The translations under genes were made by a program, and so were the position numbers. A stretch of DNA of 64,000 nt from Clostridiaceae bacterium (lineage in GTDB: Bacteria; Bacillota; Clostridia; Oscillospirales; QAMX01). The notes under the pieces are model-generated. The model was not told where the DNA came from, searched no databases, and worked only from the letters and a program-made list of their open reading frames with translations. Within the stretch, counting starts at the first letter, position 1, and the number at the start of each line of letters is the position of its first letter. Of this stretch, positions 1-64,000 are shown piece by piece. Location of the stretch: the NCBI GenBank assembly GCA_018384365.1, contig JAHAYX010000016.1, positions 28,021 to 92,020 on the forward strand. Reading direction: 5' to 3'.

Positions 1-1
1 C

Positions 2-400
2 AAAGTCAGCTTTTCGTCGATCGACGCAAACCGCCTGCGCACGATCGAGGGGAAGGAGCCGATTCTGGAAACTGCGGGCGTTGCCTATATCACCGGGCCG
101 CTGTTCTTCGGCGCGGTGGACGAATTTAACCACCGCATGGCGGAAATGCCGGCCTATGACCATGTGATTCTGTCCATGCGCGGAATGCCCAGCGTGGATG
201 TCTCCGGCGCGCAGGCTATCCTGATGCTCTGTGAAAGCCTGAAGGCGCAGGGTCGGAGCGTTGCCTTCTGCGGCATGACGGATTCGGTCCGCACCTATTT
301 TGACCGCGCAGGCGTTACGGAACTTTTAGGTGAAGGCGCTTATTTCTGGAGCGCCGACCAGGCGATCCTGAGCCTGCTGGCGACGGAAACCGCCGAATAA
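2..400 (+). CDS. SulP-type anion transporter, C-terminal STAS domain (5'-truncated by window start)
   Basis: Open frame from the window edge; ITGPLFFGAVDEF...VILSMRGMPSVDVSGAQAILMLCESLKAQGRSVAFCGMTDSVRTYFDRAGV resembles STAS domains of SulP permeases. Confidence 0.75.
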   Translation, partial: KVSFSSIDANRLRTIEGKEPILETAGVAYITGPLFFGAVDEFNHRMAEMPAYDHVILSMRGMPSVDVSGAQAILMLCESLKAQGRSVAFCGMTDSVRTYFDRAGVTELLGEGAYFWSADQAILSLLATETAE

Positions 401-406
401 AGGATC

Positions 407-460
407 AAAAAAAGCACCCGGTACGAGGAAATGGAACTTGCCTCGCGCCGGGTGCTTTTG
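407..460. terminator. Bidirectional Rho-independent terminator
   Basis: AAAGCACCCGG ... CCGGGTGCTTTT hairpin between convergent genes. Confidence 0.8.
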
Positions 461-474
461 CAATGTTCGGTTTT

Positions 475-1827
475 TCAGGTCGAAAGGAATACTGCCTGCG
501 TTTTGCGGTAGCAGTGCACGAAATACGCAATTTCGGCCACAGACGTAATGCCCCAGGAAAACGCATAGAGCAGATACAGAGAAGTGATCGTGTGGAAATA
601 GGCGAATATGGTATAAACCCAGATCACGCGGAAAACACAGGAACCCAGGATGACAATGACCGTTGGCACAAAGCTCTTCCCAAGGCCGCGCGAAGCGGCA
701 ATGGTGCAGTCCATGAAGGCGGAAAGTGCGTAGGAACAGCCCATCACGGTCAGACGTGCCATACCGGCGTCAATCACCGCGGACTCCGTCGTAAACAGCG
801 CAAGGAACTGCCGTCCGAACAGGACAAGCAGCAGCCCCAGGGCGGCACCGATGCCGAAGGAATAGGCCAGACTGATGAAATAGCTTTTCAAAACACGGTC
901 GCGCTTCCCGGCGCCGAAGTTTTGCCCCATAAAACTGGCGCAGGCCGTGTAAAATGCAGCCATGACGTCGTAAACCAGCGCATCGGCATTGGTGGCGGCC
1001 GAGTTGCCCTCCACCATAGTGGCATCAAAGGTGTTGACACCGGCTTGAATAAACAGGTTCGCAATAGCAAAAATGGCGTTTTGCAGTCCTGCCGGGATGC
1101 CCAGCGCCAAAACGCAGCGGGCCTTTTTCGGATGAATCCGCAGCGCGGAAAAACGCAGGGAGTACATTTCCTGACTGGTGCACAGGGCCAGGACCACTAA
1201 AAATGCCGAGACATACTGCGCGATAACGCTGGCAATGGCCACACCGGCCACGTCCAGCCTGCAAACGATCACAAAAAAGAGATTTAAAAGGACGTTGAGA
1301 ACACCTGCGACGGAAAGAAAATAAAGCGGCCGGCGCGTGTCGCCCACGGCGCTTAAAACGGCGTTGCCAAAGTTATACACGGCCAGCGCCGGCATACCAA
1401 GCAGATAAATGCGCAGGTACACCGTTGCGCCGTCGATCAGCTCATCCTTTGTGCCGAGCAGTTCCAAAAGGCCGCGCGAGAAAACAAGACCGAGCACGGC
1501 AAGGGAAAGGCCGATGAGCAGGGATAAAAGCGCTGATGTATGCACAAATTCCCGCACGTCGCGCGCTGCGCGGGCGCCTGCACTGCGGGCCACGAGGACA
1601 TTGATTCCGCCGCCCACGCCGATCAGAAATCCGGTAAACAGCGTGATGAGTATGGCGGTGGAGCCAACCGAACCGAGCGCCGCGGAACCGGCAAAACGGC
1701 CGACAACGGCAATGTCGGTCATGTTGAAAAGTACCTGTAAAACGTTTGACAGCATCAGGGGCAGGCTGAAAACAAAAATCTGTTTTCCAAGCCGGCCTTC
1801 CGTCATATCCTGTACGCTTCTGATCAT
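475..1827 (-). CDS. MATE family efflux transporter
   Basis: 450 aa polytopic protein; MTEGRLGKQIFVFSLPLMLSNVLQVLFNMTDIAVVGRFAGSAALGSVGST is a typical MATE N-terminus. Confidence 0.92.
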   Translation of the reverse strand: MIRSVQDMTEGRLGKQIFVFSLPLMLSNVLQVLFNMTDIAVVGRFAGSAALGSVGSTAILITLFTGFLIGVGGGINVLVARSAGARAARDVREFVHTSALLSLLIGLSLAVLGLVFSRGLLELLGTKDELIDGATVYLRIYLLGMPALAVYNFGNAVLSAVGDTRRPLYFLSVAGVLNVLLNLFFVIVCRLDVAGVAIASVIAQYVSAFLVVLALCTSQEMYSLRFSALRIHPKKARCVLALGIPAGLQNAIFAIANLFIQAGVNTFDATMVEGNSAATNADALVYDVMAAFYTACASFMGQNFGAGKRDRVLKSYFISLAYSFGIGAALGLLLVLFGRQFLALFTTESAVIDAGMARLTVMGCSYALSAFMDCTIAASRGLGKSFVPTVIVILGSCVFRVIWVYTIFAYFHTITSLYLLYAFSWGITSVAEIAYFVHCYRKTQAVFLST

Positions 1828-1872
1828 AAAAGCCTCGCAAAAAAAGTTCTGTGGAAACCGAAATGCCCGGTA

Positions 1873-4473
1873 TTAGCTTTCGTTGATACGCCGGATGATT
1901 TCGGAAATCTGGATTTTTGCCTGTTCCACTTCTTCCCGGAAAGCCCGTGCGGAAATACGCATGGCGCCGTGCCCGAGAATGATGAGCTGTTCCATCCCGT
2001 CGGAGGTCGCCACACGCACACGCCGGTGCCGTCCGATTTCATAAGTGGTGCGCTCGATATACATATCCGCGGTTTCCGCTTCTTTGGTATAGACCACGTA
2101 AATGTTGTGATAGCGCTCCACGTCGCAGACGGAGCGCTGTACCTGATACGCGTCGAATACGAGGATCAGGACACATTTGCGGAATCCCTGGTAATTGCTC
2201 AGAATATCCATCAGCGTGTGCCGCGCCGCGTCCATATTGACCGCGGCCAGTTTTTTCAGATCCTCCCACGCATAGATGATGTTGTAACCATCCACAAGCA
2301 GGTATTCCGCACCGAGATCCAAAATCCGGAAGTTTTCCTGAAGCCGCTCGCGCACGACCGGCTTGGGATCAAAATAATGTCCGTCCTTGATCGGCCCGTA
2401 TGTGCGTTCAAAGATGGCTTCCAGTTCCCGATCCTCGCGCAGGGTGCCGGAATAGCGCGGCGCGGCGGCCATGCGCGGTCCGGAACCGGGGGAGGGGTCC
2501 TGCGGTTCGGCCCCGGCGGCCTCCTCTCCCAGACGCAGGCCGGTGTCGATGTGCATATACTCTCTTACATGATCCCAGCGCACGGAAAAACCTGCGCCAT
2601 GCGCACAGAAAACCGAATCCGGCGAATTGTCGGGGTCGCGCGTGGGGTCATACCCGATTTCGGCGATCACCTGCTCTGTGTTGTGACAGGGTGCATAGCC
2701 TTTCAGCGTAAAGGAAAGCCTGCCGCGCCCCTTTGTATAGGAAGTAAGCTCCGCGGCATAGTCACGCATGGTGGAAACGGGCGCGCTGCCGGTTAAAACG
2801 ACGGTGTCGCCATAGGTTTCCGGCGGGGAAAAGGAACCGTGCAGTTTCCCGATGTCATTCATGGCGCGGCCCAAGGACTCCGGCGGCAGTTCCAGCCGGA
2901 AATCGTAGTAGGGTTCCAGTAAAATACTCTGCGCGCACATCAGCCCCTGGCGCAAGGCCCGGTAGGTGGCCTGCCGGAAGTCGCCGCCCTCCGTATGCTT
3001 GAGGTGCGCGCGCCCGGCAATGAGCGTAATGTTCATGTCTGTGAGCGGGGAGCCGGTCAGCACGCCGATGTGCTCGCGCTCGGCAAGGTGCGTCAGAATC
3101 AGCCGCTGCCAGTTTCGGTCCAGTACGTCCTCCGAACAGGCCGTATCAAATGTCAGCCCTCGTCCGGGTTCGCCGGGCTCCAACAGTAAATGCACTTCCG
3201 CATAATGCCGCAGCGGTTCGAAGTGGCCAACGCCTTCCACCGGCGCGGCGATGGTTTCGCGGTAAACGATGTTCCCTGTGCCGAATTCCACGGCGATGCC
3301 AAAACGCTCAAAGATCAGATGCCGCAGGATCTCCAGCTGTACTTCGCCCATCAGTTTGACGTGAATTTCGCGCAGATGCTCGTTCCAGACGATGTGAAGC
3401 TGCGGATCCTCTTCCTCAAGCTGCCGGAATTTTGCAAGTGCCGTGTGCGGATCGCAGCCGTCCGGTAAAATGATCTGGTAATTTAAAACGGGCTCCAAAA
3501 CCGGCGGCACGGAGGCTGCCTCGATGCCCAGCCCCTCGCCGGGCCAGGTCATGGTCAGTCCCGTAACGGCGCAGACCATTCCGGCGGACGCTTCGTCCAG
3601 CGCCTGAAACCTGGTTCCGGAATAAAGCCGCAGCTGGTCGGCTTTTTCCTCCCAGGGCTCGCCGCTTGCGCTGATGCCGGAAAGCACATCCTTCACGCGC
3701 AGCACGCCGCCGGTCACTTTCAGATAAGTCAGGCGGCGGCCCTGCTCATCCCGGGCAATTTTATAAACCTTTGCGCCGAATTCCCCGCGGAAGCGGGGCT
3801 CTGCCGTGTCGCGCGAAAGCCCCTCGAGCAGGGCGTCGATCCCCTCCAGCTTTAAGGCGGAGCCAAAATAGCAGGGGAAAAGCTGCCGGCGGCGGATCAG
3901 CGTCCGGATGTCCCTATCCGACACGGCACCGCTTTCAAAATACCGGTTTAAAACGTCCTCGTCACACATGGCGACGTTTTCTAAAAAGTTCTCGTCCCGG
4001 CCTGCGCTGAAATCCACGCAGCTTTCGGAAAGCTGCTGGCGCAATTCAGCCAGCAGAGCGCTGCGGTCGGCGCCGGCCAGGTCCATTTTGTTGATAAACA
4101 GGAACGTGGGGATGCCATGCTGCGCCAAAAGGCGCCAAAGCGTGCGCGTGTGCACCTGAACGCCGTCTGTGCCGCTGATGACCAGAATGGCGTAGTCCAG
4201 CACCTGCAGCGTGCGCTCCATTTCACTGGAAAAATCGACATGACCCGGCGTATCGAGCAGCATCAGCTCCAGATCGCCGGTGCGAAATACCGCCTGTTTG
4301 GAAAAAATGGTGATACCGCGCTCGCGCTCCAGTGCATAGGTGTCCAGAAATGCATCCTGATGGTCGACGCGTCCGAGCCGCCGGATGCTGCCGCTTACGT
4401 ACAGCATCCCCTCGGAGAGGGTTGTTTTCCCTGCGTCAACGTGCGCCAAAACACCTACAACAAGCCGCTTCAT
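1873..4473 (-). CDS. TetM/EF-G-like ribosomal-protection-type GTPase fused to C-terminal Rae1/YacP-like NYN endoribonuclease domain
   Basis: Start taken at MKRLVVGVLAHVDAGKTT with GGAGG RBS, downstream of the 4545 ORF start. G motifs AHVDAGKTT, RERGITI, DTPGHVDF, NKMD. C-terminus LLVDGYNIIYAWEDLKKL...LVFDAYQV...VYTKEAETADMYIE...VATSDGMEQLIILGHGAMRISARAFREEVE matches YacP/Rae1-type NYN domains. Confidence 0.9.
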   Translation of the reverse strand: MKRLVVGVLAHVDAGKTTLSEGMLYVSGSIRRLGRVDHQDAFLDTYALERERGITIFSKQAVFRTGDLELMLLDTPGHVDFSSEMERTLQVLDYAILVISGTDGVQVHTRTLWRLLAQHGIPTFLFINKMDLAGADRSALLAELRQQLSESCVDFSAGRDENFLENVAMCDEDVLNRYFESGAVSDRDIRTLIRRRQLFPCYFGSALKLEGIDALLEGLSRDTAEPRFRGEFGAKVYKIARDEQGRRLTYLKVTGGVLRVKDVLSGISASGEPWEEKADQLRLYSGTRFQALDEASAGMVCAVTGLTMTWPGEGLGIEAASVPPVLEPVLNYQIILPDGCDPHTALAKFRQLEEEDPQLHIVWNEHLREIHVKLMGEVQLEILRHLIFERFGIAVEFGTGNIVYRETIAAPVEGVGHFEPLRHYAEVHLLLEPGEPGRGLTFDTACSEDVLDRNWQRLILTHLAEREHIGVLTGSPLTDMNITLIAGRAHLKHTEGGDFRQATYRALRQGLMCAQSILLEPYYDFRLELPPESLGRAMNDIGKLHGSFSPPETYGDTVVLTGSAPVSTMRDYAAELTSYTKGRGRLSFTLKGYAPCHNTEQVIAEIGYDPTRDPDNSPDSVFCAHGAGFSVRWDHVREYMHIDTGLRLGEEAAGAEPQDPSPGSGPRMAAAPRYSGTLREDRELEAIFERTYGPIKDGHYFDPKPVVRERLQENFRILDLGAEYLLVDGYNIIYAWEDLKKLAAVNMDAARHTLMDILSNYQGFRKCVLILVFDAYQVQRSVCDVERYHNIYVVYTKEAETADMYIERTTYEIGRHRRVRVATSDGMEQLIILGHGAMRISARAFREEVEQAKIQISEIIRRINES

Positions 4474-4616
4474 GATGCCTCCATCGTTTGTACTGCAATG
4501 TATTCTCTTTATTGTACCATAAATCGAAGAAAAGGGAAATGGCAAGCTTGCAGGAAACTGTCCTTGCAGGCATAGAGAAAATTTGATAAAATCATTTCAG
4601 AGAAAGGAAGGAGGCA

Positions 4617-4961
4617 ATGTGTATGGCAAAGCTGGAATGCGAACTTTCCGGTAATTTTCATCAGATCCTACGCGAAATTGAAGACGCGGTACTTGATGGA
4701 AGCAGTACGGCAAGCTGCGAGGAGACTTCGGATTTTCAGACAGAGCATTGCCGCTGTGCAGTACGTGTCTACGAACGATATAGCGCTCTGGGCGGCAACC
4801 GCGTCAGCCTGAACCTGACGCTCATACAGGCCGACGGCAGGATACATTTATGCGCCATCACCTCGGGCGGCAGTCAGGCGATGTTTTTTAAGCTCAACAC
4901 GTTTGGCGAAGAATCGTTCCTTTCCACTATCCGGGAAACGGTCGGCCGATATAGAAAATGA
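4617..4961 (+). CDS. Small conserved protein (possibly DUF6054 family)
   Basis: 114 aa ORF with GGAGG RBS; family assignment from memory only. Confidence 0.6.
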   Translation: MCMAKLECELSGNFHQILREIEDAVLDGSSTASCEETSDFQTEHCRCAVRVYERYSALGGNRVSLNLTLIQADGRIHLCAITSGGSQAMFFKLNTFGEESFLSTIRETVGRYRK

Positions 4962-4964
4962 GGA

Positions 4965-4993
4965 AAAAAGCACAGCATACGCTGTGCTTTTCG
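4965..4993. terminator. Bidirectional Rho-independent terminator
   Basis: AAAAGCACAGC-ATAC-GCTGTGCTTTT between convergent genes. Confidence 0.85.
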
Positions 4994-4994
4994 C

Positions 4995-6389
4995 TTATTC
5001 GGCCAAAATCTTTCGCGCCATCAAAACGCCCATGACAGACGCCATCATCAGACCACGTGTCCAGCCGCTGGAGTCGCCCAGACAGTGCAGGCCGCTGACA
5101 TTGGTGTCAAGATCATCGTCCAGTTTGATTTTGTTGCTGTAAAACTTCAGCTCCGGGGAATACAGCAGAGTCTCCGGCGCCGCAAACCCCGGCACGACGA
5201 TATCTGCCGCCTGAATGAAGTTGATAATATTCGTCATGGCGCGGTAGGGCATGGCGGCGGTGATGTCGCCCGCCACGGCGTCCGGCAGGGTGGGGACAAC
5301 GTTCGACTGCGACAGTTCTTTCTGCCAGGTGCGCTTGCCGTCGAGAATATCGCCGAAGCGCTGCACGAGAATGTGCCCGTCACCGAGCATATTGGTCAGT
5401 TCTCCCACCTTTTGCGCATAGGCAATGGGCTGATTGAATGGCACGGAGAAATTGTGTGAGCACAGAATGGCAAGGTTCGTGTTGTTTGACTTGCGCTCCT
5501 TATAGGAATGGCCGTTGACGACGGCCAGGTGATTGTCGTAATTCTCCTGGCTCACGAAACCGCCGGGGTTCTGGCAGAAGGTGCGCACCTTGTTTTTAAA
5601 AGGCTGCGGATAACCGATGAGTTTGGATTCATACAGCACGCGGTTGACGAACTCCATGACTTCGTTGCGCACCTCCACGCGGACGCCGATGTCAACGGTG
5701 CCGGGCTGGTGCGCAATGTCATACTGCGCGCACTGATGCTCCAGCCATTCGGAACCGCGCCGCCCGGTTGCCACGATGGTGTGCCCGGCCAGGCACTCAA
5801 AGCTGCCGGAACGGCCCTCAATCCGTGCGCCCAGGCATTTTCCGTCCTGGATAATCAGTTCGTTGCACGCATGCTCAAAATAAATCTCCACGCCGCGCGA
5901 AAGCAGCAGGTTCTGGATCGCCAGATAGATCGCCTGCGCGCGCTCCGTGCCCAGGTGGCGGATGGGGCAGTCCACCAGCTTCAATCCGGCCTTGATGGCG
6001 TTTTTGCGGATTTCCTTGACTTCCGCGCTGTTGTTGATGCCTTCGATTTTTTCATCCGCGCCGAACTCCAGATAAATGCTGTCGGCATAGTGGATGGTTT
6101 CCTGCACAAGCTCTGCGCCGACCAGATTCGGCAGGTCGCCGCCGACCTCATAACTGAGCGAGAGTTTGCCGTCCGAAAAGGCGCCCGCGCCGGAGAAACC
6201 GGTTGTAATGTTGCAGTGCGGACGGCAGTCCACACAGCGGCGCGTTTTTTCCTTGGGGCAATGGCGGCGTTCGATGGGCAGGCCTTTTTCGACCATGACA
6301 ATTTTCTTCTGACTTCCTTTTTTCAAAAGCTCCAGCGCCGTAAAGATACCGGCGGGGCCGGTGCCGATGATGAGTACGTCCGTTTTCAT
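4995..6389 (-). CDS. NAD(P)/FAD-dependent oxidoreductase (uncharacterized FAD-dependent dehydrogenase, COG2509-like)
   Basis: MKTDVLIIGTGPAGIFTALELLKKG nucleotide-binding motif; C-terminal GLHCLGDSSGWTRGLMMASVMGVLMARKI typical of this family. Confidence 0.85.
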   Translation of the reverse strand: MKTDVLIIGTGPAGIFTALELLKKGSQKKIVMVEKGLPIERRHCPKEKTRRCVDCRPHCNITTGFSGAGAFSDGKLSLSYEVGGDLPNLVGAELVQETIHYADSIYLEFGADEKIEGINNSAEVKEIRKNAIKAGLKLVDCPIRHLGTERAQAIYLAIQNLLLSRGVEIYFEHACNELIIQDGKCLGARIEGRSGSFECLAGHTIVATGRRGSEWLEHQCAQYDIAHQPGTVDIGVRVEVRNEVMEFVNRVLYESKLIGYPQPFKNKVRTFCQNPGGFVSQENYDNHLAVVNGHSYKERKSNNTNLAILCSHNFSVPFNQPIAYAQKVGELTNMLGDGHILVQRFGDILDGKRTWQKELSQSNVVPTLPDAVAGDITAAMPYRAMTNIINFIQAADIVVPGFAAPETLLYSPELKFYSNKIKLDDDLDTNVSGLHCLGDSSGWTRGLMMASVMGVLMARKILAE

Positions 6390-6409
6390 GAACAGGGCTC
6401 CTTTTGCAC

Positions 6410-6525
6410 AAAAAAATAACCGCGGCAGCAGGGCTAAAACGCTCCCATCTGCGCGGGATGTTATAGCCGGCTGTTGCGGCAGCCTGTAGAAACGCTCGAC
6501 CGAATTACGAGCCTATATAACCAAA
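6410..6525 (-). promoter_or_regulatory. Purine (guanine-type) riboswitch-like aptamer with downstream intrinsic terminator
   Basis: Minus strand: GUUAUA(P1)-UAGGCUCG-uaauucggu-CGAGC-GUUUCUAC-A-GGCUG-ccgcaa-CAGCC-GGC-UAUAAC(P1'). P1 6 bp, P2 GCUCG/CGAGC, P3 GGCUG/CAGCC, core GUUUCUAC, L2 GG and L3 CC. Followed by AGCCCUGCUGCCGCGG-UUAUUUUUUU, which can pair with CCGCAACAGCCGGCU of the aptamer. Confidence 0.85.
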
Positions 6526-6537
6526 TGATCCTGCGAC

Positions 6538-6566
6538 AGTATAGCAGAGAATTTTGCAAAAGTCAA
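6538..6566 (-). promoter_or_regulatory. Sigma-A-type promoter of the riboswitch leader
   Basis: Minus strand TTGACT - 17 nt - TATACT. Confidence 0.8.
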
Positions 6567-6721
6567 TCCCAAAATTCTGCTGAATCCACCGGAAAATGCC
6601 TGACTTTTTTTGCGTGGCGCAGTGTTTTGCGGTGTTTTGATGCGGATTTTGCACTTCCTGCCGGAAGCCGGTTCTGTGCCGGAAAACAGGAAATTTACAG
6701 CATGATTTTGCGTAATTTTTC

Positions 6722-6750
6722 TTGCGGTGCAGGCACAAAAATGCTATAAT
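6722..6750 (+). promoter_or_regulatory. Sigma-A-type promoter ahead of uxuB/uxuA
   Basis: TTGCGG - 17 nt - TATAAT. Confidence 0.65.
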
Positions 6751-6801
6751 TGCCGTGAAAGAGCCAAACTTCACGGAATATGCAGAAAGAAGGCTGATCT
6801 T

Positions 6802-8415
6802 ATGAAATTATGTGCGGAAAGCCTGCGGGACCGGGCGGCGTGGGCGGCCCTTGACGTGGCGCTTCCCTCCTTTGATTATACTGCCATGGCAGAAAAAACC
6901 AAAGCTGCGCCGGTGTGGATTCACTTTGGCGCGGGCAACATTTTCCGCGGCTTCATTGCCGCGCTCGGGCAGGAACTGCTGAACAAAGGGGAGTGCGACC
7001 GCGGTATTATCGCGGCGGAAACCTTTGACTATGACATTATCGATCGGATTTATGCGCCGTTTGACAACCTGACGCTGCTGGTTTCCCTGCTGCCGAACGG
7101 TTCGACGGACAAAAAAATTATTGCTTCCATCGCGGAGGGCGTGAAAGCCAATCTGAAGGAGGAAGCCTCTGCCGCGCGCCTGCGCGAGATTTTCCGCGAC
7201 CCCGGCCTGCAGATGGTCAGCTTCACAATCACCGAGAAGGGCTATGCCCTGACCGATATGGCGGGCGCATTCTTCCCGTTTGTAACGGCCGACCTGGAAA
7301 ATGGCCCGGCATATGCGTCACATGCCATGAGCGTTGTGACAGCACTGCTTTACGAACGCTATCAGGCGGGGCGGTATCCGCTCTCGCTTGTCTCCATGGA
7401 TAACTGCTCCCATAATGGCGAAAAGCTGCAGACCTCCGTGCTGACCGTGGCGCGCGAGTGGGCAAAGCGCGGCCATGTGCCGCAGGATTTCGTGGCCTAT
7501 CTGGAGGACGAACACTGCGTGGCTTTCCCGTGGAGCATGATCGACAAGATCACGCCGCGTCCGGCGGATGAGATTGCCCGCCAGCTTGCGGAGGCCGGCG
7601 TTGCGGACATGAACGCCATTATCACGAGCCGCAACACCTATATTGCGCCGTTTGTCAATGCGGAGGCGCCGCAGTACCTCGTTGTAGAAGACAAGTTCCC
7701 GAACGGACGTCCTGCGCTGGAAAAAGCGGGCGTATATATGACGGACCGTGAAACCGTCAACAACGTCGAACGCATGAAGGTGACGACCTGCCTGAATCCC
7801 CTGCATACGGCGCTGGCCGTATATGGCTGCCTGCTGGGTTATACGTCCATCGCGGCGGAAATGCGCGATCCGCAGCTTGCCGCGCTGGTGGAGCATATCG
7901 GCTATGACGAGGGAATGCCGGTTGTCGTTGATCCGGGCATCCTCTCGCCGCGCGATTTCATTGCGGAGGTCATCCGCGATCGCCTGCCGAACCCCTTTAT
8001 CCCGGACGCACCGCAGCGCATTGCGTGCGATACCTCCCAAAAGGTCGGCATCCGCTTCGGAGAGACCATCAAATCCTATGCGGCAAGCCCCGCGCTTGAT
8101 GCGGCAAACCTGACCTATATCCCGCTGGCAATCGCCGGTTGGTGCCGCTATCTCCTGGCGCTGGACGATGAGCTCCAGCCCATGACGCTCAGCTCCGACC
8201 CCATGCTTGACACCCTTTGCCCGCTGCTCGCCGGCGTGAAAATCGGCGAAGCGTATGATGTACACGCGGCTTTACAGCCGATCCTCTCCAATGCGGTGCT
8301 GTTTGGAAGCGATCTGTATGCCGTGGGCCTGGGCGAGAAGATCGAGGGAATGTTCCGCGAACTGACGGCGGGACGCGGTGCGGTACGGGCAACGCTTTGC
8401 CGGTACCTTGCCTGA
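6802..8415 (+). CDS. uxuB: Mannitol dehydrogenase family protein, probable D-fructuronate (mannonate) oxidoreductase
   Basis: WIHFGAGNIFRGFI, YPLSLVSMDNCSHNG motifs; directly upstream of uxuA. Start chosen at MKLCAES with RBS. Confidence 0.8.
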   Translation: MKLCAESLRDRAAWAALDVALPSFDYTAMAEKTKAAPVWIHFGAGNIFRGFIAALGQELLNKGECDRGIIAAETFDYDIIDRIYAPFDNLTLLVSLLPNGSTDKKIIASIAEGVKANLKEEASAARLREIFRDPGLQMVSFTITEKGYALTDMAGAFFPFVTADLENGPAYASHAMSVVTALLYERYQAGRYPLSLVSMDNCSHNGEKLQTSVLTVAREWAKRGHVPQDFVAYLEDEHCVAFPWSMIDKITPRPADEIARQLAEAGVADMNAIITSRNTYIAPFVNAEAPQYLVVEDKFPNGRPALEKAGVYMTDRETVNNVERMKVTTCLNPLHTALAVYGCLLGYTSIAAEMRDPQLAALVEHIGYDEGMPVVVDPGILSPRDFIAEVIRDRLPNPFIPDAPQRIACDTSQKVGIRFGETIKSYAASPALDAANLTYIPLAIAGWCRYLLALDDELQPMTLSSDPMLDTLCPLLAGVKIGEAYDVHAALQPILSNAVLFGSDLYAVGLGEKIEGMFRELTAGRGAVRATLCRYLA

Positions 8416-8478
8416 CGTTGCAGCCTGAAGAATACAGAGAGAAGCCTGTTTACTGAAATACAATCAGGAGGAAATGCT

Positions 8479-9555
8479 ATGAAAATGATTCTGCGCTGGT
8501 TCCCCTATGGAGATGACAGCGTGACGCTTCAGCAGATCCGGCAGACGCCGGGTGTGACAGGCGTTGCCACGATGATTCCGCAGATTCCGGTCGGCGAAGT
8601 CTGGCCGGCCGAGCAGCTCATTGCTCTGCGCGACGAGGTGAATGCCGCCGGACTTGAGATGGAGGTCATCGAAAGCGTCAACATCCACGAGGACATCAAA
8701 AAAGGCCTGCCGACGCGTGACCGCTATATCGAGAACTACATTAAAACCATCGAAAATCTTGCCCAGGCGGGCGTAAAATGCCTGTGCTATAACTTTATGC
8801 CGGTTTTGGACTGGGCGCGCAATGAACTGGACCATCCGCTGCCCGACGGAAGCACGGCGCTTTCCTACCGTCACGAGGAAGTACTGAAGCTGGATCCTTC
8901 CCACTTCGCGGACGCGATGCTGGGCGGCTCGCGCGGCTATTCTCTGCCGGGCTGGGAACCGGAGCGCATGGGCGCCATGGCGGCGGACATTGAATTTTAC
9001 CAGTCCTTCACAACGGAACAGTACTGGGCAAACATGAAATACTTCCTGGATGCGGTGATCCCGACTGCGGAGCGCTGTGACATCCACATGGGTATCCATC
9101 CGGATGATCCGCCATGGCCGCTTTACGGCCTGCCGAAGGTCATCACCAGCGCGGAAAACATCCGCACCTTCCTGGCACTGAACCCCAGCCCCTATAACGG
9201 CATCACGCTCTGCACCGGCAGCCTGGGCTCCAACGTGAAGAACGATATCCCGGCCATTGTGCGGGAATTTGCCGACCGCATCCCGTTTACGCACATCCGC
9301 AACATCAAGCACCACTCACCGCAGGACTTTGACGAGGCGGCACATCTCTCTTCCTGCGGCGACCTCGATATGTTCGAGATCGTGCGCGCCTTCTATGAGT
9401 CCGGATTCGACGGTTATATCCGTCCGGACCACGGCCGCATGATCTGGGGCGAGCAGGCACGTCCGGGCTATGGCCTTTACGACCGCGCACTTGGCGCGAC
9501 GTATCTCCAGGGCCTGTGGGAAGCTATTGACAAGATCGAAAAACGCGGAAACTGA
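8479..9555 (+). CDS. uxuA: Mannonate dehydratase
   Basis: MKMILRWFPYGDDSVTLQQIRQTPGVTGVATMIPQIPVGEVW...GIHPDDPPWPLYGLPKVITSAENIRTFL. Confidence 0.95.
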   Translation: MKMILRWFPYGDDSVTLQQIRQTPGVTGVATMIPQIPVGEVWPAEQLIALRDEVNAAGLEMEVIESVNIHEDIKKGLPTRDRYIENYIKTIENLAQAGVKCLCYNFMPVLDWARNELDHPLPDGSTALSYRHEEVLKLDPSHFADAMLGGSRGYSLPGWEPERMGAMAADIEFYQSFTTEQYWANMKYFLDAVIPTAERCDIHMGIHPDDPPWPLYGLPKVITSAENIRTFLALNPSPYNGITLCTGSLGSNVKNDIPAIVREFADRIPFTHIRNIKHHSPQDFDEAAHLSSCGDLDMFEIVRAFYESGFDGYIRPDHGRMIWGEQARPGYGLYDRALGATYLQGLWEAIDKIEKRGN

Positions 9556-9561
9556 CGCAGC

Positions 9562-9602
9562 AAAACCCCGGCCCGAGGAAATTTTCCTGTGGGCCGGGGT
9601 TA
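9562..9602 (+). terminator. Rho-independent terminator after uxuA
   Basis: AACCCCGGCCC ... GGGCCGGGGTT hairpin. Confidence 0.7.
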
Positions 9603-9607
9603 CTGAT

Positions 9608-9648
9608 AAAAAAACAGCGGCTGGAAATCCCAGCCGCTATATTTTTTT
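9608..9648 (-). terminator. Rho-independent terminator downstream of NlpC/P60 gene
   Basis: AGCGGCTG...CAGCCGCT flanked by A-run and T-run. Confidence 0.7.
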
Positions 9649-9656
9649 CCTTCAGA

Positions 9657-10574
9657 TCAGGCAATGCGTCTTGCGCCGACATATCGCGTGGTGTAATAAT
9701 CGGTCGAGAGCGCTGTTACGCGGACAACATCGCCGGGGGAAGTGGCATGGATGAAATATCCATCGCCAACATAGATACCAACATGGCCGATGGCCTTGGA
9801 ACCGCGGGAGAAGAACACGAGGTCGCCAAGCTGCAGATCATCATAAGAGACGGCAACACCGTTTTCATATTGATCGGAAGCGGTGCGGTTCAGAGAGTAG
9901 CCCATCTGCGCGTAAACATACTGCACAAAGCCGGAGCAGTCAAACCCTTCCTCTGGGCTCTCGCCGCCGTAAACGTAGGCATAACCCAGATATTTGTACG
10001 CATATTCCACGATCTGTCCGCCGATGGTGGTGGCAGCGACCGGCGCCGGATCATTGGTATAGGAAACGGCAGTGGTGCCGTCTTCCTGCACGGTCATGTA
10101 AGTGAATACCAGGCCGTCAACACTCAGGTAGTCCGGATGGACATAGCCGATCAGGTCGACAAACTTAATTTTATACCAGCCGTCCTCGATTGCCAGAATC
10201 GTGACCATTGTGCCGTCCATCAGGCGGCCTAAAATCTCGTTGTCCGTGCCGGGCGCGGAACGGACGTTTACCGTGCTGCCTGTGATGGAGCCCATGGAGG
10301 ACTGCACCTGCACGTCGCCCATGTCAACGTATTCGGCGAATACATAGGCGGACTGTCCGTTATAATTGACTATGTACCAGTCACCGACGCGGCCGGTGAC
10401 GTCAACGGTTTCCCCGTTGTAAACTTTTCCGATGCTCTCGGAGTCCGTGGACGTTTCCGTCCGGACAAACAATGCCGAGGCGTTTACTACCCCGTCGACC
10501 GCGAAGCTCATGCCCGATAAAACGACACAAAGCACGCAGACCAATACAATTACTCTTCTCGTGAAACGGTTCAT
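9657..10574 (-). CDS. SH3 domain-containing NlpC/P60 family peptidoglycan hydrolase
   Basis: Signal peptide, two SH3b repeats, then EEGFDCSGFVQYVYAQMGYSLNRTASDQ ... IGHVGIYVGDGYFIHA (Cys/His NlpC/P60 motif). Confidence 0.93.
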   Translation of the reverse strand: MNRFTRRVIVLVCVLCVVLSGMSFAVDGVVNASALFVRTETSTDSESIGKVYNGETVDVTGRVGDWYIVNYNGQSAYVFAEYVDMGDVQVQSSMGSITGSTVNVRSAPGTDNEILGRLMDGTMVTILAIEDGWYKIKFVDLIGYVHPDYLSVDGLVFTYMTVQEDGTTAVSYTNDPAPVAATTIGGQIVEYAYKYLGYAYVYGGESPEEGFDCSGFVQYVYAQMGYSLNRTASDQYENGVAVSYDDLQLGDLVFFSRGSKAIGHVGIYVGDGYFIHATSPGDVVRVTALSTDYYTTRYVGARRIA

Positions 10575-10613
10575 TGTACATCCCCCAAAAAGTACAAGAA
10601 TTAGACGTCAATA

Positions 10614-10916
10614 TTACTTAGATGTCAATGCACGGTTCAACCACACAGATGCAACGTCTATTGCAGAATAAATGCCGGTTTTTTCGCCGGTCTTTACAAT
10701 CCGCTCCAGCGGATTCAGGGATTCATCGGTACGCATGAGCGTGATCATGACCCGGTTTGCGATATTCAGGCCGTGACTTTCCACGGTATCGAGAATCTGC
10801 AGCATGATGATGTATTCATCCTTCATATCACCGTAATAAAGGGTGTTTCCGGAGCGAATCAGCGGCTTGCCTTTATATTCAAGGTAATCTTTTGCGTTTT
10901 TTTTGGCTGTCGCCAT
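10614..10916 (-). CDS. Conserved hypothetical protein (100 aa)
   Basis: MATAKKNAKDYLEYKGKPLIRSGNTLYYGDMKDEYIIMLQILDTVES..., strong RBS (AAGGAGG) upstream of this Met. Confidence 0.75.
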   Translation of the reverse strand: MATAKKNAKDYLEYKGKPLIRSGNTLYYGDMKDEYIIMLQILDTVESHGLNIANRVMITLMRTDESLNPLERIVKTGEKTGIYSAIDVASVWLNRALTSK

Positions 10917-10958
10917 CGTGCGCCTCCTTACATTCTGAAAACATACCATGTTACTGCT

Positions 10959-11045
10959 TTGTTACTGATTTGTAACAATCATAACATGGACTGACACTTT
11001 TGTAAACTGTCGAATTGCACAAATGTTCTTGGTACATTTGTCGAA
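10959..11045 (-). promoter_or_regulatory. Promoter region with two Spo0A-type boxes and a perfect dyad
   Basis: Minus-strand TTTACA (11001-11006) - 17 nt - TATGAT (10978-10983). TGTCGAA at 11008-11014 and 11039-11045. TTGTTAC-N6-GTAACAA at 10959-10978. Confidence 0.65.
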
Positions 11046-11056
11046 TTGCGCCGGTT

Positions 11057-12004
11057 TTACAACATTTTTATCGCGTACATATCACAGAAAGCGGAACAAT
11101 AACCACACAAAACGCATTTTTCGCGGTCCACCTGCATCCGTCCGTCCACCACACTTGCAGCACCTTGGGGGCAGTGCTGCGTGCAGTTTCCGCAACCGAC
11201 GCACCAGTCTTCCACGTGGATTCTGCGTCTTTTTGCCTGTAAACGCGCTTCCTGTTCCGGTGTATAGGAACCGGTTTCAAAAAAGTGAATATTTGCCTCC
11301 ACTTCATCTTTGCTCTGCATACCGACGGCCACGGAATCGGCAAAGGGGAGCCCCAGCACATAGCGCAGGCACTCGCCGCTCCGGCGGTGCAGATTGCCGC
11401 CGCCGAAAGCCTTCATGATGTAAATGCCGATCCCTTTTGCATAGGCGTCCTGCACGGCGCTTTCCATTTCCTCGCGCGTGCCGTCCACGATGCCCCAGCC
11501 TTCAACGTTGATCAGGGGGTGGATCACGTCAAGGCCGAGCGCCGCGGCGGCGCGCACACCGGCAACATGGTGCGTGGATGCGCCGACCGCGCGGATCACG
11601 CCTTTTGCCTTCAGGTCATAAAGCGCCTCCAGCGCGGGCATATGGCCGCGGAAGGTGTGCTCGCTTTCCTGCTCGTGCAGCATGAAAATGTCGATCACAT
11701 CGCGGTCCAGGGCGCGGCGCGCCTCATCGACGGCGTCGAGCGCCATCTGCCGTTCGTATGCATAGGATTTTGAAGTGAGTATGATGTTGTCACGGCCCCA
11801 GCGGCGAAGTCCCTCCCGAACGTAGGGATACACGCCGTAAAGCTGTGCCATATCAACGAAGTTGATGCCCTTTTCAAAAGCAAAAGCCAGAATCTCACCT
11901 GCTTCAGCAGGATCAAATCCGGCTTGCAATGGCCCCATTGTGAGAGAACCGAAACATAATCTGGAAACAACGAGCCCGGTTTTTCCCAATTCATTGTACT
12001 TCAT
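11057..12004 (-). CDS. Aldo/keto reductase with C-terminal 4Fe-4S ferredoxin domain
   Basis: [27 protein letters not shown]...; C-terminal [15 protein letters not shown] and [11 protein letters not shown] clusters. Confidence 0.9.
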
Positions 12005-12246
12005 ACGTCCAAATACTTCCGCAAAAGCTCCTGTAAAAGTTCGTCACGATCAATCCTGCGGATTAACGTGCGCGCATTTTTATAATTGGTGATATAAGTC
12101 GGGTCCTCGCTCAGAATGTAACCGACAAGTTGGTTGATCGGATCATATCCTTTTTCCACAAGAGCATTGTATACTTCGGAAAGGGCGTTTTTCATATCGA
12201 CATTGCTCTCTGCGTCGAGCTTAAACTTGATGGTACTGTCAAACAC
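12001..12246 (-). CDS. IreB family regulatory phosphoprotein
   Basis: 81 aa; [61 protein letters not shown] matches IreB (DUF965). Confidence 0.95.
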
Positions 12247-12517
12247 GTTATATCACCTCTCTAAATGCAGCATAATCGGGATTCTCATCATCCCACTAAT
12301 AGCATATAACATTTTCACCCGGCTGTAAAGGGGTTTTGTTTGCAGCTTCGTTGCAGTTTGGAAACAAGGCGGAACATTGCGGCGGCGGACAGCGCGTTCC
12401 GGCCGGCCGGGCACACCCGTAATGCAGTGTACGCATTCCCTCGCCTGCTTATACCTTCCTCAGGCATGTGGACAGGGAGTCCCCGCATATAGTGGGACGG
12501 AAAGGAAGGGATGTGAA

Positions 12518-13429
12518 ATGAGATTCCCACCGGAGGGACTGCTTTGCGATACGGCGGAAAACCAGGAATTCCTTTCGGGCAGGCGGGGACTGGAGTCTGC
12601 CAGTCTGGAAGGCCGGACCCTGGAGGCGCGCGCCGTCCGCTGTGACGGCTGCTGCAATCTGTTTGTGGAACTGGGAGGGCGTGCCGTCGTGATCCCGCGC
12701 AGGGAGGCGATCATCGACCCCGACAACCAGAAAGACGTGGCCATTCTTTCCCGCGTGGGCCGGCCGGTCTGCTTCAAGGTGCTGCGGGCGCCCGGCTGCC
12801 AGGAGGATGAGCCGCGTTTTCTCCTTTCGCGGCGCGCGGCGCAGGAAGAGGCAATGGAGTACTTCATGAACCGGCTGAATATCGGCGAAATCATCTGGTG
12901 CAGAGTCAGCCGGCTCGAATGTTTCGGTGCGTTTGTGGATATCGGGCGCGGAATCCCTTCGTTTATCGGCATCGAAAATATTTCCGTATCCCGGATCCGG
13001 CATCCGGCGGAGCGTTTCCGGATCGGACAGCTGATTCCGGCCGTTGTCACGGAAATCGACCGCACGCTGAAACGCGTCATGCTTTCGCACAAGGAATTAT
13101 TGGGCACCTGGGAAGAAAATGCGGCATTTTTTCACAGCGGAGATACCGTGGAAGGCATCGTTCGTGGGATAGAATCCTATGGCGTGTTTATCGAACTTGC
13201 GCCGAATCTCTCCGGGCTGTCGGATCCGCATGAGGGACTGCGGGAAGGACAGCGCGTGTGCGTCTACATTAAATCTATCATACCCGAAAAAATGAAAATC
13301 AAGCTTGCCGTCGTGGATGTTTTGCCGGATTGCCCTGTCAGAAAACCGGTGCGCTATTTTCTGCCGGGGCGGCGCATCACGGGCTGGACGTATGCACCGG
13401 AAAGTCCGGCGGAAAACGGCTGCGAGTGA
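12518..13429 (+). CDS. S1 RNA-binding domain-containing protein (ribosomal protein S1-like)
   Basis: Repeated S1 motifs (GEIIWCRVSRLECFGAFVDIGRGIPSFIGIENIS; GDTVEGIVRGIESYGVFIELAPNLSGLSD). Start at MRFPPEG with AAGGAAGGG RBS. Confidence 0.85.
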   Translation: MRFPPEGLLCDTAENQEFLSGRRGLESASLEGRTLEARAVRCDGCCNLFVELGGRAVVIPRREAIIDPDNQKDVAILSRVGRPVCFKVLRAPGCQEDEPRFLLSRRAAQEEAMEYFMNRLNIGEIIWCRVSRLECFGAFVDIGRGIPSFIGIENISVSRIRHPAERFRIGQLIPAVVTEIDRTLKRVMLSHKELLGTWEENAAFFHSGDTVEGIVRGIESYGVFIELAPNLSGLSDPHEGLREGQRVCVYIKSIIPEKMKIKLAVVDVLPDCPVRKPVRYFLPGRRITGWTYAPESPAENGCE

Positions 13430-13500
13430 TTGCAAAAAATTCCATACATGAAGGACCGGACTCCGGCGCATACTAACGGCGCATAAAGGAGTTGAGTCGA

Positions 13501-13719
13501 ATGATTATGGACAGGATTGCGCTAATACTCGTGATAATCGGCGCGTTGAACTGGGGCAGTGTGGGAATCTTCGGATTTGATATCGTCGCGTACATCTGCG
13601 GCGGTCAGCTTGCCACCGTAAGCCGTGTGATATTCACTCTGGTCGGACTTGCGGGACTCTGGTGCGTTTCCCTGCTTTTCAGGGAACGCGGAGAACTTCA
13701 CGAGGGCGACAGTTTATAA
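13501..13719 (+). CDS. DUF378 domain-containing small membrane protein
   Basis: MIMDRIALILVIIGALNWGSVGIFGFDIVAYICGG... typical DUF378. Confidence 0.85.
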   Translation: MIMDRIALILVIIGALNWGSVGIFGFDIVAYICGGQLATVSRVIFTLVGLAGLWCVSLLFRERGELHEGDSL

Positions 13720-13732
13720 GCAATAAAAAAGA

Positions 13733-13782
13733 AAACAGGCGTCTTTTCCCGAAACCCGGGGAAGGACGCCCGTTTTTTTGCA
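13733..13782 (+). terminator. Rho-independent terminator
   Basis: GGCGTC-TTTTCCC...GGGGAAG-GACGCC-CGTTTTTTT. Confidence 0.75.
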
Positions 13783-13800
13783 TTTTAACATGAAAAAAGA

Positions 13801-14997
13801 TTAGACCGTGCGTACATAAACGGGACTTTGCGTCCAGCCCTGCCCGCCGAAGCGGCACGCGCGGGAAGGATAGGCAAGCGCGAACAAATCGTCCGCCTGC
13901 GCCTCCAGCGAAAGACAGGAAGCCGCTTCGGCGCCGAGTGCCCGGCCGTCGGCGGCCTTTGTAATGACCGGGATGCCGCGGATTTCCCGCAGAAGCGCCC
14001 GGCCGGTATCATTAAAAGCCAGCACGCGTGCGTAAGGAACCGGCGCGTCTGTCAGACCCTGCCGCAGGCCGAGAAACGCCGCCATGCAGATGCGCCGCAG
14101 CCGTGCGTGGGAGTACCGGCGCGTTTTCGCGCGGGCGCAGAAGTCTGCCGGATCAAGCGCTTCCTGTGCGGCACGGGCCAGACGGTACTCGAGCCCTTCG
14201 CTGATGTCGGGAAGCACGGCGAAATCCTGCGCCGCCATACGCCGCAGGACGCTCAGAATGGCGGTGTCAAGGCTGCGGCCATCCACCGGCGCGCGGCCTG
14301 CCTGCATTTCCCTGATGAAAACAGACTGTGCGTCCGCAGGGAGAAAGGAAAGCGCCTCCTCCGTCTGTCCCGCGCGCAGGAGCGCCCGGAGATGCGATGC
14401 GGAGGCATAGTCTCCATCCGGCGCGCCGTCGTGCCGTGCGCCTTCGCGCCGGATGGGCAGCGGCGTGATAGAATATCCGTTTTCCCGGATTTCGCGCACA
14501 TATTCCACGCCCAAAATGTCGTTCGGCGAGGCAAGCAGCGCACCGGCTGCGGGGTCTGCCTCCCGTATGGCCTGTTCCCGCGCGGCGGCGTATTCCATGC
14601 CGCCGGAAAGCAGCGCACGAATCCGGTCGTTGACCTGCGGATCGCCGTCCAGACGTGCGGCGGCGGTGATGGCGGAGAGATCTGCGGATTCGCTGCCGAA
14701 GGCCAGCTGCGAGACGATGCCCGTCCCGGCCAGCAGCCCGACCCCGCCCGCGGCGAAAGTGCCCGCGCCGGCGCAGGCCCAGGGCAGGGGAAGCTCCAAA
14801 ACCAGATCCGCACCGCAGCGCACGGCAGTTTCCGCCCGCGCGAACTTGTTCATCACGGCAAGCTCCCCGCGCTGGACAAAATGACCGCTCATCGCACATA
14901 CGACGGGCAGCCCGGTCATTTTCCGCGCACGGCGGATATGGAAGGAATGGCCGCTGTGAAACGGATTATATTCGCATATGATGCCAACTGCGCGCAT
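13801..14997 (-). CDS. tmcAL: Nucleotidyltransferase family protein, tRNA(Met) cytidine acetate ligase
   Basis: MRAVGIICEYNPFHSGHSFHIRRARKMTGLPVVCAMSGHFVQRGELAVMNKFARAE typical of TmcAL. Confidence 0.9.
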   Translation of the reverse strand: MRAVGIICEYNPFHSGHSFHIRRARKMTGLPVVCAMSGHFVQRGELAVMNKFARAETAVRCGADLVLELPLPWACAGAGTFAAGGVGLLAGTGIVSQLAFGSESADLSAITAAARLDGDPQVNDRIRALLSGGMEYAAAREQAIREADPAAGALLASPNDILGVEYVREIRENGYSITPLPIRREGARHDGAPDGDYASASHLRALLRAGQTEEALSFLPADAQSVFIREMQAGRAPVDGRSLDTAILSVLRRMAAQDFAVLPDISEGLEYRLARAAQEALDPADFCARAKTRRYSHARLRRICMAAFLGLRQGLTDAPVPYARVLAFNDTGRALLREIRGIPVITKAADGRALGAEAASCLSLEAQADDLFALAYPSRACRFGGQGWTQSPVYVRTV

Positions 14998-15168
14998 AAC
15001 AGGCTCCTTCTGATATTCCGCTCCGATATTTCGTTGGTTTTTTGCCGTAAAAACTTGCTTTCTTCATAATTGTGTTGTAAAATATAATTTGGTCGTTTGT
15101 GTTATGATTTTATCATGGAACAACGCGGTTTTCAAGAAGAGTATGAGTAAAGGAAGGGTATGAGAATT

Positions 15169-16362
15169 ATGCACATCCTTGTTATCAACGCAGGAAGCTC
15201 CTCGCTCAAATACCAGTTCTTCAACATGGACAACCATGAGGTTCTGGCGAAGGGTATCTGCGAACGCATTGGATTTGGCGGACATATGCGTCATTCCGTC
15301 GCGGGAAAAGTGGTATTTGAAAGTGATGTCGAAATGCCCGATCATTCCGTTGCGGTCGAGCACGTCTTAAAGGAACTGACGAACAGCGAATATGGCGTGA
15401 TCGCGGATATGGGGATGGTTGACGCGGTCGGACACCGCGTGCTGCACGGCGGTTCCAAATTCTCCGGCAGTATGGTTGTCACCCCGGAGGTTGAGGCGGC
15501 GATTGAAGAATGCATCCCGCTTGGCCCCCTGCATAATCCCGCAAACCTGATGGGCATCCGTGCCTGCCAGAAGGTCATGCCCGGCGTACCGCAGGTGGCT
15601 GTGTTCGACACGGCTTTCCATCAGTCCATGCCGGAGCAGTCCTATCTCTACGCAATTCCGTATGAGTATTATGAGAAGTACGGCATCCGGAAATACGGTT
15701 TCCACGGTACTTCCCACCGTTATGTTTCCGCCCGCTGCGCCGAGCTTTTCGGCAAGCCGGCCGAGGAACTGAAGATTGTTACCTGCCACCTAGGCAACGG
15801 CTCTTCTGTCGCAGCTGTGAAAAACGGCAAGTGCTTTGACACCTCCATGGGTCTGACCCCGCTGGATGGTCTGGTCATGGGCACACGCAGCGGCTCGATC
15901 GATCCCGCTGTTGTGGGCGTGATTGCCGAGCGTACCGGCGCGTCCGCTTCCGAGGTTGTGGATATCCTGAATAAAAAATCCGGCCTGCTGGCTGTCTCCG
16001 GCATTTCCGGCGACTATCGTGACGTCAGCGCTGCCGATGAGGCGGGCAACCACCGCGCACACATTGCCCGTGAGATGCTGTTCCAGTCCATCAAGCGCTA
16101 CATCGGCGCCTACGCCGCAGAAATGGGCGGCATTGATGCGCTCGTGTTCACCGCAGGCATCGGCGAAAACAACGCCTATCTGCGTCAGCGCGTGGCAGAC
16201 GGTCTGGAATTCATGGGCATCGGCGTGGATCCGGCCAAGAACGAAGGCCGCGGCGACGACCGCGAGGTCACGGCAGAGGGCGCCCGCGTGCGTACCTTCG
16301 TGATTTCCACGGACGAAGAACTGATGATCGCGCTCGACGCGCAGGAGCTCACTTCCAAGTAA
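15169..16362 (+). CDS. ackA: Acetate kinase
   Basis: MHILVINAGSSSLKYQFF; FDTAFHQSMPEQSYLYAIPYEYYEKYGIRKYGFHGTSH; MGLTPLDGLVMGTRSG; FTAGIGENN. Confidence 0.97.
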   Translation: MHILVINAGSSSLKYQFFNMDNHEVLAKGICERIGFGGHMRHSVAGKVVFESDVEMPDHSVAVEHVLKELTNSEYGVIADMGMVDAVGHRVLHGGSKFSGSMVVTPEVEAAIEECIPLGPLHNPANLMGIRACQKVMPGVPQVAVFDTAFHQSMPEQSYLYAIPYEYYEKYGIRKYGFHGTSHRYVSARCAELFGKPAEELKIVTCHLGNGSSVAAVKNGKCFDTSMGLTPLDGLVMGTRSGSIDPAVVGVIAERTGASASEVVDILNKKSGLLAVSGISGDYRDVSAADEAGNHRAHIAREMLFQSIKRYIGAYAAEMGGIDALVFTAGIGENNAYLRQRVADGLEFMGIGVDPAKNEGRGDDREVTAEGARVRTFVISTDEELMIALDAQELTSK

Positions 16363-16413
16363 GATCCTGCCGCGGGATACAGCGATTACATTGGCATTAA
16401 AAGCCTGATTATC

Positions 16414-16442
16414 TTTACAATCAGACTGTTTAGTGATATAAT
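16414..16442 (+). promoter_or_regulatory. Sigma-A-type promoter of pyruvate:ferredoxin oxidoreductase
   Basis: TTTACA - 17 nt - TATAAT. Confidence 0.75.
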
Positions 16443-16480
16443 TTCTGCGTGAAAACCAAAAATACAGGAGGAAAAGTTTC

Positions 16481-19400
16481 ATGGCAAGAAAATTTAAGAC
16501 CATGGACGGTAACAACGCTGCGGCGCACGTGTCTTATGCGTTTACCGAGGTTGCGGGCATCTATCCGATCACCCCGTCCAGCCCCATGGCAGACTATGTT
16601 GACCAGTGGGCCGCAAACGGACTCAAGAATATTTTCGGTACGACTGTTAAGGTCATCGAGATGCAGTCCGAAGCAGGCGCTGCCGGTACTGTTCACGGCT
16701 CTCTGGCCGCCGGCGCCCTCACGACGACGTATACCGCGTCCCAGGGCCTGCTGCTCATGATCCCGAATATGTACAAGATCTCCGGCGAGCTGCTGCCCGG
16801 CGTGTTCCACGTTTCCGCACGTACGCTTGCCACGCACGCTCTGAACATCTTTGGCGACCACTCCGACGTGTACGCCTGCCGCCAGACCGGCTTTGCCATG
16901 CTGGCTGAAGGCAACGTTCAGGAAGTTATGGACCTCGGCGCTGTCGCGCATCTTGCCGCGATCAAGGGCCGTGTCCCGTTCATCAACTTCTTTGATGGTT
17001 TCCGTACCTCTCACGAGATCCAGAAGATCGCTGTCTGGGATTACGACGACCTGAAAGATATGGTTGATATGGATGCAGTCAATGAATTCCGCGCCCGCGC
17101 GCTGAATCCGGAGCATCCTGTCATGCGCGGTTCCCACGAGAACGGAGATATCTTCTTCCAGCATCGTGAGGCCTGCAATAAGTACTACGAAGCCGTTCCC
17201 GGCATCGTGGAAGAGTACATGGGCAAGGTCAATGCCAAGCTCGGTACCAACTATCAGCTCTTCAACTACTACGGTGCACCGGATGCCGAGCGCGTGATCA
17301 TCGCGATGGGCTCCTTCTGCGACGTGGCGGAAGAAGTGATCGATTACATGAATGCACACGGCGAGAAGGTCGGTCTGATCAAAGTCCGCCTGTACCGTCC
17401 GTTTGCTGCTGACCGTCTGATCGGTGCTCTGCCGAAGACCGTGAAGAAGATCGCGGTTCTCGACCGTACCAAGGAGCCCGGCGCATACGGCGAGCCGCTG
17501 TATCTGGATGTCGTGGCTGCTCTCTCCGAGGCTGGCATCAATGCCACCGTTATCGGCGGACGTTACGGCCTGGGTTCCAAGGATACCCCGCCGTCCTCTG
17601 TCTTTGCTGTTTACGAAGAGCTCGCCAAGGACGCTCCGCGCCGTCAGTTCACCATCGGTATCGTGGACGATGTCACCGGCCTGTCCCTCGAAGAGAAGCC
17701 CTCGCCCAACACTGCGGCGGAAGGCACCATCGAGTGCAAGTTCTGGGGCCTCGGCGGCGACGGTACCGTCGGTGCGAACAAGAACTCCATCAAGATCATC
17801 GGCGACTACACCGATAAATATGTTCAGGCATACTTCCAGTACGACTCCAAGAAGACCGGCGGTATCACCATCAGCCATCTGCGCTTTGGCGACCAGCCCA
17901 TTCGTGCGCCGTACTACATCAATAAGGCCGACTTTGTCGCCTGCCACAACCCGTCCTATGTGACGAAGGGCTATAAGATGGTCAACGACGTCAAGCCCGG
18001 CGGCGTGTTCCTCATCAACTGCCAGTGGACGCCTGAGGAACTCGATCATCATATGCCTGCTGAGGCAAAGCGCTACATCGCCAAGAACAACATTCAGCTT
18101 TACACCATCAACGCCATCGACCTCGCAATCGAGATCGGTATGGGCAAGCGCACCAACACCATCCTGCAGTCTGCGTTCTTCACCCTGGCAAACATCATGC
18201 CGCAGGAAGAAGCCATCCAGCACATGAAGGATGCTGCCACGAAGTCCTACCTGAAGAAGGGCCAGGATATCGTTGACATGAACCACAAGGCCATTGACGC
18301 CGGCGCAACTGCGTTTGTGAAGGTCAATGTCCCGGCTGAGTGGGCCGATGCAGTGGACGAGAAGGAAGAAGTTCAGCTGAAGGGTGCCGATAAGCTGGTC
18401 AAGATGATCCGCGACATCCAGCAGCCCATCAACCTGATGGACGGCGACAGCCTGCCTGTTTCCGCCTTCGTCGATCACGTCGATGGTACCTTCCAGCAGG
18501 GTGCTTCCGCTTATGAGAAGCGCGGCGTTGCCGTTACCGTTCCGACCTGGGATTCCACCAAGTGCGCACAGTGCAACCAGTGTGCTTACGTCTGCCCGCA
18601 CGCCACCATCCGTGCTTACGCCATGACCGAGGAAGAGGCTGCCAATGCCCCGAAGGCCATGAAGAGCGCGCCTGTGAAGGCCGGCAAGGGCAAGGGCGTT
18701 TATACGTACGCTCTCGCAATTTCTCCGCTCGACTGCATGGGCTGCGGCGTCTGTATCGGCGTCTGCCCGACCAAGGCTCTGACCATGGTCCCGCAGGAAG
18801 AAGAACTTGCACAGCAGGAAGTCTTCAATTATGCGGTTGAGAACATCACCGTGAAGGAAGACATGGCGGATGCAACCGTGAAGGGCAGCCAGTTCAAGCA
18901 GCCGATGCTTGAGTTCTCCGGCTCCTGCGCAGGTTGTGCCGAAACTTCCTATGCACGTCTGATCACCCAGCTTTACGGCGATCATATGTATATCTCCAAT
19001 GCAACCGGTTGTTCCTCCATCTGGGGCGGCCCGGCTGCTACCTCTCCGTACACCGTTGATAAGAACGGCCGCGGTCCTGCATGGGCCAACTCCCTCTTTG
19101 AGGATAACGCAGAGCATGGTCTTGGTATGCACCTTGGCCAGAAGGTTATCCGTGAGCGTCTCGCCGAAAAGACGAAGGCTCTCATCGCGATTGCCTATAC
19201 GGATGCTGATCTGAAGGCTGCTGCCCAGAAGTGGCTCGACACCATGTATGACGGCAACGCCAACCAGGAGGCTTCCCGTCAGTATATCGCAGAACTCGAA
19301 GCTTCTGTGATCGAAGGCTGCCCCTGCGAGGCCTGCACGCTCGGCCGTGAGATCCTGGCAGAAAAAGATTACCTCAACAAGAAGTCCGTCTGGATCTTCG

Positions 19401-20035
19401 GCGGCGACGGTTGGGCATATGATATCGGTTACGGCGGACTGGATCACGTCCTGGCAAGCGGCGAAGACGTCAACATCATGGTCTTCGATACCGAGGTTTA
19501 TTCCAACACCGGTGGCCAGGCTTCCAAGGCTTCCCAGATCGGTCAGGTCGCACAGTTTGCGGCAGCCGGTAAGGCAATTGCCAAGAAGTCCCTCTCCGAG
19601 ATCGCTATGACCTATGGTTACGTGTATGTTGCGCAGATCGCCATGGGCGCTAACCCCGCTCAGACCATCAAGGCCATCACGGAGGCCGAGGCTTATCATG
19701 GCCCGTCCCTCATCATCGGTTATGCACCGTGTGAGATGCACTCCATCAAGGGCGGCATGGTCAACTGCCAGAAGGAAATGAAGAAGGCTGTTGATTGCGG
19801 TTACTGGAATATGTTCCGCTTCAACCCGGCTCTCAAGGCCGAAGGCAAGAACCCCTTCACCCTTGACTCCAAGGCACCGGCCGGCGGTTACCGTGACTTC
19901 ATCATGAACGAAGCCCGTTACAGCCGTCTGACCCGTGAGTTCCCCGAGCGCGCAAACGAGCTCTTTGAGGAAGCCGAAGAGGCTGCAAAGGCAAGATTTG
20001 ACAAGCTTGAGAGACTCCAGAAGATGTACGAGTAA
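16481..20035 (+). CDS. nifJ: Pyruvate:ferredoxin (flavodoxin) oxidoreductase
   Basis: 1184 aa; YPITPSSPMADYVDQWA; ferredoxin motifs CAQCNQCAYVCPHATI and CMGCGVCIGVCP; GDGWAYDIGYGGLDHVLASGEDVNIMVFDTEVYSNTGGQASKA (TPP motif). Confidence 0.98.
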   Translation: MARKFKTMDGNNAAAHVSYAFTEVAGIYPITPSSPMADYVDQWAANGLKNIFGTTVKVIEMQSEAGAAGTVHGSLAAGALTTTYTASQGLLLMIPNMYKISGELLPGVFHVSARTLATHALNIFGDHSDVYACRQTGFAMLAEGNVQEVMDLGAVAHLAAIKGRVPFINFFDGFRTSHEIQKIAVWDYDDLKDMVDMDAVNEFRARALNPEHPVMRGSHENGDIFFQHREACNKYYEAVPGIVEEYMGKVNAKLGTNYQLFNYYGAPDAERVIIAMGSFCDVAEEVIDYMNAHGEKVGLIKVRLYRPFAADRLIGALPKTVKKIAVLDRTKEPGAYGEPLYLDVVAALSEAGINATVIGGRYGLGSKDTPPSSVFAVYEELAKDAPRRQFTIGIVDDVTGLSLEEKPSPNTAAEGTIECKFWGLGGDGTVGANKNSIKIIGDYTDKYVQAYFQYDSKKTGGITISHLRFGDQPIRAPYYINKADFVACHNPSYVTKGYKMVNDVKPGGVFLINCQWTPEELDHHMPAEAKRYIAKNNIQLYTINAIDLAIEIGMGKRTNTILQSAFFTLANIMPQEEAIQHMKDAATKSYLKKGQDIVDMNHKAIDAGATAFVKVNVPAEWADAVDEKEEVQLKGADKLVKMIRDIQQPINLMDGDSLPVSAFVDHVDGTFQQGASAYEKRGVAVTVPTWDSTKCAQCNQCAYVCPHATIRAYAMTEEEAANAPKAMKSAPVKAGKGKGVYTYALAISPLDCMGCGVCIGVCPTKALTMVPQEEELAQQEVFNYAVENITVKEDMADATVKGSQFKQPMLEFSGSCAGCAETSYARLITQLYGDHMYISNATGCSSIWGGPAATSPYTVDKNGRGPAWANSLFEDNAEHGLGMHLGQKVIRERLAEKTKALIAIAYTDADLKAAAQKWLDTMYDGNANQEASRQYIAELEASVIEGCPCEACTLGREILAEKDYLNKKSVWIFGGDGWAYDIGYGGLDHVLASGEDVNIMVFDTEVYSNTGGQASKASQIGQVAQFAAAGKAIAKKSLSEIAMTYGYVYVAQIAMGANPAQTIKAITEAEAYHGPSLIIGYAPCEMHSIKGGMVNCQKEMKKAVDCGYWNMFRFNPALKAEGKNPFTLDSKAPAGGYRDFIMNEARYSRLTREFPERANELFEEAEEAAKARFDKLERLQKMYE

Positions 20036-20059
20036 TTCCTGCATCTATCGTCCGTAAAA

Positions 20060-20152
20060 GGACGTCAGGAAGCCGCGCGAGAAATCACGCGGCTTCGTAA
20101 GACAGTTTACAGCCACCGTAGTTTGAACCGCGGTGGCTGTTCTTGTATTTTT
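20060..20152 (+). terminator. Two consecutive hairpins after nifJ
   Basis: GAAGCCGCG...CGCGGCTTC followed by CAGCCACCG...CGGTGGCTG and T-rich tract. Confidence 0.65.
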
Positions 20153-20216
20153 TGCTGTAATGTAATAATATGGCGCCGAACAAACCTACAAATCGGAATT
20201 TGTGGAGGTAAATTGA

Positions 20217-20693
20217 ATGTTTAGATCAATTCGAAAAAAGAAAAATGAAATCAGTATAGACGCAGCAAAGGAACTGCTTCGTTGTTCTCGACGTGGCATT
20301 CTGGCAGTTAATGGTGATGATGGTTATCCTTATGCGATACCGATTAATTATCTGTATGATGAAGACGCACACAAGATTATCTTTCATGGAGCGAAAGTAG
20401 GTTATAAGGTGGATTGTTTGAAAGCCTGTGACAAGGTTTGCTTTACTATATGCGGTAATGAAAGCATTAAAGAAGAATCGTGGGCACCGTTTCTTCAAAG
20501 TGTGGTTGTCTTTGGGCGATGCCATTTAGTCGAAAACCAGGAAGACATTATTCAGATTGTAAAGAAGTTTGCGATGAAGTATTATCCTGATGAAAAGATG
20601 GTAGATGAAGAAGTGGCATCATCCGGAAGGGCCGTTCAGATGTTTGAAATCGAAATAGAACACATAAGCGGAAAAGAAGTACAGGAACGATGA
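20217..20693 (+). CDS. Pyridoxamine 5'-phosphate oxidase family protein (NimA-like flavin-binding)
   Basis: AKELLRCSRRGILAVNGDDGYPYAIPINYLYDEDAHKIIFHGAKVGYKVDCLKACDKVCFTI. Confidence 0.88.
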   Translation: MFRSIRKKKNEISIDAAKELLRCSRRGILAVNGDDGYPYAIPINYLYDEDAHKIIFHGAKVGYKVDCLKACDKVCFTICGNESIKEESWAPFLQSVVVFGRCHLVENQEDIIQIVKKFAMKYYPDEKMVDEEVASSGRAVQMFEIEIEHISGKEVQER

Positions 20694-20767
20694 ACTCCAG
20701 TTTGTCGGATAGATACAAGGGCGGCTTTCTATATGAGGGATCCCCGTATGTGCGTTCTGCAAGTTAA

Positions 20768-20806
20768 AAGGCGTGACCACGAAAATGGTCGCGCCTTTGC
20801 CTATTT
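20768..20806 (+). terminator. Rho-independent terminator-like hairpin
   Basis: AAGGCGTGACC...GGTCGCGCCTTT. Confidence 0.6.
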
Positions 20807-21020
20807 ACCTGTCTTTACGAGCAACGCCCGAAATCGTGCGGCATCTTTTTTTGCCCTGACAAATGCTTCCGGCGCCGGAAAGGTGGCGGGGAACGATGAT
20901 ATCTGATATAATAGAGAACACAGGCGGCGCAGGGTATTCCTGTGCCCGGAAATGCTGTCGGTTTTGCAAAAACAGCTTCAATTGCCGGTCTTTTTCGCTC
21001 GATTTGCTTATTAAGAAAAC

Positions 21021-21066
21021 CTTAAAGGATATCCGGCTTTATTCTTAAAGGGATCCCCGATATACT
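21021..21066 (+). promoter_or_regulatory. Direct repeats upstream of response regulator gene (candidate autoregulatory site)
   Basis: CTTAAAGG at 21021-21028 and 21044-21051 (23-nt spacing), just upstream of TATACT at 21061. Confidence 0.5.
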
Positions 21067-21085
21067 ATAAGCGGAGGTTGGGAAA

Positions 21086-21772
21086 ATGTATAACATACTG
21101 GTTTGTGACGATGAAAAGGATATCAGAAACGCCCTGCAAATATATCTGACTGCGGAAGGCTATCACGTTTTGCAGGCGGAAAACGGCCAGGCCGCGCTGG
21201 AGGTACTTCGTCAGAATGAGGTGCACCTCGTTTTGATGGATATTATGATGCCGGAACTGGACGGAATGGCCGCCACGTCAAAGCTCCGCGAAACGTATAA
21301 TATCCCTGTGATTCTGTTGACTGCCAAAAGTGAGGATATGGACAAAATCCTGGGACTGACGGTCGGCGCTGATGACTACATCACAAAGCCCTTTAACCCA
21401 CTGGAAGTGATTGCCCGTGTCCGTGCTCAGCTCCGGCGGTATACGCAGCTGGGCGGCCTGCCCAAGCGCGAGGATACCCTGCGTGCGGACGGCATTGAAA
21501 TGGATGACAAGAGCAAGTCCGTCACGCTGGACGGTGAACCGGTCACCTTGACGCCAACGGAATATGATATTTTGAAGCTTTTCCTGGAGAACCCCAATAA
21601 GGTTTATTCCTCTGCGGAGATCTATCGGGAAGTCTGGCACGATGCGCCCCTTGGCGCAGACGGGACCATCGCCGTACACATTCGCCACCTCCGTGAAAAA
21701 CTGGAAATCAACCCCTCTGAGCCGCGCTATCTGAAGGTTGTCTGGGGGCAGGGGTATAAACTGGAGGTTTGA
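21086..21772 (+). CDS. OmpR/PhoB (VanR-like) response regulator
   Basis: Receiver domain NILVCDDEKDIRNAL...LVLMDIMMPELDG...LLTAKSEDMDKILGLTVGADDYITKPF plus winged-helix C-terminus. Confidence 0.95.
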   Translation: MYNILVCDDEKDIRNALQIYLTAEGYHVLQAENGQAALEVLRQNEVHLVLMDIMMPELDGMAATSKLRETYNIPVILLTAKSEDMDKILGLTVGADDYITKPFNPLEVIARVRAQLRRYTQLGGLPKREDTLRADGIEMDDKSKSVTLDGEPVTLTPTEYDILKLFLENPNKVYSSAEIYREVWHDAPLGADGTIAVHIRHLREKLEINPSEPRYLKVVWGQGYKLEV

Positions 21773-21776
21773 TCCT

Positions 21777-23729
21777 ATGAAAAAAATAAGGCTTACGCAG
21801 GCTCTGTGGGCCCGGATCATGGCGTTCTTCCTGCTGGTACTGATGACGGCGGGCATTCTCTTATGCGGCCTGACCGTGATTCTGGCGGTGGAGGATAACT
21901 GGTATTTCAGAGAACCGGATTTTTACGAGAGCTGGTTCTGCAGGGAAAACGCGTATCAGGATATCTCGTTTACACAGGCCTATTATAATGCCAACAGCGA
22001 TGTTTGGCAGGACTATCTGGAGGATTTCGACGGAGGGAATTATTCCTTTGTCGTGCGGGACGAGACCGGCGGCGTGCTTGCGGACACGCGGGGGAATACA
22101 CAGACACGCAAGGTGATTCAGGACTACTGCTTTGAAAGAGGGCTCTACGAGGAGACGGAGTCCGGGGAGACACGCGAGTATTATACGCTCATAGATGCCT
22201 ACATCGCCTCACCATTGCAGCCGGTGGATGAATATTATGTGCTGGAGCAGGTGTTCCACTTTCTGTACAGCGCCCGTTATACTGCCATTATTCTGGGACT
22301 GACGATGATCGTCGTTTCCTTCGCACTGTTTGTTTTCCTGATGTGCTCTGCGGGGCATAAGCCGGGGACGGACGAACCTGTGCTGATCCGTCAGGATAAG
22401 ATCCCGTTTGACCTGTATGTGACGCTGCTGATCACCGTGGGTATCATCTGGGGCGCGGCTGCATCCGATGGTTTGTACTCCACAGCGTTTGTCCGGCTTG
22501 CAGTGGTCATGGTTTCCGTACTCTTCTATTCCATTTTGGTATATGCCTTCTGCATGACACTGGCTGCCCGGCTGAAGGTGGGAAAATGGTGGCGAAATAC
22601 GCTGATTTACCGCTTCTTCCGTCTGCTTTTTCGCATGACAGCCCGAATCATCCGCGGCATTTCCCTGACCTGGCGCGTGGTGCTGGGATACTGCGCGTTT
22701 GCGCTCTTGAATGTGATTGTCCTTGCACTGCTGTTCTCTGAGGGCAGCTTTCTGGGCTTCCTGGCCTTTGTCACGTTAGACCTCGGCATGCTGGCTTTTC
22801 TGTGTATTGTCGTCATTCAGATGAAAACCCTGCAAAAGGGCGGCGAGGCATTGGCAAACGGCGACCTGGATCATAAGGTGAACACCACCAATCTTTACTA
22901 TGACTTCAAGCGCCACGGCGAAAACCTCAACCGCATCAACGAGGGTATCGCGAAAGCCGTGAATGAACGGATGAAGAGCGAACGCTTCAAAACGGAGCTG
23001 ATTACGAATGTCAGCCACGACATCAAAACGCCGCTGACCTCGATCATCAACTACATCGACCTGTTAAAAAAGGAACCTATCGAGGGGACGAAGGCGGCGG
23101 AATACATTGAGGTGCTGGAACGCCAGTCCGCAAAGCTGAAAAAGCTGACAGAGGATATTATCGAAGCGTCGAAGGCATCCGCCGGCGTGATTGCGGTCAA
23201 TGCGGAACGCACAAATGTTGTGGAACTGTTGAACCAGTCGCTCGGCGAGTATGGCGAGCGTCTGGAAAAGAGCCAAATCACCGCGGTGGTCAGCGCGCCG
23301 GAGCAGGGCGCTTATATTGATGCGGACGGCAGGCTGCTGTGGCGGGTATTTGACAATATCCTGCAAAATATCTGCAAATATGCCCTGCCGGGAACCCGCG
23401 CCTACTTCGATATTTCCGTGCGGCAGGATACGGTGGAAATTACGTCGAAGAATATTTCGGCAAGCGAGCTGAATATTTCGGCGGACGCCCTGATGGAACG
23501 CTTTATCCGCGGCGATTCCTCGCGCGGCAGCGAAGGCAGCGGCCTTGGCATTTCCATCGCGAAAAGCCTGACGGAACTGCAGCACGGCGTGTTTGATATT
23601 CAGCTGGACGGCGACCTCTTTAAGGTCATCCTTCGTTTCCCTGTCTATCAGGAAAGATCAGCGCTGGAAGCGACAGCTGCGGAGGAATTGCCGGGGCAGA
23701 TTGCTTTGCCGGCATCCCACGAAAGATGA
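21777..23729 (+). CDS. Sensor histidine kinase (VanS-like)
   Basis: Multiple TM segments, H-box FKTELITNVSHDIKTPLTSIINYIDLL, G-box GSEGSGLGISIAKSLTEL; start overlaps the upstream RR region. Confidence 0.94.
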   Translation: MKKIRLTQALWARIMAFFLLVLMTAGILLCGLTVILAVEDNWYFREPDFYESWFCRENAYQDISFTQAYYNANSDVWQDYLEDFDGGNYSFVVRDETGGVLADTRGNTQTRKVIQDYCFERGLYEETESGETREYYTLIDAYIASPLQPVDEYYVLEQVFHFLYSARYTAIILGLTMIVVSFALFVFLMCSAGHKPGTDEPVLIRQDKIPFDLYVTLLITVGIIWGAAASDGLYSTAFVRLAVVMVSVLFYSILVYAFCMTLAARLKVGKWWRNTLIYRFFRLLFRMTARIIRGISLTWRVVLGYCAFALLNVIVLALLFSEGSFLGFLAFVTLDLGMLAFLCIVVIQMKTLQKGGEALANGDLDHKVNTTNLYYDFKRHGENLNRINEGIAKAVNERMKSERFKTELITNVSHDIKTPLTSIINYIDLLKKEPIEGTKAAEYIEVLERQSAKLKKLTEDIIEASKASAGVIAVNAERTNVVELLNQSLGEYGERLEKSQITAVVSAPEQGAYIDADGRLLWRVFDNILQNICKYALPGTRAYFDISVRQDTVEITSKNISASELNISADALMERFIRGDSSRGSEGSGLGISIAKSLTELQHGVFDIQLDGDLFKVILRFPVYQERSALEATAAEELPGQIALPASHER

Positions 23730-23768
23730 AAAAGCGGCCCGGAAGCAAAACTTCCGGGCTGCTTCATT
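23728..23768 (+). terminator. Rho-independent terminator after the two-component system
   Basis: AAGCGGCCCGGAAG-caaaa-CTTCCGGGCTGCTT. Confidence 0.75.
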
Positions 23769-23827
23769 TTGCGGCATGGGAAAAACACTGTGCAGTCGTC
23801 AGATATCGTCAGGATTTGCCCAGACAC

Positions 23828-23868
23828 TTGACTTTTCCTGTTGTTTATAATAAGATATCTAATTATAA
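23828..23868 (+). promoter_or_regulatory. Promoter with MarR-type operator overlapping -10
   Basis: TTGACT (23828-23833) - 17 nt - TAAGAT; near-perfect 24-bp palindrome TTATAATAAGATATCTAATTATAA at 23845-23868. Confidence 0.75.
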
Positions 23869-23914
23869 GGGCGTATATGGCCGGCGGTCGTGTGAGCAGC
23901 AGGAGGTGTAAGTT

Positions 23915-24331
23915 TTGTTTCAAAGATATTTTGTAGGTATCGCCATGTGCCATCGGAATTTCACCCGGGAGACTTATAGCGAAAAAGGCATAAAAGCCGG
24001 TCACCCCAAGGTATTACGGACGCTGGAGGAGCATGACGGCTGCATCCAGGTGGAAATCAGTCGGTATTGCGGCATCAAGCCGGCAACGACTGTCAGTTTG
24101 CTGAATGTCATGGAAAAGGATGGTCTGATTGAAAGGCATACTCTGCCGGAGGACCGGCGTGCCATCCGTGTGACGCTGACGGAAAAGGGTCGGGAGCAGC
24201 TGGCCGGACTGGACGAGATGGACGCAGTCCTCAGCGAGGCACTGCTGGAAGGCTTTACGGAGGAAGAAACTGCGGCATTTCAAGATTATCTGGAAAGGAT
24301 GAAACAAAACATTGAGCGCTTTAATCGATAA
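23915..24331 (+). CDS. MarR family transcriptional regulator
   Basis: wHTH: VLRTLEEHDGCIQVEISRYCGIKPATTVSLLNVMEKDGLIERHTLPEDRRAIRVTLTEKGREQL. Confidence 0.93.
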   Translation: MFQRYFVGIAMCHRNFTRETYSEKGIKAGHPKVLRTLEEHDGCIQVEISRYCGIKPATTVSLLNVMEKDGLIERHTLPEDRRAIRVTLTEKGREQLAGLDEMDAVLSEALLEGFTEEETAAFQDYLERMKQNIERFNR

Positions 24332-25673
24332 ACTTTTTGTCAAAGATAAACACTTTTATAAGACGATTCTGTTCCTGGCGCTGCCGATTGTGGCGCAGAA
24401 TATGATTACAATCGGCGTGAACATCATGGACACCATCATGCTGGGCAGTTATGGCGAAATTCAGCTGTCCGGTTCCTCGCTGGCCAATGATTTCATCAAT
24501 ATTTTCCACATACTCTGCATGGGAATGGGCGGCGGAGCTGCCGTATTAACTGCGCAGTTCTGGGGAGCGGGCGACCGCGAATCCATCCGCAAGGCTGTGA
24601 CGATCATGCTGCGCATCTGCATGAGCATTGTTGCGGCATTCACGCTGGTTACGGTGTTTTTCCCCGCGCAGATCATGTCCATTTTCACAAACGACGAGGA
24701 AGTCATCGCAAAAGGTGTGATTTACTTCCGCTGGAGCATTCCGCAGTATTTCCTGCTGGGTATTTCCCTGACGCTGACGATGATCCTGCGTTCTCTGCGG
24801 AAGGTTTCGGTACCGCTGATTACCTCTATCATCAGCTTCTTTGTCAATATCGGCTGTAACTACATATTTATCTTTGGTAAACTGGGCTTCCCGGAAATGC
24901 AGATCGCCGGTGCCGCACTGGGAACCGTGTGTGCGCGTGTTGTAGAAGTTTTGATCATCGGCGGATATTTCTTCGTGGTTGAAAAGGATATCGGTTATCG
25001 CCTCCGCGATTTCTTCAAGCCGTGCGGCGATGTATTGTCCCGCTATCTCAAATACAGCTTCCCGGTAATCTGTTCGGATGCCCTGCTTGCAATCGGCAAC
25101 TCCATGGTTTCCATTATCATCGGCCATATCAGCACGGAGTTTGTGGCGGCGAACGCCATTATTGCCACAATCGTGCGTTTGTGCACGGTATTTACGCAGG
25201 GCCTTGGCCAGGCGGCCTCCACCATCACGGGCAATACGCTGGGGGAGGGCGACCGGGAGAGAACGTATCGTCAGGGCGTGACGATGGTTACGCTCAGTGC
25301 CATTATCGGCGTGCTGGCGGGCGGAATCATCCTTGTTCTGGCACCCTGGATCATTGATATGTATCAGATCACGGAAGTGACCCGCAAGGTGGCGTGGGAA
25401 CTGATGTATGCAGTGGTCATCATGGTGGTGTTCCAGTCCATGCAGGGCGTGCTGACGAAGGGCATCCTGCGCGGCGGCGGAGACACCAAGTTCTGTATGT
25501 TCGCGGACGCTGCGTTCCTGTGGGTGCTTTCCATTCCGCTTGGTGCACTGTGCGGACTGGTGCTCCATGCGAACCCCTTTGTGATTTATATTGCGCTGAA
25601 AATCGACTGGGCGGTGAAGTCCATCGTTTGCCTGTGGCGAGTCAAGAGCCGCAAGTGGATGCGCCGTGTGTAA
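24312..25673 (+). CDS. MATE family efflux transporter
   Basis: TTG start overlapping the marR end; FYKTILFLALPIVAQNMITIGVNIMDTIMLGSYGEIQLSGSSLAN. Confidence 0.93.
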   Translation: MSALIDKLFVKDKHFYKTILFLALPIVAQNMITIGVNIMDTIMLGSYGEIQLSGSSLANDFINIFHILCMGMGGGAAVLTAQFWGAGDRESIRKAVTIMLRICMSIVAAFTLVTVFFPAQIMSIFTNDEEVIAKGVIYFRWSIPQYFLLGISLTLTMILRSLRKVSVPLITSIISFFVNIGCNYIFIFGKLGFPEMQIAGAALGTVCARVVEVLIIGGYFFVVEKDIGYRLRDFFKPCGDVLSRYLKYSFPVICSDALLAIGNSMVSIIIGHISTEFVAANAIIATIVRLCTVFTQGLGQAASTITGNTLGEGDRERTYRQGVTMVTLSAIIGVLAGGIILVLAPWIIDMYQITEVTRKVAWELMYAVVIMVVFQSMQGVLTKGILRGGGDTKFCMFADAAFLWVLSIPLGALCGLVLHANPFVIYIALKIDWAVKSIVCLWRVKSRKWMRRV

Positions 25674-25686
25674 GGAAAATAATAGT

Positions 25687-25722
25687 CGAACCCCCGTACA
25701 GGATATCCTGCACGGGGGTTCG
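25687..25722. terminator. Bidirectional hairpin, near-perfect 36-bp palindrome
   Basis: CGAACCCCCGTACAGGATATCCTGCACGGGGGTTCG between convergent genes. Confidence 0.65.
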
Positions 25723-25747
25723 TTTGTAAAATGGGGGAAATGTGTGT

Positions 25748-26899
<1,152 letters not shown>

Positions 26900-26997
26900 T
26901 CAGCCTCCTTATTTGAAAATCAGCTGTAAATAACGGTGAAACGTATCTTGCCAGATAATACGCTAAGGCGCGAAAACCGGGCGGGCAGCGCCTTCTC

Positions 26998-28191
26998 TTA
27001 TTCGCCCAGGCAGGCGTATGCCGTTTCACGCACCTTGCGGTGATGATAGACCTCCAGGTTGGGGGCCGTGTTATGCATGTAGGTGATGGAAACGTGACTG
27101 ACCGGATCCGCCTCGCACCAGGTGCCGAAGCCTCCCGTCCAGCCAAAAGATCCGGTATGGCCGCAGGCCTCGCCCGCCGCGCGTCCCATCAGGGTACGCA
27201 CGCCGTAGCCATAGCCATATCCGGCGTTATAGCCGCTGTTTTCCGTCTGATATTCCATAAGCGCTTCGTCGGACAGGCAATTGGTGCGCATGAAGGCCAG
27301 CGTTTCTTCCCGCAGCAGACGTTTGCCGTCTGCCACGCCGCCGCACGCCCACATCTGCAGGAACTTTGAAAAATCGCGTACGTTTGTCATGATGGATGGA
27401 CGGCCCTCTTCGTTTTCCTCGCCGGGGCGCTGGGAACGGTCGGCGGAATCCGGAAACGGCCGGAATCCATCGTCCGTGATCTGATAAAGGCGTACCAGAC
27501 GGGATTCCAGATCGTCGCGGAAGAGCGTATCTGTATCGTGCATTTCAAGCGGCTCAAAGATATAGCGGCGCATGGCCATATAAAGTGGCATTCCGGTGAG
27601 TTCCTCCACCACGCCGCCGATCAGTTCGCTGCCAAAACCATACAACCAATGCGTGCCGGGGTCAAAGGCAACAGGCACCGCCGCAATAGCGCGGATGGCC
27701 TCGCGTACCCGGTAATGGCCTTTTGCCCAGAGAGGCTCCATGGCCCGGTTCATGGCAAGCAGCACGGGATCGGTGCAGTCCGGGCCGACGGGATAAAAGC
27801 AATAGGGCAGGCCACAGGACATGATCGTTGCATCACGCACGGTAATGGGGCGGGAAATCGGCTCTTCCCGCAGGGAACCGTCCTCAGCGCGGACATATTT
27901 CGTCTTATTCGCCCACTCGGGGAAGAAATCCGAAATTGGCTGCTCCATGCGAACCTTTCCCTGTTCGTAGAGCATCATCAGAATCGTGTACGTAACCAGT
28001 TTGGTCATGGAAGCCTGGCGGTAGAGTGAGGCTGACGTGACGGGCAGGCCGCGCTCCAGATCCGCAGATCCATAATAGCCTTCATAGAGGATCTTACCGT
28101 CCTGTGCAACGGCACAGGAACAGCCGGGAACACTTTTTTCGGCAAATTCACGCAGGACTGCATCCAGCTTTGAAAAATCAGCCATAGGCAC
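26998..28191 (-). CDS. Serine hydrolase (beta-lactamase/class C, S12-like)
   Basis: SxxK motif YRQASMTKLVT; FGWTGGFGTW C-terminal motif. Confidence 0.9.
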   Translation of the reverse strand: MPMADFSKLDAVLREFAEKSVPGCSCAVAQDGKILYEGYYGSADLERGLPVTSASLYRQASMTKLVTYTILMMLYEQGKVRMEQPISDFFPEWANKTKYVRAEDGSLREEPISRPITVRDATIMSCGLPYCFYPVGPDCTDPVLLAMNRAMEPLWAKGHYRVREAIRAIAAVPVAFDPGTHWLYGFGSELIGGVVEELTGMPLYMAMRRYIFEPLEMHDTDTLFRDDLESRLVRLYQITDDGFRPFPDSADRSQRPGEENEEGRPSIMTNVRDFSKFLQMWACGGVADGKRLLREETLAFMRTNCLSDEALMEYQTENSGYNAGYGYGYGVRTLMGRAAGEACGHTGSFGWTGGFGTWCEADPVSHVSITYMHNTAPNLEVYHHRKVRETAYACLGE

Positions 28192-28194
28192 CTC

Positions 28195-29394
28195 TTAATC
28201 CAGGCTGCCATAAGCGGCAGCGCGCATACGCAGATGATGATATTCTTCCAGATTGGGCTGCAGGTTGTGCATATATACGATGGAAACGCCCTCGGACGGA
28301 TCGGACTCCGCCCAGGTGCCGGATCCGCCCGTCCAGCCAAAGGCACCGAGCGAACCGTTGTGGTGTCCGGCGTATTTGTCCAGCAGGGTACGCACGCCGT
28401 AGCCATAGCCATACCCGGCAAGATAATCGTTTGTGAAATCGCGCGCGATGATCTGGTCGGACAGGGTGTTGGTGCGCATCAGGTCGATGGTTTTGCGGCC
28501 CATGATGCGCTCGCCATTATAGACGCCGCCGTTTGCCAGCATCTGCATGAGCTTCGTATAGTCCCAGCAGTTCGTAATCACACGGGCAAATCCTGGCACG
28601 GTGCCGAGCGGGCCGACCATGGCGGCCTCCATGTGTGCCGGCGCGGTGTAAAGGGCACCTTCTTCGCCGAGTTTTTTGTCCTTGGCCAGGAAATAGTTCT
28701 TCACCAGACGCTGGTCCAGATCGCCAAAGGTGAAGTTTGCGGAGCTGTCCATGCCAAGCGGATCAAAAAGCGTCTCTTTGATCACCAGTTCGGCAGGTTT
28801 GCCGCCAACGACCTCCAAAAGTCCGGCGGTCAGCTCGCTGGCAAAGCCATACAGGAATGCACTGCCCGGTTCAAAGGCCAGCGGCACCTCTGCAGTGGCA
28901 CGGATCTGTTCGCGCAGCGTATAATACCCCTTGGCGCGCAGAGGCTCCATCACTTTCGCCATGGCTTCCGCTGTGGGATGCCGCACCGGCGTGAAACCCA
29001 TAATCATCTGATAGGGCAGACCGCAGGTCATATTCATGATGTTTTTGATCGTGATCGGATGCTCGACCGGTACGATGTCCACCTCGCCGTCCGACCGGGT
29101 GACTGCCTTCATGGAATGGCGATATTCCGGGAAATACTCATACAGCGGGTCGGACATGAGGAATTTTCCCTGTTCATAAAGGATCATGGCGGTCGTATAC
29201 ATCGCGACTTTGGTTAAGGAAGCCTGGCGGAACACGTTATTGCGCGTCAGCGCAACATGGTTTTCCACGTCAGAGTAGCCAAAGTAGTTTTCATATAAAA
29301 TTTCGCCTTTTTTTGCAACGATACAGCCGCAGCCGGGCAGTCCGTCATCCACGAATTTCTGAAGCAGAGCGTCAAGATGCTTGAAATCAGGCAT
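28195..29394 (-). CDS. Serine hydrolase (beta-lactamase/class C, S12-like)
   Basis: SxxK motif FRQASLTKVAM; GAFGWTGGSGTW; paralogous to neighbours. Confidence 0.9.
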   Translation of the reverse strand: MPDFKHLDALLQKFVDDGLPGCGCIVAKKGEILYENYFGYSDVENHVALTRNNVFRQASLTKVAMYTTAMILYEQGKFLMSDPLYEYFPEYRHSMKAVTRSDGEVDIVPVEHPITIKNIMNMTCGLPYQMIMGFTPVRHPTAEAMAKVMEPLRAKGYYTLREQIRATAEVPLAFEPGSAFLYGFASELTAGLLEVVGGKPAELVIKETLFDPLGMDSSANFTFGDLDQRLVKNYFLAKDKKLGEEGALYTAPAHMEAAMVGPLGTVPGFARVITNCWDYTKLMQMLANGGVYNGERIMGRKTIDLMRTNTLSDQIIARDFTNDYLAGYGYGYGVRTLLDKYAGHHNGSLGAFGWTGGSGTWAESDPSEGVSIVYMHNLQPNLEEYHHLRMRAAAYGSLD

Positions 29395-29405
29395 ATGTTA
29401 CCTCC

Positions 29406-30578
29406 TTAGTCGATCAGGCCGTAGGCCGCAGTACGCATCCGCAGATGATAATACTGTTCCTCGTCCGGAATCATGTTGTGCATATAAACGATGGAAACGC
29501 CGTCCTCGGGATCCGCTTCGCACCAGGTGCCGAAGCCGCCGGTCCAACCAAAGGCGCCGACAGAGCCGTTGTGATTGCCCTGCTCTTTGTCCACTAAGGT
29601 ACGCACGCCGTAACCGTAGCCATAACCGGCGTTATAGGTATCCTGGAAGAGTTTGTCGAGTCCGTTTGCGCGCATCATATCAATGGTCTTGCGGCCCATG
29701 ATGCGCTGCCCATTGTAAACGCCGCCGCAGGCCAGCATTTGCATCAGCTTGGTGTAATCATTGACATTGGAGAAGAGGCGCGCCCAGCCCTCTTCATTTT
29801 CGGCGCCGGGCAGGTGCTTTTTGTCGAAGAATGTAGGTCCGGGAACCAGGGAACCGTCGTCCGACTTGCGGTACAGCTTCACGAGGCGCTCCTGCGCATC
29901 GCCGAAGAAGCGCGAACGGGTGTTGTCCATGCCGAGCGGGCCGAACAGCATTTCTTCAAACACATCGTCGATCGGCTTTCCGCAGACGGCTTCAATGATA
30001 CCGGCAGCAAGCTCGCTCGAGAAACCGTAAATCCATTCGGTGCCGGGTTCACAGGCCAAAACGGCCTTGGAAATTGCAGCGATCTGCTCGCGGTTCGTGT
30101 AGTGGCCCTTCTCCCACAAGGGCTTCATGGCTTCCTGCATGGATTGCAGCGTGCGGTTGTTTGTCGGTGCGGCGCTGTTGCAATAGGGCAGGCCGCACTT
30201 CATGGAAAGCACGTCGCTGACGGTGACGGGTCCGTCGGTCGGTACGGCTTCCGTATAGCCGTTTGCATTTTTAACGTATTTTTTCATTTCCCGCCACTCC
30301 GGGAAGAAATGATAGATGGGGTCAGTCAGCAGGAACTTTCCGCGCTCATACAGCATCATCATGGTGACATAGAGCGGAATCTTGGACATGGATGCCAGAC
30401 GGAACAGAGACTGCGGGGTGACCGGCGTTTTTGCGTCGAGATCGGCGCAGCCGAAGTATCCCTCGTAGAGCGTTTTGCCGTTCTGGGCGATCTGCAGGGA
30501 ACACCCGGGAAGCCCGCCGTCCACGAATCCCTGCAGGAGACGGTCAAGATCTTTGATAGTTGACATAATACCCTCCAA
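29406..30578 (-). CDS. Serine hydrolase (beta-lactamase/class C, S12-like)
   Basis: SxxK motif FRLASMSKIPL; GAFGWTGGFGTW; paralogous to neighbours. Confidence 0.9.
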   Translation of the reverse strand: MEGIMSTIKDLDRLLQGFVDGGLPGCSLQIAQNGKTLYEGYFGCADLDAKTPVTPQSLFRLASMSKIPLYVTMMMLYERGKFLLTDPIYHFFPEWREMKKYVKNANGYTEAVPTDGPVTVSDVLSMKCGLPYCNSAAPTNNRTLQSMQEAMKPLWEKGHYTNREQIAAISKAVLACEPGTEWIYGFSSELAAGIIEAVCGKPIDDVFEEMLFGPLGMDNTRSRFFGDAQERLVKLYRKSDDGSLVPGPTFFDKKHLPGAENEEGWARLFSNVNDYTKLMQMLACGGVYNGQRIMGRKTIDMMRANGLDKLFQDTYNAGYGYGYGVRTLVDKEQGNHNGSVGAFGWTGGFGTWCEADPEDGVSIVYMHNMIPDEEQYYHLRMRTAAYGLID

Positions 30579-30637
30579 TCTAAAAACGGTGTGCAGTGGG
30601 AACGACCTTGAAACGGCCCTCCGCCTTGCACAGGCAT

Positions 30638-30686
30638 ATAATTAGCATTCTAATTATTAGTATAACGACATCCTGCATGATGTCAA
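30638..30686 (-). promoter_or_regulatory. Promoter of serine hydrolase operon with perfect 8-N4-8 dyad immediately downstream of -10
   Basis: Minus strand TTGACA - 16 nt - TATACT (30659-30686); ATAATTAG-CATT-CTAATTAT at 30638-30657. Confidence 0.75.
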
Positions 30687-30756
30687 GACTTGCATTGTCG
30701 GGAACGGGGCTTTTCGTGCATTTTGACTTTATTTTCCGACTTCTGCGGTGAAAAAA

Positions 30757-30793
30757 GAAACCCCCGCAGCCGGTTTACCCCGGCTGCGGGAGA
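30757..30793 (-). terminator. Rho-independent terminator of ABC transporter operon
   Basis: CCCGCAGCCGG...CCGGCTGCGGG, followed on minus strand by T-rich tract. Confidence 0.7.
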
Positions 30794-30803
30794 TCGCATC
30801 CAT

Positions 30804-31577
30804 TCAGTTTCCGCATTCGATGCTGATTTGGTTAAAGAGATGCAGGACATCATCCGTGGAGGTATTGCGCTTTTCTTCGCCTGCCTTATCAAGAACAATG
30901 TGGCCGCGGTCCATCATCACGATGCGGCTTCCGTACTCCACTGCATAGCGCAGGTTGTGCGTGACCATGATGGCGGTCAGGTTCTTTTCCCGCACAATCC
31001 GGTCGGTCAGCTGCATGATGATTTCCGCAGTGTGCGGGTCAAGCGCGGCGGTGTGTTCGTCCAGGATCAGGAAGTCAAGCGGCGTCAGCGTTGCCATCAA
31101 AAGTGCAACGGCCTGGCGCTGGCCGCCGGAGAGGGAGCCCATCTTCACACTCATCTTGTCCTCCAGGCCCAGACCGAGCGCCGCAAGCTGTTCGCGGTAA
31201 TATCCGGCGCGTTTTTTGTTGACGCCGGAGGAAAGGCCAAAGCGTTTGCCTTTGTTGTCCGCAAGGGACATATTCTCGAGGATGGTCAGATTTGGACAGG
31301 CTCCGGCGGCAGGGTTCTGATACACGCGTCCAAAGGTGCGGTAGCGCCGGAATTCCGCCAAATGGTTGACGGAAACGCCGTCAATCAGCACATCGCCGCC
31401 ATCAATCGGGATACTGCCGCAGATAATATTCAGCATGGACGTCTTTCCACTGCCGTTTGAACCGACGATGGAGACGAATTCCCCATCGGCAACCTTGAAA
31501 TTGAATCCATCAAACAGGCACATTTCCGTAACGGTGCCGGGATTATAAACTTTTGAAATGTTTCTGAGTTCAAGCAT
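30804..31577 (-). CDS. ABC transporter ATP-binding protein (TrpZ-like)
   Basis: Walker A GSNGSGKTS, signature LSGGQRQAVAL, Walker B DFLILDEHTAALDP. Confidence 0.92.
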   Translation of the reverse strand: MLELRNISKVYNPGTVTEMCLFDGFNFKVADGEFVSIVGSNGSGKTSMLNIICGSIPIDGGDVLIDGVSVNHLAEFRRYRTFGRVYQNPAAGACPNLTILENMSLADNKGKRFGLSSGVNKKRAGYYREQLAALGLGLEDKMSVKMGSLSGGQRQAVALLMATLTPLDFLILDEHTAALDPHTAEIIMQLTDRIVREKNLTAIMVTHNLRYAVEYGSRIVMMDRGHIVLDKAGEEKRNTSTDDVLHLFNQISIECGN

Positions 31578-31583
31578 ACCTTG

Positions 31584-32504
31584 TCACCGTCCTTTTCCCG
31601 TTTTCGGCGCCAAACGCTCCCCAAATTTCTTCAGAGAGCCTTTCTTCACGTTGCCGAGAACCAGGATCACGAGGAAGAGCACCGCTGTGATCAGCTTCAG
31701 CAGGTTGGCGGGCAGGCCAAGATTGATCGCACACTGGATGCAGATTTTATAGAGAATACTGCCGACGATCGCGGCGGTGGTTCCCTTTACAAAATCGAAT
31801 TTTTTGAAAATGGTTGTACCGATGATGACGGTTGCCAGACCGAACACAACCTGGCCGGTGCCCATGGTGCTGGAAAAGGCACGCTGTTCCTGACAGACCA
31901 CGCAGCCGGCCAGCGCAACGAGCGCATTGGAAATCACAAGCCCAAGGATCTTGACGAAACCGCGGTCTTTTGCCAGGGAAGTGACAAGCGTGCTGTTGTC
32001 GCCGACAGCCCGCAGCAGCAGGCCGTTTTTGGTCTTGAAATACAGGTCCAGCAAAACCTTGAAGATGAGCGCCAGAATCATGGAAACGATCAGCTTTCTC
32101 ACGATGAGGGAACATCCGCCAAAGAGCGCCATGGTGGGAGGTGCGTTGAAAATCGTGTCAATTGCACGCTCCACAGAGAGGTTGGAGCCTGCAATCTGCA
32201 GATTGATGGAAAAGAGCGCCGTCATGGTGATGATGCCGGCAAGCAGATCACGTACGCCGAGTTTGACATGAATCAATCCCGTTACAAGTCCCGCCAACGC
32301 GCCGACGGCAAGCGCCACGAGCAGCGTCAGATAGGGGTTTACGCCGTTGACCAGCAAAAGCGCCGTCACGGCAGCGCCGAGCGGGAAGCTTCCGTCAACT
32401 GTCAGATCCGGAAAGTCCAGAATTTTATATGTGATATAGACACCATAGGAGAGCAGTGCATAGATAAAGCCTTGCGTGAGCGTACTGACGATCAGATCGA
32501 GCAT
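31584..32504 (-). CDS. ABC transporter permease (TrpY-like)
   Basis: TM-rich; LTQGFIYALLSYGVYITYKILDFPDLTVDGSFPLGAAV typical of this permease family. Confidence 0.9.
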   Translation of the reverse strand: MLDLIVSTLTQGFIYALLSYGVYITYKILDFPDLTVDGSFPLGAAVTALLLVNGVNPYLTLLVALAVGALAGLVTGLIHVKLGVRDLLAGIITMTALFSINLQIAGSNLSVERAIDTIFNAPPTMALFGGCSLIVRKLIVSMILALIFKVLLDLYFKTKNGLLLRAVGDNSTLVTSLAKDRGFVKILGLVISNALVALAGCVVCQEQRAFSSTMGTGQVVFGLATVIIGTTIFKKFDFVKGTTAAIVGSILYKICIQCAINLGLPANLLKLITAVLFLVILVLGNVKKGSLKKFGERLAPKTGKGR

Positions 32505-32551
32505 GACGGAAGTCTCCCTGTTTTCAGAATTTCATACGAGGTGCGGTGGAC

Positions 32552-33523
32552 TTATGCGTCCTTGGATTCCACGGCCTTTTCGGCTACGTCTGCCGGAAGC
32601 TCCAGAGAAAGCGCCGCAAGCGCCTCGGAGTTGATGTAAATGCCATATTCGGAGATGGTTTCATAAGGAATTTCGGAAGCGGAGGCTTCGCCCTTCAAGA
32701 CCTTTGCGGCCATGGCGCCGGTCTGGCGGCCAAGTGCATAATAGTCGATACCGGCGGCTGCAACGCATCCGCCCTTCACCTGCTCCACTTCACTGCCGTA
32801 AACGGGGATGCCGGCGTCGTTGGTTTTTTCCAGGATGGAGGCGAGCACGCCCACCACGGTGTTGTCGGTCAGGTTGGAGAAGCAGTCAACGCCGCGATTG
32901 ATCAGCGTATCAACAGCCTGCGTGACTTCGTTCTGCGCGGTGACGCCGATCGCATCAATGGTGAAACCGTAATCAGCGGCGTTTGCCTGGTAATCGGCGA
33001 TGGTGGAAACGGAGTTCGGCTCGCTGGTGGTGTAGATGATGCCGATGGTCTTGGCGTCCGGCTGGATGCTGCGGATCAGGTCAAGCTGTGCTTCCACGGG
33101 GAGCTTATCGGAGGTACCGGTGATGTTGCCGCTGTCCAGCTTCGCCTGTACGGGGTCGGAAACGGCGGTGAAGATGACCGGAATATCCTTATCTTCCGCG
33201 GCTGCATAGCAGGAAACAGCGGAGTTTGTGGCAATGCCGCACATCAGCGCGACGTTGTTTGCGGAGAAGCTGGAGGCAATGTCGCCGGCGATATCGTCAT
33301 CGAAACCTGCGTTCTGGTAATCCACGGTGAAATCTTCGCCTTCCACGAGGCCGGCGTCTGCAAGGCCCTGCAGGAAACCGTTGCGGCAGTTGTCAAGGGA
33401 AGGATGCTCGCCGTACTGGTTAATACCGATGACGGGGATCTTGTTTTCTTTGGAACAGGCGGAAAATGCGCAGATCATCATGAGTGCGAGTGCAGCACAG
33501 AGAATTTTCGTAAACTTTTTCAT
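32552..33523 (-). CDS. ABC transporter substrate-binding lipoprotein (TrpX-like, DUF534/COG2984)
   Basis: Start at MKKFTKILCAALALMMICAFSACSKENKIPVIGINQYGEHPSLDNCRNGF (lipobox); IPVIFTAVSDPVQAKL. Confidence 0.9.
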   Translation of the reverse strand: MKKFTKILCAALALMMICAFSACSKENKIPVIGINQYGEHPSLDNCRNGFLQGLADAGLVEGEDFTVDYQNAGFDDDIAGDIASSFSANNVALMCGIATNSAVSCYAAAEDKDIPVIFTAVSDPVQAKLDSGNITGTSDKLPVEAQLDLIRSIQPDAKTIGIIYTTSEPNSVSTIADYQANAADYGFTIDAIGVTAQNEVTQAVDTLINRGVDCFSNLTDNTVVGVLASILEKTNDAGIPVYGSEVEQVKGGCVAAAGIDYYALGRQTGAMAAKVLKGEASASEIPYETISEYGIYINSEALAALSLELPADVAEKAVESKDA

Positions 33524-33614
33524 AGTGAATATCTCCTTCATATCGAAAAGTACTGTTTGTTGTTTGTTTTTCAGGTGTGGCAGATGAGTTATATGCCGCG
33601 CCATCGTCTGGTTA

Positions 33615-33945
33615 AGAGTATCATACCGGTTCGCTCCTTGCAAAAGTAAAAATAAAAACGCCGTATCCCACGGAAACCATGGGACAAGGCGTTTGATAAC
33701 CCTGCGGTACCACCCAAATTGACGATAAATCGTCCACTTTGTATCCTGCACACTGACGATGCAAGCCGCTTTGTTAACGAGTGCGGTTCCCGTCGATTAC
33801 TACTCACGCTGCCGCGCTTTCGGTCGCCCTCATAAGTCCATTCGCCTTACTTACCACGGCCGCGATCACACCATCCGCGGCTCTCTTTGCGTTACTCGGT
33901 AAGGGTACTCTTCTTACTCAACGGTTTCAGTCATGTAATTGATGG
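33615..33945 (-). promoter_or_regulatory. T-box riboswitch (specifier UGG, Trp)
   Basis: Minus strand: T-box UGGGUGGUACCGCAGGG; terminator AACGCC-UUG-UCCCA-UGGUUUCCG-UGGGA-UAC-GGCGUUUUU; stem I with CCUUAC/GUAAGG and 3' specifier loop CGAA-UGG-A (specifier near 33838-33840). Confidence 0.9.
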
Positions 33946-33949
33946 GTTT

Positions 33950-33982
33950 TATTATAGCACGACTTTCGGAAATGTCAAGCAT
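33950..33982 (-). promoter_or_regulatory. Sigma-A-type promoter of the T-box leader
   Basis: Minus strand TTGACA - about 16 nt - TATAAT. Confidence 0.7.
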
Positions 33983-34055
33983 CTTTTTCGGCAATTTTTT
34001 GCGCCGCGCGTATAGCGTTTCCCCTCCCGACGCCGGTCTTATCATGTGGAAGAAG

Positions 34056-34096
34056 CACAAAAACAGCCACAGCAGGTTGCTCTGCTGTGGCTGTCA
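34056..34096 (-). terminator. Rho-independent terminator of tldD-pmbA operon
   Basis: ACAGCCACAGCAG...CTGCTGTGGCTGT hairpin. Confidence 0.7.
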
Positions 34097-34120
34097 GCTG
34101 CCTTATGAGCGGCAAATTGC

Positions 34121-35452
34121 TTATTTTCCGGCAACCATGAGGCTGGAAACCAGAATGGACGGCATACCGAGCATGGTGGAACCGGGCAGCGTGAACTTCA
34201 GGTCGGAACCGACTGCCTCGATATCCGACAGGAGCTTCAAAAACGATCCTGCAATCGTGATCTGCTCAACAGGACGCACGATTTCGCCGTTTTCCACTAA
34301 GAATCCCTTGGAAAGCAGGGAGAAATCGCCTGTGACAGGGTTCACACCGGCGTGCAGACCGCTCACTTCCGTGATGATCAGACCGTTGCCCAAACGTTTT
34401 TTCATAGCGTCAAAATCGTCCGTGCCGGGCGCCATATAGAAGTTGGAGGGCGCAATACCGACCGGAGAAGCAGCCGACGGACGGTCGGCATTGGAGGTGG
34501 AGGTGCAGCCGGCCTTTTTCGCGGTTTTCAGGTTATGCAGCAGCGTGCGGAAAACGCCGTTTTCCACCACGGTCTTGGTGACGGACGGCGTGCCTTCGTC
34601 GTCAAATGCACGGGGATTCGTGGGGTAGAGCGGATCGTCATAGATCGTGACGTGCGCGCTGCCAATGGCGCTGCCTTCCCGGCCGGCGAGCGGGCTCAGA
34701 CCCTTCTGCGCATTATCGGCAGAGAACATGGGTGTAAATGCCTCGAAAAAGTCCACAGCGGTGATGTTTTTGAAAAGGATGCGGTAGCTGCCGGAGGCAA
34801 CCGGCGCGGCGCCGAACTGTGCCAGTCCGTCGCGCACGGCCTCTTCGGCCATAGACGCCGTATCGAGCATTTCACGGCCTGTGCGGAATGCAAAAGAATC
34901 ATGGACTTCCTCGCCGTCTCGTACGATCGGGGAGACGTAGGAATAGGAGAAGCTGCTGCTGCGGCGTGCATTCAGACCGAGCGTATTCGTAATATGAATG
35001 GTCGTGTGGCCGGTGGAAAGCATATTGGACGCCACACGCTCCACATGGGAATCCACGGCCAGCGCCTTGCGCTCTGCGTCCAGGGCCAGTTCGATCTTCT
35101 CGCGCTCGCTCATATCGCAGACGGGATCCTCCGGCGCGGTGACCTCGGCATAGGTCTGCGGGCCCTGCATGGGATGCTCGTCCGCGGAGCTGATGACGCG
35201 GGCATTATCCAGTGCGCGGCGGCAGAGTTCTTCCGGATCCTCCAGCTTTTCCGTATACGCATAGCCATTGCGGCCTTCCACCTGCACACGCAGGCCGATG
35301 CCGAATTTGCGGCTGACGGAATAGCTGTCTATTTCCTGATCAAGAATGCCGACGCGGAAGCTGTCGCCTTCGATAAACACGGTTTCGGCGGCGTCACAGC
35401 CCAGCTGAAGCGCCGTATCCAATACACTTTTACGGAAATCATTGTATGTCAT
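34121..35452 (-). CDS. pmbA: TldD/PmbA family metallopeptidase subunit (PmbA/TldE)
   Basis: 443 aa; VEGRNGYAYTEKLEDPEELCRRALDNARV; FYMAPGTDDFDAM; adjacent to tldD. Confidence 0.85.
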   Translation of the reverse strand: MTYNDFRKSVLDTALQLGCDAAETVFIEGDSFRVGILDQEIDSYSVSRKFGIGLRVQVEGRNGYAYTEKLEDPEELCRRALDNARVISSADEHPMQGPQTYAEVTAPEDPVCDMSEREKIELALDAERKALAVDSHVERVASNMLSTGHTTIHITNTLGLNARRSSSFSYSYVSPIVRDGEEVHDSFAFRTGREMLDTASMAEEAVRDGLAQFGAAPVASGSYRILFKNITAVDFFEAFTPMFSADNAQKGLSPLAGREGSAIGSAHVTIYDDPLYPTNPRAFDDEGTPSVTKTVVENGVFRTLLHNLKTAKKAGCTSTSNADRPSAASPVGIAPSNFYMAPGTDDFDAMKKRLGNGLIITEVSGLHAGVNPVTGDFSLLSKGFLVENGEIVRPVEQITIAGSFLKLLSDIEAVGSDLKFTLPGSTMLGMPSILVSSLMVAGK

Positions 35453-36846
35453 TATAACGTACCCCCTTTACCACCGACGGTGATCTGCGAAACGCGGATG
35501 CGCGGCTGGCCGACATTCGTGGGAATGGAACCGGAAAGAGAACCGCACATACCCTGTGCCATCCACATACGCGGACCGACGCGGTCAATCTTCATCAGAA
35601 CGTCCGCGCCGCGGCCGATCAGCGTGGCACCGCGCACGGGAGCCACGATCTTGCCGTCGCGCACGAGATAGCCCTCGCGCACGGCAAAGTTAAACTCGCC
35701 GGTAAGCGGATTGACGGAACCGCCGCCCATGTAAGCGGCAAAGATACCGTCGCCCATGGTGCGGATCATTTCCTCAGGATCGTCCTTGCCTGCACAGATG
35801 AAGGTGTTCGTCATACGGGAAGTCGGCGCGAAGGTGTAATCCTGGCGGCGGGAGGAGCCGGTCGGCTCCATACCCATGCGGCGTCCGCCGAGCTTGTCGA
35901 TCAGATAGCCCTTCAGGATGCCGTTTTCGATCAGCAGGTTGCGGCGCGCAGGTGTGCCTTCGTCGTCAATGTGGAGAGAGCCCCATTCGCCCTCCATAGT
36001 ACCGTCATCCACGGCGCTGACGCAGGGAGCGGCGATCTGCGTGCCGAGTTTGCCGCAGAATACGCTGTTGCCCTTGGAAACGGAGGTGGCCTCCAGGGAA
36101 TGGCCGCAGGCCTCGTGGAAAATAACGCCGCCGAAGCCGCCGTCGATCACGACAGGCATCACGCCAGCCGGACATTCGTCGGCGTGCAGCATGGTCACGG
36201 CCTGACGCGCCGCTTCACGGCCGCAGGCGGCGGGATCGATCAGCTCAAAGCCCTCGAATCCGCGCGCATAACCGGGGGAATCCGAGCCGGTCTGGCTGTC
36301 ACCGTCTTTTGCGGCGACGGCCTGCACCGCAATGCGCATACGCGGACGGCGGTCCGAGGCCCAAACGCCCTCGGTATTGCAGACAAACATGGTTTTGTCA
36401 ATGTCAGCCAGGGAGACGATAGCCTGGGCAATCTCTTCGGAATAGGCCTTTGCGGCAAGATGCGCCTCGCGCATTTTTGCAATACGCGCGGCGTTGTCAA
36501 TGGTGGCATACGGAATCCGCGGTGCGACGGAATAGTCCGCCGGACGGAACGGAACGACCGTCATACGGCTGTCGGAGGCCAGCGCAGCTGCCGCGGCCTT
36601 CGCAGCGCCAATCAGCGCGTCGAGCGAGGTGTCTGCGGTATAGGCGTAAGCGCTGCGCACGCCGGAGAACACGCGCACACCGGCGCCGGTAACGCGGGCG
36701 GAGGTGGCGTTGTCTACATCACCGTTTACCATCATCAGGCTGTTGGAAACGGTGTCTTCCATGTAGAGTTCTGCAAAATCGCCGCCGGTTGACAGGGCTG
36801 CTTCCAGAACGAGCTGTGCGGAAGACTCTTTTATCATAGAAATCAC
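35452..36846 (-). CDS. tldD: TldD/PmbA family metallopeptidase TldD
   Basis: HEACGHSLEA zinc-binding motif (HExxxH) within GGVIFHEACGHSLEATSVSKG. Confidence 0.92.
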   Translation of the reverse strand: MISMIKESSAQLVLEAALSTGGDFAELYMEDTVSNSLMMVNGDVDNATSARVTGAGVRVFSGVRSAYAYTADTSLDALIGAAKAAAAALASDSRMTVVPFRPADYSVAPRIPYATIDNAARIAKMREAHLAAKAYSEEIAQAIVSLADIDKTMFVCNTEGVWASDRRPRMRIAVQAVAAKDGDSQTGSDSPGYARGFEGFELIDPAACGREAARQAVTMLHADECPAGVMPVVIDGGFGGVIFHEACGHSLEATSVSKGNSVFCGKLGTQIAAPCVSAVDDGTMEGEWGSLHIDDEGTPARRNLLIENGILKGYLIDKLGGRRMGMEPTGSSRRQDYTFAPTSRMTNTFICAGKDDPEEMIRTMGDGIFAAYMGGGSVNPLTGEFNFAVREGYLVRDGKIVAPVRGATLIGRGADVLMKIDRVGPRMWMAQGMCGSLSGSIPTNVGQPRIRVSQITVGGKGGTL

Positions 36847-37964
36847 TCCTTTGAATTGAAATACCCGGCAATAGCGTCTGCAATGTATTCGCAGGCGTGG
36901 CCATCGCCATACGGGTTTTCGGATTTACTCATTTTGTCATGTACGGAATCGTTTTCGGCAAGCTCCAGCGCCGCGTTGAAAATATCCTCTTCCTCTACGC
37001 CGACGAGCTTGAGGATGCCGGTCTCCACGCCCTCGCCGCGCTCCGTTTCACGCCGGAGTACGAGCGTCGGCACGCCGAGCGCCGTTGCCTCCTCCTGAAT
37101 GCCGCCGGAGTCGGTCATCACGAAGCGGCAGCGGGCCATAAAATTATGCGTATCGCGCAGATCAATGGGATCCGTCAGGTGGATCCGCTCGTGATTCCCA
37201 AGCAGGGGATAGACCGTGCCGCGCACGGCGGGGTTCAGGTGCACGGGATAGACAATATGCAGATCGGGAACCGATTCCACCAGCCGCAGAACGGCGCGGC
37301 AGATCGCCTCCAGCGGTGCACCGAGATTTTCACGGCGGTGTGCGGTCATCAGCACGAATTTACCGGGCACTTCGCGCAGGGATTCCAGAACCGGCTCCGC
37401 AAAATGATAACCGGCGGCGGTGGTGTAGCGCATGGCGTCGATTACTGTGTTGCCGGTGACGAATATTTCACCGAGCGTGTTTTCACGCAGCAGATTTTCC
37501 CGGTTTCGGACAGTCGGCGCAAAATGAAGGCTTGCAATGCGGCCGACCAGCATGCGGTTCATTTCTTCCGGGAAGGGCGAGTAGATATTCCCGGTGCGCA
37601 GTCCCGCCTCCACGTGGCCGACGGGGATCTGCTGATAAAAGGCGGCCAGCGCCGCAAGAAAAGCCGTGGATGTGTCGCCGTGCACCAGCACGACATCGGG
37701 ACGCACTTTTTCCAAAACATCTCCAAGGCCCGGGATTATGGCCGCGCTGATCTGGAAAAGCGTCTGGCTGGGCTTCATGATGTCGAGGTCATAGTCTGGG
37801 TGAACGTCGAAGATTTCCAGCACCTGATCCAGCATTTCGCGGTGCTGGGCGCTGACGCAGACAACGCTTTCAAAGCGCGGGTCCGCATCGAGCAGTTTTA
37901 CAAGCGGACACATTTTAATGGCATCCGGCCGGGTGCCGAATACGGAGAGAACTTTAACAGGCAT
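36843..37964 (-). CDS. wecB: UDP-N-acetylglucosamine 2-epimerase (non-hydrolyzing)
   Basis: MPVKVLSVFGTRPDAIKMCPLVKLL...HVEAGLRTGNIYSPFPEEMNR...MTDSGGIQEEATALGVPTLVLR. Confidence 0.95.
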   Translation of the reverse strand: MPVKVLSVFGTRPDAIKMCPLVKLLDADPRFESVVCVSAQHREMLDQVLEIFDVHPDYDLDIMKPSQTLFQISAAIIPGLGDVLEKVRPDVVLVHGDTSTAFLAALAAFYQQIPVGHVEAGLRTGNIYSPFPEEMNRMLVGRIASLHFAPTVRNRENLLRENTLGEIFVTGNTVIDAMRYTTAAGYHFAEPVLESLREVPGKFVLMTAHRRENLGAPLEAICRAVLRLVESVPDLHIVYPVHLNPAVRGTVYPLLGNHERIHLTDPIDLRDTHNFMARCRFVMTDSGGIQEEATALGVPTLVLRRETERGEGVETGILKLVGVEEEDIFNAALELAENDSVHDKMSKSENPYGDGHACEYIADAIAGYFNSKE

Positions 37965-38023
37965 AGCAGCTCCTAAAAATGGTTTCAAAATGATGTGGGG
38001 TACGTGGAAAAACGTCCGGACGC

Positions 38024-39004
38024 TTATTTTTCGGGCCAGGGATTGCCCCACGCGGCAAAGACCCGGTCAAAAAACGCAGCAGATTCCTGCATGGCAGCCC
38101 ACGGATGGACTTCGCTTTCCTGACGGCCAGCCTGAATACAGCGCACGGCTTCTTCGATTTCAAATTCAAATCCGTTTTCAAAGTGATAGTTCCGGATTTC
38201 CTGTGTGCCGTCACTGCGTGTGATCACAACGCGTTCCGGATTCAGGAAATAGGGCTCCAGACGGACGGATCCTTCCTCAAAATAGAGCGTGAATTCGGTT
38301 TTGCAATGAAAACGGTAACTGCAGCAGAAATAGGCGGTGATGTCGCCGGGGAAATGCAGGAGAACGTTGCCTTCGGTATCCGTTTCACCAAGAAGGACAC
38401 CGGGCGTGGTGGAAATCTGATCCGGCGCACAGCCTGCGAAGAAGGTTGTGACGTCGTAGTTATAAATGCCCATGTCGGTTGTTACGCTGCCTTCCAGCTC
38501 GCGGCTGTACAGACGGGTGATTGTGGGCGGATTGCGGAAGCAGAAATGGCTTTCCATATGCAGCAGCCTGCCGAGTTCGCCGGAACGGACGAGCTCCCGC
38601 ACCTGCAGCACGGACGGCAGGAGGCGCGACCACATGGCCTCCATCAGGAAAAGACCGCTTTTGCGCGCTGCCGCAATGACCTTTTCGGTGTCGGAAGCGC
38701 GGGACAGCAGCGGCTTTTCGCAGAGTATATGTTTTCCTGCACGGATGCAGGCCATGATGCAGTCATAGTGAAAATTCGGCGTGGTTGCGATATACACACA
38801 GTCGATATCCGGGTTGGCCAGCAATGCTTCATAGGTGTCATAATATGTGGGAATGCCAAATTCGGCGGCAAACGCCTCGGCCTTGCCCGGTGTGCGGGAG
38901 GCACAGGCAATCAACTCAGCATCTGCGGCCAGGGGAACGGCAGAAGCGAACTTGTGTGCGATGCTTCCGGTCCCCATAATGCCAAAACGAACAATTTGAT
39001 TCAT
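38024..39004 (-). CDS. Gfo/Idh/MocA family oxidoreductase
   Basis: VRFGIMGTGSIAHKFASAVPLAADAELIACASRT...CEKPLL. Confidence 0.92.
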   Translation of the reverse strand: MNQIVRFGIMGTGSIAHKFASAVPLAADAELIACASRTPGKAEAFAAEFGIPTYYDTYEALLANPDIDCVYIATTPNFHYDCIMACIRAGKHILCEKPLLSRASDTEKVIAAARKSGLFLMEAMWSRLLPSVLQVRELVRSGELGRLLHMESHFCFRNPPTITRLYSRELEGSVTTDMGIYNYDVTTFFAGCAPDQISTTPGVLLGETDTEGNVLLHFPGDITAYFCCSYRFHCKTEFTLYFEEGSVRLEPYFLNPERVVITRSDGTQEIRNYHFENGFEFEIEEAVRCIQAGRQESEVHPWAAMQESAAFFDRVFAAWGNPWPEK

Positions 39005-39137
39005 ATTGCTTCCCTCTTTCTGTCTGTCACCTATAAATTATACAGCCTGCGTATACTTCTGTCAATCAACCGGGAGAAGAATTGGACGTATGCGGCGTTC
39101 TGCGCGCGCATATACTTCCATGAACGGAGGTGCGCGG

Positions 39138-40670
39138 GTGAAAAAAACATCCCTTATGAAGAACTCACTGGTACTGACCGGTTTTTCCCTCGCCATGCGC
39201 ATTGCGGGAATTGCGTTTTCCATGTATGTGGCCGCGGGTGTCGGGGCGGAGGGCATGGGCCTTTATCAGCTGACTTATTCGGCGTTCACCCTTGCCGTGA
39301 CGATGGCAACGGCGGGAATTTCCGTGGCTGTGACGCGGGTTTTGACGGAGGAACAGGGCCTGCGCCGACGGGGCAGCGAACGGCCCGTCATGCGCTGTGC
39401 GCTTGGCTATGCTGCGCTGGTCAGCCTGACGGCGGCGGCCTGCGTACTGTTGGGCTCGGAGTATATCGGCAGCGTGCTGCTCTCCGATGCCAGAACAGCG
39501 CTCTCCCTGCGTGTACTGGCGCCCGCGCTGCCGATGATGTCGCTCTCCTCCTGCTTTAAGGGGCATCTGCTTGCCGTGCGCAGACCCATACAGATTGCCG
39601 TGAGCGATGCGATTGAGCAGGTGGTGGAGGTCGGCACTTTTGTATTCCTGATCCGGCGTTTTCCCGGCCTTGCCATGGAAACGGCCTGCGCGGCGATTGC
39701 CGCAGGTGTGACGCTGTCGGAACTGGCTTCCTGCGTCTATTTGTTTGTCTGCTACCGGCGTTACCGGGAACGGCCTGCGGGACGGCAAGCAGGCGGTTTC
39801 CTGCGCCGTCTGCTTGCCGTTGCACTGCCTGTGGCAGGCAGCTCGTGCCTTGCCTCCGCACTTCGCACGATGGAAAACGTCATGGTGCCCTCCGGCCTGC
39901 GAAAGAGCGGAATGTCCGAGGCGGCTGCGCTTTCCGACTACGGCATGGTGCGCGGCATGGCGCTGCCGGTCCTGTTCCTGCCGTTTGCGTTTTTGTCGGC
40001 TTTCACTTCGCTGCTGATGCCGGAAATCTCGGAGGCGCAGGCTGCGCAGCGGGATGGCTACATCCACACGCTGGTGGAACGGGTGATCCGCTCCTGCCTG
40101 CTGTTATCCATCCCTGCCGCAGCGATTTTTGCGGTGTTTTCCGGGCCTTTATCGGAACTTGTGTATCACAACAGCCAGGTTGGCATGATCATCCTGATCC
40201 TGGCGCCGCTTGTACCGCTGATGTACTTCGATGCGGTGGCCGACGGTATCCTCAAGGGCCTGGGCCAGCAAAACTGGGTGCTTTATTGCAACATTGCCGA
40301 TTCCGTCATCCGTGTTTTCATGGTCTACCAGATGATTCCGGCGATGGGTTTTACCGGTTTCATGCTCGTCATGTATGTGAGCAACATTTTTAACCCGGTG
40401 CTGAGCATCTGGCGCATGATGAAACTCTCCCATGTACGTCTGCGCGCAGGCGAATGGATCGCCAAGCCGCTTTTAGCTGCCGGCGCGTCATCGCTTACGG
40501 TACGTCTTTTGTGCCTGCGCAATCCCGCAGCACAGCTGGATGTTTACGTGGTCATCGCGGAGATCCTTCTGTTGGGGCTCCTGTATGCAGCGTTTCTGTG
40601 GCTGCTCAGCGGTGAAAAAAAGGACCTTCGCACGGGATACCGGCTCCGCCGGAAAGGTTCCGGCGCATAA
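39138..40670 (+). CDS. Oligosaccharide flippase family protein (SpoVB-like)
   Basis: About 500 aa polytopic protein; VGAEGMGLYQLTYSAFTLAVTMATAGISVAVTRVLTEE typical of SpoVB/MurJ-type flippases. Confidence 0.83.
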   Translation: MKKTSLMKNSLVLTGFSLAMRIAGIAFSMYVAAGVGAEGMGLYQLTYSAFTLAVTMATAGISVAVTRVLTEEQGLRRRGSERPVMRCALGYAALVSLTAAACVLLGSEYIGSVLLSDARTALSLRVLAPALPMMSLSSCFKGHLLAVRRPIQIAVSDAIEQVVEVGTFVFLIRRFPGLAMETACAAIAAGVTLSELASCVYLFVCYRRYRERPAGRQAGGFLRRLLAVALPVAGSSCLASALRTMENVMVPSGLRKSGMSEAAALSDYGMVRGMALPVLFLPFAFLSAFTSLLMPEISEAQAAQRDGYIHTLVERVIRSCLLLSIPAAAIFAVFSGPLSELVYHNSQVGMIILILAPLVPLMYFDAVADGILKGLGQQNWVLYCNIADSVIRVFMVYQMIPAMGFTGFMLVMYVSNIFNPVLSIWRMMKLSHVRLRAGEWIAKPLLAAGASSLTVRLLCLRNPAAQLDVYVVIAEILLLGLLYAAFLWLLSGEKKDLRTGYRLRRKGSGA

Positions 40671-40706
40671 AAAGGACGTGGGTGCAAAGACACCCACGTC
40701 CTTTTC
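40671..40706. terminator. Bidirectional Rho-independent terminator
   Basis: AAAAGGACGTGGGTG-caaaga-CACCCACGTCCTTTT between convergent genes; also marks the 3' end of the GH10 operon. Confidence 0.85.
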
Positions 40707-40713
40707 TGCTTTT

Positions 40714-41712
40714 TTACAGGGCTGCTTCGATGATTTCCTGAACAAAGGGCTTCGGACGGTGATCTGCGTAGAAAAGAAGCGGATAATTGGTGCGGCCGCG
40801 CACCGGCCAGTAATTCAGCCAGGTATAATCATCCGCAACGCCCCAGGTGGTCACGTTGTCGATCACGTCGGAATACTCGCGGTAGACCTTGAAGAGGTCG
40901 ATGTAAAGCTGTGCCTGACGCTCGAACATCTCATCGGTGAGCAGCGGCGCGGGGAGAGACCGATCCTTTGGATCATAGAGGGAAATATCCAGTTCCGTCA
41001 CGTGCAGACGCACGCCGAATGCGGCAAAGGCCTCGATGGATCGCTTTACGTCGTCGATATCGACGTTATAAATGCTCATATGGCTCTGCATGCCAAAGCC
41101 CTCGACAGGCGCACCCTCGTCCTGCAGCTTTTTCAGGAGCTTGCAGATCTTTTCACGCTTGTGCGGCAGCCACTCATCATAGTCATTATAGAAAAGCTGC
41201 ACGTTCGGCGCCACTTTTTTGGCCAGCTTGAAGGCTGTGGCAAGATAATCCTCGCCCAGGATGCGCAGCCAGTTTGTCTCGCGCAGGACGGGCTTTGCCG
41301 GATCGTCGTCGATGGCTTCGTTCACAACATCCCAATACTGCACAAAATCACCGTAGCGCGCGGCAAAAACGGTGAACTGCTCTTCCAGACGCTCTAAAAG
41401 CTCCTCGCGCGACACTTCGCCGCCCGCATCGTTTTCAAAAATCCACGGATTGGTGCCGCCGTGCCACACGGGCGCATGGGCGCGGAATACCATACCGTTT
41501 TCGCGGGCAAAGCTGACAAGCTGGTCGGCCGGATCAAAGTTCCAGACAGCCTTTTCCGGATGCAGGGGGCCAAACTTCATCTGATTTTCCGGAGACATGG
41601 AGTTAAACTGCGTGCGCAGCAGGTTTGCGTGGCTCGGGAACTCGCGCGGCGAGGTGGCCGCGCCGATTTTGAAGTATTTTTCATAGGCTTTCGCCAATGT
41701 CATTTCACTCAT
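40714..41712 (-). CDS. GH10 family endo-1,4-beta-xylanase (paralog 1, most operon-distal)
   Basis: FVQYWDVVNEAIDDDP (acid/base Glu), RLHVTELDISLYD (nucleophile Glu), FYNDYDEW; no signal peptide. Confidence 0.95.
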   Translation of the reverse strand: MSEMTLAKAYEKYFKIGAATSPREFPSHANLLRTQFNSMSPENQMKFGPLHPEKAVWNFDPADQLVSFARENGMVFRAHAPVWHGGTNPWIFENDAGGEVSREELLERLEEQFTVFAARYGDFVQYWDVVNEAIDDDPAKPVLRETNWLRILGEDYLATAFKLAKKVAPNVQLFYNDYDEWLPHKREKICKLLKKLQDEGAPVEGFGMQSHMSIYNVDIDDVKRSIEAFAAFGVRLHVTELDISLYDPKDRSLPAPLLTDEMFERQAQLYIDLFKVYREYSDVIDNVTTWGVADDYTWLNYWPVRGRTNYPLLFYADHRPKPFVQEIIEAAL

Positions 41713-41725
41713 ATGGTACCTCCCA

Positions 41726-42799
41726 TTATTTCACGGCATCGATCATCTGATAGACGCAGGGTTTGGGCTGATGCTGCTCATCAAAGAGCAGGGGATGCTG
41801 CTTGACCTTCGGCATATCCGGATGGATGCCGAAGGTGTCGAGCCAGGTGATGTCGTCGGCTACGCCCCAGGTGGTGACACAGTCGATGACATCCCGATAG
41901 CTGCGGTAAACCGCAAAGAGTTTTTCATACATATCCGAAATTTGCGCCAGCTTTTCCGGCGTGGGATTCATGGCCTCGCGGAGATACTCGGCAAAGCCGG
42001 GTTCACCGGGTTTGACACGATGCGAGAGGTTGGACACGGCCATCATGGAGATATCAAGCTCCGTGATGTGGATGCGCAGGCCGAGACCGGCATAGATTTC
42101 GATGGAACGCTTCAGTTCATCGTAATCCGGTGCGGAGAAGTAGTGCTGCTGCATGCCGAAACCGTCAATGCGGCAGCCTTTTTCCTGCAAATTGCGAATG
42201 AGGGCGACAGTGCGCTCGCGCTTGGCGGGGTCGCACTCGTTGTAATCGTTATAGAAAAGCTGTGCATTCGGCGAGTATTTGTCCATGGCCCGAAAAGCCT
42301 TTTCGATGAACTCTGCGCCGCAGAGCTTGAAATATTCGCTGGTGCGGTAAACGGGATCTCCGTCCTCCCCGTCCTTCGAGCCGATGCGGTCGTCGCGCGT
42401 GGCTTCGTTGACGACATCCCAGCAGTACACCGCGTCGTTGAAATGCTCCGCAATCGCTTTGGTATGCGCGTCGATGCGCTCATAGATGAGCTCCTTCGGA
42501 GCGGGACGATCGCCGTCGCGGTACATCCAGGCGCCGGTCTGATTGTGCCAGACGGGCGCGTGCGCACGCAGCTTGATGCCCATCTTTTTTGCAAAATCTA
42601 CGATGAGATCTGCATCACCGAAGGTGAAAACGCCTTCTTCCGGCTCCGTCAGCTCGTATTTCATCTGGTTCTCGCAGGTAAGGGAGTTGAAATGCTGCAG
42701 CAGGATGTCGCGGTGGATTGTCAGGTCCGGCGGCGAAACGGCCGCGCCGATTTTAAAACAGGATTCATAGGCTTTTGCAAGAGAACGCATAGGGTTCAT
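41726..42799 (-). CDS. GH10 family endo-1,4-beta-xylanase (paralog 2)
   Basis: VYCWDVVNEATRDD, RIHITELDISMMA, FYNDYNE; no signal peptide. Confidence 0.95.
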   Translation of the reverse strand: MNPMRSLAKAYESCFKIGAAVSPPDLTIHRDILLQHFNSLTCENQMKYELTEPEEGVFTFGDADLIVDFAKKMGIKLRAHAPVWHNQTGAWMYRDGDRPAPKELIYERIDAHTKAIAEHFNDAVYCWDVVNEATRDDRIGSKDGEDGDPVYRTSEYFKLCGAEFIEKAFRAMDKYSPNAQLFYNDYNECDPAKRERTVALIRNLQEKGCRIDGFGMQQHYFSAPDYDELKRSIEIYAGLGLRIHITELDISMMAVSNLSHRVKPGEPGFAEYLREAMNPTPEKLAQISDMYEKLFAVYRSYRDVIDCVTTWGVADDITWLDTFGIHPDMPKVKQHPLLFDEQHQPKPCVYQMIDAVK

Positions 42800-42824
42800 A
42801 CAGTACAGCTCCTTCTTTTCTGAT

Positions 42825-43841
42825 TCAGCGGCCGCAAATCGCGTCCTCTACAATCTGGCGGGTGAAGAATTTCGGGGTGTGGTCATAGTAGAAAAGCAGC
42901 GGATAATGGCTGCGGCCCGGGCGGAGCCAGCCATCCAGCCAGTTGATATCGTCGGCAATGCCCCAGGTGGTCACATCGTCGATCACATCGGCGTATTCGC
43001 GCGCCGCGGCAAATACCTGGCGGTAGATGGTGGCCTGTCGTTCGATCAGCTCGTCCGTATACGGATAGGCGGGGAGCATACGTTCCCGCGCGGAATACGG
43101 GGACACATCCAGCTCTGTGATATGGATGCGCAGGCCGAGCGCCGCATAGGTTTCGATGGTGCGCTTGTATTCGCCGATGTCGAAGTCATGGACATTGATG
43201 TGACTCTGCATACCGAAGCCGTCGAGCGGGATGCCGCGCTCCTGCATACTGCGCATCAATTTCACGATCTTCTCGCGCTTGATGGGGTTATATTCGTTAT
43301 AGTCGTTATAGAAAAGCTGGGCGTTCGGCGCATATTTACGGGCGAGCCGGTAGGCAATGTCAATGTAATCCTCACCGATGCCCTCCAGCCACTTTGTTTT
43401 TCGCAGCAGGCCGCCGTCCGGATCGTCATCGATGACCTCGTTCACGACATCCCAGCAGAAAAACTGATCCCCATAGCGCTCGCAGAACGCCTTGGTATGG
43501 CGCTCGATGCGCTCAATCAGGAGCTCGCGGGATGCGGGCTTGCCGTTGGCGTCCAGATGCGTCCACTCCGCAGTCTGAATGTGCCACAGCGGGGCGTGCG
43601 CACGCAGGGCCATGCCGTTTTCCTTCGCGTAATTCGCAATTTTGTCAGCTTCCTCCCATGTGAAAACGCCGTCCTCCGGCTCCGTGGGTTCCCACTTCAT
43701 CATGCCCTCGTCCGTGATACAGTTGAAGTGCTTTTTCAGGATGCTGTCATGCGACACAAAGTCGCGGGAATTGAGGCAGGTGCCAACCTTGAAGTATTTG
43801 GCGTGCGCCTCGCAGAGGGAAGGCATATTGTCGTACTTCAT
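42825..43841 (-). CDS. GH10 family endo-1,4-beta-xylanase (paralog 3)
   Basis: FFCWDVVNEVIDDDP, RIHITELDVSPYS, FYNDYNEYNP; no signal peptide. Confidence 0.95.
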   Translation of the reverse strand: MKYDNMPSLCEAHAKYFKVGTCLNSRDFVSHDSILKKHFNCITDEGMMKWEPTEPEDGVFTWEEADKIANYAKENGMALRAHAPLWHIQTAEWTHLDANGKPASRELLIERIERHTKAFCERYGDQFFCWDVVNEVIDDDPDGGLLRKTKWLEGIGEDYIDIAYRLARKYAPNAQLFYNDYNEYNPIKREKIVKLMRSMQERGIPLDGFGMQSHINVHDFDIGEYKRTIETYAALGLRIHITELDVSPYSARERMLPAYPYTDELIERQATIYRQVFAAAREYADVIDDVTTWGIADDINWLDGWLRPGRSHYPLLFYYDHTPKFFTRQIVEDAICGR

Positions 43842-43856
43842 ATCAAGACCTCCATG

Positions 43857-44888
43857 TTATTTCAATGCGTCCTCAATGATTTTTTCTGTATAGGGCCTCA
43901 TGCGGTGATCCGCATAAAAGAGAAGCGGGAAGTTTTTACGCTGCATCGGCACGTTATCCGGCTTGAAATCGCCGATGCGCACTGCGGAGGAGTCGAGCCA
44001 GGTGGCGCTGTCGGCCACGCCCCAGGTGGTGACGGAGTCGATCACATCTGCATACTGGCGGTAGATCGAGAACAACTCGACGTACATATCGTACTGTTTT
44101 TGCAGCATTTCGTCCGTAATGGTCGGCCGTCCTGTTTCATACACGGTGTAGAGCGAAACATCCAGCTCCGTCACGTGCAGACGGAGTCCCAGCGACGCAT
44201 AGGCCTCCACGCTGCGGCGGATTTCGTCCAGATCGGCATAAATCGACAGGTGCTGCTGCATACCGAAGCCGTCGATGGGTGCGCCCTCGTCGAGCAAGCC
44301 GCGCAGTACCTTGAGCAACTTCTCGCGCTTGTGCGGCATCCACTCGTTATAATCGTTATAGAAGAGCTGCACGCTGTCCGGCACGCATTTTTTCGCAATG
44401 CGGAAGGACTGCGCCAGAAAATCTTCGCCGATGATCTGCGTCCAGTTCGAATCGCGCAGCACGCCTTTGCCAAAATGGGCAATAGCCTCATTTATCACGT
44501 CCCAGCAATAGACGTCCGCACCGTAACGCTGGCCGAACACCATCATGTGCTCTTCCAGACGCTCCAGCAGCGCCTCGCGGGAGAGTGTTTCCCCGTCGTC
44601 GTCCCGGAACATCCACAGGCCGACCTGTTTGTGCCACACGGGTGCGTGCGCACGCACAGCCATGCCGTGCGCCTTGGCATAGGCGACGATTTGATCCGCC
44701 GCACGGAAGTCCCACACGTCCTTCTGCGGATGGATGGGCTCAAATTTCATGGCGTTGCCGCCGGTCAGGCTGTTGAAATGCTCTGCCAGAATGTCGCCGA
44801 ACAGTTCAAAATCCCGGGGCGAAACAGCCGCGCCGATTTTAAAGTATTTTGCATAAGCCTCGCGCAACGAGGGTATTTTGGTACTCAT
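43857..44888 (-). CDS. GH10 family endo-1,4-beta-xylanase (paralog 4)
   Basis: VYCWDVINEAIAHFG, RLHVTELDVSLYT, FYNDYNEW; start at MSTKIPSLREAYAKYFKIG. Confidence 0.95.
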   Translation of the reverse strand: MSTKIPSLREAYAKYFKIGAAVSPRDFELFGDILAEHFNSLTGGNAMKFEPIHPQKDVWDFRAADQIVAYAKAHGMAVRAHAPVWHKQVGLWMFRDDDGETLSREALLERLEEHMMVFGQRYGADVYCWDVINEAIAHFGKGVLRDSNWTQIIGEDFLAQSFRIAKKCVPDSVQLFYNDYNEWMPHKREKLLKVLRGLLDEGAPIDGFGMQQHLSIYADLDEIRRSVEAYASLGLRLHVTELDVSLYTVYETGRPTITDEMLQKQYDMYVELFSIYRQYADVIDSVTTWGVADSATWLDSSAVRIGDFKPDNVPMQRKNFPLLFYADHRMRPYTEKIIEDALK

Positions 44889-44920
44889 TTTTTCATCCTT
44901 CCTTTCCTGATACTGCAGGC

Positions 44921-45931
44921 TCACCGCACCGCGTCCACAATGGCGCGCGTGCAGGGCTTGGGTGTGTGGTCATAGGAGAAAAGAAGGGGGTAATTCTTGC
45001 GTCCGGGGACGGGATGCATATCCAGCCAGGTCAGATCGTCCGCCACGCCCCAGGTGGTGACGGATTCGATCACGTCGGAATAGGAACGGTAGATGGCAAA
45101 GAGGTCCTCGTACATTTTCCCCTGACGTGCAAAGTCCTCACGGGACGGGATGGTAAAATGCTTGGGATAATAAGGATTCGGGCGATCCTTTGGATGATAC
45201 AGCGAGACGTCGAGCTCCGTGATATGCAAGGTGATGCCAAGCGCCGCATAGGCTTCGATGGCGGCCTTGATGTCATCGAGATTTGTATAAATGCTGACGT
45301 GCTGCTGTAAACCGAAACCATCCAACGGAACGCCGCGTTCCTGCATACCACGCATCAGACGCACGATTTTATCGCGCTTGATGGGATGAAACTCGTTGTA
45401 GTCGTTATAAAAAACCTGTGTATGGGGCGCATATTTTTTCACAAAGCGATAGGCATAGTCGATATAATCCGGGCCGATGAGCTTGTACCACTTGGTCTCG
45501 CGCAGATAGCCGTCCGGTTCATCCACAATGGCCTCGTTGACCACATCCCAGGCATAAACCGAGTCGCCGTAGCGTCCGGCCAGCACGCGGATATGATCCT
45601 CCAGGCGCTCGAGCAGGAGCTCGCGGTCTGCATAGACAAAACGGTCGGTAAAAATCCAATCGGCTGTCTGCTGGTGCCAGACCGGCGCATGCGCACGTAC
45701 GGCCATGTGGTGCTCTTTGGCAAAGGCAAAGATGGCATCAGCGTCTGCAAAGTCATAGCGGTATTCCTCGGGGTGAATGGGCCCGAATTTCATGGCGCTT
45801 GAGGTGGTGAGGCTGTTGAAATGCTTCACAATCAGATTGCGTTGTGCAGTCAGGTTCTGCGGCATGACGGCCGCGCCGATTTTGAAATAGTCTGCATAGG
45901 CTTCGCACAGCGAAGGCATATCCTGATACAT
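44921..45931 (-). CDS. GH10 family endo-1,4-beta-xylanase (paralog 5)
   Basis: VYAWDVVNEAIVDEP, TLHITELDVSLYH, FYNDYNEFHP; no signal peptide. Confidence 0.95.
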   Translation of the reverse strand: MYQDMPSLCEAYADYFKIGAAVMPQNLTAQRNLIVKHFNSLTTSSAMKFGPIHPEEYRYDFADADAIFAFAKEHHMAVRAHAPVWHQQTADWIFTDRFVYADRELLLERLEDHIRVLAGRYGDSVYAWDVVNEAIVDEPDGYLRETKWYKLIGPDYIDYAYRFVKKYAPHTQVFYNDYNEFHPIKRDKIVRLMRGMQERGVPLDGFGLQQHVSIYTNLDDIKAAIEAYAALGITLHITELDVSLYHPKDRPNPYYPKHFTIPSREDFARQGKMYEDLFAIYRSYSDVIESVTTWGVADDLTWLDMHPVPGRKNYPLLFSYDHTPKPCTRAIVDAVR

Positions 45932-45962
45932 ATGATAAAATCCTCCTGTCGGGAAAACGTAT

Positions 45963-45991
45963 ACAGGGCAGGCCCAAAAGACCTGCCCTGT
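45963..45991 (-). other. Intra-operonic perfect hairpin between GH10 paralogs 6 and 5
   Basis: ACAGGGCAGG-cccaaaaga-CCTGCCCTGT, 10-bp perfect stem, no adjacent U-run. Confidence 0.7.
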
Positions 45992-46002
45992 GATCAGGCA
46001 AA

Positions 46003-47028
46003 TTATTTCCCGGCGACAGCGTCGTCGATCATCTTGTAAACGCAGGGTTTCGGGGAGTGATCCGCATTGAACAGCAGCGGATAGTTGGGACGGTCCGGGC
46101 GGGAGAGCCAGGAACGGTCGTCGGCCACGCCCCAGGTGGTGACGGAGTCGATCACGTCGGAATAGGAGCGATACAGCTCGAACAGCTTGACGTAGATCTC
46201 GTTCTGCTTTTCGCGCATTTCGTCCGTAATCTCCATGGCGGCTTCCTTGGAATGAACGTCCGTGTAGAAATTGATGTCCATTTCCGTGATATGGATGCGC
46301 AGGCCGAGCGAAGCATACAATTCGATGGATTTTTTCACTTCGTCAAGATCCGGCTTGTTGATATTATAGTGCGTCTGCATACCGAATCCCTGAAGCGGTG
46401 CGCCGCGGTCCAGCAGGTTCTTCATGAGGTTATAAATGCGCTCGCGCTTGAGCGGGTCGCACTCGTTATAATCATTATAAAAGAGCTGCACGTGCGGGGC
46501 ATACTTGCGGGCCAGGTGATAGGCCTTTTCCAGATACTCCACGCCGCAGGTGACCAGATAATCGGTCAGGCGGTAGGGATTGTTGCCATAACGGCGCAGG
46601 AACATTTCGTCCACCTTGTCGGCGGTGGCTTCGTTCACCACGTCCCAGGCATACACGGCGTCGCGATAGCGCTCGGCGACAACCTTGATGTGCTGCTCCA
46701 GGCGCTCAAACACAAGCTCGCGGGGAGCCAGACGGCCGTTTGCTTCAAAGAACCACTTCGGGGTCTGGTTGTGCCACACCGGCGCGTGCATACGCATACG
46801 CATGCCGTTTTCCTTTGCAAAGGCAACGATACTGTCGGCGGGTTCAAAAATCCATTTGTCCTCTTCGGGATGCATGGGCTCATACTTCATCTGATTCTCG
46901 CAGGTCAGACTGTTGAAGTGCTTCTTCAAGAGATCTGCATGAATGGTCAGGCTGGGGGGCGAGATGGCGGCGCCGATGTCGAAATACTTTTTGTAAGAAT
47001 CGCACAGCGACAGGATTTCCTTGTTCAT
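46003..47028 (-). CDS. GH10 family endo-1,4-beta-xylanase (paralog 6, promoter-proximal)
   Basis: VYAWDVVNEATADK, RIHITEMDINFYT, FYNDYNECDP; no signal peptide. Confidence 0.95.
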   Translation of the reverse strand: MNKEILSLCDSYKKYFDIGAAISPPSLTIHADLLKKHFNSLTCENQMKYEPMHPEEDKWIFEPADSIVAFAKENGMRMRMHAPVWHNQTPKWFFEANGRLAPRELVFERLEQHIKVVAERYRDAVYAWDVVNEATADKVDEMFLRRYGNNPYRLTDYLVTCGVEYLEKAYHLARKYAPHVQLFYNDYNECDPLKRERIYNLMKNLLDRGAPLQGFGMQTHYNINKPDLDEVKKSIELYASLGLRIHITEMDINFYTDVHSKEAAMEITDEMREKQNEIYVKLFELYRSYSDVIDSVTTWGVADDRSWLSRPDRPNYPLLFNADHSPKPCVYKMIDDAVAGK

Positions 47029-47077
47029 GATAATCCTCCTCTTTTTCTCTCTGATAATAGAGCCCGAGATTGTCTAA

Positions 47078-47106
47078 AGTATATCATTGGCTCCCTGCGA
47101 AGTCAA
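47078..47106 (-). promoter_or_regulatory. Sigma-A-type promoter of the GH10 cluster
   Basis: Minus strand TTGACT - 17 nt - TATACT, about 50 bp upstream of the first GH10 ATG. Confidence 0.75.
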
Positions 47107-47149
47107 CCCAAAACGGCAAACTTGCATAATGGAATACGGGTGCGCGGAC

Positions 47150-48331
47150 TCACAGCATCCCCATATGGCGCATGGCAGACCAGGTGGGACTCATGGCGCG
47201 CAGCTTCTCTGCGGCGCGCTGCACGGATGCCAGAATGGCATCCACATCGGCCTGTGTATTCTCCCGGCCGAGCGAGATGCGCAGACCGCCCTTTGCCGCA
47301 GCGCGGTCCAGACCGATCGCCGTCAGCACGTGCGAGGGCTCCTCGCTGCCCGCCGCACACGCAGAGCCGGGCGAAACGGCAATCCCGTCATTGTCGAGCA
47401 TCATGGCAATGTACTCTCCCTCAATCGCGGCGAAGGAAAAGTTCGCGATTCCCGGCAGACGCGGCTCGCCGCCGTTTTCCCGAACGTGCGGAATCTGCAA
47501 AATGCCATCCGTCAGGCGCTGCCGCAGCGCGGTAAGCTGCCGTGCTTCCTCGTCCGCCTCAGCGGCGGAGAGCTCCAGCGCCCGGGCCAGTCCCACGATG
47601 CCGGCCACGTTTTCCGTGCCGGCGCGGGTACCGTGCTCCTGTGCGCCGCCGGTCAGGTAAGGCGCGCAGGACGTGCCGCGCCGGATGTAAATGGCGCCCA
47701 CGCCCTTCGGCCCGCCGAATTTATGCGCGGAAAGCGTCAGCAGATCCACGCCGAGTTCCCGGACGTTGAGCGGGATATGCCCGGCGGCCTGCACGGCGTC
47801 CGTGTGGAACAGAATGCCCCGTTCGTGCGCAAGGGCGGCAATTTCCCGGACCGGCTGGATGGTGCCGAGTTCATTGTTGACCGTCATCACGGAAATGAGC
47901 GCGGTGTCCGGCCGCAGCGCCGAGCGGATGTCGTCCGGCGAGATATGCCCCGTCCTGTCCGGCTGCACAAGCGTGACGCTGCACCCGCTCTTTTCCAGAG
48001 CAGCCAGCGTGTGTAAAACAGCGTGATGTTCTATCGCGGTGGAAACAATGTGACGCCCTGCGGCGCAGGCCATCACACCGCGCAGGGCGGTGTTGTCGCC
48101 CTCCGTGCCGCCGGAATTGAAGAAAATTTCGTTTTTATCTGCGCCCAGCACGCCCGCAACGGTGCGCCGTGCGTTTTCCACGGCCTTGCGTGCCTCGCGT
48201 CCGAGCTTATATAAAGAAGATGCGTTGCCGTACCCTTCTCGCAGCCAGGGAAGCATGGCCTCGAGCGCTTCCTCCCGCAGTTTTGTGGTTGCGGCATGGT
48301 CGGCATAGATGCGGTTTTCCATTTCTTTCAC
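47150..48331 (-). CDS. Cysteine desulfurase family protein (NifS/IscS-like)
   Basis: RIYADHAATTKLREEALEAMLPWL; TSTAIEHHAVL...; SAHKFGGPKGVGAIYIRRG (PLP Lys); SPGSACAAG. Confidence 0.93.
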   Translation of the reverse strand: MKEMENRIYADHAATTKLREEALEAMLPWLREGYGNASSLYKLGREARKAVENARRTVAGVLGADKNEIFFNSGGTEGDNTALRGVMACAAGRHIVSTAIEHHAVLHTLAALEKSGCSVTLVQPDRTGHISPDDIRSALRPDTALISVMTVNNELGTIQPVREIAALAHERGILFHTDAVQAAGHIPLNVRELGVDLLTLSAHKFGGPKGVGAIYIRRGTSCAPYLTGGAQEHGTRAGTENVAGIVGLARALELSAAEADEEARQLTALRQRLTDGILQIPHVRENGGEPRLPGIANFSFAAIEGEYIAMMLDNDGIAVSPGSACAAGSEEPSHVLTAIGLDRAAAKGGLRISLGRENTQADVDAILASVQRAAEKLRAMSPTWSAMRHMGML

Positions 48332-48456
48332 TACCTCCCGGTTTCCATGCCACCATTATGCCACAGAAACACCGTTTTGTATAGACTGATGCGGTACTGC
48401 CCCCTGGCTTCCGGTTCAAAAAACGCAAAAAACCGCTGTTTGAACGGGAAAATGTG

Positions 48457-48486
48457 TTGACAGGAAATGAATTTGTGTTATATAAT
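48457..48486 (+). promoter_or_regulatory. Sigma-A-type promoter of rpmH operon
   Basis: TTGACA - 18 nt - TATAAT. Confidence 0.75.
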
Positions 48487-48554
48487 AAACAGTACGTGGC
48501 TGACGGGAAATTCCGTCCGGCCAGAAGGTAATACACTTTCAGGAGGTGTGACAA

Positions 48555-48689
48555 ATGCTGAGAACATATCAGCCCAAAAAGCGTCAGCGCAGCCGTGAGC
48601 ATGGCTTCCGCAAGAGAATGAGCACGAAGAATGGCCGCAAGGTTTTGGCCAGACGCCGCGCGAAGGGCAGAGCTCGCCTTTCTTACTAA
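48555..48689 (+). CDS. rpmH: 50S ribosomal protein L34 (not in the ORF track; 44 aa)
   Basis: Translation [53 protein letters not shown]. Confidence 0.98.
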
Positions 48690-48746
48690 GTAACAGAGCT
48701 TGCCGAAAGGCGTACAGGAACTGTACGCAAAAAAGTGGGAGGCGTA

Positions 48747-49091
48747 ATGCGTTACACCGTCTCTATTAAGAAAAACAGGGATTTCAGAAGATTATATTCC
48801 AAAGGAAAGACAGCCGCAAACTCCTATCTGGTTGTATATTGCCGGCGAAACAAAACTGCGGTCAACCGCCTGGGATTAACGGTGGGCACGCGCATCGGCA
48901 AGGCCGTTGTGCGCAACCGTGTGCGCCGCCTGATCCGGGAATCGTACAGGCTGCGGGAAGAACAGCTGAAAAAGGGCTATGATCTTGTTGTCGTTGCGCG
49001 CACGCGCGCGGCAGGGGCGTCGTATTGGCAGATCGATGCGGCGCTTGCGGCCCTTTTACGGAAGCTTGGACTCTGCGGGGCAGACGAATGA
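48747..49091 (+). CDS. rnpA: Ribonuclease P protein component
   Basis: [31 protein letters not shown]...[20 protein letters not shown]. Confidence 0.96.
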
Positions 49092-49309
49092 ACGTGCCGC
49101 GCAGAGCAGTGCTCTGGCTGATCGGTTTTTATCGCCGGTATTTATCTCCTCTGAAGAAATATCCCACGTGCCGCTTCATTCCGACCTGTTCGGAATATGC
49201 ATTGGAAGCGGTGAGCAAATACGGTGTGCTGAAAGGCGGATATCTTGCCCTTCGGCGTTTACTGCGCTGCCACCCGTTTCATCCCGGCGGATATGATCCG
49301 CTCCCTTAG
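49088..49309 (+). CDS. yidD: Membrane protein insertion efficiency factor YidD
   Basis: [64 protein letters not shown] overlap with rnpA. Confidence 0.96.
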
Positions 49310-49354
49310 GCCGCCATTTGACATGCCGGCACCTTGTTTACAGGAGGCAAACTG

Positions 49355-50383
49355 ATGCCTACACAGAAGAAACCACGGTTCAGCGGCCGTAGAGTGGTCG
49401 TGGTTCTTGCCCTTGCTCTGCTGATCTGCATGCTTTTGACTTCCTGCTTTGCAGACAGAAACGGCGAGACCACAAACATTTTCATTGTCGTTTTAGTCAG
49501 GCCCTTTGCCTATATCCTGCGTTGGATCTATGACTGGTGCAACTCGTTTGGTTGGGCGCTGATCCTTTTCACTTTGCTTACAAGGCTTGTGCTCCTGCCG
49601 CTTAATATCAAGAGCAAAAAGGGTATGGCTGCGATGCAGGCACTGCAGCCAAAGCTGAAGGAACTGGAAAAGAAATATCAGAACGATAAGCAGAAATATC
49701 AGGAAGAGGTGGCGAAGCTCTATAAGAAGGAAGGCGTCAGCCCCATGGGCGGATGTCTGCCGACTTTGCTGACTCTCCCGATCATGTTTGCACTTTACTG
49801 GCCGATCAGCCAGCCCCTCAAGTATCTCATGAACCTCTCCGCTGCGCAGATTGCAGCAGTGCGCGACCAGCTGATTTTAATCGGCGCGAAGGTCAATGGC
49901 GTGCTGGTTTCCGCCACTTCGTCGGAAATGACGCTTGTCCAGGCTATTCACGATAATTTTGAAGCGGTCAGCAGCATTTCGGAGAATATCTTCCCGATGA
50001 ACCTGATGTTCCTGGGAATCAACCTCGGCGCGGTGCCGAGCTTTACGAAGTTCAATGTCCTGTTCCTGCTTCCGATCATTTCGGCGGGAACCGCTTTCCT
50101 GCTTTCCAAGATAACGACCTGGCTGCAGGAGCGCAGCACAGGCGTCCAGAACAGCCAGCAGAATGGCATGATGACATGGATGATGCCGCTGATCTCTCTG
50201 TGGATCGGCTTCTCCCTGCCGGCAGGCCTGACGGTTTACTGGATTGCATCCAACCTGGTTGCCATGGCGCAGGAAGTTTTTACTACGTATTACATTCAGA
50301 AGAAAAAAGAAAAAGAGCCTTTAAAGGAGGCCGATTCATCAAATGATAAAAACAGTCGAAGCAACCGGAAAAACAACAGATGA
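49355..50383 (+). CDS. yidC: YidC/Oxa1 family membrane protein insertase (SpoIIIJ-like)
   Basis: Lipobox LLTSC; LFTLLTRLVLLPLNIKSKKGMAAMQALQPKLKELEKKYQNDKQKYQEEVAKLYKKEGVSPMGGCLP. Confidence 0.95.
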   Translation: MPTQKKPRFSGRRVVVVLALALLICMLLTSCFADRNGETTNIFIVVLVRPFAYILRWIYDWCNSFGWALILFTLLTRLVLLPLNIKSKKGMAAMQALQPKLKELEKKYQNDKQKYQEEVAKLYKKEGVSPMGGCLPTLLTLPIMFALYWPISQPLKYLMNLSAAQIAAVRDQLILIGAKVNGVLVSATSSEMTLVQAIHDNFEAVSSISENIFPMNLMFLGINLGAVPSFTKFNVLFLLPIISAGTAFLLSKITTWLQERSTGVQNSQQNGMMTWMMPLISLWIGFSLPAGLTVYWIASNLVAMAQEVFTTYYIQKKKEKEPLKEADSSNDKNSRSNRKNNR

Positions 50384-51098
50384 TGCCGTTGCCGCCGCGC
50401 TTCGTTCTCTTATGGAGATCAACCCGGATATTACGGAGGCAGACGTCGAAGTAGAACTGCTCGAGCGTGCCCGCGCGGGTTTCCTTGGAATCGGCAGCTG
50501 CAACGCAAAAGTGCGCGTCACCTATGAAATGAAACCGCTGGAAAACGCAAAGATTTTCTTAAGCGGCCTGTTGGAGCGAATCGGCGTTTCCGGTTTTGTG
50601 GATGGCGAAGTGACCGAAGAGGGCACGGTTGCACTGAATATCACCGGCGAAAATATGGGCGTTGTGATCGGTCGCCGCGGCGATACGCTTGATGCATTGC
50701 AGTATATCACGTCCATCGTGGTAAACCGCACCGAGAAGGAGCACGTCCGCGTCACCGTGGATACGGAAAACTATCGCAAAAAGCGTGAGGAATCTTTGGA
50801 AGCACTGGCGCGTAAAGTTGCGGGCCGTGTGCTGAAGTATAAGAAAAATGTCACGCTCGAACCGATGAATGCGAACGAGCGCCGCGTCATTCACTCTACT
50901 TTGCAGGGAATGCGCGGAATTACGACCTATTCCATGGGCAACGAGCCCAACCGCCGTGTTGTCGTGGCGCTGGCAGGCGCCCGCGGCCCCAGAAGCAGAG
51001 GCCCGCAGCGCGGAAACCACAGCGAACGTCCGGAACGCACGACCGCGGAGCCGCCGAAGGCCGCGTCGATCCCGACCGTCGAAGAAGAATGGAAATAA
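50343..51098 (+). CDS. jag: Jag/KhpB protein (KH and R3H RNA-binding domains)
   Basis: MIKTVEATGKTTDDAVAAALRSL (Jag-N); GRRGDTLDALQYITSIVVNR (KH); EPMNANERRVIHSTLQ (R3H). Confidence 0.95.
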   Translation: MIKTVEATGKTTDDAVAAALRSLMEINPDITEADVEVELLERARAGFLGIGSCNAKVRVTYEMKPLENAKIFLSGLLERIGVSGFVDGEVTEEGTVALNITGENMGVVIGRRGDTLDALQYITSIVVNRTEKEHVRVTVDTENYRKKREESLEALARKVAGRVLKYKKNVTLEPMNANERRVIHSTLQGMRGITTYSMGNEPNRRVVVALAGARGPRSRGPQRGNHSERPERTTAEPPKAASIPTVEEEWK

Positions 51099-51148
51099 AC
51101 CAGACAGGGCAGACGAAAGTCTGCCCTGTTTAGTATGGAAAGAAGCCG

Positions 51149-52510
51149 ATGAATACCATGTTTGATACGATCGCCGCCGCTGCCACACCGCCCGTACCCA
51201 GCGCGATCGGCATTGTCCGCATCAGCGGGCCGCAGGCACTGTCACTTTTGCAGGTGGTTGTTCATCCCGTCAAGGGAAAGACCTTCGCACCGCGCCGAAT
51301 GACCTTCGGCTGTATTTACACGCGGGAAGGCCTGCGCATAGACGAGGGACTGGCGGTTTATATGCCGGGACCGGGCTCGTATACGGGAGAGGATACGGCT
51401 GAAATTTACTGCCACGGCTCGCCGGGTATCCTGGCAGAGCTGCTGGACGTTCTGTTTTCGTGCGGCGCGCGTCAGGCGGAGCCGGGCGAATTCACGCGCC
51501 GTGCTTTTTTAAACGGCCGGATGGACCTTTCACAGTCAGAAGCAGTCATTGACCTGATCGAGAGCGAAACAAAGGCCGCCGCGGCAAACGCTGCGGCGCA
51601 GCTGGGCGGTGTACTCGGCAAGCGGCTGAGCGCACTGCGCGACGAATTGATTGCCGCTGCTGCACAGCTCTCCGCCATGATGGATTTTCCCGAAGAGGAA
51701 GTGCCGGAGCTGGAGATGCAGGAGCTGACAGCCCGGCTGGAGGGCGTTCTTGCCGATCTGGAGCGCCTGCGTGAGAGTTATCGGCGCGGGGCTTATCTGA
51801 AAAACGGCGTGCCTTGTGCCATTACCGGCAGGCCGAACGTCGGCAAATCTTCGCTTTTGAACGCATTTGTAGGCTATGACCGCGCAATTGTGACGTCCGT
51901 GCCGGGTACAACGCGCGATGTGCTGGAACACACCGTGATTGCGGACGGCGTTAAGCTCTCGTTCTTTGACACGGCGGGCATACGCGACACAGCGGACGTT
52001 GTTGAAAAGATCGGCGTGGCGCGTGCCGCGGATACGGTACGGACGGCATCAGCCGTTCTTGCGGTGTTCGACGGATCTCAGCCGCTCAGCCCGGATGATA
52101 TGCTTGTGATGGACAGCGCGGAGGGCCACGAAACCTGGTGTGTGATCAATAAGGCGGATCTGCCGCAGTGCGTGGACGTTTCCGCGCTGCGCGCGCGGTT
52201 TGACCGGATATTCCCGGTCAGCGCGGCCAGCGGAGAGGGTGTTACCGCGCTGCTGTCGTCGCTGGCGGCGTATTTCACAGCATCGCAGGATGTGGGCGAG
52301 AGCCTGATCACGAATCCGCGTCAGGCAAACGCGCTGGAACGCGCGTCGGCAGCACTTCGCCGTGCGTGCGAGGCCGCGCAGATTCTGACGGCCGACGTGG
52401 TATGCACGGATGTGGAGGAAGCCGCCGGAATTCTCGGCGAAATCACTGGACAGACTGCCTCAGAGGACATTATTCAGCAGATATTTTCACGCTTTTGCGT
52501 GGGTAAATAA
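51149..52510 (+). CDS. mnmE: tRNA uridine-5-carboxymethylaminomethyl(34) synthesis GTPase MnmE
   Basis: TIAAAATPPVPSAIGIVRISG; GRPNVGKSSLLNAFVGYDRAIVTSVPGTTRDVLE; C-terminal IFSRFCVGK. Confidence 0.98.
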   Translation: MNTMFDTIAAAATPPVPSAIGIVRISGPQALSLLQVVVHPVKGKTFAPRRMTFGCIYTREGLRIDEGLAVYMPGPGSYTGEDTAEIYCHGSPGILAELLDVLFSCGARQAEPGEFTRRAFLNGRMDLSQSEAVIDLIESETKAAAANAAAQLGGVLGKRLSALRDELIAAAAQLSAMMDFPEEEVPELEMQELTARLEGVLADLERLRESYRRGAYLKNGVPCAITGRPNVGKSSLLNAFVGYDRAIVTSVPGTTRDVLEHTVIADGVKLSFFDTAGIRDTADVVEKIGVARAADTVRTASAVLAVFDGSQPLSPDDMLVMDSAEGHETWCVINKADLPQCVDVSALRARFDRIFPVSAASGEGVTALLSSLAAYFTASQDVGESLITNPRQANALERASAALRRACEAAQILTADVVCTDVEEAAGILGEITGQTASEDIIQQIFSRFCVGK

Positions 52511-52522
52511 AGAGGAATCCCC

Positions 52523-54412
52523 ATGGATCATCATATTGCAGATTATGATATTGCCGTGATCGGCGCCGGGCACGCAGGGATTGAGGCGGCGCTTGCCGCC
52601 GCTCGGCTCGGTTTGCGCACGGTGTGCTTTACGATCAATCTGGATGCGGTGGGCAATATGCCCTGCAATCCGGCAATCGGCGGCACGGCCAAAGGTCATC
52701 TGGTGCGCGAAATTGACGCACTCGGCGGTGAAATGGGCCGCGCGGCGGATGAATGCTGTATCCAGTACCGGATGCTGAACCGCGGCAAGGGCCCTGCCGT
52801 GCACTCCCTGCGCGCGCAGGCGGACCGCGCCGCATACCGCGTGCGCATGAAGCATGCGCTGGAGTCGCAGGAAAATCTGGACCTCAAGCAGGCCGAAATT
52901 ACCGATATTTTACTGGAAAACGGTGCTGTTTCCGGCGTGCGCACGCATTTGGGCGGACTTTATGGCTGCCGCGCGGCGATTGTCTGCACGGGCACTTATC
53001 TGCGCGGACGCATCATCATTGGCGACGTGATGTACGACGGCGGCCCGGACGGAATGTTTGCCGCCACGCGCCTGACGCAATCCCTGCTTGACGTGGGACT
53101 GCACCTGATGCGTTTCAAGACCGGAACGCCGATGCGCGTGAATGCACGCTCGGTGGACTACGGCAAAATGACAGTACAGCAAGGCGATCCGGAGGTTGTG
53201 CCGTTCTCCTTCGATACGAAAATACCACCGGAAAATCGCGCTGTGTGTTATCTGACACATACTACGCCGGAAACGCATGCGCTCATTCGCGCAAATCTGC
53301 ACCGTTCGCCGCTTTTTTCCGGCGTAATCGAGGGCGTAGGCCCGAGATACTGCCCATCGATTGAAGACAAAATCGTTCGTTTTGCGGACCATGACAAACA
53401 TTCGCTGTTTGTGGAGCCCTGCGGCCTGCAAACGGAGGAACTATACATTCAGGGAATGTCGTCCTCCATGCCGGAGGATGTCCAGCTTGCCATGCTGCAC
53501 ACCGTGCCGGGGCTGGAGCAAGCGGAAGTGATGCGCCCGGCCTATGCCATTGAGTATGACTGCGTGGATCCGACGCAGCTTTACCCGACTCTGGAGTGTA
53601 AGACGGTGCCGGGGCTTTACGGAGCAGGCCAGTTTAACGGCAGTTCCGGTTATGAAGAGGCGGCTGCGCAGGGGCTGATGGCGGGAATCAATGCCGCCTG
53701 TAAGCTGCTGGGCCGCGAAAGCGTGGTGCTGGACCGCAGCGAAGCCTATATCGGCGCGCTGATTGATGATCTTGTGACCAAGGGAACGCCGGAACCGTAT
53801 CGCATGATGACCTCGCGCAGCGAATACCGCCTCCTGCTCCGGCAGGACAATGCCGATTTGCGGCTGTCGCATATTGGCCTGCGGGCGGGGCTGGTCAGTG
53901 AGGAACGCCATGCACGCGTGATGGAGAAGTACCGCCGCGTGGAGGAAGAAATTGCGCGTCTGGGCACGGTGATCTGCCCGCCGTCGGCGCAGGTGAATGA
54001 ACTGATGCGGACCTATGGCTCCGCGGAGCTGAAAACCGGGGCCAGCATGGCGGACTTGATCCGCCGCCCGGAGCTGGGATACGAGAAGCTTGCGCCCGTG
54101 GATCCGGAACGCCCGGAACTGCCCTCGGATATCCGGGAGTCGGTGGAGATCTCGATCCGGTATGAGGGTTATATCCGCCGCCAGAAGGCGCAGGTGGAGC
54201 AATTCCGCCGTATGGAAAACCGCCGCCTGCCGCAGGACCTGGACTATGCGTCTATTTCCGCGCTGCGCATGGAGGCGCGGCAGAAGCTGGCCAAAGCGCG
54301 CCCGTTGAATCTGGGGCAGGCCTCGCGCATTTCCGGCGTCAGCCCGGCGGACATCACGGCATTGATGATCTATCTGGAAAACCACGGGAGAGGAGGCCGC
54401 GACCATGCTTGA
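52523..54412 (+). CDS. mnmG: tRNA uridine-5-carboxymethylaminomethyl(34) synthesis enzyme MnmG
   Basis: [23 protein letters not shown]...[22 protein letters not shown]...[19 protein letters not shown]. Confidence 0.98.
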
Positions 54413-55109
54413 GACCTTGCTTTTTGACGGAATGCGGGAGCTGGGGCTGGATCCTGCGCGCGAAGGCGCAGGGAAACTGGTGCCGTACCTGGAAATGATG
54501 CTCGAACGCAACCAGTCGCTGAACCTGACGGCGGTGAAAGACCCTGTCGAGGCCGTTCGGCTTCATCTTTTGGACTCCCTGGCAATTTTTACGCAGATGG
54601 ATCTTGCCGGAAAGCGCGTTTTGGACGTGGGAACAGGCGGTGGAATGCCCGGCGTGGCAATTGCGCTCTATGAACCGACGGCGCAGGTGACCATGCTGGA
54701 TGCAACGGCCAAAAAGCTGGCCTTTATCCGCGAAGCCTGCGAAACACTGAACCTCTATCCGGATTTTGTGAATCTGCGCGCCGAGGAATACGCCCGCACG
54801 GAGGCACGCGAGCGATATGATGTTGTCACGGCGCGCGCCGTTGCGGCACTGCCGGTGCTGTGCGAGCTGTGCCTGCCGCTGGTACGCCCCGGCGGAGTTT
54901 TTGCTGCCTACAAGGGCAGCATGGCGCAGGAGGAACTGGATGCCTCGCGCCGCGCAGTGCGGACGCTTGGCGGCGATACGCCGCAGCTTGCCATGTACCG
55001 CATCCCCGGATCAGACGCCGAACGATCTCTGATTCTCATCAAAAAGGTCGCGCAGACACCGGCGCAATACCCGCGTGCCTATGCGCAGATCAAGAAAAAA
55101 CCGCTGTAA
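54405..55109 (+). CDS. rsmG: 16S rRNA (guanine(527)-N(7))-methyltransferase RsmG
   Basis: [24 protein letters not shown]...[20 protein letters not shown]...[19 protein letters not shown]. Confidence 0.96.
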
Positions 55110-55113
55110 CGAG

Positions 55114-55192
55114 ATTCCCCGGGCAGACTGTTAAAAACGCTGCCCGGGGAATAAAAAGGGCCGTCTCAAATTGAGACGGCCCTTTTTTGGGT
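55114..55192. terminator. Two terminator hairpins between convergent rsmG and SLH gene
   Basis: ATTCCCCGGGCAG...CTGCCCGGGGAAT and GGGCCGTCTCAATTTGAGACGGCCC-type hairpin (AAAAAGGGCCGTCTCAAATTGAGACGGCCCTTTTTT). Confidence 0.85.
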
Positions 55193-55205
55193 TGCTATGA
55201 AATTC

Positions 55206-57971
55206 TTACAGCACACCAAAGGTGATGGAGTAAGTCCAGGTGCCAACAACGCTGCCGTTGCTGTATGCAGAGATGACAAGAGTCTTGGTCTGGAGACCAA
55301 TGTTGTCAAGAATAACGGAGTTGACCTGGCCATTTGTGAGCGTATAGCTGGTGCCGCCATTCACAGAGTAGGAATAGGTGCAGCCGCCGCTCGGAATGGA
55401 GATGGCCAGCGTTGCGCTCGTGCCGCCGATGTTATAGGACAGACCGGGCTGCAGAACGTTGTTGTTCACGGAAACGGAGGGAGGCGTCACGCTCGGCGTG
55501 ACGATGCTGCCGCCGTTGGTGCCGTAAATCACGGTAACGCTGGTGGTGACGGCCTTTGTGCCGATCAGGGAGCTATTCGGCGTAAGAGTCATCGAATAGG
55601 TGACGCCGGTGCTGTATGCCGGTGCAGCATAGCTGCCGGTGATCGAAGAAACCGGAACACCATTGATGGCGTAAGTAGCCGTATAACCGGTCGGGACAGC
55701 GCCTGCGGTCACATAATAGGAAGTGGTGGTGTAAACGGTGTTGTTTGTGCCATAGTAGCCGGTGCCATCGACATAAACGGCCGGAACAACACCCATGTAG
55801 TAAGTCTGCGTTGTGGCTTCGCTGATCTTGGTGCCGTTTTCATTGACGGCCCAGGCGCTGACCACGATCACGGAACCGGAAATTCTGTTCAGATAAATTC
55901 TTGCGTAAGTAGAAGCATAAGAATTGCTGAACGTGCCGGAATCCTTCTGGATGCCATCAACGGTAACCGTGTAGGCAACCTTCGTCACACCGGTCGGGAA
56001 GCCAACCTGGATGTAATCGCTGGTGGTAACACTGGAGGAACCGCTGGAGGACGTCAGTGTCGGTGCAGATGCAGAAGTGTTGGAGCCTGCAATGATGGAT
56101 GCAGAGGTGGTTGCCGGTGCAACGCTGTTAATATTCACGAGGTTCGAGCCAAAGGCCACCGTGTAGGTCTTACCCAGCGTGATGCCCGAAGTCGGCGTCA
56201 GGTAGATCGTCGTGTTCGTGAGGGAATTGGAAACCGTAGCGGTGAACGCCGTGATTCTGGTCGAGCCTTCATACACGGTGAAGAGGCTGGCCAGCTGCGT
56301 GGAGTTCAGGCTGGTAAGCGCGGAAACGGTGTAGGGATACGTTGCAGCCTTGTAGTACATGACCTGATCAAAGGTCAGAACCAGGGAGTTGCCAAGCAGG
56401 GTGGAACCGGTCATGGAAGAGGAAAGCGTCCAGGTCGGAGTCGTGGACTTGGAAGCAGCCGGAACATCCGTGCTCATTGCGGTTGCAATGCCGGAAATCG
56501 TGGTCTTGTTGTAATACGGCTTCAGATTCGTCGTGGAAGTGATTCCGGTCGGCAGGAAGACTACGCCGACATTGTAGTTCTCGAAGGAACCCGTGACAGT
56601 CAGCGTCAGCGTATTGGCAACGTTTGCAGCAACGGTCTTATAAGTGCCGACATTCGATGCGCTGATGAGAGAAGAGGCAGCCGCCTTGATTTCCGCAGCG
56701 GTCAGAGAGGTGTTGGTCTTCGGCCATGCAGCGGCATACAGCGTACCGGCAGCATTGGTGGTCACATTGATCGTGATGATGCTGCTGTTTGCGGCATAGT
56801 AATTCACAGAGCCGCTGACAGTGGCGTTCGTGATGTTGGACTTGATGGGCTTGCCGCTGCCGGCCTCATACTTGATGCCGTCGAAGGTGGCGGTGTAGCC
56901 CTTATAAATGTAATATTCCGTGATATCCACGTCGGTGGTGGTGATGCCGTCGTCCTGAACAGCAATGTTCGTGACAGCGCCCTTACCGGAAACGGTGGAG
57001 TTCTTGGAACCGTTGTTGAAGAGGAGCTTTTTAATCAGAGAATCCTCGGAAACCGTAATGACGGTCGGTGCATTGATCTCGGCAGTGGCGATTTCGGTCT
57101 CGCCCTCAAGCTCGATTTCCGCACGGCTGCCATTCACAGTCATGTTGGAAACAACGGAGTCGTAAAGCGTCACTTCGGTGTTGCCGCGGACAATGAGGTT
57201 GCCGCTGATGTAGCAATCGGTGAAGTAAACGGCGTCAACGCCTTCGGTGATGTAAACATTGCCGGTGAAGGTAATGCCGGAGAGGTTGACAGACTTGTTG
57301 ATGGTAGCGTTTGTCTTGTAAGCACCGGATTCGGCACGGCTTGCGGAACGGTCATAGATCGCGCCGGCTGCCGTGTAGAGGATACGCAGTGCTTCCGAAC
57401 GGGTCAGAACGCGGCCCGGCTGGAAATTACCGGTGTCATCGCCCTGGATGATGCCTGCGCCTGCTGCAATCAGAGCATAAGAGCGGTAGGCCGGGGAAAT
57501 CTTGCTGTAATCCGGGAAACGGGAAGAGGAAACTGCGAGTTCGTCGTCCAGATCCAGATAACGCATGATGAGAGCAACGGCCTCTTCACGGGTCAGGTCC
57601 TTCGTAAAGTCGAAGTCCTTCGTGTACTCGTCGAGCAGGAAGCCCTGTGCGGCTGCCTTTTCGAGGTAGCGGCCTTCTCTTGCCCAGGTCGGGACATTGG
57701 TGTAGTTCACGGTTGCGGTGTCAACGAGATTGAACGTCGCGACGATCATCTTGATGAACTCGATGTGGGTGACGTCATCCTTCGGACGGAACTTACCGGT
57801 GCCGTCGCCCTCCAGGATGCCCTTATCGGTCAGATAATAGATTTCGTCGTACGCCCAGAAGTCTTTCGCAACGTCTGTATAGGTAACGGCGCCGGCGCCC
57901 GGGATCATAACCCCGGCAAACAGCGAGAATACCAGGCAGACAGCTAAGACCAACGACAATGAACGCTTCAT
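55206..57971 (-). CDS. S-layer homology (SLH) domain-containing surface protein
   Basis: Signal peptide MKRSLSLVLAVCLVFSLFAGVMIPGAGA; three N-terminal SLH-like repeats (VAKDFWAYDEIYYLTDKGILEGDGTGKFRPKDDVTHIEFIKMI; LTREEAVALIMRYL; YALIAAGAGIIQGDDTGNFQPGRVLTRSEALRIL); Ser/Thr/Tyr-rich C-terminus. Confidence 0.92.
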   Translation of the reverse strand: MKRSLSLVLAVCLVFSLFAGVMIPGAGAVTYTDVAKDFWAYDEIYYLTDKGILEGDGTGKFRPKDDVTHIEFIKMIVATFNLVDTATVNYTNVPTWAREGRYLEKAAAQGFLLDEYTKDFDFTKDLTREEAVALIMRYLDLDDELAVSSSRFPDYSKISPAYRSYALIAAGAGIIQGDDTGNFQPGRVLTRSEALRILYTAAGAIYDRSASRAESGAYKTNATINKSVNLSGITFTGNVYITEGVDAVYFTDCYISGNLIVRGNTEVTLYDSVVSNMTVNGSRAEIELEGETEIATAEINAPTVITVSEDSLIKKLLFNNGSKNSTVSGKGAVTNIAVQDDGITTTDVDITEYYIYKGYTATFDGIKYEAGSGKPIKSNITNATVSGSVNYYAANSSIITINVTTNAAGTLYAAAWPKTNTSLTAAEIKAAASSLISASNVGTYKTVAANVANTLTLTVTGSFENYNVGVVFLPTGITSTTNLKPYYNKTTISGIATAMSTDVPAASKSTTPTWTLSSSMTGSTLLGNSLVLTFDQVMYYKAATYPYTVSALTSLNSTQLASLFTVYEGSTRITAFTATVSNSLTNTTIYLTPTSGITLGKTYTVAFGSNLVNINSVAPATTSASIIAGSNTSASAPTLTSSSGSSSVTTSDYIQVGFPTGVTKVAYTVTVDGIQKDSGTFSNSYASTYARIYLNRISGSVIVVSAWAVNENGTKISEATTQTYYMGVVPAVYVDGTGYYGTNNTVYTTTSYYVTAGAVPTGYTATYAINGVPVSSITGSYAAPAYSTGVTYSMTLTPNSSLIGTKAVTTSVTVIYGTNGGSIVTPSVTPPSVSVNNNVLQPGLSYNIGGTSATLAISIPSGGCTYSYSVNGGTSYTLTNGQVNSVILDNIGLQTKTLVISAYSNGSVVGTWTYSITFGVL

Positions 57972-58176
57972 AAATTACCTCCTTATAAGCTTGTCATTTC
58001 GTTTGTACGTACATTAGACGCACGGTTGGGCCAAAAGGTTTCATTTCACTTTGGTTCCAGAAAACATTTTACCACACACATTATGTAAATCAAAGTGGTT
58101 TTTGCAAAATTAATAAATAATTCAGATAGTAATTTTTCCCTTGCCCGCATATGATAGCGGGGAGAGGGGTGTCTGC

Positions 58177-58797
58177 ATGGAATTTGTGATTTACCAAAAC
58201 GGGGAGCCGTTTGGAACCGCGTGTGTGGAGGAAAAGGGCGCGCGTTTGCATTTTTGCGCAAAATGCCCCTTTATTCCGGGAATTTACCGCCTGTATATTT
58301 GGAAAACAGACGGAAAAGCACTGCCGCTCGGCGTCCTTCTGCCGGAAAACGGGATGCTGACACTGGACCGCACGATCTCCCGCCCCAGACAAATGCCGCC
58401 CGGGCTTGCCAGCTTCCGGTATGGCGTTTTGTGCGCGGGGGATACGCCGCCCGAGCCTCTGGCGGACGAAACGGCGCCGCAGACGGAGGCAGAACCTCCT
58501 GCCGAAGAGGATCGGGAACCGCCGCGCGCGCGGTTGGACCGTTGGCTTGAAACGGTGCGGCCCGAGAGTTTTACGGAGGACGAGGTCCTGCGGAAAACTC
58601 TGGCCGGCGCGGCGGGGATTCTGTATCGTTACCGCGCCGGGTGCGTGGAACTGGCCATTCCGGAGGCGGAACACGGCCATATTGCTCCGGCGCTTTTATT
58701 CACCCGTGCGGAGAAACTGCGCGGCGGGAATTATTTTGTGCTCAAACTTTCGGCGCAGGGCCTGCCGTGCCGGGCAGATGAGCCCAGCACATATTGA
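58177..58797 (+). CDS. Hypothetical protein
   Basis: 206 aa frame from MEFVIYQNGEPFGTACVEEKGARLHFCAKCPF with GGAGAGG RBS-like sequence; no family recognised. Confidence 0.65.
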   Translation: MEFVIYQNGEPFGTACVEEKGARLHFCAKCPFIPGIYRLYIWKTDGKALPLGVLLPENGMLTLDRTISRPRQMPPGLASFRYGVLCAGDTPPEPLADETAPQTEAEPPAEEDREPPRARLDRWLETVRPESFTEDEVLRKTLAGAAGILYRYRAGCVELAIPEAEHGHIAPALLFTRAEKLRGGNYFVLKLSAQGLPCRADEPSTY

Positions 58798-59176
58798 AAA
58801 GCGCTGTCACGCGCTCCCCCTGACCGTCCAGATACAGGCTGCCGAAAAGCGCCTCCAGTGCGGTCGCGAGCGCATAGTCGGCGGCTGTTGCGCCGTGCGG
58901 GATGCGGTGGGATTTTGTGTTGCGCGCGCGGCGGAAAACCTCCTGCTCGGATTCGGTCAGGCTGTCCTGGATGGCACGCGCCGCAGCGGCCTGCGACGAT
59001 GCGCAGACAAGCTCCACGGTGCGCCGGTGCAGACGCTCGGCGGTCAGTTCATGCTCGCACAGCCGCGTGCGGACGAGCAGCTCGAATACGGCGTCGCCCA
59101 CGTGCGCAAGCGCCAGGCTGGACAACTCGCCGCGGTGCGTATCCTCATAGAAAACCGTCAGACGGCTGCTATTCAT
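58742..59176 (-). CDS. mrnC: Mini-ribonuclease 3 (MrnC)
   Basis: LSSLALAHVGDAVFELLVRTRL...RRARNTKSHRIPHGATAADYALATALEALFGSLYLDG. Confidence 0.93.
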   Translation of the reverse strand: MNSSRLTVFYEDTHRGELSSLALAHVGDAVFELLVRTRLCEHELTAERLHRRTVELVCASSQAAAARAIQDSLTESEQEVFRRARNTKSHRIPHGATAADYALATALEALFGSLYLDGQGERVTALFNMCWAHLPGTAGPAPKV

Positions 59177-59646
59177 TCTTCGATGTATACGCGGGCCATG
59201 ATCTGCTTCTTCAGCGGCACATCACGGAAGTTTGTGCGGGTGTTGGCAATCTCATCAACAACATCCATGCCCTCGACCACATGGCCGAATGCGGCATACT
59301 GTCCGTCCAGATGCGGTGCGTCCTCATGGACGATGAAGAACTGGCTGCCTGCGCTGTCCGGATCGGCGGCACGTGCCATGGAGATGACGCCGCGGGTGTG
59401 CTTGATGGGGTTGTCCACGCCGTTTGCGGCAAATTCACCCTTGATGGTGTAGCCGGGGCCGCCGGTGCCGGTGCCCTGCGGGCAGCCGCCCTGGATCATG
59501 AAGCCTTTGATCACGCGGTGGAAGATCAGGCCGTCATAAAATCCTTCACGGACGAGCTTTTCAAAGTTCTCGCAGGAGATCGGTGCGGATACGGGATCCA
59601 GTTCCACCTTGATTTTTTTGCCGTTTTCCATTTCGATAATGACCAT
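59173..59646 (-). CDS. Cyclophilin-type peptidyl-prolyl cis-trans isomerase
   Basis: FYDGLIFHRVIKGFMIQGGCPQGTGTGGPGYTIKGEF...DSAGSQFFI. Confidence 0.95.
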   Translation of the reverse strand: MVIIEMENGKKIKVELDPVSAPISCENFEKLVREGFYDGLIFHRVIKGFMIQGGCPQGTGTGGPGYTIKGEFAANGVDNPIKHTRGVISMARAADPDSAGSQFFIVHEDAPHLDGQYAAFGHVVEGMDVVDEIANTRTNFRDVPLKKQIMARVYIEE

Positions 59647-59655
59647 AGTTCACAC

Positions 59656-61473
59656 TCACTTTCTTTTTTGTTCACAGGACAGCCGCCCGACCAGCGCTTC
59701 ATCCGGCTGAACGGAGACTGTCTGATAGTCCGTATAAAATACCATGCCGGTTTTGCCGTCCGGCTGGCGGCGCACATTCCGTGCGCGGGTGTAATCCACT
59801 GCGACGTGCCCGGCGTCGCGTGCGGCGCTGTGGTATGCCGCAATCACGGCCGCTTCCCGCAGGGTTTCGTCGTCCGGCGGCGTCGTTCCGCAGAGAATCA
59901 GGACATGGGAGCCCGGCACCTTCTGCGCGTGCAGCCAGATGTCCGATTTTCCGGCAAGTTTTAGGGAAATCTGCTCATTCTGCCGGTTGTTGCGCCCGGC
60001 AAGAATACGGAAACCACCCGAGGAGAGGAATTCCATGGGCTTCAGGACAGGCAGTTTCTGCTTTTTGCCGTGCCCGGATCTGGTCTGCCCCCAACGCTGG
60101 GAAGCATAGCCGTTTTCGGCCAGTTCCGACTTGATTTCCGCAAGCTCCCGCTCGCTGGCGGCGCGTTCCAGTTCATCCGCCACACTGTCGAGATAGGCAA
60201 GCTCCCGTTCGCCGCGCGCGATCAATTCATGCAGCATGGTTTCCGCGTTTTTCGCGCGGCGGTACTGCTTGAAATAGCGCTGGGCGTTATCCTGCGGGGA
60301 CAGCTGCGGATCCAGCTTCACTTCCACGCTGGGGTATTGTCCGGATGCATCCGGCTCCGCGGTATAATCGGGCAGCAGCACGCGGTCCATGCCGCGCTCG
60401 ACCAGATAGAGCGACGAGGTGATCAGTTCGCCCGACCGGCGAAACTCCTCGCGGCCGCGCGAGGCGGCAAGTTCCCGCCGCTGGGCGTCCAGCTTCTGCG
60501 CCAGTTTTGTCCGCGCGCTGCGCACGGATTTGCGTACGGCGGACGTCCGCTGCTGCATATGCCCGATGGCTTCGCGCACGGTATAGAATTCGTCCAGCAG
60601 TGCACCGTAGCTCTCAGCGCGGATGCACTCGCGCAGCTCGCCGTACTGCGCGATGGGGAGATAGGAAAAATCGGCCGGACGGCGGATGCGCCGGCCTTCG
60701 CTGTCGGTGCGCGTTTCATATAGAATGTATGGCGCGGTATCGACGCTTGTGATGCGGGCTGCAATCGAGAGGATGGCGCCGGTCAGCGCGCTGCGGTCGG
60801 CCAGCGCCGAAAAGCGCGCGCCGCTGTCGCCGCAGGCCAGATGCGCCGCCTCCCGGCAGGTGAGGGGCGAAAGCCAGGCAAAGTGATCGAGCAGATACTT
60901 TTCAATGACGGCATCTGCGGGTGCCGCGGCAATGCGTTCCGCCGTGACCTCCGGGGTGGAGGCATCCAGCGGCAGCTTCCCCTGTAATTCCGGATAGCGG
61001 TAGAACAGCCCGGGCAGAATCTGCCGCGCGGGACTCATCGAAGCATCCACGCGCTTGAGACATTCCATAATCCGGCCGTCGGAATCGACCAGAATGATGT
61101 TCGAATAGCGCCCCATCAGCTCCGCGATCAGGCGGCGGCGCGAAGGGTAACCAAATTCGTCCGTGCAGTCCAGCGAAAGCTCCGCAATGCGGTCACCACC
61201 GGGCTGCTGTACGTCGGTAATCAGCGCACCGGTGAGATATTTGCGCAGGAACATACAGAACATTGGCGCCTGCTGCGGGTTTTCGCGCGGCGCGTCCGTA
61301 TATTGCAGGCGCGGCGCGGAAGCATTTGCGCTGAGGAGCAGGCGATGCGTTCCGGTGGGGCCATAGAGCGTGAAAAAGAGTTCGTCACGCTCCGGCTGAT
61401 TGATTTTATTAATGCGCGAGCCGGGCAGACGCATTTCGCGCAGCAGCTCGCCTAGAAAAACGGTATCAAGCAT
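59656..61473 (-). CDS. rqcH: NFACT family protein RqcH (Rqc2 homolog; alanine-tailing ribosome quality control factor)
   Basis: LPGSRINKINQPERDELFFTLYG...MFCMFLRKYLTGALITDVQQPGGDRIAEL...FLSSGGFRILAGRNNRQNEQISLKLAGKSDIWLHAQKVPGSHVLI. Confidence 0.92.
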   Translation of the reverse strand: MLDTVFLGELLREMRLPGSRINKINQPERDELFFTLYGPTGTHRLLLSANASAPRLQYTDAPRENPQQAPMFCMFLRKYLTGALITDVQQPGGDRIAELSLDCTDEFGYPSRRRLIAELMGRYSNIILVDSDGRIMECLKRVDASMSPARQILPGLFYRYPELQGKLPLDASTPEVTAERIAAAPADAVIEKYLLDHFAWLSPLTCREAAHLACGDSGARFSALADRSALTGAILSIAARITSVDTAPYILYETRTDSEGRRIRRPADFSYLPIAQYGELRECIRAESYGALLDEFYTVREAIGHMQQRTSAVRKSVRSARTKLAQKLDAQRRELAASRGREEFRRSGELITSSLYLVERGMDRVLLPDYTAEPDASGQYPSVEVKLDPQLSPQDNAQRYFKQYRRAKNAETMLHELIARGERELAYLDSVADELERAASERELAEIKSELAENGYASQRWGQTRSGHGKKQKLPVLKPMEFLSSGGFRILAGRNNRQNEQISLKLAGKSDIWLHAQKVPGSHVLILCGTTPPDDETLREAAVIAAYHSAARDAGHVAVDYTRARNVRRQPDGKTGMVFYTDYQTVSVQPDEALVGRLSCEQKRK

Positions 61474-61487
61474 AATTTTTCAGTCGT

Positions 61488-62270
61488 TCAAAAGGTTTGA
61501 AACTTCATGGGATCGTCGTGCGCGGAACGAAGCAGGGAAATGCCGGGGAAATTTTTCTCAAGCAGTGTCTCCAGCGTATCCAGCACCGGGTTTTCCGTGT
61601 GGAAATGTCCGGCATCCACGACCGTAAGCCCCGCATACGCCAGCTCCAGCGAAACGGGGTACTTCACCTCCGCCGTGACGTAGGCATCGCAGCCGGAGGC
61701 CAGCGCGAACATGGCGTCCTCGTGGCTGCCGCCCGCGCCGCCGCAGACGGTGACGGTGCGGATGAGGCGGCTGCCCTCGATCCAGCGCACGCCCCGGCAG
61801 CCGAGACGCTGTCCGACATACGCGGCAAAGGCCGCAGGCGTGAGTTCTTCGGAAAGTGTGCCGCGGCGCAGAATACCCTGCCCGCCGTCGTCGACCAGGC
61901 CGGCATCCCGCAGGCCCAGCACGCGCGCCAGCGTATCGTTGACGCCGCCGGTCGCGGCGTCGAGGTTGGTGTGCATACAAATCGCCGCCGTGCGGCCCTC
62001 CAGCAGGGTCATCACGGCCGCACCGTTATAATCCGCCGGTGTGACGGAGGCAAGCGGACGGAAAATCACCGGATGATGGGAAATAACCAGGTCCACCCCG
62101 GCCTGAACCGCCGCCTGGGCGACGGCCGGCGTGATATCAAGCGTGAGCATCACGCGCCGTACCTCCCGGTTCGGATCTCCCACCAGCAGTCCGACATTAT
62201 CGCCCTGCATCTTCAGAAACGAGGGCGCAAAGCCCTCGAGCACAGTCAGAAAATCGGAAACTTTAGGCAT
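61488..62270 (-). CDS. Nif3-like dinuclear metal center hexameric protein
   Basis: DNVGLLVGDPNREVRRVMLTLDITPAVAQAAVQAGVDLVISHHPVIFRPL. Confidence 0.95.
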   Translation of the reverse strand: MPKVSDFLTVLEGFAPSFLKMQGDNVGLLVGDPNREVRRVMLTLDITPAVAQAAVQAGVDLVISHHPVIFRPLASVTPADYNGAAVMTLLEGRTAAICMHTNLDAATGGVNDTLARVLGLRDAGLVDDGGQGILRRGTLSEELTPAAFAAYVGQRLGCRGVRWIEGSRLIRTVTVCGGAGGSHEDAMFALASGCDAYVTAEVKYPVSLELAYAGLTVVDAGHFHTENPVLDTLETLLEKNFPGISLLRSAHDDPMKFQTF

Positions 62271-62952
62271 TTTGCGCCTCCCATTCCTCCATTCGGGTCA
62301 AAAAAGCAGATGCTTCCCGGTATGCCGCGCTGCCGGGCGCCATACCCTGCATTTCGCGCGTGAGCGACTTCTTTGCACGCGCGGCGTACAGCCGGGCGGC
62401 TTCGTTGCGGTGCGTCAGCAGCGGTGCACTGAGCCGCGCAAAAAACGGATCATCGCGGTGCGGATCCGCACCGCTGCGCACCAGCATGACGGAATACACG
62501 CGCCTGCCGTCCAACACCGGAATTTCCTCACAGATCGTGTAGCCCTGTGCATACAGGAATTCACGCAGCCGACGCGCGGCGGTTTCCGCCTGTAAAATAA
62601 GCGTGCAGCGTGCACCCTTTATCCAGGGTGCGGCGGCAAGAATTTCGGAAATCGTGTCGCCGCCCATGCCGCAGATGACTGCGTGCGTGAAACTGCCGGG
62701 CGCAATGGCGTCGAAGCCTGCGCACTGCACGACGCGTACAGCGTCCGAAACGCCCCAGCGCGCTACGTTTTCACGTGCCCGCTGCACGGGAATGTCAGCG
62801 ATGTCCGATGCTGTGACATGCGTACAGCGGCCCGTTTTCACAAGCCAGATCGGAAGCCGGGCGTGGTCGGTGCCGATATCCGCGACAGACGCCCCGGAGG
62901 GGATAAAACCGGCGGCGGTTTCCAGCCGCGCGCCAAGAGTGAATAATCTCAT
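62263..62952 (-). CDS. trmK: tRNA (adenine(22)-N(1))-methyltransferase TrmK
   Basis: MRLFTLGARLETAAGFIPSGASVADIGTDHARLPIWLV...VICGMGGDTISEILAAAPWI. Confidence 0.93.
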   Translation of the reverse strand: MRLFTLGARLETAAGFIPSGASVADIGTDHARLPIWLVKTGRCTHVTASDIADIPVQRARENVARWGVSDAVRVVQCAGFDAIAPGSFTHAVICGMGGDTISEILAAAPWIKGARCTLILQAETAARRLREFLYAQGYTICEEIPVLDGRRVYSVMLVRSGADPHRDDPFFARLSAPLLTHRNEAARLYAARAKKSLTREMQGMAPGSAAYREASAFLTRMEEWEAQNA

Positions 62953-62970
62953 CGTGTGTACCTGAAAGCA

Positions 62971-63013
62971 AATCAGGCGTCATGAAGCCTTGTGCTCTAT
63001 GACGCCTGATCTT
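62971..63013 (-). terminator. Strong hairpin downstream of DUF1858 gene
   Basis: ATCAGGCGTCAT...ATGACGCCTGAT, 12-bp stem. Confidence 0.6.
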
Positions 63014-63033
63014 CGTTTTTTATGCCGCTTTTG

Positions 63034-63240
63034 TCAAGCGTTTTTCTGCGCGAAGTGCGCATTGAGCTTCGCAACGAGTTCGTCTGCGTCCACGCCATGC
63101 ACCATGCAGGCCATCTCAATGGTTTCACCGCGGGAAGACGGGCAGCCTACGCAGTGCATACCAATGTCGAAGAAGTACTGCGCGGTTTCCATATCGGCGC
63201 GGAGCACGTCGATGATCAAAGTTTCTTTTGTAACGGTCAT
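63034..63240 (-). CDS. DUF1858 domain-containing protein
   Basis: TLIIDVLRADMETAQYFFDIGMHCVGCPSSRGETIEMACMVHGVDADELVAKLN. Confidence 0.9.
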   Translation of the reverse strand: MTVTKETLIIDVLRADMETAQYFFDIGMHCVGCPSSRGETIEMACMVHGVDADELVAKLNAHFAQKNA

Positions 63241-63499
63241 GTTTTTACCTCCTGCCAGTTAGCTAAGCATATTATATACAGTTCTCCATGAAAAAGCAAT
63301 ACCGCATTTTTAGTATCGGATTGTGCGGCGGGATTATACACGGTATTCCGGCCGGCTGACAGGAAAAACGGTGTTTTCCGGCACGCAGGCTGTTCTTTTT
63401 TGCATATGTGAAACGGATGATACCGCCCGGCCGACACGAAAGGAGCGATAGGCGGAAATCAACATCCGTACGGAGAAGGAAAATCAATGCCGGACTGAA

Positions 63500-63540
63500 A
63501 AAAGATCCCCGCAGGAGGGCTTTCCTGCGGGGAAATTGTT
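63500..63540 (-). terminator. Rho-independent terminator after galU
   Basis: Minus strand CCCCGCAGGAAAGCCCTCCTGCGGGGATCTTTTTT. Confidence 0.8.
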
Positions 63541-63543
63541 GAC

Positions 63544-64000
63544 TTACAGCACGCTTGCGCGTTCTTTGATATAGTTCTTCAGCCACGGTCCGACGACCGG
63601 ATCTTTCAGGGAGATCTCAATCTGTGCTTCCAGGTAACCGAAAAGGTTGCCGGTGTCGAAACGGCGCCCCTCAAAGTCAACGGCTGTCACCCGGCCGGCC
63701 GGGCACAGTGCGCTGATGGCATCGGTCAGCTGAATTTCACCGCCGTGTCCCGGCGGCAGGGCGCGCAGAATTTCAAAAATTTCCGGTGTCAGAATATAAC
63801 GGCCCAAAATAGCGTAGTTGGTATAAATTTCTTCGGGACGGGGCTTTTCGCGCACATCGCCGACCGCGTAAATATTATCCCGCATGTTCGAGATCTTCTC
63901 GATGTCATACTTTGAAATTATCGCGGTTGGAACCTACTGCACATCTATGTCGGTGCGGCCGAACTCCTTGTATGCTTTTTCATTCTGGAGTGTGACGGGC
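63544..64000 (-). CDS. galU: UTP--glucose-1-phosphate uridylyltransferase, C-terminal part (truncated by window end; in-frame TAG at 63934-63936)
   Basis: NYAILGRYILTPEIFEILRALPPGHGGEIQLTDAISAL...RRFDTGNLFGYLEAQIEISL; upstream in the same frame PVTLQNEKAYKEFGRTDIDVQ*VPTAIISKYDIEKISN. Confidence 0.75.

Follow-up and report, generated by a model that had tools for sequence, protein, structure and literature searches.

Decorated xylan oligosaccharides are known to be processed in the cytosol by one or a few intracellular GH10 enzymes, and the locus described here raises the question of why six GH10 genes should be kept side by side in one genome. The window, that is, the whole 64,000-nucleotide stretch of DNA analysed, belongs to a metagenome-assembled genome that is fragmented into 63 contigs and is 88.7% complete, and its host is an uncultured, gut-type Clostridia bacterium. 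Six GH10 open reading frames stand in an unbroken row on the reverse strand at 40714-47028: X1 (46003-47028, 341 aa), X2 (44921-45931, 336 aa), X3 (43857-44888, 343 aa), X4 (42825-43841, 338 aa), X5 (41726-42799, 357 aa) and X6 (40714-41712, 332 aa). For X3, the ATG at 44888, which has a good Shine-Dalgarno sequence, is more likely to be the start than the GTG at 44924, which would give 355 aa (43857-44924). The six tandem same-strand genes listed in the initial annotation were all recovered, each matching PF00331 over its full length (E 5e-78 to 4e-89, with 3.9e-89 for X1; 262.9-299.4 bits against a curated cut-off of 22.1). Each product of 332-357 aa carried this one Pfam domain, giving a single catalytic domain with no carbohydrate-binding module. 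X3 has an insertion of about 11 residues in the loop after WLD, and the loop past the nucleophile is lengthened in X5.

From their sequences, all six copies are GH10 enzymes of the intracellular IXT6/XynB type. The best PDB matches of X1, X2 and X3 were IXT6, P. barcinonensis XynB and C. bescii Xyn10B (CbXyn10B), and secreted enzymes all ranked below these. The AlphaFold2 model of X2 (pLDDT 92.3, pTM 0.91) predicted a (beta/alpha)8 barrel whose nearest solved folds were GH10 xylanases, IXT6 being the nearest (TM 0.95); the same barrel would be expected in X1 and X3 to X6 by homology. The acid/base E133 (WDVxNE) and the nucleophile E249 (TE(L/M)D) were invariant in 17 of 17 array members from three species, and the Lys/His/Trp/Trp set of the -1 subsite was intact in all copies and orthologues, so the catalytic motifs are indeed kept in every copy, as had been claimed, and also in its orthologues. 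No signal peptide was seen in X1 to X6 by N-terminal hydrophobicity, a crude test which is not SignalP: their most hydrophobic N-terminal 12-mers had a mean of at most 1.25 on the Kyte-Doolittle scale, whereas the lipoprotein GH10 encoded in this genome reached 3.3. In-frame upstream extensions of the array reading frames ran into stops or overlapped the preceding gene. Secretion of the six copies was rejected since no hydrophobic N-terminal segment was present, which agrees with the absence of signal peptides first reported. The lipoprotein, a seventh and canonical GH10 encoded outside the array, has a lipobox signal and is a candidate surface protein.

The six copies share 45-58% pairwise identity, so they are far from near-identical. 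The array occupies the same site, with the same neighbours, in both other genomes of the genus examined, Oscillospiraceae bacterium SIG497 and uncultured Clostridia bacterium BRZ_DS bin90, one of them with six copies and one with five; X5 is missing from the sister genome G002. Orthologues in the three species were 67-95% identical with dN/dS of about 0.02-0.2. X1 was 91-94% identical, X5 was the fastest evolving copy (67-68%, dN/dS 0.20), and the other five had dN/dS of 0.02-0.13. Each copy is a distinct lineage predating the split of the three species, and by these comparisons X1 to X6 are old paralogues retained under purifying selection.

The origin of the array is mixed, as judged from its phylogeny. 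X1 and X5 fall in lineages that are spread more widely among gut Clostridia, while X2, X3, X4 and X6 form a genus-only expansion, with no counterparts found outside the genus. No further such array was found among the 392 class-level genomes sampled. A single clade for all array rows, a group defined by position and not by tree, was rejected (p-AU 1e-6), and with it a purely local duplication from one ancestor as the sole origin of the set.

The sharpest active-site divergence seen among the copies is at the -2 subsite. Glu67, Asn68, Lys71, Gln111 and Trp300 make up the conserved GH10 -2 subsite (PMC6163442), and E44, N45 and Q88 of the array are equivalents among these. The three positions were invariant in 78 of 78 close relatives, and all four genus-only copies were altered there. 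X1 (E44, N45, Q88) and X5 are canonical and keep the Glu-Asn...Gln set of the intracellular type, which is absent from X2, X4 and X6 and partly kept in X3. In X2, Glu is replaced by Ser and Asn by Ser or Ala in three of three species; in X4, Asn is Gly in all three with Glu kept; in X6, Gln is Gly, again in all three. The change in X3 is not fixed across species, Glu being Gly here and Glu or Asp in the sisters. Changes at the same positions were seen in GH10 elsewhere in the class (Glu to Gly in six and Asn to Tyr in two of about 33 loci, with Gln changes too), so uniqueness of the array's -2 changes was not upheld, and the Glu-Asn...Gln set is better regarded as a specificity trait than as a family criterion. 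Since the changes are absent from the 78 close relatives and present in the genus-only copies, the sequences suggest that the latter differ in glycone specificity. The initial interpretation, in which the copies were kept for different specificities and the aglycone subsites were to be modelled, stands as to intracellular type, age and purifying selection, and has to be moved from the aglycone to the glycone side. Neither of the two outcomes named in advance as refuting it, near-identical copies or secretion, was borne out.

Transcription of the array is probably not uniform. A sigma-70-type promoter (TTGACT-N17-TATACT, 47078-47106, reverse strand) lies upstream of X1 and is also present ahead of the arrays of both sister genomes, and the array ends at a terminator with a 15-bp stem and T run (40670-40705), shared with a convergent flippase (SpoVB-like) gene; a hairpin with a T run behind it also closes each sister array. 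Both elements had already been noted. The single operon drawn between them fared less well: a terminator-like hairpin with a 13-bp stem and a weak T tail (45963-45991, reverse strand; ATACGTTTTC) parts X1 from X2-X6. It was missed in the initial annotation and has counterparts in both sister species (fold z about -4.2 to -4.7 in the three species), which makes a uniform six-gene operon unlikely.

Several signal-less esterases were encoded near the array, all on the reverse strand. Three are family VIII (beta-lactamase-fold) esterases, at 29406-30578 (PF00144, E 1.8e-51; PDB esterase 7pp3, E 1e-45), 28195-29394 and 26998-28191, and each is kept near the array in the sisters. The fourth is a feruloyl-esterase-like CBM48-CE1 esterase (25748-26893; PF02922 and PF00756; PDB ferulic acid esterase 6rzo, E 1e-60), whose orthologues, 72-87% identical, also lie near the array in both sisters. 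In each of the three genomes the tandem esterases, three in number, and the CE1 gene fall within about 7-10 kb, and the linkage to the array holds despite an inversion in one. A cytosolic GH67 alpha-glucuronidase was encoded in all three genomes, and GH43 genes were present; both sit on contigs other than that of the array. Taken together, these genes fit the imported decorated xylan oligosaccharides already proposed as putative substrates. The window genes tested next to the array included no gene for a sugar transporter, a regulator, GH67 or GH43, and a nearby ABC trio, which is of the PF04392/PF02653 type, is no known xylo-oligosaccharide system; the GH10, GH67, GH43, transporter and regulator genes that define an aldouronate/xylan cluster do not stand together here. 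Xylulokinase-like genes were present. A search of the three genomes for xylose isomerase (TIGR02630) found none, which counts against a xylan substrate and leaves more room for another glycan.

The reading preferred here, with a probability of about 0.62, is that the six enzymes are cytoplasmic endo-beta-1,4-xylanases which dismantle imported decorated xylo-oligosaccharides, the copies differing in what they accept at -2. The lipoprotein GH10 would be the candidate for cutting xylan outside the cell, and the oligosaccharides would then be imported. In the cytosol, the esterases, GH67 alpha-glucuronidase and GH43 would remove side chains, and the six paralogues could cut the backbone between decorations still present. 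The copies may have been kept because they differ in glycone acceptance at -2, substituted or not, and in cleft loop lengths. X1, which has a canonical site and lies nearest the promoter, would probably be a general enzyme with the highest expression of the six, and X2 to X6 would be expressed at a lower level past the hairpin. A more specific version is tentative, with the odds against it: X2, X3, X4 and X6 might form a combinatorial cytosolic kit working with the linked esterases, each enzyme, through its rebuilt -2 subsite, cutting beside its own kind of decoration on xylose (ester, arabinosyl or uronosyl), one that canonical GH10 enzymes refuse at that site.

An improbable alternative is dosage: the copies would be redundant intracellular xylanases, retained because together they increase the total activity in the cytosol, and their divergence would be neutral drift. 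The identical catalytic and -1 residues, the many xylo-oligosaccharides already cut by IXT6-type enzymes and the -2 variants of other GH10 would all allow this; however, redundant copies should be near-identical or decaying, whereas these are distinct lineages older than the species split, with low dN/dS in five of six and copy-specific changes at otherwise invariant -2 residues, those of X2, X4 and X6 being fixed in three species. More doubtful still is a change of substrate in some copies: X2, X4 and X6 might now act on a different beta-1,4-linked glycan, such as gluco- or mixed-linkage oligosaccharides, the loss of the Glu/Asn/Gln set having relaxed a xylose-specific -2 site. Q88, which is Gly in X6, is taken here to correspond to Gln87 of Cex and Tyr87 of Cellvibrio Xyn10A, a position reportedly described by Andrews et al. 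in 2000 as the discriminator between glucose and xylose at -2, and the missing xylose isomerase points the same way; yet the -1 set is intact, and xylan is the substrate suggested by the GH67, GH43 and feruloyl-esterase-like partners. An assembly or binning artefact or a recent tandem amplification, which the fragmented source assembly might suggest, is rejected as having next to no probability, since the copies are old and divergent, with conserved orthologues under low dN/dS, and since two further genomes, assembled independently, have the array between the same neighbours.

If the copies do differ as the xylan reading with varied -2 acceptance proposes, they would offer a ready enzyme panel for cutting feruloylated, acetylated or arabinosylated xylo-oligosaccharides, and would show that the work on fibre fragments can be finely divided inside the cell, beyond the reach of competitors. 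The array is also a natural experiment on the evolution of GH10 specificity, in that the six-member set is conserved and single copies carry their own changes in a subsite that otherwise does not vary.

A tandem array of intracellular GH10 genes was not found described in the open-access literature, and known systems resemble parts of this one. The single-copy GH10 enzymes of rumen Ruminococcus-type and other gut Clostridia (loci L046-L061) belong to the same HAPVWH subfamily, L046 being 65% identical to X1, and L048 and L049 67-70% identical to X5; they occur as one copy per locus and always keep Glu and Asn at -2. In Butyrivibrio proteoclasticus, the cytosolic oligosaccharide-degrading proteome includes a GH10-esterase fusion, and, as proposed here, a gut Clostridia bacterium imports substituted oligosaccharides and removes their decorations, both ester and glycosidic, in the cytosol; a GH10 tandem array is not mentioned in the parts of that report considered (PMC5217386). 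The aldouronate utilization cluster of Paenibacillus sp. JDR-2 encodes intracellular Xyn10A2, Agu67A and Xyn43B1 (PMC4765114), and the two systems share a surface GH10 outside, cytosolic GH10, GH67 and GH43, and the import of decorated oligosaccharides, which is presumed here. JDR-2 has one intracellular GH10 in a single cluster with transporters and regulators, whereas the six GH10 genes here lie apart from GH67 and adjoin housekeeping genes and esterases. IXT6 of Geobacillus (PDB 1n82, 2q8x) resembles X2 in its single GH10 domain, lack of a signal peptide, fold and about 45% identity, and has the same catalytic and -1 residues as the array. In the alignment, IXT6 keeps Glu, Asn and Gln at -2, whereas X2, X3, X4 and X6 do not, and, unlike IXT6, the enzymes described here are encoded as six paralogues side by side.

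Six consecutive GH10 genes, as the initial annotation had described, made up the array on the minus strand, from X1 (46003-47028, minus strand), the first in transcription order, to X6 (40714-41712, minus strand), the last, each with a single GH10 domain and no further domain. Intergenic gaps were 14-71 bp except at X2/X3, where the X3 reading frame may begin within X2, with the ATG at 44888 as the likelier start. The catalytic residues, claimed to be kept in every copy, were indeed all invariant, together with those of the -1 subsite. The proposed lack of signal peptides also held, as a hydrophobic N-terminal segment was found in none of the six copies; the seventh canonical GH10 of this genome possessed a lipoprotein-type signal at its N-terminus. 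The nearest solved enzymes were IXT6, XynB (P. barcinonensis) and CbXyn10B (C. bescii), all intracellular xylanases, and the AlphaFold2 model of X2 (pLDDT 92.3) could be superposed on IXT6 with a TM of 0.95.

Pairwise identity, suggested earlier as a check on duplication age, was 45-58% among X1-X6, so no near-identical copies existed. In the tree, X2, X3, X4 and X6 formed a genus-only group (99/97), X1 clustered with GH10 of Clostridia from the rumen and the horse gut, and X5 grouped with GH10 that rumen bacteria of Ruminococcus type carry in single copy; a single clade for the whole array was rejected (p-AU 1e-6). These groupings indicate that the array combines two widespread lineages and one local expansion. 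The window's genome is a draft (2.1 Mb, 63 contigs, 88.7% complete), and in both other available genomes of the genus, G001 and G002, the array followed the same nifS-like cysteine desulfurase gene, with six copies in the same order in G001 and five in G002, which missed X5. Across the three genomes, orthologues were 91-94% identical for X1, 92-95% for X4, 83-93% for X2, 85-94% for X6 and 76-88% for X3, and those of X5 67-68%; dN/dS was 0.02-0.13 (0.20 for X5), with synonymous sites near saturation. Judged from these identities and ratios, the copies were already distinct when the species split and have since been maintained by selection. No other genome among 392 sampled from the class had short, single-domain GH10 genes in a row (at most five candidates scored per genome), and among 80 named loci with flanks up to 10 kb an array was present in the two sister genomes only; some Bacilli loci had a second GH10, which was longer (N-terminal extension of at least 100 residues) or multidomain.

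Against 78 close single-copy relatives (43 at <75% mutual identity), which shared 48 invariant positions, several of these positions were changed in the array, including E44, N45 and Q88 (X1 numbering), named as residues of the GH10 -2 (glycone) subsite (PMC6163442). All three were retained in X1 and X5. Fixed in all three species were E to S and N to S/A in X2, N to G in X4 and Q to G in X6, and the E position of X3 was G, E or D depending on species. Loops surrounding the cleft also differed in length among copies. Since about 33 GH10 loci of the wider class included six with E to G and two with N to Y, this kind of change has precedent, and the notable feature is its concentration in one array. 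Such changes may alter glycone recognition. In G001, two adjoining, very divergent GH10-like genes (locus L042 on contig C35, minus strand, near 8718 and 7602) showed neither the usual -2 motif nor the -1 Trp in the alignment used.

The promoter proposed upstream of X1 (47106-47078) was conserved in all three species. In each of them X1 and X2 were separated by a strongly folding hairpin (z -4.2 to -4.7). In the window it was terminator-like (45963-45991); the G001 hairpin, which occupied the corresponding position and was unrelated in sequence, ended in a T run, and the T tail was weak in the window and G002. It looks like a partial terminator, which would set X1 above X2-X6, and its position despite the unrelated G001 sequence suggests conserved attenuation.

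The flanks were for the most part housekeeping genes. About 10 kb beyond X6 on the same strand lay a second tandem expansion, made up of three family VIII (PF00144) esterases that lacked signals and shared 44-53% mutual identity. Adjoining it was a CBM48-CE1 esterase, also signal-less, whose closest matches were ferulic acid esterases (four-gene block, 25748-30578). The same four genes were located about 7 kb from the array in G001, where the block was inverted, and G002. An ABC transporter trio (PF00005, PF02653, PF04392; 30804-33751) lay between the esterases and PmbA/TldD genes, and was absent from the corresponding place in G002. Besides its signal sequence, a 921-aa protein (55206-57971) had S-layer homology domains as its only Pfam matches.

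The analysis established what family the copies belong to, their localisation type, their age and conservation, and the changes at the subsite. The array most likely serves cytosolic breakdown of decorated xylo-oligosaccharides by a GH10 set of differing specificity; the oligosaccharides would be imported into the cell, and the paralogues would split these substrates among them. Away from the array, each of the three genomes contained one GH67 alpha-glucuronidase (without evident signal in the window's genome), several GH43 genes and xylulokinase-like genes. The xylose isomerase model TIGR02630 had no match across the whole of the three genomes; within the family, 7 of 21 genomes had a match above its cut-off. 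This missing enzyme is the main point that the functional reading leaves unexplained. Besides GH67, these three genomes carried numerous xylanases. Of the xylulokinase-like genes, one adjoined a small PF01261 TIM-barrel gene (locus L148, 9075-9929) and another a GpsA-like dehydrogenase (locus L150, 8831-9859), both candidates for an alternative pentose route. For the cytosolic breakdown proposed here, the same general strategy is known in Paenibacillus JDR-2 (PMC4765114) and in Butyrivibrio proteoclasticus (PMC5217386).
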